Source of the DNA: an uncultured Verrucomicrobiales bacterium
GTDB lineage: Bacteria; Verrucomicrobiota; Verrucomicrobiia; Verrucomicrobiales; DEV007
NCBI GenBank assembly: GCA_937891465.1
Contig: CALAHF010000084.1
Location: 1-34,415 of the forward strand
Direction of reading: 5' to 3'
Length of the DNA stretch: 34,415 nucleotides
The notes beneath the pieces are model-generated. The model made no database searches. It saw only the letters and a list, made by a program, of their open reading frames with translations, and was not told the DNA's origin. This document shows, one piece after another, positions 1 through 34,415 of the stretch; within the stretch, counting starts at the first letter, position 1; each line of letters opens with the position of its first letter. Both the position numbers and the translations under genes were made by a program.

Positions 1-90
1 TTCTCGCGCTTCTCGCGCTTCTCGCGCTTCTCGCGCTTCTTGAGCTTCTTGAGCTTCTTGAGCTTCTTGAGCTTCTTGAGCTTCTTGAGC
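1..90 (+). repeat. 9-bp in-frame tandem repeat (4 + 6 units)
   Basis: Four perfect copies of TTCTCGCGC (1-36) are followed by six perfect copies of TTCTTGAGC (37-90). The two unit types differ at two positions and sit in homogeneous blocks, which suggests recent slippage or unequal-crossover expansion. The unit is three codons long and stays in frame with the downstream gene, giving (Phe-Ser-Arg)4 then (Phe-Leu-Ser)6. The array touches the window edge, so its full length is unknown. An assembly artefact at a contig end is possible. Confidence 0.9.
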
Positions 91-714
91 GTTTCTGACC
101 CGATCAAAGTCGTTGTTGACCAAATCTTCGCTTACATCCCGAATCTTTTTGCTGGTGTGATCCTCTTCGCAATCGGTTACTTGATTGCAACGATCGTTCA
201 GAAGGTTCTTACAAACGTACTTTCTGCAATTGGTGCGGACAGCCTTCCAACGAAACTTGGCAACACCAGTGAAGAACTGATCGGCGGCAAAAAGCTCTCC
301 GAGCTCGCTGGTTTGGTCGCGATGATTTCGATCCTCGTCATTACCGGTATACAGGCGATTCAGACAATGGAACTCGGTTTTATCTCTGATCTCACTGAAA
401 ACATCGTTCCTGGATACTTCAACATCCTCGTTGCTGTAATCATCTTCGCAGTGGCGTTCTTCGTTGCTAACTTCCTCAGCAACCTGGTTCCAAGCCCATT
501 CTGGGCGAAGGTCGTGAAAGTAGGCATGATTGTTTTCCTCGGTGCAGTTGCACTTCAGAAAGCAAACATCTCTTCACTCACAAACGAAACCTTCCAGGTC
601 CTCATCACTGCAGCAATCGTTGCAAGTGCCTTCGCAGTAGGCGTAGGCGGAGCAATCGCACTTGGACTCGGCGGACGCGAGCGCGCCAAGAGCTTCCTCG
701 ACAAAGTAGGTTAA
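1..714 (+). CDS. TM-helix / mechanosensitive-channel-like membrane protein, 5' end outside window
   Basis: The frame is open to the first base, so the true start probably lies upstream; the first in-frame start-like codon inside is the TTG at 40, within the repeat. After the repeat, the protein has a helix around an IPNLFAGVILFAIGYLIA segment, a second hydrophobic pair (AGLVAMISILVITGIQA; YFNILVAVIIFAVAFFVANFL), and a C-terminal pair ending in Gly/Ala-rich VGVGGAIALGLGGRERA. This duplicated arrangement is typical of the conserved TM-helix family related to small-conductance mechanosensitive channels, and the protein lacks the MscS beta domain. The role is inferred to be a membrane-tension or osmotic channel. 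The family call is from sequence pattern only; the exact function is unknown. The gene ends 29 bases before a strong terminator, so it is the last gene of its transcript. Confidence 0.7.
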   Translation, partial: FSRFSRFSRFSRFLSFLSFLSFLSFLSFLSVSDPIKVVVDQIFAYIPNLFAGVILFAIGYLIATIVQKVLTNVLSAIGADSLPTKLGNTSEELIGGKKLSELAGLVAMISILVITGIQAIQTMELGFISDLTENIVPGYFNILVAVIIFAVAFFVANFLSNLVPSPFWAKVVKVGMIVFLGAVALQKANISSLTNETFQVLITAAIVASAFAVGVGGAIALGLGGRERAKSFLDKVG

Positions 715-743
715 TCCCTCTTTTGGTTTTAGTTTAAGACTCG

Positions 744-774
744 AAAAGGCCTCCGGAAACGGAGGCCTTTTTTT
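744..774 (+). terminator. Intrinsic terminator after the TM-helix gene
   Basis: A perfect 8-bp GC-rich stem (GGCCTCCG at 748-755 and CGGAGGCC at 760-767) closes a GAAA tetraloop. It is preceded by AAAA and followed by seven T residues (768-774). This is a textbook rho-independent terminator. The A tract on the 5' side means it could also work on the minus strand. Confidence 0.95.
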
Positions 775-918
775 GTCGAAACAACTCTCAAAATTGATCA
801 CGAATACGTGGCGCAAAATACTTGAGAAACCACTGATCGTTCTCTACCCTTTCCAGCTTTAACGGATTGATTTTCGTTTAGTTCCTTCCGACACCTCCAT
901 CCATTCCTATTACAAAGA

Positions 919-1470
919 ATGAAACTTAGATTCTTCGCATACTTTTTCACCATCGTTGCAGCCCTCCTGGCTCTTCCGAGCTGTGAGACTCCACCGTCAT
1001 CATCTGATAACTCCGAGTGGCAGCGTCCGCCACGCTACGGTTCCGGCGGCTCACAAAGTCGTGGTCGCAGCAGTTCATCACGATTAGATTCTGCTTCATC
1101 GCGCAATAGTGGTTCAAGTCGCTTTGGATATTCCGGCACCGAACGTTCTCGTCCTGAAACCAGCGACACAAGTTCTTCACGCGACCGCGATCGCAACGAA
1201 GACACTGCCAGTGCTGAAAAGCCGCAAAAAGAAGAGAAGAAAGAGCCGGCGTCATCGGATAACTCTGGAAATCTTGGCTACGCAATCGGCGTTCCCGGCA
1301 AGCCGCTTTCCGTAACACTTCCAGGTGCCGCTAAATCTTTGGGTCCTATTTCGATCGAAAAGTATGATGCTTCCGGAAATCCTACCGGTGAGCCTCTTCC
1401 TCGTGGAACTCCTGTTGAGATCCCCGATCCCAACAACCCCGGGAAAAAGATTCAGTTCAAAGTGCCATAA
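919..1470 (+). CDS. Ser/Arg-rich lipoprotein, unknown function
   Basis: The 183-residue product starts with a basic n-region and hydrophobic stretch ending in a lipobox ALPSC, so Cys22 is the likely lipidated residue and the protein should be anchored in the envelope. Residues about 25-110 are low complexity, rich in Ser, Arg, Gly and Asp, then Lys/Glu. The C-terminal 65 residues (from about NLGYAIGVPGKPLSV) are ordered-looking, with many Gly and Pro, and end in KIQFKVP. The disordered region probably acts as a linker carrying a small C-terminal domain. I do not recognise the family. The start ATG at 919 has no clear Shine-Dalgarno sequence. A long open frame on the opposite strand is a compositional shadow. 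Confidence 0.75.
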   Translation: MKLRFFAYFFTIVAALLALPSCETPPSSSDNSEWQRPPRYGSGGSQSRGRSSSSRLDSASSRNSGSSRFGYSGTERSRPETSDTSSSRDRDRNEDTASAEKPQKEEKKEPASSDNSGNLGYAIGVPGKPLSVTLPGAAKSLGPISIEKYDASGNPTGEPLPRGTPVEIPDPNNPGKKIQFKVP

Positions 1471-1495
1471 GCGCATCTAGATCTGAAACGACTGT

Positions 1496-2413
1496 TTGAT
1501 TGATTGGTTCATCATCCCTGATTTGGAAAATTTTAAACGAGTGGTGGTTCTGGGACCGGGCCTTCTGGGAGGGTCTATCCTGCATGCTATCCACCACCAT
1601 TTTCAATCGGGGCAGAAACCGAACAGCCTTGGAGTTTGGGCTCGGCGGCAAGAACCGATCGATTGCCTTCTCGAACAAGAGATCGTCCAGCATGGCTCCA
1701 CTTCTGTTTCGGAGTTGTTCAGCGATCCGGAGACGGCTCCCGATTTCGTCATCTTAGCGACGCCGATCGGATTCATGCCTGAATTGGCCCGTCAGATTGC
1801 TGACGCAGCTACAACCCCAGTGATTGTCACTGATGTCGGCAGTACCAAAGCCAACCTCGTAGCGACGCTCGATTCGGTTTTTGAAAGCAACGAGCACATT
1901 CAGTTCGTAGGGAGTCATCCCATGGCCGGTTCTGAGAAAACTGGTCTCGACCACGCTTCGGCCGATTTATTCGAAAATGCGGTCTGTATTTTGACTCCAA
2001 CCGCGAAAACAGACGCTTCTTCTCTCGAAAAAGTGGATATATTTTGGAGGTCACTCGGAAGCAAAACTCACCATCTTTCGCCAGAAGATCACGACGAGGT
2101 CGTTGGGAAAATTTCACATCTCCCGCATATTACAGCAGCAGCCCTTTCCCTATCTGGGATGAAAGAAACTGCAACTGGGACACTTCCCGCTGAATTCTCC
2201 GCGGGAGGCTTTCGCGACAGCACCCGAATCGCTGCGGGGCACGTGGAAATGTGGACAGAAATCCTGCTGGAAAATAGACAAACCATCAGCGAATCTCTCC
2301 GCGACCTGATTTGTCGACTCGAATCCGTTCACGCGTCTCTCGAAAACAACGACGATTCGTCTTTGCGGTCATTTTTGGCAGAAGCCAAAGAAAAGCGGGA
2401 CACCCTCAAATAA
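1496..2413 (+). CDS. tyrA: Prephenate dehydrogenase
   Basis: TyrA oxidatively decarboxylates prephenate to 4-hydroxyphenylpyruvate with NAD, the committed step to tyrosine, in the cytoplasm. Visible signatures are the N-terminal Rossmann motif GPGLLGGS, the ATPIGFM stretch, DVGSTKA, the substrate-site block GSHPMAGSEKTGL, and SHLPHITAAAL with its conserved His. No chorismate mutase or ACT domain is attached, so this is the monofunctional form of about 300 residues. The start is uncertain. TTG at 1496 gives 305 residues, but TTG at 1523 (MENFKRVVVLG) fits the family length better. It lies 30 bases before aroA on the same strand, and the pair is probably cotranscribed for aromatic amino acid synthesis. 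Confidence 0.93.
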   Translation: MIDWFIIPDLENFKRVVVLGPGLLGGSILHAIHHHFQSGQKPNSLGVWARRQEPIDCLLEQEIVQHGSTSVSELFSDPETAPDFVILATPIGFMPELARQIADAATTPVIVTDVGSTKANLVATLDSVFESNEHIQFVGSHPMAGSEKTGLDHASADLFENAVCILTPTAKTDASSLEKVDIFWRSLGSKTHHLSPEDHDEVVGKISHLPHITAAALSLSGMKETATGTLPAEFSAGGFRDSTRIAAGHVEMWTEILLENRQTISESLRDLICRLESVHASLENNDDSSLRSFLAEAKEKRDTLK

Positions 2414-2443
2414 TTTACCTAAAAACCAAACAACCTGTCCTTG

Positions 2444-3748
2444 ATGTCGGAATTACGCGTTCACCCTATCGATAAATTTGCAGTCGAACTAAAAGTTCCC
2501 GGTGACAAATCCATCTCGCACCGATCCGTCATGTTCGCAGCGATCTCGAATGGCACCTGCGAAATTGATGGCTTTTTGCCCAGCGAAGACTGCCTTGCTA
2601 CTGTTGGAGCCCTGAAACAGCTCGGAGTCGAAATCAAATCCCTCAACGAATCCTCGACAAAGCTCATCGTTAAGGGTAATCGCCGTCAGTTCGTTCAGCC
2701 TTCCGAGCCAATCGATTGCGGGAACTCTGGCACCACCATGCGTTTGATGTGCGGATTATTGGCTGGGTGTAATTTTGAAGTCGAACTTGTGGGCGACGAA
2801 TCACTCAGCAAGCGTCCGATGGATCGCATCGCCAAGCCGCTTCTTGAGATGGGCGTTTCAGTTCGTGGTCAGGGTAAAAATTGCACCGCCCCCCTTATTG
2901 TCCGGGGATCCAGCCGCGTTAAAAACGTCGACTACGAGTCACCTGTCGCCAGCGCCCAGATAAAAAGCGCCGTAATGCTTGCAGCGCTTGCTGCCGAGGG
3001 AAAATCGACCATCACTGAGCCGTTTCTTTCGCGCGATCACACCGAGCGGATGTTGAATTACTTGCTTGTGAAAAACGTCCGCCAGGGCCGCACCATTTCC
3101 ATTTGGGGTGGTCAGCAGGCTGAGTCCCGCGACATCATTGTTCCAGGTGACCTTTCCAGCGCCGCATTTTGGGTCGTCGCAGCAGCAGCTCGTCCCGGCA
3201 GCACTCTTTTAGTCAACGAAGTTGGCCTCAACCCGACCCGCGTCGGAGTTTTGAATGCACTCATCCGTATGGGCGCTCGAATTAATGAGCGGGTCGACGA
3301 ATCAAATTGCGAACCGATGGGCACCGTTGAAGTGACCGGCTCAAAATTGAAAGGCATCGAAATCGGTGGCGAAGAGATTCCAAAGATGATCGACGAAATT
3401 CCGATTCTCGCCGTTGCAGCCGCTTTGGCAGAGGGAACAACCACCATTCGCGACGCCCACGAGCTTCGGGTAAAAGAAAGCGATCGTATTTCAGCGGTTG
3501 CCGAAAACCTTCGCCGCATGGGAGTTTCAGTTCAGGAATTCGCGGACGGAATGGAAATTCAAGGCGTCGGTCCTCACGGATTGAAAGCTGCCGAAATCGA
3601 AAGCCACGGCGATCACCGCATCGCCATGTCATTTGCCGTCGCCGGTCTCTACGCAAGCGGCGAAACAATCATTCACGGCACCGAATGTATCGCCACTTCT
3701 TACCCTGGATTTGAAGAAGAGTTGAATCAGCTTCTTAAGCGGAAATAG
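2444..3748 (+). CDS. aroA: 3-phosphoshikimate 1-carboxyvinyltransferase (EPSP synthase)
   Basis: AroA joins shikimate-3-phosphate and phosphoenolpyruvate to make EPSP, the sixth shikimate-pathway step. The product (434 residues from ATG 2444) contains PGDKSISHRS with Lys22, Ser23 and Arg27, then GNSGTTMRLMCGLLAG, DESLSKRPMDRI, SAQIKSAVMLAAL, PGDLSSAAFW, DEIPILAVAAA, RVKESDRI and GDHRIAMSFA. These cover both halves of the inside-out alpha/beta barrel. The GNSGTT-R and SAQIKSA forms resemble the class II (Bacillus/Agrobacterium-type) enzymes more than the GNAGTA-R form of enteric class I enzymes. A TTG directly upstream (2441) could add one Met, but the ATG is preferred. It follows tyrA closely. 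The 139 bases after it hold no feature I can support. Confidence 0.97.
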   Translation: MSELRVHPIDKFAVELKVPGDKSISHRSVMFAAISNGTCEIDGFLPSEDCLATVGALKQLGVEIKSLNESSTKLIVKGNRRQFVQPSEPIDCGNSGTTMRLMCGLLAGCNFEVELVGDESLSKRPMDRIAKPLLEMGVSVRGQGKNCTAPLIVRGSSRVKNVDYESPVASAQIKSAVMLAALAAEGKSTITEPFLSRDHTERMLNYLLVKNVRQGRTISIWGGQQAESRDIIVPGDLSSAAFWVVAAAARPGSTLLVNEVGLNPTRVGVLNALIRMGARINERVDESNCEPMGTVEVTGSKLKGIEIGGEEIPKMIDEIPILAVAAALAEGTTTIRDAHELRVKESDRISAVAENLRRMGVSVQEFADGMEIQGVGPHGLKAAEIESHGDHRIAMSFAVAGLYASGETIIHGTECIATSYPGFEEELNQLLKRK

Positions 3749-3887
3749 GATGCAGGGGAAGGAGTGATTAGAAGGAAGTGGAGAGCGGAGATCCAATCAT
3801 CGGATTTAAACTTCAAAATTTACCTTTTAAAATCAAAGAACCAGCGCTCCCACTTCGCCTTTCAACACCTCAAACCTAGAGATTTAT

Positions 3888-5393
3888 TCAAATCTCCGGA
3901 ATTGGATCATTCGGTTTGATAACCTCGCCTTGCCAGGTCACGGTTCCGTCTTCATCCAAAGTCAGAATCCGGTGCGCGCTTTTCGGCGCGGGCTTCTTAT
4001 TCACACTTGGGATGTGCTTCCGATGCTCCGCGATTACCGCGTCAAACGCCCCGCGATCATTTCCGGGAGCGATTAAATTCGTCCACTCGTTGGGATCTTT
4101 CACCATGTCGTAGAGCTCTTCCGAACCGTCTGCGTAAGTGATGTAACGCCATTTTTCCGACCGAACTCCATGGTTGTCGTGATTGTGAGTCGTCACCGCA
4201 AAACGCTCTCGAGCTGCCGAAGCATCCTTCAACTGCGGCATCAGCGACAGCCCTTCCAAATCATCACGCTTCGGTAATCTGCACAGATCAATCAGGGTCG
4301 GATACATATCCAAAAGCTCCGCAGGTCTTGCGCACATTTGGTTTGGCGTCACGCCAGGTCCGGCAAAAACCAGCGGGACTCGTGTTCCGTCGTCCCACAG
4401 TGTGTTTTTTCCAGTGATCGCTTTTTCGCCGATGTGCCAACCGTGGTCTGACCACAATACAATGATCGTGTTATCCGCTTTGCCACTTGCCTCAAGCGCA
4501 TCAAGCACCCGCTTCAGCTGGGCATCAACAAACGTCGTGCAGGCCAAATACGAACGCGTCAAATTCATCCACTCATTCGAGTCTTCCAAAAACTTCAGGC
4601 GAGGCTCCGGCAACTTCCAGTGCGTATACCACGAAAAGCGCGGCGTATCATCGCGGTCCCCTCGCTGAATCAACGGCAGCTTTGTCTCGGATTCAGGATG
4701 CATATCAAACCACTTTTGGGTCGCGTAACACGGCACGTGCGGCAGAAAAAATCCGCACGCGAGGAAGAACGGTTTGTCCTCCGGCATATTTTCAAGCTGA
4801 TCAACCGCCCACGAAGCGCATTTGTAATCGCCTTTATCCTCGTCTTTATGCGGAAACACTCCCCAGTCCACCAACCGATGTGGTTGCGGCGTATTCACCA
4901 TTTTTTCCTTCGGAAACGGCTTCCCGCTCGCTCCAGGTCCAACAACATCCCACTCTTTGATTTTTGAACCGTTTCCTTTTGGTCCGACTTTTCCGATGCT
5001 CCGGCCGCTGGCTCCGTGATAAATTTTTCCAGTGTAAAAAGTGCGGTAGCCGTTCGCCATGAAATGCTGCGGAAGCGACACCGCATCTTTCACTTCCTCG
5101 ACATCACGAAAAAATGGAGCCAATCCGTAAATCCCCGTTGTCGAAGGGCGCTTGCTGATCATCAAACTCGAGCGCGATGAATTGCATAGCGGCGAATTGC
5201 AGTGCGCATTCGTGAAAGCAGTCCCGCGTTTTGCAAGGGCATCAATGTTCGGAGTCAGCGAATTTGGATGCCCGCCGAGATGGCCGATCCAATCATTCTG
5301 GTCATCAATCGCGATGAACAAAACATTTGGTTTATCCGCCGAAAAGAGCGCGGTTGAAACGAAGAGAGAAAAAAGAACAAAAAGCGTTTTCAC
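3888..5393 (-). CDS. Secreted sulfatase, iduronate-2-sulfatase-like (S1 family)
   Basis: This enzyme should hydrolyse sulfate esters, probably of a sulfated polysaccharide, outside the cytoplasm. A signal peptide (MKTLFVLFSLFVSTALFSA) is followed by PNVLFIAIDDQND, with the metal-binding Asp pair at residues 30-31. The active-site block is CNSSRSSLMISKRPSTTGIY, with Cys70 as the residue to be converted to formylglycine and Arg74. LWSDHGWHIGEK near residue 320 is also present. The Cys-x-Ser-x-Arg form departs slightly from the usual Cys-x-Pro/Ala-x-Arg. Length (501) is normal. Converting Cys to formylglycine needs a maturase not encoded in the window. The GTG start at 5391-5393 lies inside a copy of the dispersed palindrome, and there is no alternative in-frame start that keeps the signal peptide. 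Confidence 0.93.
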   Translation of the reverse strand: MKTLFVLFSLFVSTALFSADKPNVLFIAIDDQNDWIGHLGGHPNSLTPNIDALAKRGTAFTNAHCNSPLCNSSRSSLMISKRPSTTGIYGLAPFFRDVEEVKDAVSLPQHFMANGYRTFYTGKIYHGASGRSIGKVGPKGNGSKIKEWDVVGPGASGKPFPKEKMVNTPQPHRLVDWGVFPHKDEDKGDYKCASWAVDQLENMPEDKPFFLACGFFLPHVPCYATQKWFDMHPESETKLPLIQRGDRDDTPRFSWYTHWKLPEPRLKFLEDSNEWMNLTRSYLACTTFVDAQLKRVLDALEASGKADNTIIVLWSDHGWHIGEKAITGKNTLWDDGTRVPLVFAGPGVTPNQMCARPAELLDMYPTLIDLCRLPKRDDLEGLSLMPQLKDASAARERFAVTTHNHDNHGVRSEKWRYITYADGSEELYDMVKDPNEWTNLIAPGNDRGAFDAVIAEHRKHIPSVNKKPAPKSAHRILTLDEDGTVTWQGEVIKPNDPIPEI

Positions 5394-5440
5394 GAGTCAA
5401 TAGGGTATGTTTGGCGAACAGATAGGATTGCTTCGAAAAG
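5387..5440 (-). repeat. Dispersed palindrome, copy E (overlaps sulfatase start)
   Basis: Plus-strand reading gives CAATAGGGT at 5398-5406, then a TATGTTTGGCGAACAG-like core, then TAGGATTGCTTCGAAAAG. It matches the other copies in both arms. Read on the minus strand, the outer arm TCGTGAAAACG carries the GTG start codon of the sulfatase gene. Confidence 0.8.
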
Positions 5441-5479
5441 ACTTTTCGAAACAACAGGGCGATGAGCTGGCTTGCCAGC
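5432..5479. repeat. Two adjacent perfect hairpin palindromes
   Basis: TTCGAAAAG (5432-5440) and CTTTTCGAA (5442-5450) form a 9-bp perfect inverted repeat around one base. GCTGGC (5466-5471) and GCCAGC (5474-5479) form a second one around TT. The segment CTTTTCGAAACAACAGGGC also resembles the reverse orientation of the dispersed palindrome's outer arm, so this may be a head-to-head partial copy. Positions 5480-5530 are GC-richer than their surroundings and otherwise unrecognised. Confidence 0.75.
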
Positions 5480-5531
5480 GATCTGAGGACAGCCGGGCAA
5501 CGGTTCCGCAGGATAGCCCAGTTTCAAAAAA

Positions 5532-5568
5532 AGGTATGTTTGATTAACCAACAGTATTGGATCGTAAT
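5532..5568 (+). repeat. Dispersed palindrome, copy H
   Basis: GGTATGTTTGATTAACC, followed by AACAGTATTGGATCGTAATG, aligns nearly base for base with the minus-strand reading of copy D (23835-23890). It lies about 30 bases upstream of the DUF1028 gene start, in the divergent intergenic region shared with the sulfatase. Confidence 0.75.
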
Positions 5569-5598
5569 GCGGCTTGGCGAGTGCTTTAATCGGGCGTG

Positions 5599-6342
5599 AT
5601 GAAGTGGTTTCTAATTTTTACAGCAGCAGCCCTAACGGTCTCTAATTTCGCCGGAGAAAATGAAACGCCAACCGTGGCGACATTTTCGATCGTCGCCGTG
5701 GACAAATCCACTGGAGAAATTGGGGTGGCCGTTCAATCCAAGATCGTTGGCGTCGGTTCGATCGTTCCCTTTGCCGAAGCCGGTGTCGGTGCAGTGGCGA
5801 CTCAGGCATACGCCAACGTTCGTTACGGCCCGATTGGATTGCTGATGCTGAAAACAGGAGCGACGCCGGAACAAACTATCGACATGCTGACGAAGAACGA
5901 CCCCGAAAAAGCACATCGCCAAGTCGGGATTGTTTCTGCTGGTGGAGAGGTCGCTACTTTTACCGGAGAGAAATGCAGCGATTGGGCGGGCGGAATTTCA
6001 GGAGATGGATTTGTTGTTCAGGGAAATATTTTGGCGGGCGAATCAGTCATAACAGCCATGGCCGAAGCATTCAAAAAAACTGAAGGGCTTCTCGCCGAAC
6101 GTTTGATCGCAGCGCTCGAAGCGGGACAAGCTGAAGGTGGCGACAAACGCGGGCGGCAATCGGCTGCGCTCCTTGTGGTTCGGGAAGGCTGGGGATACGC
6201 GGGATTAAATGATCGCTTTCGAGATATCCGCGTCGACGAACACGAAACACCGATCAAAGAATTGCGCCGTGTTTATGAAAAGCACCGCGCGCTTTTCTCT
6301 CGTCCGAAGGCTGTGGTTGAGGAAGTTGAAGAAAAAGAATAA
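5599..6342 (+). CDS. Secreted DUF1028 family protein (Ntn-hydrolase-like)
   Basis: The product (247 residues from ATG 5599; a GTG at 5596 would add one) has a signal peptide ending near NFAG. It is followed by the DUF1028 pattern VATFSIVAVDKSTGEIGVA, the VGVGSIVPFAEAGVGAVATQA block, YGPIGLLML and SGDGFVVQGNIL. The family has an Ntn-hydrolase-like fold related to proteasome and glycosylasparaginase-type enzymes, but its substrate is not established to my knowledge. The C-terminus (EVEEVEEKE-like) is acidic and low complexity. It begins a run 5599-8906 of three close genes. The spacing (12 bases) and overlap downstream suggest cotranscription with the acyltransferase and permease. Confidence 0.85.
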   Translation: MKWFLIFTAAALTVSNFAGENETPTVATFSIVAVDKSTGEIGVAVQSKIVGVGSIVPFAEAGVGAVATQAYANVRYGPIGLLMLKTGATPEQTIDMLTKNDPEKAHRQVGIVSAGGEVATFTGEKCSDWAGGISGDGFVVQGNILAGESVITAMAEAFKKTEGLLAERLIAALEAGQAEGGDKRGRQSAALLVVREGWGYAGLNDRFRDIRVDEHETPIKELRRVYEKHRALFSRPKAVVEEVEEKE

Positions 6343-6354
6343 ACTCCTGCACCT

Positions 6355-7602
6355 ATGCTCGATTTTTCGGATGCCCCTTACCAGTTTTTTCCAGCGAAAC
6401 CCAACCGGTTTATGATGGCGTTGGGGAAGTTTGCGAACCGCCGTTTCATTCTGAAAGGTAAGAACCACCGGATCACTCAATTTGATTTGTGCGGTGAAAT
6501 CGAAAAGGTGAGAGCGCTCCACAAATCAGGCGCACAGCTCGTCATCGTGGCGAACCATCCCACTCACAGCGACCCACAGGTCATGACGGAGGTTCACCGT
6601 CGACTCGGAATCAAATCGTGCTTCATGGCAGCCTACGACGTTTTTTTGCGAGGGAAATTTTCGGGATGGGTCATGCAAAATATCGGCTGTTTTTCAATTG
6701 ATCGTGAAGGCAGCGATCGAAAGGCCATGGCGGAAGCCGCGCGGATTTTGAAGGCCGGCGAATTTGCGCTGACGATTTTTCCTGAAGGAAACGTCTATCT
6801 AGCGAACGATAAAGTGACTCCGTTTCTTGATGGTGCTTCCTTCTTGGCGCTGAAAGCTCAAAAAGACATCGGAGACGATCGACCAATTTATGTCGTCCCG
6901 ATGGCCTTCAAATATTCGCACCTGACTGATGTGCGATCGAAAATCGGCGCACAACTTGATGACGTGGCTATTGGCCTCGGCACGAATTTTGATCACGACG
7001 CGGAACCGGTTTCAGAACTGAAACGCATTGGCCGCGAAGTGTTGATCAAAAATTTGAAGCAGCGGGGTTGCATCGATCCTGAAGATATCGCCGCGGAAAA
7101 ACCGATGTCCGAACTGCTGGTTTCCGGTGCTGAAAAAATTCTCAGTGGCCTCGAATCGAAAATCGATTTACCTGACGGAGCCGGAAATGATCCCACCACT
7201 CGGATCCGAAAAATCCGCAGCGCGATTCATAATGTGCTGACCGACGATGATTTAGAGAACGATCATCGCGTCGCCACGTCATGGGCGGACGAAGCAATTC
7301 TTGCCTTCCGGATTTTACAGTACGCGACGCCTTACGCTCTTGAAAAACCAACGGTGGATCGGATTGCTGAAACCGTTGAACGTGTGCGCGAAGATCTGAC
7401 GTCAAAATGGCAGGCGCCCACCGGCCCTCGTCACGTCGAGGTTCAAGTTCGCGAACCGATTCTGCTGGCCGACATTCTAAATGCGCACCCCAAGCTGAGA
7501 AATGCCGTCACGGAGCTCACTGGGCGGATGGAATCCGAAATTCAGGCTGGGCTCGATGAAGCCAACGCCGGGCTCGAAACACCGGGCTCCGAGCTGTTTT
7601 AA
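6355..7602 (+). CDS. PlsC-like phospholipid/glycerol acyltransferase with C-terminal extension
   Basis: The N-terminal 230 residues carry the acyltransferase signatures NHPTHSDP, an HX4D motif with His68 and Asp73, and FPEGNVY around residues 142-148. This predicts transfer of an acyl group to a lysophospholipid or similar acceptor at the inner membrane face. The product is 415 residues, well above the roughly 240 of housekeeping PlsC. The extra C-terminal half, from about PMSELLVSGAEKIL, is helical-looking with no recognised domain. No obvious transmembrane anchor is seen. The stop codon overlaps the start of the permease (TAATG), so the two are translationally coupled. It is more likely an accessory lipid acyltransferase than the essential PlsC, and the acceptor is unknown. 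Confidence 0.82.
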   Translation: MLDFSDAPYQFFPAKPNRFMMALGKFANRRFILKGKNHRITQFDLCGEIEKVRALHKSGAQLVIVANHPTHSDPQVMTEVHRRLGIKSCFMAAYDVFLRGKFSGWVMQNIGCFSIDREGSDRKAMAEAARILKAGEFALTIFPEGNVYLANDKVTPFLDGASFLALKAQKDIGDDRPIYVVPMAFKYSHLTDVRSKIGAQLDDVAIGLGTNFDHDAEPVSELKRIGREVLIKNLKQRGCIDPEDIAAEKPMSELLVSGAEKILSGLESKIDLPDGAGNDPTTRIRKIRSAIHNVLTDDDLENDHRVATSWADEAILAFRILQYATPYALEKPTVDRIAETVERVREDLTSKWQAPTGPRHVEVQVREPILLADILNAHPKLRNAVTELTGRMESEIQAGLDEANAGLETPGSELF

Positions 7603-8906
7603 TGACTGCTCCGGTCGCGAAAATCTCTCTGTTCACAGCAATCACGGTAGTTGTCGCGAATATGGTCGGCACGGGGATTTTTGGAAGCCTCGGGTTTCAA
7701 GTTCTCGGTTTGCCGAGCGGATTTCCAATTTTGCTTTTGTGGATCATCGGCGGTGTCCTCGCATTTTGCGGAGCGGTTTGCTACGCTGAATTGGGTTCGA
7801 TGATGCCACGATCCGGCGGCGAATATCATCTCCTGCGCGAAACCTATCACCCGCTGGTCGGATTTCTCGCCGGCTGGGTTTCTGTGACTATTGGATTTGC
7901 CGCGCCCATCGCATTGAACGCAAGTTTGCTCGGCGGCTACATGAGCCAAATAACGGAGTTCGATTCGCGGCTTTTCTCCGTTCCGGTCGTCATCCTAGTC
8001 ACAGCTATTCATCTCGCGAGTCTTTCAAAAATCAGCCGATTTCAAATCGTTCTAACGACCGCAAAAATCGTGCTGATTCTCGTTCTCGCCGCAGCTGCCT
8101 TTGTCATCGGAACTGCTCAGCCTGTTTCATTTCTTCCAAAAAGCGGAGATGGCGAATTGATTGCTTCCAGCGCTTTCGCGACGTCTCTCGTTTATGTTCT
8201 GTATGCTTACACTGGTTGGAATGCGGCGGTTTATATTGTTGGCGAGATGAAAGACCCGCAGCGAAATCTTCCACTCGCAATGCTGATCGGCGCGGGATTT
8301 GTCACCGTAATTTATGTGCTGTTGAACGCCGCATTTCTCTACGCCACGCCGATTTCAGAAATGGCCGGCGAAGCCGAAGTTGGGCTTGTTGCAGCGCGTT
8401 CGATTTTTGGCGATCGCGGCGGCATGTGGATGGGGGTTCTCATCAGTTTCGGATTAATCTCAACGATCAGCTCGATGACATGGGCGGGGCCGCGCGCAAC
8501 CGCGACCATCGGAGAGGACTACGGAGCGTTTTCCTTTTTCAAAAAACGGAACTCGAACGGAATTCCCGCGCGCGCCGTGTTGCTTCAGGGTGTGATCGTT
8601 TTGGTGCTGTTGCTGGTTTCCGATTTTGAATCGCTGATTCATTACACCCAAGCGGTTCTAACCATTTCAGCAACGATGGTCGTCCTCGGTGTTATTTGGA
8701 TGCGAATCAAAAAGCCAAATGCCACTCGAACTTATCGCGCGTGGGGCTATCCCGTAACGCCGCTGATTTTCATCGTGTTCAGCATTTACGTTTTGTTCTT
8801 CCAGATTCAAGAAAAACCAAAGGAGTTTTTCCTCGGATTGGGGACTTTGGCAATTGGAGCGGTCGTTTATTTTTTGGTGAGGCGTGGTAAATCTTCGAAT
8901 TCTTGA
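7602..8906 (+). CDS. APC-superfamily amino acid permease
   Basis: The 434-residue protein has about 12 predicted membrane segments and the first-helix signature VVANMVGTGIFGSLGF, typical of the amino acid/polyamine/organocation superfamily. GAVCYAELGSMMPRSGGEYHLL follows, as in amino acid transporters. It should import or exchange amino acids at the inner membrane; the substrate cannot be read from sequence. It overlaps the acyltransferase gene by one base. The 75 bases after it, before the convergent sulfatase, contain only a loose inverted repeat (TTCCCATT at 8907, AATGGGAA at 8957) with a 42-base loop, which I do not call a terminator. Confidence 0.92.
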   Translation: MTAPVAKISLFTAITVVVANMVGTGIFGSLGFQVLGLPSGFPILLLWIIGGVLAFCGAVCYAELGSMMPRSGGEYHLLRETYHPLVGFLAGWVSVTIGFAAPIALNASLLGGYMSQITEFDSRLFSVPVVILVTAIHLASLSKISRFQIVLTTAKIVLILVLAAAAFVIGTAQPVSFLPKSGDGELIASSAFATSLVYVLYAYTGWNAAVYIVGEMKDPQRNLPLAMLIGAGFVTVIYVLLNAAFLYATPISEMAGEAEVGLVAARSIFGDRGGMWMGVLISFGLISTISSMTWAGPRATATIGEDYGAFSFFKKRNSNGIPARAVLLQGVIVLVLLLVSDFESLIHYTQAVLTISATMVVLGVIWMRIKKPNATRTYRAWGYPVTPLIFIVFSIYVLFFQIQEKPKEFFLGLGTLAIGAVVYFLVRRGKSSNS

Positions 8907-8981
8907 TTCCCATTTCCAATTTCTTGAACGGGAATTTAAAAGAGTTTTTCGGAATTAATGGGAAATTCGAAAAGCACAAAT

Positions 8982-10379
8982 TTATAGAAACGGATCGCCT
9001 TTTTCTTTCCGCCACTCATCCAATTGCTTTTCTAAATTAGCCCGTCGCTCCGCGTGCGCGGGATCGTCCGCGAGATTTTTCAACTCGAACCGATCAGCAT
9101 TGAGGTCAAAAAGCTGCCAGTGATCGATCTTGGGATAACGAATCAATTTCCATCCGTCGGCGGAACGAATCATGCGCTGCGTATCGGTGAAGTAGCCAAA
9201 GGTCGTTTCGTTGTGCTCTGATTTTTCACCGTGCAAAACGGGAGCAAAACTTTTCGCAGTGACGGTTGCTGGAATTTTTGCACCCGCAATTTCGCAAGTC
9301 GTGGGGTACAAATCGCGAAGATAAATCTGCGCATCGGTTTTTGAGCCAGCTTCAATTCCCGGCCCGGCAGCAATGAACGGGACGTTGATGGTGTGCTCGT
9401 ATTGATTCTGCTTCCCGCGCAATCCGTGACTTCCGCAAGCCATTCCATGATCAGCGGTGAAAACGATGAGCGTGTTCTCGAGCTGTTCCGTTTTTTCTAA
9501 CATCGCAATAATTCGACCAATCTGCGCATCCATATCGTCGATGACGGAATAATAAACGCGGAGCAAATCACGAACCGCTTCTTCAGTTCGCGGCCAACTC
9601 ATCAACGCTTCGTCGCGGCCGCCGTAGTTGCCGTGATTAAACGGATGATCAGGCGCATAATCTTTTGGCAGCGGGATTTCGGCGGTTTTGTATTTTCCCT
9701 CCAAGCCCGGCGGAACAAAAAGCGGATCGTGCGGCGCGGTGAAATTCACGTGACAAAACCACGGCTTCTCCGGCTTCCGCTCTATCAATGAAATCGCTGC
9801 GTTGGCAAATTTCTCGCTGATATCCGGAGTGACACCGACGCCTTCTTCGGGATATTTTATTTTGCCAGTCGCGTCTTGGAAAATCCAACCGCGGTAGCCT
9901 GTGATCGGAAAATTCTTCCAATCGCGCTGGCCTTCCTTCCAAAATTTCGAACCACCTCCTGAAAAAAGTCCCGCGACATCCGTGGAACCTCGCGTCGTTG
10001 GGCGACCTGCAGTGTGCCATTTTCCGACATACCACGTTTCGTAACCTGCGGTTTGCAACGCGTCACCCCAACAAATGAGATCAGGCTTAATCTTCACCCC
10101 GCGTATTCCGGTGATGCCATTTTCCCAGCCGTGCATGCCCGTCAGAATTTCGGCGCGGCTGACCACGCAAATCGGATTCGAACACGTCGCGCGAGTGAAC
10201 GTCATTCCGCGAGCGACGAGCTTATCGAGATTAGGCGTTTCAATCGCGGGATTTCCCAATGCAGCAATGCAATCCGGCCGCATGTCATCTGCGAGGAGAA
10301 ATAAGATGTTCGGCGGGTTCTCAGCACGACACGGAAGCAGAGTGAGAAAAAACAGGACAGGCAAAATTCGAAAGCACAT
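8982..10379 (-). CDS. Secreted sulfatase (S1 family) with CVVSR active site
   Basis: The 465-residue protein has a signal peptide (MCFRILPVLFFLTLLPCRA), then PPNILFLLADDMRPD with the metal-binding Asp pair. The catalytic block is CVVSRAEILTG, with Cys71 as the formylglycine precursor and Arg75. Further along are HVNFTAPHDP, FTADHGMACGSHGLRGK and a C-terminal WQLFDLNADRFELKNLADDP, which is typical of choline-sulfatase/arylsulfatase-like secreted enzymes. The Val at the third motif position, where Pro or Ala is usual, is unusual. The cysteine before the signal cleavage site follows Pro, so a lipoprotein is unlikely. It is divergent from the ThuA-like gene 97 bases away. It probably acts on sulfated polysaccharide or a small sulfate ester. 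Confidence 0.93.
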   Translation of the reverse strand: MCFRILPVLFFLTLLPCRAENPPNILFLLADDMRPDCIAALGNPAIETPNLDKLVARGMTFTRATCSNPICVVSRAEILTGMHGWENGITGIRGVKIKPDLICWGDALQTAGYETWYVGKWHTAGRPTTRGSTDVAGLFSGGGSKFWKEGQRDWKNFPITGYRGWIFQDATGKIKYPEEGVGVTPDISEKFANAAISLIERKPEKPWFCHVNFTAPHDPLFVPPGLEGKYKTAEIPLPKDYAPDHPFNHGNYGGRDEALMSWPRTEEAVRDLLRVYYSVIDDMDAQIGRIIAMLEKTEQLENTLIVFTADHGMACGSHGLRGKQNQYEHTINVPFIAAGPGIEAGSKTDAQIYLRDLYPTTCEIAGAKIPATVTAKSFAPVLHGEKSEHNETTFGYFTDTQRMIRSADGWKLIRYPKIDHWQLFDLNADRFELKNLADDPAHAERRANLEKQLDEWRKEKGDPFL

Positions 10380-10476
10380 TTGCCAGACTAGGCAGAATTC
10401 CCCTTCGATTTACAGATCAAACCTCCCACGTCTTCGTCATTGCATTTCAGCTCAAAATTCGTCAGGTTTCCTCTTC

Positions 10477-11538
10477 ATGAAAAAACTCTTCACATTGTTC
10501 ACCCTTCTCGTGTGTTCGATCGCATCGGCCGATCATCATGCGGGGAAAGTTTTGAAGCTCGCCGGAAAAGAAGGTCCCGGAAAAGGGAAGAAAATCGTTC
10601 TCGTCGCGGGGGATGAGGAGTATCGCTCCGAAGAGTCAATGCCGATGCTGGGCAAGATTCTCTCACAAAAACATGGTTTCGACTGTGTTGTGGTTTTCTC
10701 GTGGGACAAATCTGGCAAATATATCGATCCAAATAATCAGGAAGGCCTCATCGGACTCTCCGAACTCGACGACGCGGATTTGATGATCATCGGAACGCGT
10801 TTCCGCAAGCCAAACGACAAAGAGGCGGCACACCTCACGACCTTTATGAATGCTGGAAAACCAGTGATTGGAATTCGCACAGCGACTCACGCTTTCAACG
10901 GAGGTCAAAAATTTGGCGACTCTGAAACGGCGATCGGGTTTGGTCAGTGGGGCCGCAAAGTTCTCGGTGAGCAATGGGTGAGCCATCACGGACGCCACAA
11001 GGTTCAAGGCGCTCGCAGCGTTGTTGAAGCTGACAACACAACAAACAACATCCTTCGCGGAGTTGGTGAAATTTTTGCTCCATCGGACGTTTATGGTGTG
11101 AAGCACCTGACTGAAGAGGACACTATTTTGCTTCGCGCAACGGTTACTGAAACGCTTGAGCCGGATTCAGCCGATATCGAAGGCGAGAAGAACAATCCTG
11201 CACAAGCTTTTGCCTGGCTGCACGAATACACCGGTCCGAATGGTACCGCGAAAGGCATGTCGTTCTGCACAACTGGCGGAGCTTCGGTTGATTTGATCGA
11301 TCCAGATTTGCGGCGTCTTCTTGTCAACGCAGCGTATTCGCTGACCGGCCTCGAAGTTAGGGAAGAAGCCGATGTTGATTACGTCGATCCGTTTTACCCG
11401 AGCTTTTACGGTTTTATTAAAGATGCCGCTTGGTGGAAAGATCTCGATTTGCAGACCGAAGAATTTGGTCTCGGACAATCCACAAATCTCCCCGATCCAA
11501 AAGGTAGCCCCGAGTGGAATCACGAAGACAATCCGTAA
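10477..11538 (+). CDS. Secreted ThuA-like (trehalose-utilisation domain) protein
   Basis: The start is ATG 10477, giving 353 residues with a clear signal peptide (MKKLFTLFTLLVCSIASA, then DHH). The frame remains open upstream but that part has no signal peptide and overlaps the divergent sulfatase. The mature part contains KKIVLVAGDEEYRSEESM, DDADLMIIGTRFR, GKPVIGIRTATHAF and WVSHHGRHKV, which fit the glutamine-amidotransferase-like ThuA fold. ThuA-like proteins are frequent in sugar catabolism loci of Planctomycetota and Verrucomicrobiota, and some are implicated in keto-sugar metabolism. The role here is not known. Together with the two sulfatases it suggests polysaccharide breakdown in the periplasm. 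Confidence 0.85.
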   Translation: MKKLFTLFTLLVCSIASADHHAGKVLKLAGKEGPGKGKKIVLVAGDEEYRSEESMPMLGKILSQKHGFDCVVVFSWDKSGKYIDPNNQEGLIGLSELDDADLMIIGTRFRKPNDKEAAHLTTFMNAGKPVIGIRTATHAFNGGQKFGDSETAIGFGQWGRKVLGEQWVSHHGRHKVQGARSVVEADNTTNNILRGVGEIFAPSDVYGVKHLTEEDTILLRATVTETLEPDSADIEGEKNNPAQAFAWLHEYTGPNGTAKGMSFCTTGGASVDLIDPDLRRLLVNAAYSLTGLEVREEADVDYVDPFYPSFYGFIKDAAWWKDLDLQTEEFGLGQSTNLPDPKGSPEWNHEDNP

Positions 11539-11540
11539 TT

Positions 11541-11600
11541 TTCGACTTTAACGAACAGACAGGGCTTGTTCGACGAACCAACCCTATTGAATCGTGAAAC
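11541..11600 (+). repeat. Dispersed palindrome, copy A
   Basis: The left arm ACGAACAGACAGGGC, core TTGTTCGACGAACCA and right arm ACCCTATTGAATCGTGAAAC form an imperfect palindrome. It lies just after the ThuA stop and ends 7 bases from the stop of the small convergent gene at 11608. The inner core GTTCGACGAAC is itself an inverted repeat. It might serve as a bidirectional transcript end, but there is no T run. Confidence 0.85.
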
Positions 11601-11607
11601 GTGACTT

Positions 11608-11739
11608 TTATTTTTTACCGGCTAACGCCAACACACCGCTGATGATCAAAAAGATAGCGACTACCAAAGCCAGCAACGAAGGCTTTATAAGGATTAAAAC
11701 GCCGGCAACGATGGAGATGAGTGGAGATATGTTTTTCAT
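11608..11739 (-). CDS. Small membrane protein, DUF3096-like (43 aa)
   Basis: Reading the minus strand from ATG at 11739 gives 43 residues: a short start (MKNISPLISIVAGVLILIKP), then SLLALVVAIFLIISGVLAL and AGKK. This is two hydrophobic helices split by a Lys-Pro turn, with a basic tail. The pattern matches my recollection of the DUF3096 family of tiny bacterial inner-membrane proteins. The function is unknown. The plus-strand frame through the same bases has no such organised pattern. The gene converges on the ThuA-like gene with palindrome copy A between them, and stands back to back with gspF, whose start is 82 bases away. Confidence 0.75.
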   Translation of the reverse strand: MKNISPLISIVAGVLILIKPSLLALVVAIFLIISGVLALAGKK

Positions 11740-11821
11740 GACTTCTGTCCGTAAAGCACCTGTGACGAAAAAAACAGGAAAACCGAAGGGCGTTACCGGG
11801 TTTTAACTGTTTCCCATTCTT

Positions 11822-13063
11822 ATGCCTTCATTTGCCTACACTGCGATCGACAACACCGGAACTAAAGTTTCGGGGAGCCTATCGGTGCGGAATAAATCGG
11901 AGGCTTACCGCGAATTGGAATCAAAGTCGCTGACGCCGGTTCAAGTTAAGGAGACGGACGAAAGTGCGGCGGCAAAGGCAAAAGCGAAAGGTTCAGGACT
12001 GGCGATCGGAGTGCCGGTTAAACTGAAAAGGCCGCAAATGATCCTTTTCACGGAGGAGTTAGCCGACCTTCTCGATGCCGGACTGCAGCTGGAACAGGCG
12101 CTGCGGGTGCTTTCAGAAAGACAGCAGGACAAGGCTTTGAAAACGGTTGCGGCGACTTTGCGTGAGGAAATTCGCGAGGGCACCAATTTTTCCACCGCTT
12201 TGAAAAAAGCATCCCCATCGTTCGATGATTTGTATCGAAATCTTGTAGCGGCCGGCGAAGCCAGTGGTGCGTTACCCGAGATTTTGCGGCGTTTGGCAGG
12301 AAATCAAAAGCAGATGTATGATTTGCATCGCCGAACGGTCAGCGCGATGATTTATCCGGCGATTCTAATTCTCGGCTGTATTGTGTTGCTGTTCGTTTTC
12401 AGCACGGTTTTGATGCCGCAGCTGACCAAATTGATTAAAAAAACCGGCGGCGGCGAGCTACCATTGATTTCGGAATTGTTGATCAAGTTTTCGAATTTCA
12501 TGAATAGCTGGTGGTGGCTGGTTTTGACTATCGGCATCGCGATTTTCATTCTATTCAAGGCCTTCATCCGCACGCCAAAGGGCCATTTTTGGTGGGACAA
12601 TGCGAAGATGAAAATCCCTGCCTTTGGCCCGGTGGTGGCCGGACGGTTCTACGCTCAGTTTTGCCACACGATGTCAATTTTGGTGAACAACGGCGTTCCT
12701 CTTCTGAATGGTCTCAAACTTGTGACGCGCGGAACGACCAATATTTTTGTGAAGAAGCACCTCGAAAAAGCGGTCGCTGATGTGGGAGATGGAATTTCGC
12801 TGGCGCGGACGATGGATGAGTCAGGGACGTTTCCGCCTCAGTTAGTCGACCGGGTCGCGATCGGCGAACAGACGGGTGAACTTGGGAAAGCGTTCTCAAA
12901 AGCAGCCACGAAATACGATGAAGACCTCGATGTGAGGATTGGCCGCTTAACCAGTCTAATACCGATGGTGGTTTTGATTGCAATGGCGGTTGTGGTTGGC
13001 GTTGTAGCATTTGCGATCATCAACACGATTTTTGGCTCGATGTCGGGTATTGGCAGAAAGTGA
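11822..13063 (+). CDS. gspF: Type II secretion inner-membrane platform protein
   Basis: GspF is the polytopic platform that couples the secretion ATPase to pseudopilus assembly. The 413-residue product has the N-terminal MPSFAYTAIDNTGTKVSGSL, then two copies of the T2SSF domain. The first runs from about residue 70 with FTEELADLLDAGLQLEQALRVL and ends in a membrane helix near residues 178-200. The second begins near residue 275 with RFYAQFCHTMSILVNNGVPLLNGL and ends with MVVLIAMAVVVGVVAFAIINTIF. It is the first gene of the locus. The ATPase gene gspE, commonly its upstream partner, is absent here. A palindrome copy lies between it and gspG. Confidence 0.93.
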   Translation: MPSFAYTAIDNTGTKVSGSLSVRNKSEAYRELESKSLTPVQVKETDESAAAKAKAKGSGLAIGVPVKLKRPQMILFTEELADLLDAGLQLEQALRVLSERQQDKALKTVAATLREEIREGTNFSTALKKASPSFDDLYRNLVAAGEASGALPEILRRLAGNQKQMYDLHRRTVSAMIYPAILILGCIVLLFVFSTVLMPQLTKLIKKTGGGELPLISELLIKFSNFMNSWWWLVLTIGIAIFILFKAFIRTPKGHFWWDNAKMKIPAFGPVVAGRFYAQFCHTMSILVNNGVPLLNGLKLVTRGTTNIFVKKHLEKAVADVGDGISLARTMDESGTFPPQLVDRVAIGEQTGELGKAFSKAATKYDEDLDVRIGRLTSLIPMVVLIAMAVVVGVVAFAIINTIFGSMSGIGRK

Positions 13064-13087
13064 AAGAACCGCAACTTTTACCCGTAA

Positions 13088-13136
13088 ACGGGGTTGGATC
13101 ATCGAACCCATACGATCATGGCGTTGAATCGTAACT
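13088..13136 (-). repeat. Dispersed palindrome, copy F (gspF-gspG gap)
   Basis: GGGGTTGGATCATCGAACCC and, after TACGATCATG, GCGTTGAATCGTAAC match the reverse orientation of copy C, sharing GGTTGGATCATCGAAC and the TTG-N-NTCGT outer arm. It fills most of the 94-base gap between gspF and gspG, so a transcript across the gap would carry its hairpin. Confidence 0.7.
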
Positions 13137-13157
13137 GTTTTTAGGCATACTCTTAAA

Positions 13158-13598
13158 ATGAAGATCACCATTCAGAATCTTAAAAGAACACGCACGGGAG
13201 CATTTTCGCTGGTGGAAATGGTCATAGTGATCACGATTATTGGCATTCTCGCAGCTGCAACGGTAGTCGGAGTGGGCGGATTCGTTGATGATGCTCGAAT
13301 GAGCGCTGCTGAACTTGGAATTGAGCAACTGGGAACCGCGCTTCTCAGCTATGAAGGCCAGAATTACTCACGCCCGCCCACGCAAGAACAGGGGTTGATG
13401 GCACTTCATGAAAAGCCGACTTCGGAACCGATGCCGAAACGCTGGCGCGCCTATGTCGAAGAAAAGGAACAACTTCTCGATCCATGGGGAAACGAATTTC
13501 AATATCGGATGCCTTCGCAAAAAAGTAAGAAGCGCTACGATGTGTTTTCACTCGGAAAAGACGGTGTCGAAAGCGATGACGACATCGGCAACTGGTGA
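13158..13598 (+). CDS. gspG: Major pseudopilin of type II secretion
   Basis: GspG polymerises into the periplasmic pseudopilus that pushes substrates through the secretin. The prepilin site reads GAFSLVEM, so cleavage after Ala puts Glu at +5. A hydrophobic helix VIVITIIGILAAATVVGVGGF follows. The C-terminus has the GspG hallmarks LDPWGNEFQYR, YDVFSLGKDG and DDDIGNW, which form the calcium-binding loop of the family. At 146 residues the length is standard. Its stop codon overlaps the next start (TGATG), indicating coupling to gspH. Confidence 0.96.
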   Translation: MKITIQNLKRTRTGAFSLVEMVIVITIIGILAAATVVGVGGFVDDARMSAAELGIEQLGTALLSYEGQNYSRPPTQEQGLMALHEKPTSEPMPKRWRAYVEEKEQLLDPWGNEFQYRMPSQKSKKRYDVFSLGKDGVESDDDIGNW

Positions 13599-14254
13599 TG
13601 AAAATTCAGCGTCATCACCGCAGGCGTGAATTTGGGTTCTCGCTTGTTGAAATCGTCGTCGCACTTGCGATTGTCGGGGTGATGATTGCGATTTCGGTGC
13701 CTTCGATTGACTCGATCCGAAAAGAAAAATTGGCGCGAGAGCCGGTTACAGCGCTCGCGAAAATGGTTCGCGAAACCCGCAAGCGAGCCATGTCTGAGGG
13801 GCGACCGTATCAGATCGCGTTTGATAGCCGCGGGTTTCACACGGCCCGCTTTTTCTCGCCGTATGGAAAAAGCGAAGAGTTTGATCAACTCCAACGAGAT
13901 TTGGAAGTGATCGCTCAGGAACAGGAAATCATCGAAGCATCACGTGCTCGGGGAATTGATTTGAATGCCGGCGCAGGACCTACCGAAGCCCAGCAGCAGA
14001 TGGAAGTGGCGCGCGAGGGGATGACGTATTTTGAAAAAGTAGAACTGCCCGACACCTATTCTTACAAACTCCGTTTTTACGGCGATACCGACTGGGTCGA
14101 TATGACAACGGGCGAGTTTAAACGCTGGGTATTTCAGCCATCCGGGATGCTTGATCCGATGCAAATTCAGGTTCAATCAGACAATGCTTTTTTCGAAGTG
14201 GAATTTCATCCGCTGACTGGCGATGTAAAATCCGAAAGCGGCTGGGTGGAATAA
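13598..14254 (+). CDS. gspH: Minor pseudopilin GspH-like
   Basis: The prepilin motif GFSLVEIVVALAIVGVMIAISVPS, with Glu at +5, follows a short basic leader (MKIQRHHRRREF). The mature part has VRETRKRAMSEGRPYQIAFDSRGF, a pattern of GspH/FimT-type minor pseudopilins. It is longer than usual because of a Glu/Gln-rich insertion around residues 85-125 (QRDLEVIAQEQEIIEASRA). The start ATG overlaps the gspG stop by one base. Its role is to prime or tip the pseudopilus with GspI, J and K. The assignment to GspH rests on position and motif. Confidence 0.85.
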   Translation: MKIQRHHRRREFGFSLVEIVVALAIVGVMIAISVPSIDSIRKEKLAREPVTALAKMVRETRKRAMSEGRPYQIAFDSRGFHTARFFSPYGKSEEFDQLQRDLEVIAQEQEIIEASRARGIDLNAGAGPTEAQQQMEVAREGMTYFEKVELPDTYSYKLRFYGDTDWVDMTTGEFKRWVFQPSGMLDPMQIQVQSDNAFFEVEFHPLTGDVKSESGWVE

Positions 14255-14278
14255 TTTAAGAAGTCACGAAACAAATTC

Positions 14279-14686
14279 ATGAGATTGAAACCGACAAAAA
14301 CCCGAAGACGACGAGGCTACGCATTGCTTGATGTAATCCTCGCGGTTTCGGTTTTTGCACTTGTCGGAACGGGAGTAATTCGCTCGCTTCATCAAATTCA
14401 GGAAGCATCCACTTTTGGTCGGTTTGATCGACTAGTGCAATATGGACTGGAGTCGGCCCTGACTGAAGCCAAATACAAACCCGTTCGCGAAATGCAGAGC
14501 GAGATTTTTGACGAAGCACTGGGAGTCACTTACACGACAGCCGTTGAGCAGTTGGATGTAGCAACTGGAGATGGCAACGCCCTTCGTGACCTTTATAAAC
14601 TGACGACTACGGCGACTTTCTCCGATAGCTCCGGGCAGCAGGAAGAAGTCGCCGAGATTTACGTTTATCAGCCGGAGCAAAAATGA
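14279..14686 (+). CDS. gspI: Minor pseudopilin GspI-like, Asp at +5
   Basis: A strongly basic leader (MRLKPTKTRRRRG) precedes YALLDVILAVSVFALVGTGVIRSL. This is a class III signal in which the normally invariant Glu at +5 of the mature protein is Asp. At 135 residues it has GspI size, and its position between gspH and gspJ supports the call. The C-terminal half (LYKLTTTATFSDSSGQQEEVAEIYVY) matches the beta-rich end of GspI. Its stop overlaps the gspJ start (ATGA). GspI should nucleate the tip complex with GspJ and GspK. Confidence 0.8.
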   Translation: MRLKPTKTRRRRGYALLDVILAVSVFALVGTGVIRSLHQIQEASTFGRFDRLVQYGLESALTEAKYKPVREMQSEIFDEALGVTYTTAVEQLDVATGDGNALRDLYKLTTTATFSDSSGQQEEVAEIYVYQPEQK

Positions 14687-15723
14687 CGATTCAGCCCGCG
14701 ATGCAACATTCAAAAGCCACAACGAATTCAAGGAAAATCAGCGCTTTCACGCTGCTGGAAGTTGTCGTGGCCATGGCAATTCTCGGAGTGCTGGCGAGTT
14801 CGGTGTTTGCCATTTTATTTCAAGTAGGCATGACTGCTGGAGAAATCCGCGAAGTCGATCAGCGGGATGAGGAAGTGTCTCGTTTTATCGCGCTGCTGCG
14901 GGATACCATCGAACAAATGCCGCAAGAAGGCCGGATCGAAATTGTTCCGCCTACGGGCACAGAGTCTGAGTTTTACGAAATCAAAATTGTCGGAGCAACC
15001 ACGGCCTTTTCATTTGGTGAACGCGGCGTTGGCGAGGGCGACACCACGATTGGAATGCGTCCTCAACCGATTGATTCGATTCGCCCCGATCTTCCGCTCG
15101 ACGACGGGCAGCAGTTTTTCCAGGTCGCCATCAGTCGTGAGGATTTTGGCCCTCAGGATGAAGACGGCGATGGCATGGTTTTCAATGCAGGCGGAGGCGA
15201 TGACGGATTTCTCGTTGCTGATGAACAGGGTCGTTACTGGCTCCCAATCTTGGATTACGTCACTGCCGTTTCGTTTCGATTTTGGGATGAAGACGCAAAA
15301 GATTGGGTGATTGAATGGGAGGACGCTGAGTTGATGCCGCCGCTTTTGGAATTGGCAATCACCGATCCGTATCGCCCTCTCCCCTTACGCACCGTTTTCG
15401 ATGTGCCCGATCATTTAACGAAAGAGGCCGTCGAACAAGCTGCGGCAACGACTTCAACCGCAAATAGTACGACCACCTCAGCGACGAGGCCACAAGATGG
15501 GGGCGGAGGCCGCGGGTCACAAGGCGGCGGTGATCGACGTGGCGGAGATAGGCGGGGTGAAGGTGGAAAAGGTGGTGACGGCGGCCGCGGAGGTGGCGAT
15601 CGCGGAGGAAGAGGTGGCGATGGTGGCCCACAGCCTGGGTTTCGCCCACAGCCCAGCGGAGGAGGAAGACCCACAGGAGGTGGAGATGCCGCACCGACTG
15701 GTGGTGGCGGAGGAGGCCGATAG
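14683..15723 (+). CDS. gspJ: Minor pseudopilin GspJ-like with long Gly/Arg-rich tail
   Basis: The prepilin motif is SAFTLLEVVVAMAILGVLASSVFAILFQ, with Ala before the cut and Glu at +5. The globular part carries YWLPILDYVTAVSFRFWDEDAKDW and LELAITDPYRP, as expected for GspJ, which sits in the tip complex. Residues about 270-346 are an extended tail of Gly, Arg, Asp and Pro, with repeated GGGDRRGG-like and GRGG-like units, then Gly/Pro-rich runs. That tail is absent from ordinary GspJ (about 200 residues). ATG 14683 overlaps the gspI stop; a second ATG at 14701 is also possible. Confidence 0.85.
   Translation: MTIQPAMQHSKATTNSRKISAFTLLEVVVAMAILGVLASSVFAILFQVGMTAGEIREVDQRDEEVSRFIALLRDTIEQMPQEGRIEIVPPTGTESEFYEIKIVGATTAFSFGERGVGEGDTTIGMRPQPIDSIRPDLPLDDGQQFFQVAISREDFGPQDEDGDGMVFNAGGGDDGFLVADEQGRYWLPILDYVTAVSFRFWDEDAKDWVIEWEDAELMPPLLELAITDPYRPLPLRTVFDVPDHLTKEAVEQAAATTSTANSTTTSATRPQDGGGGRGSQGGGDRRGGDRRGEGGKGGDGGRGGGDRGGRGGDGGPQPGFRPQPSGGGRPTGGGDAAPTGGGGGGR
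15490..15720 (+). repeat. Low-complexity GGN/CGN-rich coding tract (gspJ tail)
   Basis: A purine-rich stretch of imperfect GGCGGAG/GGTGGCG-like units encodes the Gly/Arg-rich tail of the GspJ-like protein. Unit lengths vary and no single unit is perfectly repeated, so this looks like diverged slippage-derived sequence under coding constraint. Other frames stay open through it because of base composition. Confidence 0.7.
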
Positions 15724-15747
15724 AGTTCTCTATTTTACAAAACCGAT

Positions 15748-16692
15748 TTGAAACTGCATTTACATTCCAAAAAACGACAAAACCAGCGTGGCATTGCCCT
15801 GTTGCTTGTTCTTGCCGTGATTGCGATTCTCGGAATCATCATCGTTGGATTGTGGGAGGTTTCCGAATACTCACAGGACGATCGCTCCAAAGAAAAATTT
15901 AAATTTCAGGCCAAACAACTCGCCGAATCCGGCGGAGCCATTGCCATGCACCCCGATGTCCCTCCGGGTGATCCTGTTCTGCGAAAAGACTTCGGTGATG
16001 GGCGTTCTTACAGCGTCCGCATCACTACGGAAGGCGGCCGCATCCGAATCAATTCAATCCACGATGAAATCATTCGTGCGACCGTCTTGGAGCTTTTTAT
16101 CCGCTGGGGTGTCGATGCATCAGCTGCTGCCATTGCCACAGATTCGCTCGCAGATTGGATTGATACCGACAGCGAACCGAGCCCAAATGGAGCGGAGAAG
16201 GTTTTCTACACCAGTCTCGAATACCCCCAATATCCACTGAATCGCGATTTCACCTCGCTCGAAGAAATGCTGCTTGTTCGGGGAATGGATCAGGTGGCGC
16301 GGATCAATCCTCGGTGGCGCGATTATTTTACGCTTTATTCCGATGGCGTGATTGATGTGAATGCAGCTCCGGCTGAAACTTTGGAAGCGCTTTTTTTAAC
16401 CACGCAGGATTCAGCACGAAGCTTTGAAGCGGCTCGTAACGGAAATGACGGGATCGTCGGAACGGAAGACGATTACGTCTATCAAGATGAAAACGAAGTG
16501 AAATCAGCGCTGGGATTATCGGACGATGACTGGAATCGCGTGGCATCGTGGGTGACTCTCGAAAACAGCCTCCGAAGAATCGAAAGCACTGGCACAGTGG
16601 GAAATTATTCCTATCGACTCGTCATTTTGGCCGAAATTAGCGGCGAAGGCAGAAATCAAGAGGTCACCCCAGTCGCACGAATATCCGAATGA
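15748..16692 (+). CDS. gspK: Minor pseudopilin GspK
   Basis: GspK is the large tip pseudopilin. The leader KKRQNQRG is followed by IALLLVLAVIAILGIIIVGLWEVSEYS; Leu rather than Glu at +5 is the normal GspK state. The mature region includes LAESGGAIAM, GGRIRINSIHDE, DSLADWIDTDSEPSPNGAEKVFY and DFTSLEEMLLVRGM, then SDGVIDVNAAPAETL, all matching the GspK alpha-helical insertion and its calcium-binding neighbourhood. The only plausible start is TTG 15748, 24 bases after gspJ. The length of 314 is typical. Confidence 0.92.
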   Translation: MKLHLHSKKRQNQRGIALLLVLAVIAILGIIIVGLWEVSEYSQDDRSKEKFKFQAKQLAESGGAIAMHPDVPPGDPVLRKDFGDGRSYSVRITTEGGRIRINSIHDEIIRATVLELFIRWGVDASAAAIATDSLADWIDTDSEPSPNGAEKVFYTSLEYPQYPLNRDFTSLEEMLLVRGMDQVARINPRWRDYFTLYSDGVIDVNAAPAETLEALFLTTQDSARSFEAARNGNDGIVGTEDDYVYQDENEVKSALGLSDDDWNRVASWVTLENSLRRIESTGTVGNYSYRLVILAEISGEGRNQEVTPVARISE

Positions 16693-16708
16693 TTAGAGCA
16701 ACTTTTTA

Positions 16709-16734
16709 TCGCGTTTTGTGTTAAATACACGCGA
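16709..16734 (+). other. Imperfect hairpin between gspK and gspL
   Basis: TCGC (16709) pairs with GCGA (16731) and GTGT (16718) with ACAC (16727), with a five-base bulge on the left side. It lies in the 53-base gap between gspK and gspL, the longest unoccupied gap inside the cluster after gspF-gspG. No T run follows it, so it is not a standard terminator. Its significance is uncertain. Confidence 0.3.
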
Positions 16735-16745
16735 CTTAAACCATC

Positions 16746-17957
16746 ATGGCACGTTATACCTTTGTTTTACCCGATCCTGATAAAGGCTGGAATCTCTGGC
16801 AGGGCAAAGGTGTGTCCAATCACGGGCGGGAGCCCAAAGAGATCGCCGGGAAACGGACGGACCTCGTAATTGGTATCCCCGCGGCGCTCGGAACAACATT
16901 TGCCATTCGATTGCCGACGATCGATTCCTCGCTATTCGATGACATGGTTGTTGCGCAAATCGAGAAACGAGGACTCGGCCATGGCGAAAATACCATTTTC
17001 GATTACGAAATCGTAAATCAGGACGGAGGCCACGAGACGCTCCTTTCAGTGAACGTGCTTTCTCACGAACTCCCTGACACCATGTGTTTGCCAACTGCGG
17101 CCGGCTATGCACCCTCCGCTGCGATTTGGAAAATGCCCGAAGACGGACTCTTTCTGTGGAAAGAACACCGTCGCCTCGTGCTCGCCGCTCGCCGCGATGG
17201 ACGGCTCACCCATGTTCAGGCGCTCAGCGCCGCGCCGAAACTCTCTGCTGGTTCAGCTCAGGAAATCAATTTGTCACTCCTCTCTTTGTTCGCTGACGGA
17301 TTGATCGAGGAAAACAGTCCTCTGGTCGTTGCCGGGGATTTTTCCGGAGAAGACCAAGCCGCTTTCGAATCGATCGTTTCTCTACCCTGCCGTTTCGAAG
17401 AAAAACTCGAACTTCGGAAGCGATTCGTGGCAGGGACTCGATATCTTCCTGCTGAAGTCACCCAATCTCGCGCCATGAAAAAGGCCATCCGACTGTGGTC
17501 TATGGTCGGATTGATTGCAATGGTGGTCTACGCAGCCGTCGGATTTTTCGTTTGGAAGAAAGCAAAAAATTCGGAGCAGCAAATCGCATCGCTCGAAAAA
17601 CAAATTTCTATCATTGAGCCTGAAGTTCAACAGATTCAGGCTTCCGAACAACGCTGGTCGACTCTGCAACCTGCGTTCGATCTTCAATACTTCCCTTTAG
17701 TTCAGCTAAACGAAGTCACCAAAGCCCTCCCCGGCAGTGGTGTGGTGATTCGTGAATTTCGCACATCCGGAAAAAGTATCCGAATTCAGGGACGTGCCCG
17801 CGATGTCCAATTAGCGTTTAACTTTGAAAATGACCTGAAAGCAAACGAGGCTTTTGCAGCCTACGAATGGAACATGCCACAGCCCCGAGTTGAACAGAAC
17901 AACACAGCGACTTTTGACATTCAGGGCAAACCCGTAGAAATCACCGACAGCGAATGA
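16746..17957 (+). CDS. gspL: Type II secretion GspL-like / PilM-PilN-like protein
   Basis: The 403-residue product has a cytoplasmic region of about 245 residues with an actin-like pattern (DLVIGIPAALGTTFAIRLPT, HRRLVLAARRDGRLTHV, PLVVAGDFSGEDQ). One membrane helix follows near residues 250-272 (LIAMVVYAAVGFFVWKK), then a coiled-coil-prone stretch (SEQQIASLEKQISIIEPE) and a small periplasmic alpha/beta domain. This is the GspL layout, equivalent to PilM fused to PilN, and should link the ATPase to the inner-membrane platform. Sequence identity to classical GspL looks low, so the name rests on architecture and on position after gspK and before a GspM-like gene. It overlaps the next gene by four bases (ATGA). 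Confidence 0.75.
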   Translation: MARYTFVLPDPDKGWNLWQGKGVSNHGREPKEIAGKRTDLVIGIPAALGTTFAIRLPTIDSSLFDDMVVAQIEKRGLGHGENTIFDYEIVNQDGGHETLLSVNVLSHELPDTMCLPTAAGYAPSAAIWKMPEDGLFLWKEHRRLVLAARRDGRLTHVQALSAAPKLSAGSAQEINLSLLSLFADGLIEENSPLVVAGDFSGEDQAAFESIVSLPCRFEEKLELRKRFVAGTRYLPAEVTQSRAMKKAIRLWSMVGLIAMVVYAAVGFFVWKKAKNSEQQIASLEKQISIIEPEVQQIQASEQRWSTLQPAFDLQYFPLVQLNEVTKALPGSGVVIREFRTSGKSIRIQGRARDVQLAFNFENDLKANEAFAAYEWNMPQPRVEQNNTATFDIQGKPVEITDSE

Positions 17958-18676
17958 GAGGCCTGACATCCAGAGAAAAAGCCCTGCTTGGCTTCTGTTT
18001 CTTCACACTTTTTGTGGTGCTGAATTTTTTCGCTATCCGGTGGGCGATGAAAGCCGGTGGCGGCGGTGATGCGAAAATTAGACAGCTCAAAAATGAATTG
18101 GCCGACTACGAAATGTGGCTGCAAGCCCCTGAAAAGTGGAATGTCAGAGATCAGTGGCTTGCCGAAAATATGCCAATTCTTGAAGACAACGCGATCGGAA
18201 AAGCTCAGGGAAATTTAATCCAGCAGCTTCAAGACGAACTTTTTAAAAGGAAGATCAAAATTGATCGTCAGTCTCTTCAGGAGCCAAAATCAGAGATCGA
18301 CTACACCGAGGTTTCCGTGAAGTTTGATCTTCGGGGAGAAGCCGACACCGTCGTTGATTGGCTGTCCACATTGCAGGGCCCGGATAAATTTGTCGTCGTT
18401 AAATATCTCGAACTCGAACTCGATACCAAATCAAAAGAGCCCGAACCTCAGGCCAAAGTCGAAATTATTATCGCAAATTGGTACCGTCCCGAGGAAAGTG
18501 ATCTTCCCGACGGTCCTGCACCGGAAAATCAAGAAGCTCCAGTTGAGGTTCCCGCGCCAACCGCTCCTGAAACGCAACCGCAGCCTGAGCCGGAAAATAC
18601 CGAACAGAAAACCGACGCCACTGGTGCTCCAAAGAAGGAAGTCGCCGTTAACGAACCAACAGGGTCTATTCGATGA
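17954..18676 (+). CDS. gspM: Type II secretion GspM-like / PilO-like protein
   Basis: Residues 1-9 are cytoplasmic, followed by a membrane helix (LLGFCFFTLFVVLNFFAIRWA). A coiled-coil-like segment (DAKIRQLKNELADYEMWLQ) and a ferredoxin-like periplasmic domain (DYTEVSVKFDLRGEADTVVDWLSTLQG) come next, ending in a Pro/Glu-rich tail of about 60 residues. This is the PilO/GspM plan and suits its place behind the GspL-like gene. The last residues, PTGSIR, and the TGA stop are encoded by a copy of the dispersed palindrome. The stop overlaps the ATG of the following gene. Confidence 0.75.
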   Translation: MRGLTSREKALLGFCFFTLFVVLNFFAIRWAMKAGGGGDAKIRQLKNELADYEMWLQAPEKWNVRDQWLAENMPILEDNAIGKAQGNLIQQLQDELFKRKIKIDRQSLQEPKSEIDYTEVSVKFDLRGEADTVVDWLSTLQGPDKFVVVKYLELELDTKSKEPEPQAKVEIIIANWYRPEESDLPDGPAPENQEAPVEVPAPTAPETQPQPEPENTEQKTDATGAPKKEVAVNEPTGSIR

Positions 18677-18700
18677 ATCAACAGGGTCTATTCGTCAAAA
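18651..18700 (+). repeat. Dispersed palindrome, copy B (tandem half-copies at gspM end)
   Basis: CAACAGGGTCTATTCG occurs twice, at 18657-18672 and 18679-18694, a perfect 16-bp direct repeat with a 22-base period separated by ATGAAT. The first half-copy matches the left arm and core of copy C. The array contains the gspM stop and both candidate starts' surroundings for the next gene. Confidence 0.9.
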
Positions 18701-19314
18701 TGAAATTCGGCGTCGCAGCTCTGTTTGCGATGACTCCAATCACTTCGGTATTTTGCCAGGAAGAACCTATCAAGTTGCCTCAACCGCTCAGCTCCGAAAG
18801 TTTCTCCGCGCTGAAGGCACAATCTCCTTTTTTGCGGGAGCTGAATTTGTCCGAAACCTATGCCATCCGGGCCCTCGCTACGATTGGCGAAACTCCGGTC
18901 GCCACGCTTTACAACCGGATTACGAAAAAAACTCACCTCGTTTTTCCCGAAACGGAAAACGAACACGGAATGAAGCTTGTTGAATTGATCGATGTCGACA
19001 CAGGCACGGGCGTTACCGCAAAAATTGCATTCGCCGGCGAGGTTTTCGATGTGAAATATGATGCGACTCAGACCCTGGTCGCTCCACGATCCAGTGGCAA
19101 AAGCGCCAGTGGAAAAGATAGCGAACGCAAAGGACCGACCAAGGAAGAAGTCGATCGCTACAAAGCGTTGAGCGATGCTCAAAAAAATAAATTCCGGGAA
19201 TATATCAAATACACCATGACGAAATATCCCAAGATGAGCCGGGAAGAACGCGGAAATTTGATTCGGGGAGCCATGACAAAACTCTCCGACGGACGCGAGC
19301 TTAACATGGAGTAA
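18673..19314 (+). CDS. Secreted protein of unknown family, possible GspC/PilP-like partner
   Basis: From ATG 18673 the protein starts MNQQGLFVKM, from the palindrome, and has 213 residues. From ATG 18700 it starts MKFGVAALFAMTPITSVFCQ, a cleaner signal peptide. The middle part (SPFLRELNLSETYAIRALATIGETPVATLYNRITKKTHLVF, then GMKLVELID) looks like a small beta domain of the kind found in GspC homology regions and PilP. The later part is basic and helical (TKEEVDRYKALSDAQKNKFREYIKYTM). I do not recognise the family with certainty. As last gene of the operon, coupled to gspM, it could replace the missing GspC that links the platform to the secretin. That role is inference. Confidence 0.7.
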   Translation: MNQQGLFVKMKFGVAALFAMTPITSVFCQEEPIKLPQPLSSESFSALKAQSPFLRELNLSETYAIRALATIGETPVATLYNRITKKTHLVFPETENEHGMKLVELIDVDTGTGVTAKIAFAGEVFDVKYDATQTLVAPRSSGKSASGKDSERKGPTKEEVDRYKALSDAQKNKFREYIKYTMTKYPKMSREERGNLIRGAMTKLSDGRELNME

Positions 19315-19352
19315 ATTCCATCGTTGTTGAAATCAGCGTTCAGCCGATTTTC

Positions 19353-19925
19353 TCAGTCCATCGAACGCGAACGAGGCTCGCGATGCTCAGTGCTCGCAGT
19401 AGTTGGCGATGTCACAAATGGACCACCGGCCAACGGCGCTTTTTCGGTGAACGCCACATCCGGCATTTCACTCGGGCGACCTGCTAGTGGAAAATCTTTG
19501 CGAAGCGGGAAAAACGGATAGCCTTCCCACATCAGAATTCGGCGAAGATCAGGATGACCTTCAAACTCGATGCCCATCATGTCGTAAACTTCACGCTCAT
19601 GCCAGTTTGCGGTTTCCCACAAATCCGAAACGGTATCCACCTTCTCGTTTTCGGCATACGCAGCCTTCACTCGGAGATGACGACTTCCGCCATTGGCCAA
19701 TTGATACAGCTCGTAAACCATTTCCCAACGAGGTTCGGAACCAAAATTATCCAGCGAACTGACATCGATCAAATAATCGAAGCCCAGATTGTCGCGGCAG
19801 AATTGAAGCGCTTTTTTGGCGTCCGAATTTTTGACGACCACGGTGTGCTCGCCACGAAATTCGATTTCTTCGAGAATGGATGCACCAAACTCGTTTTTCA
19901 GGGAAATCACTGCGTCAGAACTCAT
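19353..19925 (-). CDS. nuoC: NADH-quinone oxidoreductase subunit C
   Basis: NuoC is a peripheral-arm subunit of respiratory complex I. The signature block WHEREVYDMMGIEFEGHPDLRRILMWEGYPFFPLRKDFPL spans about residues 108-147, preceded by DYLIDVSSLDNFG. There is no fused NuoD domain. A C-terminal tail of about 30 residues (ending STEHREPRSRSMD) extends beyond the conserved core and is Ser/Thr/Arg-rich. It lies 45 bases downstream of nuoB. No nuoD follows, because the next gene is convergent and ends 38 bases away. Confidence 0.96.
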   Translation of the reverse strand: MSSDAVISLKNEFGASILEEIEFRGEHTVVVKNSDAKKALQFCRDNLGFDYLIDVSSLDNFGSEPRWEMVYELYQLANGGSRHLRVKAAYAENEKVDTVSDLWETANWHEREVYDMMGIEFEGHPDLRRILMWEGYPFFPLRKDFPLAGRPSEMPDVAFTEKAPLAGGPFVTSPTTASTEHREPRSRSMD

Positions 19926-19970
19926 TTTTTATGAAAAAGTCAGGTTAGGGCAAATGGAGGAGTCCTAAAA

Positions 19971-20540
19971 TTAATAATCAGCGGAAACCGCAGCCGCATC
20001 TTTCTCCGCTTCTTCGGGAGAACCATCTTTCAGCTGAGCCATCGTCGATTGCTCGCCTTCGATCTTCTTCTGCAAACGCATCAGACCATCAATCAACGCT
20101 TCTGGGCGTGGCGGGCAACCCGAAATATAAATGTCGACCGGAATCAAATTATCGATCCCTTGCAGAACCGCGTAGCTCCGATACATGCCGCCGGATGACG
20201 CGCAGGCTCCCATGGCGATGCACCACTTGGGCTCAGGCATCTGATCCCAAACGCGCTTCACCGCGAGGGCCATTTTGTAAGTCACGGTTCCCGCAACAAT
20301 CATGACATCCGACTGACGGGGCGAAAATCGCATCACCTCAGCACCAAAACGGGAGATGTCGAAACGAGACGCGCCCGTTGCCATCAGCTCAATCGCACAG
20401 CACGCCAAGCCCATCGGCATCGGCCACAGCGAGTTTTTTCGCATGTAGTTGATCGCCGCATCCACTTGCGTAAAAATGATATTTCCTTCGACCTTCGAAT
20501 CGTAGGCCGCGTGATGCGTTTCGGTTGTTTTTTCAGCCAT
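19971..20540 (-). CDS. nuoB: NADH-quinone oxidoreductase subunit B
   Basis: NuoB holds the N2 iron-sulfur cluster that passes electrons to quinone in complex I. Cluster ligands are visible as Cys47 and Cys48 ([11 protein letters not shown]), Cys113 (GACASSGG) and Cys142 ([10 protein letters not shown]). Length 189 is normal, with an extended acidic C-terminus ([18 protein letters not shown]). No nuoA precedes it: the upstream neighbour is an unrelated DUF547 gene 110 bases away. nuoB and nuoC therefore form a two-gene unit here, and the rest of complex I must be elsewhere. Confidence 0.97.
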
Positions 20541-20649
20541 GGCAGAACGTGTTCAACGCATGTTACGTCCGCCAAAACCCCTCGCAACAGCTTATTGCCG
20601 ACTTTGTGAAAAATTTCACAAGCTCCGAAAACGCCACTTTTGGTGAAAA

Positions 20650-21396
20650 TCACTTCCCCCGCGCCTGATCATTCAGCGCCCAGTCGTATTTTGTGTATTC
20701 GACAGCCATTCCTCTCGTTTTCTCACGAAACCACGGATCAACAAATTCAGGAACGGTCTTTCCGGTAGTCTCGAAATCAGATTTGTAAGTCCGAAAAATC
20801 GATGAGAGATGCAATTTTCCACTTTTCACGTCATTCTTCTCACTTTCGGCAAGAAATCGACGAGCTTGATCATTCAACTGAGAATCAAATTTCGACGCTT
20901 GAATTGCCTCGCGTCGCAGTGGCGGACACTTTACTGCCGCGCAAACCAATGCGAAATGCGTTCGCGGTTCGTCGTAATTTTTGATAATTATTTTCTTCTC
21001 GATCGCTGCGAGCGTTGTCTTTTCGCCGAAAAGATCGACGCATTTCTGCAACCACGGCGATCCCAAAAATCCGCCAATGTCCTTGATCGAATCGACCGGA
21101 TAGTCGTCGATGATCAACTGAAGCGTCTCCGCATTATAAACATTCACCAAATATGAAATCTGAGCCTTTTCGCTCCAGCTGGAAAATTCCACTTTTGAAA
21201 CGGCCCCCGTCTTTTTCAGATAATTGTCTAACCCCGACCGATTTTTCTGAAGCGCTGCATAATCCGCCATTCCGTTCGAATTGACATGTTTCCTCAATAC
21301 CGAGGTGAAAGCCGAATGCGATTGATCAAAAGCAGTGGAATGACTGATCGCGAAAAAGGAAACCGCAATTAGAGCGAATAACTGGCTGTATTTCAT
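20650..21396 (-). CDS. Secreted DUF547 domain protein
   Basis: From ATG 21396 (248 residues) there is a signal peptide (MKYSQLFALIAVSFFAISHSTA), favouring this start over an upstream in-frame ATG that would place 17 residues before it. The DUF547 pattern follows: WSEKAQISYLVNVYNAETLQLIIDDYPVDSIKDI, then PRTHFALVCAAVKCPPLRREA, DDQARRFL-like helix (QLNDQARRFL), and LSSIFRTYKSDF. The conserved Cys and His of the family (HFALVCAAVKC) are retained. The function of DUF547 proteins in bacteria is not established to my knowledge. It is probably periplasmic. It shares the strand with nuoBC but is not clearly part of that unit. Confidence 0.85.
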   Translation of the reverse strand: MKYSQLFALIAVSFFAISHSTAFDQSHSAFTSVLRKHVNSNGMADYAALQKNRSGLDNYLKKTGAVSKVEFSSWSEKAQISYLVNVYNAETLQLIIDDYPVDSIKDIGGFLGSPWLQKCVDLFGEKTTLAAIEKKIIIKNYDEPRTHFALVCAAVKCPPLRREAIQASKFDSQLNDQARRFLAESEKNDVKSGKLHLSSIFRTYKSDFETTGKTVPEFVDPWFREKTRGMAVEYTKYDWALNDQARGK

Positions 21397-21518
21397 AGGC
21401 TTGTTGTTTTGAGGAGACGTTTCAAAATTCCTTGCAGACGAGATCATTTTTCACACCCAAATCTAAGTTACAACAATTTCTCCTCCTCTTGAAACAAGGC
21501 GTGCTAAAGTAGTTTTGA

Positions 21519-21734
21519 ATGGAATTGAATTCCCTGCATTATTGGCTTCCTGAAGAACGGTTTGAGGACGGCCATACGCTGCGAACTTACACAATCGGCC
21601 ATTCCAACGGCGATGAAATCGGGACCATTTATTGCCGTTTTGAGACATCCGGCAATTCCGCAACGTTCAGGATTCAGCTGGGCGAAGTTGAAATATTGCA
21701 GTGGGAGTGCAGATCAAAGAATCAAATGGGCTGA
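21519..21734 (+). CDS. Small protein of unknown function (71 aa)
   Basis: ATG 21519 opens a 71-residue frame (MELNSLHYWLPEERFEDGHT) with balanced composition and a plausible beta-rich pattern (EIGTIYCRFETS, TFRIQLGEVEILQWE). It has no signal peptide or membrane helix. No family is recognised and no Shine-Dalgarno site is visible. It sits with the following orphan frame between two minus-strand genes. A shorter minus-strand frame overlaps it but looks random. It could be a real small gene or a remnant. Confidence 0.45.
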   Translation: MELNSLHYWLPEERFEDGHTLRTYTIGHSNGDEIGTIYCRFETSGNSATFRIQLGEVEILQWECRSKNQMG

Positions 21735-21776
21735 TGGAAAAGCGCTCCCTGCGCCTGTGATCTAGAAGTCCCTTCG

Positions 21777-22154
21777 ATGGCTTGGTCTCACCACCTCGAA
21801 ATTCCGGTAACGTATCACGCCCCTAAGATTTTTGAATTCGATGACGGCGAGTCCCTACTTCGTCTCGCAAAAGTAGGGAAACGATTTGGGGACTTTTTCG
21901 TAATTGATGAAAACGAGGTAGCTCATCCTTGGACGGCTGGGTTTGATCAGCCGTTTTCTGGCTGCATCGCAGCTCCCTTCAAACTCATTTTGTATGCAAT
22001 TACACTTACAAAATGGCAGCCCCCATACAATCAACCACTCATCGGCTCGCCGATCCTAGCCAGGATGTCAGATCTTGAACAAAAGAAAGCGATCGTCCTC
22101 ACAGCGACAATCCGAATGTGGCTGGACGAATCAGATTTTTCGCAATCGTCGTGA
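21777..22154 (+). CDS. Hypothetical cytoplasmic protein (125 aa)
   Basis: ATG 21777 gives 125 residues beginning MAWSHHLEIPVTYHAPKIFE, with Trp- and Pro-containing segments (HPWTAGFDQPFSGCIAAPFKLILYAITLTKWQPPYNQPLIG) and a helical C-terminus (DLEQKKAIVLTATIRMWLDESDF). No domain is recognised. It ends only 5 bases from the convergent stop of the transglutaminase-like gene. Amino acid composition is protein-like, so I favour a real gene. Confidence 0.6.
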   Translation: MAWSHHLEIPVTYHAPKIFEFDDGESLLRLAKVGKRFGDFFVIDENEVAHPWTAGFDQPFSGCIAAPFKLILYAITLTKWQPPYNQPLIGSPILARMSDLEQKKAIVLTATIRMWLDESDFSQSS

Positions 22155-22159
22155 CGAAA

Positions 22160-23863
22160 TCACTTCACCGAAGTAACCTGCTGTCGAAGCGTCGCAATAT
22201 CCTGATCCAGCATCGAATTCGCCTGCGGTTTAAAAAAATTATCAAGCTCACCAACGGCCGCCGCAGCCATTTCGCGTTTCCCCGCCGCAATACACCGCTC
22301 CACATACGGCTGAACCAAATTGTAAAACAAATGCCCGCCGGAATCTTTGCGAAAACGGCTAAGCTTGCTGTCGAATTCCTTCGCGGCGTCCTCCCAATGT
22401 TCGCGGTCCATTTCCAGAAAAATTGTCTCCGCCGCGACTTTAATCGCTAAATCAAAGCGCTCCGATTTGTTTTCGCGGAAAATTTCCTGCTCCAATCGCT
22501 CCGCCTCACGATCATCCCCCGCATCACGAAAAAGCTGCAGCAACGCCACCTGCCCTCGCGTTCGCAGATCGGTTTCTTCTCGAAAATTCAGCGTCCAGTC
22601 CCTCCAAAATTTTTCTTTCACCTCGGCGTCGGTTTCCTTTTCGAGCAACTCAGCCTCCAGCTCCCATGTTGAAAAATAGCGCGGCATAAACTTTCGCGCA
22701 TGACGAAGCAGTCCTCGATAAAACGGCGCGTCTCGATTCATAGCCGCCCATTGCAGAGTCAGCTGCATTGATTCGTAGCGCCCCGTTGTCACCAGTTCCT
22801 TGATCAAAAACCGAAACTGAGAATCCGTGATTCGACGCCACGTTTGGGGATCGTAAGCCACCCCGACCGGATATTTTTCGCCGCGATATTTCGCCACATC
22901 CAATTCCCACTTGCCCCGTTTCGAAAGAAATCCCACCCACGCGTGACCGCCCGATCTCCCTTGCCCCAGAAAAAACAGCGCCGGGACACCTTTCGATTTC
23001 GCCGTTTGGCTGACAAAAAACGCTTGATCCGCACAAATCCCACCTCGTTTCCCAATTTCAAACAGATGATAATTCTCGCCATGCGGCCACATGAAATTCC
23101 CTTTCTGTGCTCGCGGAAAATCATATTTCACAGCCGGATACAACGCTGCCAAACTTGCAGGACTCGCCAATTTCACCTGCTGCGCATAGATAAATTCATT
23201 CAGATCAACCGGCGAATCGACCGCAAAAGTCAGCTCGCGAACCGACAAATCAGACGGATCGAGCAACAGTTGCTTCTTCTCGATCGAACTGATCATAAAT
23301 CCAAAACGCTCAGCTGGATCAGGATTTCCCAGCATCAACCAATTCTGTTTTGTAAAAGGATGTGGCCACGCTTCGGGAAACGGCTGATCAAAAACCACCG
23401 AAAAGGCCACTGCAAGCTCAGGATAGTGGAAAATCGATTCCGGATTCCCCACCGCAATGCCAATCAAGTTTTTCAGCGCTTTTTCGGCATCGTCCCGCGC
23501 ATCAAGCGAACTCACAAAGAGTCGGGGAATCTCCATTTTCAGGCTTAAAGCGCGAAACGCTTGCAACTCCCCATCGCTCGCCGATTCGACATCAAAAAGC
23601 TCGAGCCAGCGCGTGTGCACCAGCCACCCGCGAAAATGATCGTTCTCAAAAACCTTCTCCAAATCGTAGCGCTCTTGCGCGTTCAACAGCGCCAACTTCA
23701 AATCCGCCGCCGCTGAATTCCACGTCGCAGGATCCGGATTTGCCTGCCACCACGCCGCCAGATTTTTGTCATTCCACGTCGAAAGTCGCGGTGAATTCTC
23801 CGCCTTCACAAATCCAGCTGACAGCATAAAAAGTACCGCTACGATCCAACCCTGTTGGTTCAT
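22160..23863 (-). CDS. Secreted transglutaminase-fold protein
   Basis: From ATG 23863 (567 residues) the N-terminus MNQQGWIVAVLFMLSAGFVKA is a signal peptide whose first five codons come from the dispersed palindrome. The central region has the transglutaminase/papain-like triad arrangement: Cys277 in GKRGGICADQAFFVSQTA, His307 in GRSGGHAWVGFL, and Asp322 in GKWELDV. The C-terminal 200 residues are helical and repeat-like (TDAEVKEKFWRDWTLNFREE, ERLEQEIFRE), resembling TPR-type helices. Such proteins can be cysteine peptidases or crosslinkers in the envelope; the substrate is unknown. Starts further upstream would destroy the signal peptide. It is divergent from the DUF58 gene, with 76 bases between. 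Confidence 0.8.
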   Translation of the reverse strand: MNQQGWIVAVLFMLSAGFVKAENSPRLSTWNDKNLAAWWQANPDPATWNSAAADLKLALLNAQERYDLEKVFENDHFRGWLVHTRWLELFDVESASDGELQAFRALSLKMEIPRLFVSSLDARDDAEKALKNLIGIAVGNPESIFHYPELAVAFSVVFDQPFPEAWPHPFTKQNWLMLGNPDPAERFGFMISSIEKKQLLLDPSDLSVRELTFAVDSPVDLNEFIYAQQVKLASPASLAALYPAVKYDFPRAQKGNFMWPHGENYHLFEIGKRGGICADQAFFVSQTAKSKGVPALFFLGQGRSGGHAWVGFLSKRGKWELDVAKYRGEKYPVGVAYDPQTWRRITDSQFRFLIKELVTTGRYESMQLTLQWAAMNRDAPFYRGLLRHARKFMPRYFSTWELEAELLEKETDAEVKEKFWRDWTLNFREETDLRTRGQVALLQLFRDAGDDREAERLEQEIFRENKSERFDLAIKVAAETIFLEMDREHWEDAAKEFDSKLSRFRKDSGGHLFYNLVQPYVERCIAAGKREMAAAAVGELDNFFKPQANSMLDQDIATLRQQVTSVK

Positions 23864-23890
23864 CGAACATACCCTATGCGATCGTGAAAA
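23835..23890 (-). repeat. Dispersed palindrome, copy D (start of transglutaminase-fold gene)
   Basis: Minus-strand reading gives ATAGGGTATGTTCGATGAACC followed by AACAGGGTTGGATCGTAG. It contains the cleanest core, GTTCGATGAAC. The ATG inside GATGAACC is the start codon of the minus-strand gene, so the element supplies MNQQG. The plus-strand outer arm reads ATCGTGAAAA, as in copies A and E. Confidence 0.9.
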
Positions 23891-23939
23891 CATATTTTCA
23901 GAATAACACAGCCACATCGATCTGTGCTAGGCTTTAAAA

Positions 23940-25130
23940 ATGTCCGAATCGCTCCCAACTCCAATTCCCAAACCCGCCATCACGGCTGCGGGAACGGCGG
24001 TTTTGTGGATCGGATCCGGGCTCGTTTTTCTCGGCTGTGCCCGCTTTTCCGGAGTGACTATTCTGCTGGGAGTTCTCTGCTGGGCAACGATGATCACCGC
24101 GCGTTGGCTGTGTCAGAAAAATCTCAGCGACGTCGAACTTCGCCGCCGTTTACCGCGATCAGCGTTCGCGGGCGAACTTTTTGAAACCTTGATTTCGATT
24201 TACCGGGTTCCTGAAGGCCGATTTCAAATCGATGGGTTCGATCTCGAATTCCGTGATTCCCTCTTGAGTTTAGCCGCTGCCGAAGAGATCGGGCACCTCC
24301 AGAAAGACACCGTGATCACCTTTCCCATTCGCGCACGTTTGCCGCGTCGAGGACTTCATAGTCGGGCCCGTTTTGAACTAAAATCGTCGTGGCCATTCGG
24401 GCTATTTTCAATGCGCATCGTTGAAAATTACCAACTACCAAATGCCATGGAGCGGGATGAAATCCTCATTTTTCCGCGCCCCCTCATGCCTGCACTGTTG
24501 CTTCGCCAACTCGAAAACTTTCAGGCTGAATCGCTTGCCAAAAATAGTTTCGAGCAGGAAAACGCGGGAGATTTTCGAGGAATCCGGCCCTACCGCCCGG
24601 GCGATCCTGTGAAATCGATTCATTGGCCAGCCACCGCGCGCGCGCGCGAACTCGTCGTGCGCGACTGGGATCCACCCCAGCCAAAGCCTCAGCGATTTGG
24701 CGTCATCTTGCATTCATTGGCAACTCCCGGGCAGATGCTCACACCCGATCGTTTTGAAACCGCCGTGCGCATTGCCACAGGATTGCTCATTTATTGCCGC
24801 GAGAACGGAATTCCCGTGTGGATTTCTCCCGACCTAAAATCCATCGACTGGTTAAAAATCCCCGACCAAACGGGTTTTACTGCCGCCCTCGAAGCACTCG
24901 CATTGATTCGCCCCTTGGCTCTGAAATCGCCCAAAAAACTGCAAAAGCGAATTCAACACTTCGAGCGATGCGAACGCCTTTTTGTCATCAGCGACAGCGC
25001 GATCGCGAGTTGGCGAAGTTCCGTTTCCGGCCGCCATTCAAGCCTCATCTTGTTCGATCCTGATTCCGTTTCGACTGGGAAAGGGAGGCGTGTTCGAGTT
25101 AGCCCTAAAACAACAGCAAACCACCGATGA
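23940..25130 (+). CDS. DUF58 membrane protein (MoxR-associated)
   Basis: Two hydrophobic segments near residues 15-60 anchor the protein. The DUF58 signature lies near residues 210-245: QENAGDFRGIRPYRPGDPVKSIHWPATARARELVVRDW, with the Arg-Pro-Tyr-Arg-Pro-Gly-Asp and Ile-His-Trp elements. A von Willebrand-like part follows (RFGVILHSL). DUF58 proteins usually stand between a MoxR AAA ATPase and a TgpA-type transglutaminase. Here the transglutaminase partner follows with a four-base overlap, but no MoxR gene is upstream. The biochemical role of the family is not known. Confidence 0.9.
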   Translation: MSESLPTPIPKPAITAAGTAVLWIGSGLVFLGCARFSGVTILLGVLCWATMITARWLCQKNLSDVELRRRLPRSAFAGELFETLISIYRVPEGRFQIDGFDLEFRDSLLSLAAAEEIGHLQKDTVITFPIRARLPRRGLHSRARFELKSSWPFGLFSMRIVENYQLPNAMERDEILIFPRPLMPALLLRQLENFQAESLAKNSFEQENAGDFRGIRPYRPGDPVKSIHWPATARARELVVRDWDPPQPKPQRFGVILHSLATPGQMLTPDRFETAVRIATGLLIYCRENGIPVWISPDLKSIDWLKIPDQTGFTAALEALALIRPLALKSPKKLQKRIQHFERCERLFVISDSAIASWRSSVSGRHSSLILFDPDSVSTGKGRRVRVSPKTTANHR

Positions 25131-27202
25131 TACCCATTTGGATCGTTTTTCTGATATTGCTGATCACGGATGTTTCCGTGGGCTGGATGATTTCGGAATC
25201 GCCCATGCCGCTGCTTTTAGTCGCGGTCGGAATGATTATGTTCGGCGGGTTTCGTCTGTTTGGTCGAAGCGTTGCGGAAAATTCATTACCGTTCATTTCG
25301 GTTTCAATTTTCATCGCGGCATTTTGGCTTTTTGAGCGCCAGCTCGCGCGGGTGATGCTTTCCGATTTGCCAGTGCTTTTTCACGTCGGAGTCGCGTTGC
25401 ATTTTTGGCTGTGGGGCAGTCGCACGCCCCGCTTTTGGATGGCACTTGTGGCAAGTAGTCTGATTTTCTGGACGGCAGGAACGACGGAGATTTACGGGAA
25501 TTCGAAGCTGCTCGTCCGCAGTCTCGCTGCGCTCGGGATCGTTCTTCCTGTTTGGTATTTCTTGCAAAAACCCAAGATGTTGCGCGGCATTAAACTTGCC
25601 GTTGGCCCCTTACTGGCGGTAATCGCTGCATCAATTTTTCTGGCGGGCCTTGTGGTGCCGATGGATTCGTTTTCAGGAAAAATCTTCGACTGGATGAATC
25701 GCGAAACGGAGGAGAGTTACCTCGCGGATTCCGACTTGAATTTGAATGCGGTGACGGTTGGGAGAGGCTCGATCGATTCGAGTTCGCGGGAATTGCCAAA
25801 ACGGGCAGATTTGGAATTGAATGAAGTCATTCGAATGCATTTGCTGATTAAAAATCGGGCAGATTTCTCGCGTCTCATGCAACAGCCTGTTTATTTAAAA
25901 ACGTCATCGCTCGCCATTTTTGACACACCTTCGCGACTCGCACCAAACCGGGTGGGCAACTGGTTTTTAGATTCAGACGACAACTCAGTCGATGGCAGAA
26001 CCCAAATTGGAAAAGGCGCGGAACCGTTCGTGAATTTTTCAGTGCTGATTGATCGGGAGCTCACGTCGACGCTCCCACTGATTCCCGGAACAAGCAGGGT
26101 GCATGTCGATTCGATCTACGAATTTGCAACGGACTGGTGGCAAATCGAACCTCGTGGTGAGCAGAAACTGATCCGATTTGATGCCGCAGTTCCTGCCTCG
26201 GCGCTCGATCCGGTCGACTTGTCCAACGCTAACTTACAAAAGGGTGAACTCGCTAAATTCCCATTTCGAACGCCTTCATTTTCCGGATTGTCGCTGAACA
26301 TTCGTGATCTCGCGGCCAAAGTGGTGCCTGATAAAACCGCACCGTTGGCTGAAAAATTGACTGCCCTGAAATCGTTTTTTGAAACGGACGTGAAGTATTC
26401 ATTGGCCTATCGAAATCCCAAAAATCTCGATCCGCTGGACAATTTTCTTTTCGAAGAAAAACGCGGGCACTGCGAGCTTTTCACATCGGCAACAGTTCTA
26501 ATGCTACGTCACCTCGACATTCCCAGCCGCGTTTCCTATGGCTATCTGGGCGGCGAATACGATTTGGAAAACCGGCTGATCACCTTTCGCGATCGGGACT
26601 ATCATTCATGGCCGGAGATTTTCATCGAAGGAAAAGGCTGGCAGGTCTTCGATACGACCCCCGATTCGACGGGTCGAGTCGGCCCGCCGCAACAGGCCAA
26701 ACCGCGCCCCGGGGCAGAAATTGATCTAGCGGCTTACGACGATATTGGTCAGGTCGAAGCCACTTTTGCCAATCAGCGTTCCGTATTCGAAATTGCGTTG
26801 GATAAGGCGCTGCTCTTTTTGTCGCGCAATTTTGTGCTTCTTCTCGGCCTGATTGCAGCCGCGGCGTGGGCGTGGTCATTTTTCTCGAAAAAAAATCGGG
26901 GAGCTGGCGATGGCGAGCGTCGATCAGGCCAGTTAGCCCGCGTCGGATCAAATTCCGACGGAATACCCCGCTTTGTCGTCGATTTGCAAAGCATCGGCAG
27001 TCGACTGGGCTTACCCAAAAAGGCGGCGCAGACGTGGCGGGAGTTTTTGGAAAGCCTCAAATCGGAAGGGCATTGCCACAGCGAGTTTGACGCAATGATT
27101 GATTATTTTTATGCCATTCGATACTGCGATGACGAGCGAGATCGCAAGCTGGAGCGCAGTTTTTCGGATACCGCCCGCGCTTTTTCTAAAAAAGAAGATT
27201 GA
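25127..27202 (+). CDS. TgpA-like membrane transglutaminase
   Basis: The first roughly 175 residues are about five or six membrane helices (TgpA N-terminal domain). A periplasmic region carries the transglutaminase core with Cys449 (RGHCELFTSATVLMLRHL), His493 (DYHSWPEIF) and Asp509 (WQVFDTTP), so the triad is intact. Another membrane helix (NFVLLLGLIAAAAWAWSFF) and a cytoplasmic DUF4129-like tail follow. Length 691 is normal for the family. The TgpA prototype of Pseudomonas is reported as essential for viability. It overlaps the DUF58 gene by four bases (ATGA), indicating coupling. It should act on periplasmic protein substrates that remain unidentified. Confidence 0.92.
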   Translation: MIPIWIVFLILLITDVSVGWMISESPMPLLLVAVGMIMFGGFRLFGRSVAENSLPFISVSIFIAAFWLFERQLARVMLSDLPVLFHVGVALHFWLWGSRTPRFWMALVASSLIFWTAGTTEIYGNSKLLVRSLAALGIVLPVWYFLQKPKMLRGIKLAVGPLLAVIAASIFLAGLVVPMDSFSGKIFDWMNRETEESYLADSDLNLNAVTVGRGSIDSSSRELPKRADLELNEVIRMHLLIKNRADFSRLMQQPVYLKTSSLAIFDTPSRLAPNRVGNWFLDSDDNSVDGRTQIGKGAEPFVNFSVLIDRELTSTLPLIPGTSRVHVDSIYEFATDWWQIEPRGEQKLIRFDAAVPASALDPVDLSNANLQKGELAKFPFRTPSFSGLSLNIRDLAAKVVPDKTAPLAEKLTALKSFFETDVKYSLAYRNPKNLDPLDNFLFEEKRGHCELFTSATVLMLRHLDIPSRVSYGYLGGEYDLENRLITFRDRDYHSWPEIFIEGKGWQVFDTTPDSTGRVGPPQQAKPRPGAEIDLAAYDDIGQVEATFANQRSVFEIALDKALLFLSRNFVLLLGLIAAAAWAWSFFSKKNRGAGDGERRSGQLARVGSNSDGIPRFVVDLQSIGSRLGLPKKAAQTWREFLESLKSEGHCHSEFDAMIDYFYAIRYCDDERDRKLERSFSDTARAFSKKED

Positions 27203-27266
27203 ACCCGCATTTTCCAGTCCAATTTCGGCTTTGCAGCATCCCCTGCCGTGACTATCTTGCGGAGTC

Positions 27267-28697
27267 ATGTTCCGTTCTTTAGCCAGTTCCATCATCACGC
27301 TCGTCGCGGTGCTTTTGTTCGCATTTACGATGCTGTTCGTCTTTTCCGGCAGCGCTGGGGTGAAATTTCAACGAAATGCGCTGGTTGGTGATGTCCCAAC
27401 AGCCACCGTGGTAAAAGACTATCTCGCTGAACAGAAAGCGAAGGCAGAACCTGTCGACAACGGCTTTACCCGAGAAATGACGGACGAACCCGCTGATACC
27501 GAACCAGAAGGTGGTGGCGATCGGGTGGTGTTGTGGGTCAGTCTTCCCGGCTTCCGGACCGACTACGTAGACAAAGCTGAGGCCCCGTTCTTGCAGCAAA
27601 TGGTGAGCGAAGGCGCCAGCACAGACAAGATGAAGCCGAATTTCCCGTGTCTCACCGCACCGGCTCACGCGACGTTGGCAACAGGAACGACGGTCGACAC
27701 TCACGGCATTCCAATGGATAAATTTCGCATTGAGGACGGCTCGGTCGTCGAAGCCGACGGGCCGCATCTGACGGCGGAGCCAATCTGGACAACGGCCACT
27801 CGCCAAGGAGTTCGGGTGCTGGTTCACGATTGGCCGACATCATTCACCCAACCGGCTGAAAATGCGGCGGCTTATTCCAACGCAAGCTACAACAAAGATT
27901 CAACGGATCAGGAGCGACTCGACGCGCTTTACAAAGCGTGGAGCGAGGACAAAGACGAAAACAAACTGCGTCTCGTCATGTGCAAGCTGGATGGAATCAA
28001 TACGGGGGCACAAGTAAATGGCCCGCGAACAGATGAAGCTTATGCAGAGGTCGGTAAGACAGATAAAGTGCTCAAAGGCTTTATCGATAAAGTGAAGGAA
28101 AACTGGGCAACGCTCGCGAAACCCAATGCTGAACTCGTCGTCCTCGTAACGACCGATCACGGAATGGTTGCAACCGAAAAAAATATCAATTTGGGCAAAT
28201 TGCTTGGCCCTGATATGCTGAAGAATATCGATTTTGTCGCCCATGACGCGATCGGCCAGTTGTATTTCAAAGACCTTCCCGACAGCGCCGGTGAAGTGAA
28301 ATTGTTCGAAGACAAATTCGACAATGCGGTGAGCAAAATGATCAACTTCCGCACGTTCAGACCTGAAGATGTCCCCGCGAACTGGAAGTTCAACATCCCG
28401 GGCCGAACCGGTGATCGAATTCTCGTATTGAAATCGGGCTTCGCGTTCACTGACTTCGAAGCAGAAGAGCCTGTTTTTATTCCCAGTGAAGGCCCCAATC
28501 TTTTCGGCTGCTACGGCTTCCCTGCTGAAGACGCCCTTCGAATGGCTGGACGCTGCATCATTTGGGGTTACCCGAATCAGCCGAGCACCCGTGACATGGG
28601 CGAAATCGACCAAACCGTTTTTCACTCCAGTGTTTGTAAACTACTCGACATCGAACCTTCAGAGAAGGCCTCGACAACCATGATTTCGGTCGACTAA
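27267..28697 (+). CDS. NPP/alkaline-phosphatase-fold protein with missing metal ligands
   Basis: A membrane anchor (IITLVAVLLFAFTMLFVFSGS) precedes a type I phosphodiesterase/NPP domain. The nucleophile region KPNFPCLTAPAHATLATG has Thr130 and DTHGIPMD follows, while VTTDHGM (Asp297, His298) and LDGINTGA (Asp242) are recognisable. However, the first metal Asp of the usual ISxDGFR is Pro94 (SLPGFR), the His normally four residues after Asp242 is Thr246, and the His of the usual GTHGY is Tyr416 (GCYGF). Half of the usual two-metal site is therefore gone, so it may be inactive, bind one metal, or have changed chemistry. It lies 10 bases before thiD. Confidence 0.8.
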   Translation: MFRSLASSIITLVAVLLFAFTMLFVFSGSAGVKFQRNALVGDVPTATVVKDYLAEQKAKAEPVDNGFTREMTDEPADTEPEGGGDRVVLWVSLPGFRTDYVDKAEAPFLQQMVSEGASTDKMKPNFPCLTAPAHATLATGTTVDTHGIPMDKFRIEDGSVVEADGPHLTAEPIWTTATRQGVRVLVHDWPTSFTQPAENAAAYSNASYNKDSTDQERLDALYKAWSEDKDENKLRLVMCKLDGINTGAQVNGPRTDEAYAEVGKTDKVLKGFIDKVKENWATLAKPNAELVVLVTTDHGMVATEKNINLGKLLGPDMLKNIDFVAHDAIGQLYFKDLPDSAGEVKLFEDKFDNAVSKMINFRTFRPEDVPANWKFNIPGRTGDRILVLKSGFAFTDFEAEEPVFIPSEGPNLFGCYGFPAEDALRMAGRCIIWGYPNQPSTRDMGEIDQTVFHSSVCKLLDIEPSEKASTTMISVD

Positions 28698-28707
28698 TTC
28701 GCGATTT

Positions 28708-29514
28708 TTGAAAGCGATCCTCACCATCGCCGGTTCCGATTCTTCAAGCGGCGCCGGCATTCAAGCCGATTTAAAAACGATCGCTCACTTCGGTGGTTAC
28801 GGACTGTGCGCCGTGACTTCGATCGTGGCTGAAGTTCCCGGCGATGTGCGTTCGATTCATATCACACCGCCGAAAATTCTAGCCGATCAGCTCAGCGTTC
28901 TCGCCGAGCATTTCACGATCGCAGCCGTCAAAACCGGCATGTTGGCGACTGCCGAAAGCGCCACCGTCGTTGCTGATTTTCTCGATAGAAATCCGGACAT
29001 CCCCCTCGTCGTCGATCCCGTTCTCGTCGCCAGCTCGGGGCAGAATTTGACCGAGGCCGACACGATCGAAGTGTATCGAAACCGACTCATCGCCCGCGCT
29101 TTGGTGACCACTCCAAATTACGCAGAAATTCGCGCTCTGCTTGATTCCAAGTCCATCGATCCGTCCCAACTTGCCGCCGAATTTGTCGCCCGCTTTCAAG
29201 CCCCCGTTTTGCTAAAAGGAGGACACTTGCCCGAAAATAGCCCTCGTCCGGAAGAGGCGACCGATCTCTATCGTGACGTCGAAACCAGCTTCGAACTGAC
29301 CACACCCCGTCTCGATCTTCCCGACACCCACGGGACTGGCTGCACGCTTTCCGCTGCCATCGCCGCGGTTTACGAAGCTGATCTTCCTATTTTTGACGTT
29401 CTGTCTCAGGCAAAAAATTACCTCACCCGCGCCCTAATCGAGGCCCATGAATTTCCGCGCCCCAATGACGCTCCGCTCCGCGCATTGAATCATTTCCCAA
29501 AAGGCGTATCCTAG
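28708..29514 (+). CDS. thiD: Hydroxymethylpyrimidine (phospho)kinase
   Basis: ThiD phosphorylates HMP and HMP-phosphate on the way to thiamine. The sequence shows ILTIAGSDSSSGAGIQADLKTI at the start, AVKTGMLATAE, VVDPVLVASSG, TTPNYAEI, PVLLKGGH and the anion-hole motif DTHGTGCTLSAAIAAV. It has ribokinase-family length (268) and no fused ThiE. TTG 28708 is the only sensible start, giving MKAILTIAGSD. It stands between the NPP-like gene and the S41-like gene with gaps of 10 and 15 bases, so it shares their transcript. No other thiamine gene is in the window. Confidence 0.95.
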   Translation: MKAILTIAGSDSSSGAGIQADLKTIAHFGGYGLCAVTSIVAEVPGDVRSIHITPPKILADQLSVLAEHFTIAAVKTGMLATAESATVVADFLDRNPDIPLVVDPVLVASSGQNLTEADTIEVYRNRLIARALVTTPNYAEIRALLDSKSIDPSQLAAEFVARFQAPVLLKGGHLPENSPRPEEATDLYRDVETSFELTTPRLDLPDTHGTGCTLSAAIAAVYEADLPIFDVLSQAKNYLTRALIEAHEFPRPNDAPLRALNHFPKGVS

Positions 29515-29529
29515 CCGCGAACCACGCTT

Positions 29530-30738
29530 ATGATGAACCGCAGCCTCACCGTTTTTGCCCTAGCCACCGCGAGCTTCGCCGTTGTCTTATCAGGTTCAGC
29601 AGAGGAGAAAAAAGTACCCCTTCCAGTCATCAAAAAAACGATGGCCGGCACCCCGCCCGAAATCCCGCAAAACCGGGTAGATGATCTCAACCAGGCCAGT
29701 CTTCAGGAAGCCTTTCGCCTGCTCCGATCCGAATACATCAAACGGGATGATTTTGATTATTTGGAACTCAATCGGGCAGCGTTGCAGGGACTTCTGGAGC
29801 GACTTGAGTTTGGCGCCACAATTCTTACCGAGAAGGATCGTTCCTCGCGCAATTCGCCATTCAAATACTTTGCCACGACGATCGATAAATCCACCGGCTA
29901 CATTCGATTTGGGAAATTCAACAACTCAGAAGTGGCCAGCCTCGATCTGTCCCTGAAAAAATTTAAGAAAGACCACGGCGCCGCCCTTGAAACACTCGTG
30001 CTCGATTTACGCTCGCCGCAGGCTCAGGCAGAATTCGAAGTCGCCGCTCAAATTCTCAGCCGATTTCGTCCACCGAACGAATTGCTCTTTAAAATCCGCC
30101 GCCCGCAAGCCGATCGCCCTCGCCTTTTCATCGCCAAAGCCGGCGACACATCGTGGATAAAACAGCTCATCGTGCTGGTGGATAAAGAAACCGGAAACGT
30201 CGGCGAAATCATCGCGGGGGTTCTGAAGAAACAAGATCCAGCGGTGATTCTAATCGGTGAAAAAACCAAAGGACTGACCGTTGAATATCGCGATGTTCCC
30301 CTCGGTGAAGACCGGATTTTGCGCTATGCCATCGCCGAAGTCATTCTCGATGATGACTCCTCGCTTTTTCAAACCGGCATCACTCCCGACATCGTTGCAA
30401 TCGGGAATCGGAAATTCAAACTGGAAATTTTCCGACGCACCGAAGCGAAAGAAAGCGAACTCGCTGATTACCTGTTTCAAAAACAACGCCCTCGGATGAA
30501 CGAAGCCGCGCTCGTTGCCGGAACGGATCCCGAACTCGATTATTACCTTGCGAGATCCAACGGACGCCCCACGCCGTGGGATACTCCACCCCTCGAAGAC
30601 CGCACCTTACAGCAGGCTGTGGATTTACTGACGACGACCAAATTTTTCGCACCGAAAAACGAGACAAAGCTCAAAAAATGGGAGCCCGAATCCAAGGCCG
30701 ACGATAAAAACGCGGAAGGCGAAACGGACGAAGATTAA
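29530..30738 (+). CDS. S41-peptidase-like secreted protein without catalytic serine
   Basis: Signal peptide MMNRSLTVFALATASFAVVLSGSA, then a helical region and a C-terminal-processing-peptidase fold: GYIRFGKFNNSEVASLDLSLKKF, ALETLVLDLRSPQ, IVLVDKETGNVGEIIAGVL, VILIGEKTKGLTVE. In active members the GSASASEI-like loop holds the nucleophilic Ser. The matching stretch here (ETGNVGEI, residues 220-227) has no serine, with Asn223 at the expected position. The general-base Lys alignment is unclear (Lys245 or Lys247 nearby). There is no PDZ domain between the helical region and the core. It is probably a pseudo-peptidase. The tail is Lys/Glu/Asp-rich. Start could equally be ATG 29533. Confidence 0.78.
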   Translation: MMNRSLTVFALATASFAVVLSGSAEEKKVPLPVIKKTMAGTPPEIPQNRVDDLNQASLQEAFRLLRSEYIKRDDFDYLELNRAALQGLLERLEFGATILTEKDRSSRNSPFKYFATTIDKSTGYIRFGKFNNSEVASLDLSLKKFKKDHGAALETLVLDLRSPQAQAEFEVAAQILSRFRPPNELLFKIRRPQADRPRLFIAKAGDTSWIKQLIVLVDKETGNVGEIIAGVLKKQDPAVILIGEKTKGLTVEYRDVPLGEDRILRYAIAEVILDDDSSLFQTGITPDIVAIGNRKFKLEIFRRTEAKESELADYLFQKQRPRMNEAALVAGTDPELDYYLARSNGRPTPWDTPPLEDRTLQQAVDLLTTTKFFAPKNETKLKKWEPESKADDKNAEGETDED

Positions 30739-30740
30739 AT

Positions 30741-30800
30741 TTTCGCGCTTCACGAAGCAACAGGGTCTGTTCGATGATCCAACCCTATTGGTTCGAAAAA
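30741..30800 (+). repeat. Dispersed palindrome, copy C (best full copy)
   Basis: The left arm TTCACGAAGCAACAGGGT (30749-30766), spacer CTGTTCGATGATCCA and right arm ACCCTATTGGTTCGAAAA form a long imperfect hairpin with about 14 of 18 arm positions paired. It occupies the gap between the S41-like stop and the bioF start. It is the reference copy for the family. Confidence 0.9.
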
Positions 30801-30817
30801 ATCTCTCTTTTCAAAAC

Positions 30818-31960
30818 ATGCGCTCTGCTGAAGACGAACTTGCCGAAATCGACAAATCCGGTCTGCGGAGACAACTGCGAATCCTTGAATCCCCGCAGTC
30901 GCCGGTTGTCATGATTGATGGCCGCGAAATGATCAATTTTTCGTCGAACGACTATCTCGGAATCGCTAACAGTTCCGTTTTGAAAAAAGCGTTTGTGGAA
31001 GGCATCGAGAAATTCGGAGTCGGTTCCGGCGCATCTCGGCTGATTAGTGGCACGCATGCTCCGCACCGTGATTTCGAGCGCGGGCTGGCCGAATTCAAAC
31101 GAACCGAAGCTGCGTTATTTTTTGGCTCTGGCTATGCGACCGCGACGGGCGCAATCCCCGCCGTTGTTGGAAAAAACGACATCGTGATTCTCGATAAATT
31201 GTGCCACGCCAGCCTCATCGATGGCGCAAAATTGAGCGGGGCGACGATGCGGATTTTTCCTCACAACGACCTCGCCAAACTCGAATCGCATCTTCGCTGG
31301 GCGCATGAACAAATTGGGAATGGCGATGGACGAATTTTGATTCTCACCGAATCCGTTTTTTCGATGGATGGCGATGTCGCTCCATTGATCGAAATCGTTG
31401 AGTTAAAAAAAGAGCACGATGCTTTGCTGCTCGTCGATGAAGCCCACGCCTTCGGAGTATTCGGGCCGGATGGACGTGGCTACGCAGCCGAACTTGGACT
31501 CGATTCTGATATCGATTTTCAAATGGGAACGCTCAGCAAGGCGGCTGGCCTCAGTGGAGGTTATTTGTGTGCATCAAAGTCGTGGATCGATCTAATCATC
31601 AACCGCGCGCGCAGTTTCATCTACTCAACGGCGCCACCGCCAGCCCTCGCTGCGGCGGCTTCAGCGAGCTTGAAGTTGATTTACAGTTCCGACGGCGACG
31701 TGTTGCGCGATCAACTGCGAGCGAATATCCGTCGATTTTCGGAGATCGCTGAAAGCGCAATCATCCCAAAAATCATCGGCGAGAACGATGCGACGCTTGC
31801 GGTTGCGAAACAGCTTCACGATAAAGGATATCTCGTGCCGGCCATTCGTTTTCCAACTGTCCCGCGTGGCACTGCTCGCCTTCGGATTACTCTTTCTGCC
31901 ACGCATTCGGCCGAACAAATTGAATCATTAAAAAACGAACTGACAGGGTTGATTTGCTGA
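30818..31960 (+). CDS. bioF: 8-amino-7-oxononanoate synthase-like PLP enzyme
   Basis: BioF condenses pimeloyl-ACP/CoA with alanine in biotin synthesis; close relatives include 2-amino-3-ketobutyrate CoA ligase. Family marks are NFSSNDYLGIA, GSGASRLISGTHAPHRDFE, DKLCHASLIDGAKLSGA, ESVFSMDGDVAPL, VDEAHAFGVFGPDGRG and the PLP-lysine motif GTLSKAAGLSGGY (Lys241). ATG 30818 (380 residues) is preferred to TTG 30788, which starts within the palindrome and adds ten untypical residues. Biotin synthesis is the likeliest role, but no other bio gene is nearby. The C-terminus LTGLIC and stop TGA fall inside palindrome copy G. Confidence 0.85.
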   Translation: MRSAEDELAEIDKSGLRRQLRILESPQSPVVMIDGREMINFSSNDYLGIANSSVLKKAFVEGIEKFGVGSGASRLISGTHAPHRDFERGLAEFKRTEAALFFGSGYATATGAIPAVVGKNDIVILDKLCHASLIDGAKLSGATMRIFPHNDLAKLESHLRWAHEQIGNGDGRILILTESVFSMDGDVAPLIEIVELKKEHDALLLVDEAHAFGVFGPDGRGYAAELGLDSDIDFQMGTLSKAAGLSGGYLCASKSWIDLIINRARSFIYSTAPPPALAAAASASLKLIYSSDGDVLRDQLRANIRRFSEIAESAIIPKIIGENDATLAVAKQLHDKGYLVPAIRFPTVPRGTARLRITLSATHSAEQIESLKNELTGLIC

Positions 31961-31979
31961 ACTTACCCTACCAAATCGC
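31936..31979 (+). repeat. Dispersed palindrome, copy G (end of bioF)
   Basis: CGAACTGACAGGGTTGATTT followed by GCTGAACTTACCCTACCAAATCG aligns to copies A and C: ACAGGGT, a TTNG-TGAAC core and ACCCT are kept. It is more diverged than A-D. It contains the last codons and the TGA of bioF. A second perfect hairpin, ATTCAA-CTCG-TTGAAT (31985-32000), follows directly. Confidence 0.65.
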
Positions 31980-31994
31980 GTCAGATTCAACTCG

Positions 31995-32657
31995 TTGAAT
32001 TTCAGTAAAAAAACGTCGCCGGGAATTGGTGGGGTTTTGACAGGCGATATCGCCGGTCATACATTACTGTTGATTCGTAACGCCGTGATTTTAAATTCAT
32101 TCATCGCTCAAACGCCGCCCCCACAGCTTCCCGACATCGAAGAAATCGATTTGCCGGATGCACTCCCAGATCCATGGAAATTGTATCTCTGGATCGGAAT
32201 CAGCGTGCTTACGTTTATCGCGGTCGCCGCGGTGGTGATTTCTCTGATCCTGTATCTGACCCGCGAGAAAAAGCGCGTGCTGACGGCGGAATACGTCGCG
32301 CTGAAACGTTTATCTGACCTGGAGCCACGCGCAGCGGAACTTTCGCCGAACGAATTTAGTATTGAGATTTCCGACGTGCTGAAAGATTTCGTTCAAAAAC
32401 GATTCAACGATCCGGTTCGATTTGAAACGGCTGATGAATTTTTCCATCGACTGACGGACTCTGAAAACGTCACAATTACTCCGCAAGTTCGAGATCAGTT
32501 AGCTGAATTTCTGCAGATCGCAGAGGAAATTAAATTCGGGCTCCCACCGGACGCGGCGGCTCAAAAACATCCGCTTTTGGAAAAGGCTCGAAACATTATT
32601 GAGGCTCAACGACAGGCTGTTCAAGAAGCCGCCGCCCAATCCACCCGCAAACGCTGA
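31995..32657 (+). CDS. DUF4381-like membrane protein (Bat-type)
   Basis: A Pro-rich segment (TPPPQLPDIEEIDLPDALPDPWKLYLW) leads into one membrane helix (ISVLTFIAVAAVVISLILYL), then a cytoplasmic helical domain (AEYVALKRLSDLEP, EISDVLKDFVQKRFNDPVRFETADEFFHRLTD). This matches the DUF4381 architecture seen beside MoxR/DUF58/VWA operons in many Gram-negatives. The start is uncertain: TTG 31995 lies in a hairpin, and GTG 32085 (MILNSFIAQTPPPQ) also fits. The overlap with the DUF58/TgpA genes upstream in functional theme supports the call, though they are 5 kb apart. Confidence 0.65.
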   Translation: MNFSKKTSPGIGGVLTGDIAGHTLLLIRNAVILNSFIAQTPPPQLPDIEEIDLPDALPDPWKLYLWIGISVLTFIAVAAVVISLILYLTREKKRVLTAEYVALKRLSDLEPRAAELSPNEFSIEISDVLKDFVQKRFNDPVRFETADEFFHRLTDSENVTITPQVRDQLAEFLQIAEEIKFGLPPDAAAQKHPLLEKARNIIEAQRQAVQEAAAQSTRKR

Positions 32658-32660
32658 GTC

Positions 32661-34235
32661 ATGCTGATCAATCGCCCCAAGCTCATGCGACTGTTGCGGG
32701 ATCGCTCTTTCCTGATCAAAGCCGCAGCGACCATTGGAATTTCCGCGGTCGTCATCGGATTTGTCGTTTCACATCTCACGATTTCAGCAGGAGTTCGCTC
32801 GGCATTTCATCCCGATCAGCTCGAAGAAATTCAGAAATCAGTCGAGCGAATCGAAAAACATTTGGGACAGAAATTGAGTGGAATCGACGCCTTTCGATTT
32901 GCGATTCTGTATCGGGATTCCGACAAACCAATCGATACTCTGGAAATGAATATTAAAGAATCGGAATCGATTACTAAGACCGAAAGGGTACAGCTCATTT
33001 CGTTGCTGCATGGGCTTCACGGCAATGAGATTCAGAAAAAATCAGCAGAAGCTGAGCTGGCAAATCTGGCCAGCGAGGACCGTCGTTTCAGCCATGAATT
33101 TTACGGAATGGTCCTTGATAAAGCGGATGAGACGGAAGCGGCCATCTTAGAATACCAGAAAGAGGCCACCCTATTTGATGAAGCTTATTTCAGTCGCAGA
33201 AAAGTGATCGATTTGCTAAAGCAGCGCCACGACTGGGAGCAGCTTCGCCAGATTTACCGGACCGAGCCCTACCACAGCGAGCTGCAGGTCGCGGAAAGCA
33301 TGGCGATTGCTGCAAAAGTGCATGATTTCGGATACCTCTTCCGCATGATCTTCGAATCCAGCCTGAAGCATTTGAACTGGTGGTCGGTATCGCTTGGTCT
33401 GTTTTCCGCGGCGATTTGGTTTGTCATCATCGGGCAGTTTCGCGGTCTGGAACGGGGACACCTTGCCCAATATTTCGCCAGTATTGTGCTGGGGATTTTC
33501 AGCACGTTTTTGACTGTTTTCGTCATCATTTTGCAACGGGACTTGCTCGATTTCACCGAACCAACCCAAACGGCAACCCCAGCGGATCAGGTAATTTTCT
33601 GGATTGCCGGAGTGGGTCTTCGTGAGGAATTTCTAAAGTTGCTATGCTTTATTCCCATCGCATTTTTTCTAAAGAAACGAGCCGGAGATCTGACCGCTCT
33701 GCTATGCGCTGGAATGGTCGGACTCGGATTCGCTTTGCAGGAAAATATTGGCGTGTATTTTGGATTCAGCCCAAATTTCCAACCGTGGGGCCGATTCCTG
33801 ACTGCGACGTTTTTTCATATCGCCTTAACCGGAATTGTCGGCCTTGCCTTTTTTCAAATGATCCAACGGCGTGGTCGAGGATGGGAGCATTTTCTCGCTG
33901 AATTCTTACTCATGGTTTTTGCCCACGGCATGTTTAACGCCGTTCAGAGCATTGCTCTTTTGGCCGATTACAGCAGCGTCGGCAGGATGCTTATATTGGC
34001 TCTCGTCGCCTACCGGTTCTTCCGGTTAGCGGATGGTTTGATGCAACCAAACCGGTCGCTCGGGATTTCGCCTTTGAGTGTTTTTGTGATCGGATCAGCG
34101 ACCCTCGTCGGCGTAGTATTCGTCGCCGTGTGCGTGGGACTTCCGTTCCGCGACGTGTTCCCCGAATACCTCGATGCGCTCGCCGGAATGGTTCCGATTG
34201 CTTTTATTTACATCAATCAGTTTCGCGATGCTTGA
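32661..34235 (+). CDS. PrsW-family intramembrane metalloprotease with N-terminal helical domain
   Basis: PrsW cleaves membrane proteins such as anti-sigma factors in Bacillus. The C-terminal membrane half has the family motifs: GLREEFLKLL (Glu322, Glu323, Lys326), GLGFALQENIGVY (Glu361, Asn362), FFHIALTGIVG (His386) and FAHGMFNAV (His422, Asn426), so the putative metal site is complete. The N-terminal part is unusual: one membrane helix at about residues 15-37, then some 185 residues of helical, TPR-like sequence (EEIQKSVERIEKHLG, DKADETEAAILEYQKEATLF), before the multi-helix core. Total length 524 is roughly twice a minimal PrsW. ATG 32661 is four bases after the preceding gene. The substrate is unknown. 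Confidence 0.85.
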   Translation: MLINRPKLMRLLRDRSFLIKAAATIGISAVVIGFVVSHLTISAGVRSAFHPDQLEEIQKSVERIEKHLGQKLSGIDAFRFAILYRDSDKPIDTLEMNIKESESITKTERVQLISLLHGLHGNEIQKKSAEAELANLASEDRRFSHEFYGMVLDKADETEAAILEYQKEATLFDEAYFSRRKVIDLLKQRHDWEQLRQIYRTEPYHSELQVAESMAIAAKVHDFGYLFRMIFESSLKHLNWWSVSLGLFSAAIWFVIIGQFRGLERGHLAQYFASIVLGIFSTFLTVFVIILQRDLLDFTEPTQTATPADQVIFWIAGVGLREEFLKLLCFIPIAFFLKKRAGDLTALLCAGMVGLGFALQENIGVYFGFSPNFQPWGRFLTATFFHIALTGIVGLAFFQMIQRRGRGWEHFLAEFLLMVFAHGMFNAVQSIALLADYSSVGRMLILALVAYRFFRLADGLMQPNRSLGISPLSVFVIGSATLVGVVFVAVCVGLPFRDVFPEYLDALAGMVPIAFIYINQFRDA

Positions 34236-34415
34236 GATAAGTTGCTAGGAATCGCACACTATTCTGAGGCTATATTGATGCTTTCCAAAGTAGAAAGAAT
34301 TCGCTCGTCTTTGAAATCTTCTTTAGTTGCACAAGAAATTGAAAACACATTTAAACATTTTTTGGCTCCCTTTCACATCTGCGGACGATTTTGCTGAAAA
34401 AACAGGTGACGAGCT

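Follow-up and report, generated by a model that had tools for sequence, protein, structure and literature searches.

A probable pseudo-phosphodiesterase of the NPP fold, membrane-anchored and conserved within one Verrucomicrobiales family

Introduction

The NPP fold and pseudoenzymes as a phenomenon are both already known. In the account of NPP3 given in PMC6052110, zinc is held by D168, T206, D326, H330, D373, H374 and H483; the same account describes the six Asp/His ligands plus the Thr as strictly conserved in NPP and presents N227 as an Asn that contacts the zinc-bound phosphate. A partition into two sites, Thr-Asp-Asp-His and Asp-His-His, is reported for PorX, a type IX secretion regulator whose PglZ domain belongs to the same superfamily and works in a regulatory setting (PMC10951265). 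Bacterial pseudo-orthocaspases, as described in PMC6426788, are a bacterial class with catalytic residues replaced, but they belong to a protease family and offer an analogy only. Among the papers listed from the open literature searched, no report of a bacterial NPP pseudoenzyme was found, which is weak evidence of absence.

Here we describe a gene from the window, that is, the whole stretch of 34,415 nucleotides of an uncultured Verrucomicrobiales bacterium that was analysed. Its product resembles the NPP/ENPP enzymes (XaNPP, 2gsn/7n1s; ENPP1-7) in the predicted fold of residues 84-476, the order of motifs, the Thr nucleophile and the Asp-His pair. Unlike them, it has Asp54, Asp210, His214, His363 (XaNPP numbering) and the phosphate-contacting Asn replaced, and it carries a membrane-anchor helix with a juxtamembrane motif of its own. 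It also differs from PorX of F. johnsoniae, which is reported to remain an active phosphodiesterase with its two zinc sites preserved (PMC10951265).

Results

Gene, domain layout and predicted structure

The reading frame is intact, as the initial annotation had stated, and the encoded protein is laid out as follows:

27267..28697, + strand: coding sequence of P0001, the degenerate NPP-fold protein (476 aa), ATG start, frame intact
27267..27350, + strand: membrane-anchor helix at the N-terminus, residues 1-28 (hydropathy peak of 2.70 over residues 9-27; conserved in the family)
27348..27392, + strand: juxtamembrane motif GS....F.R.....D, residues 28-42 (conserved in the clade)
27393..27515, + strand: variable linker, residues 43-83 (model confidence below 50 at residues 65-73)
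27516..28694, + strand: alkaline-phosphatase-superfamily (NPP) domain, residues 84-476 (Pfam, predicted structure)

In a Pfam profile search PF01663 matched residues 88-396 with an E-value of 6.1e-42 (144.9 bits against a curated cut-off of 23), and structure prediction further bears out the NPP fold that the initial annotation had proposed. A first model, made with 16 sequences, had a pLDDT of 78.8 and was weak at residues 397-424; the second, made with 70 sequences, reached a pLDDT of 93.4 and a pTM of 0.82. Superposed on Xanthomonas NPP (7n1s_A), the second model gave a Z-score of 43.8 and an rmsd of 2.5 over 366 aligned residues, and it has the fold of the alkaline phosphatase superfamily. 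By sequence, the nearest solved relatives are Xanthomonas NPP and the ENPPs. Six viral structures matched at an E-value of 0.001 or better, all of them remote superfamily members, and no NCBIfam family matched the window protein at an E-value of 0.01.

The sulfatase profile PF00884 scored 12.1 bits, below its cut-off of 25. At the nucleophile position sulfatases carry the Cys or Ser for formylglycine, and the window protein has Thr130 there; on these two grounds membership of the sulfatases was rejected.

The juxtamembrane motif is kept in nearly all clade members (G28 and S29 in 38/40 each, R36 in 39/40, D42 in 40/40). A search of the window's own genome with residues 1-60 at an E-value of 10 returned only the gene itself, with no second copy, and an anchor module common to a partner protein was rejected on this result. 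From the N-termini of intact relatives, which judged by eye are of signal-peptide, lipoprotein-like or single-helix type, we infer that the domain of the window protein is exported and faces the periplasm.

Two long antisense open frames overlie the gene (window 27279-27827 and 27900-28625, - strand, 182 and 241 aa). Antisense frames overlie some orthologues too, and coding composition is the probable cause.

Metal ligands of the window protein

We give ligands in XaNPP numbering, which we take to be D54, T90, D210, H214, D257, H258 and H363. The start of the 7n1s_A structure alignment fits these numbers: judged by the alignment ends only, the structure alignments begin at model residue 84 and XaNPP residue 44, the same offset of 40 as in the pairs Pro94/D54 and Thr130/T90. 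The corresponding positions of the window protein are:

27546..27548, + strand: Pro94 at metal Asp54 (alignment with XaNPP and homologues)
27654..27656, + strand: Thr130 at the nucleophile position, T90 (alignment with XaNPP and homologues)
27717..27719, + strand: Asp151 in place of the Asn that contacts phosphate, N227 in NPP3 (alignment)
27999..28001, + strand: Asn245 at metal Asp210 (alignment with XaNPP and intact homologues)
28011..28013, + strand: Gln249 at metal His214 (alignment with XaNPP and intact homologues)
28155..28160, + strand: Asp297-His298, the retained ligand pair D257-H258 (alignment)
28512..28514, + strand: Tyr416 in place of the late His ligand, H363 (homologue alignment, on which this assignment rests, as the pairwise alignment with XaNPP ends at residue 304)

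Two of the six Asp/His ligands and the Thr remain and four ligands are replaced, so that the protein does not carry the ligand set of a two-zinc catalytic NPP. The Asp-His-His site keeps none of its three residues (Asn245, Gln249, Tyr416), and the other site keeps three of four, Thr130 among them, with Pro94 marking the loss. Asn245 taken alone is uninformative, because 7 of the 22 canonical homologues also carry Asn at this position. The Asn that contacts the phosphate is missing as well: position 151 is Asn in 32/32 intact homologues, and it is Asp in the window protein and in 36/40 clade members.

These alignments bore out part of the initial annotation: Pro94 replaces the first metal Asp, the late His has become Tyr416, and Thr130, Asp297 and His298 are retained. 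It had misplaced the second metal Asp at Asp242, three residues before the true position Asn245, and had named Thr246 as the replacement of the following His, for which both the XaNPP and the intact-homologue alignments give Gln249. Its tally of three lost ligands, two from one site and one from the other, is corrected to four: the entire Asp/His/His site plus one. Judged by these residues, the window protein very probably does not perform two-zinc catalysis; most of the residues that would hold zinc are lost, and therefore a substrate is probably no longer cut.

Degeneracy across the family

The window's own family, f1, is represented by 36 genomes in a 57-genome set, the window's own included. 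An orthologue was found in 17 of these 36, spread over seven genera, the nearest being 62% identical to the window protein. In a wider set of 386 genomes from the order, a match at an E-value of 1e-20 was seen in 43 that belong to f1. One of them (G148) encodes a protein with an intact site, L091. The other 42 are degenerate: 41 are the tabulated homologues, and the last is G026, in which two contig ends each carry part of the gene (L026, L015). G026 stands outside the 41 tabulated rows, and both of its halves are degenerate too. Two genomes of genus g2, G185 and G198 (77% and 69% complete), had no match among the genomes listed, and these absences speak against the gene being simply present or absent in a genus as a whole.

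The initial annotation had called for a search for orthologues with the same replacements, and such degenerate orthologues make up the tabulated family. The first Asp (D54 position) is kept in 0/40 tabulated homologues, each of which has Pro, Ala, Ser, Thr or Arg instead; the second Asp (D210 position) in 0/41; the first His (H214 position) in 2/41 (L011, L012); and the late His (H363 position) in 0/40. At the Asp/His/His site, Leu, Met, Phe and Tyr account for most of the replacements. Thr is present at 130 in 34/40, Asp297 in 39/40 and His298 in 40/40. The loss of ligands exceeds chance, the same positions being degenerate across the tabulated orthologues.

The nearest homologues outside the clade have intact sites. 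They are L155 and L095-L103 in other Verrucomicrobiota families and L091 in the same family, and they score 209-362 bits with the family profile versus 92-164 for the canonical NPPs found. Unlike the window protein, they keep the ligand set wherever it is covered (L103 is without the late part); L155, the best-scoring relative outside the family at 362 bits, retains all ligands. The ten intact relatives and 22 canonical rows all have Asp at 94, Thr, His249, Asp297 and His298, and the late His is present in every row with a letter there (9/9 and 22/22, respectively). Searches at E-values of 1e-20 and 1e-50 covered 387 genomes of the phylum and 384 of the class, samples that overlap each other and the order set. 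All matches outside the family that were read, a set without seven phylum matches that received no locus, were intact, with the exception of Asn in seven canonical rows.

Two further observations concern other members. In family f9, L115, L117, L118, L120, L121, L122 and L123 look like canonical NPPs in which Asn replaces the second metal Asp and the other ligands are kept. In the genus g2 orthologues L026/L015 and L079-L089 the match is split near residue 230 within one open frame and an insertion is therefore placed there, Ala/Pro-rich where read (G026).

Own genome and genomic neighbourhood

PF01663 matches 87 places in the window's own genome (G000) at an E-value of 0.001, many of them presumably sulfatases like those at window 3888-5393 and 8982-10379. 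The best of these matches (L124; G000:C204:51979-53082, - strand; 192.7 bits) appears degenerate by eye: the region of the first Asp reads Ser-Pro, the first His has become Gln, and SEYG replaces DHG. In NCBIfam its only matches were sub-threshold, and it is possibly a second pseudo-member. The sulfatase frame at 8982-10379 (- strand) overlaps by about 300 bases with a frame at 10075-11538 (+ strand) that has a sub-threshold ThuA match, so at least one of the two starts probably lies too far upstream.

The 16 other genes of the window gave no tblastn match (E-value 1e-4) in 19 regions around homologues, each of 7-19 kb and some ended by contig ends. All-against-all frame clustering of 20 regions, the window included, which in some regions took in antisense frames over the gene, revealed recurrent neighbours such as c2 and c3, each in 5/20 regions. 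Each of these clusters adjoins the gene in one genus only (c2: L039 and L040; c3: L047-L049), and therefore we name no partner; neither method found a neighbour conserved across genera beside the gene in the 20 regions.

Phylogeny and selection

In a quick tree from which the seven catalytic columns had been removed, 39 degenerate rows formed one clade (SH-aLRT 99). This clade sits inside a wider one (100) with nine intact relatives, apart from the 22 canonical rows; the intact relatives were unresolved as a group (support 50), and the tree carried long-branch warnings. The tree leaves out the partial rows L077, L090 and L103 as well as L155, which was found later, and nine loci repeating an already included gene had been dropped from the alignment. 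The likeliest history would be a single loss from an intact state in the ancestor of the family's orthologues. Within the clade parsimony counts 6, 12, 9 and 12 changes at positions 94, 245, 249 and 416, and one at 297.

Over the domain, dN/dS (Nei-Gojobori type) was 0.024-0.093 in 12 of 14 degenerate pairs, ratios that are rough because dS exceeded 1 in nine of the 12 computed pairs; two sequences were each used in two pairs. For two canonical pairs the ratios were 0.050 and 0.081. In two of the 14 pairs dS was saturated, including the window's nearest pair (window versus L003). These ratios indicate that the gene is maintained. Thus, the orthologues form a conserved clade in which the same positions are replaced under purifying selection.

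Eight of the 47 columns conserved in the 32 intact homologues are lost in the clade: 94, 131, 151, 155, 240, 249, 300 and 416. The lost columns include five of eight known site positions (which in the NPP literature bind metal, act as the nucleophile, stack on the base or contact the phosphate) versus three of the 39 others (Fisher test, P-value 0.0017, the eight having been chosen after the list was seen).

Residues gained in the clade

With cut-offs of 93% in the clade and no more than 20% among the ten intact relatives, the newly fixed residues comprise R254, K305, K335, R384, K389, R425, P419, D352, E354 and others. Position 240 is Tyr in 32/32 intact rows, and in the clade it is Arg in 34/41, Lys in 3/41 and Ser in 4/41. 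The intact-site protein L155 has K389 and P419, L091 has R384 and P419, and the K335 position is Lys in 10/22 canonical rows; some gained residues predate the loss or are not unique to the clade. The clade-fixed basic residues, together with Lys/Arg240 and Asp151, suggest binding of an anion or a partner at the old pocket.

Discussion

We consider it probable that the window protein is a conserved membrane-anchored pseudo-phosphodiesterase, derived from an active ancestor and kept for a non-catalytic job. The ancestral state would have been an exported NPP-type two-zinc enzyme whose catalytic metal centre was lost, most likely once, in an ancestor from which the orthologues of a single Verrucomicrobiales family descend. 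The folded domain would afterwards have been retained for the non-catalytic job, with the face of the old pocket now perhaps binding an anionic ligand or a protein partner. We infer a present role in binding or as a scaffold with about even confidence. The initial annotation had also argued for a pseudoenzyme over random decay; family-wide degeneracy, a single clade beside intact-site relatives and purifying selection strengthen that view, and its ligand list held only in part. Its point that the nucleophile is intact is true of Thr130 in the window protein and weak for the family, and the altered chemistry it offered as a further option is conceivable, with little to support it.

A gene decaying on its way to loss would account for the free variation at four ligand positions and for the two genus g2 genomes without a match, but the matched frames in the 386 genomes of the order have no stops inside, dN/dS is similar to that of intact enzymes, 61 of 476 residues are invariant in 16 orthologues and, among the 36 family genomes, 17 of the 18 in its seven genera have the gene. 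This reading is already contradicted, and we regard it as barely credible. An active two-metal enzyme that draws its ligands from other residues would fit the Thr130, Asp297 and His298 kept in the window protein. It is nonetheless highly improbable, given that three new ligands for the Asp/His/His site were not found: D352 and E354 are the only Asp, Glu or His newly fixed in the domain under the cut-offs above, D151 falls short of fixation, and hydrophobic or aromatic side chains mostly replace the ligands of this site.

The strongest result against a plainly dead site is the retained Asp297-His298 pair, combined with a residue 130 that is always Thr, Asp, Glu or His. A residual one-metal site could persist around the near-invariant Asp297 and His298 and the restricted residue 130. 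Such a remodelled mononuclear site, in which these three and perhaps Asp151 would hold one divalent metal in a sensor or a hydrolase of altered chemistry, fits several observations. In the 6/40 members without Thr130 the residue is invariably Asp, Glu or His, each replacement requires at least two base changes from a Thr codon, and the tree places at least four events; L009, the sole member of 40 without Asp297 (Pro there), carries Asp130; and position 151 has shifted from Asn to Asp. The lack of Asp at the D54 position in all 40 would leave at most three or four ligands, however, a mononuclear hydrolase would have to work without Thr in up to four lineages, and the three members with His130 carry Asn, not Asp, at 151. 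We hold this reading to be unlikely. A two-zinc enzyme rebuilt as a single-metal or metal-free membrane receptor, with one site erased, the other surviving as [T/D/E/H]130-Asp297-His298 with Asp151, and the fixed Arg and Lys residues binding an anion, seems to us a speculative and rather doubtful idea.

A profile search assigns the gene to the phosphodiesterases, and PMC6052110 describes the NPP ligands as strictly conserved. The intact relatives beside the degenerate clade provide a clean series for testing the change from a metalloenzyme to a binding protein, and the same series allows a test of whether one half of a two-metal site can persist once the other is gone.
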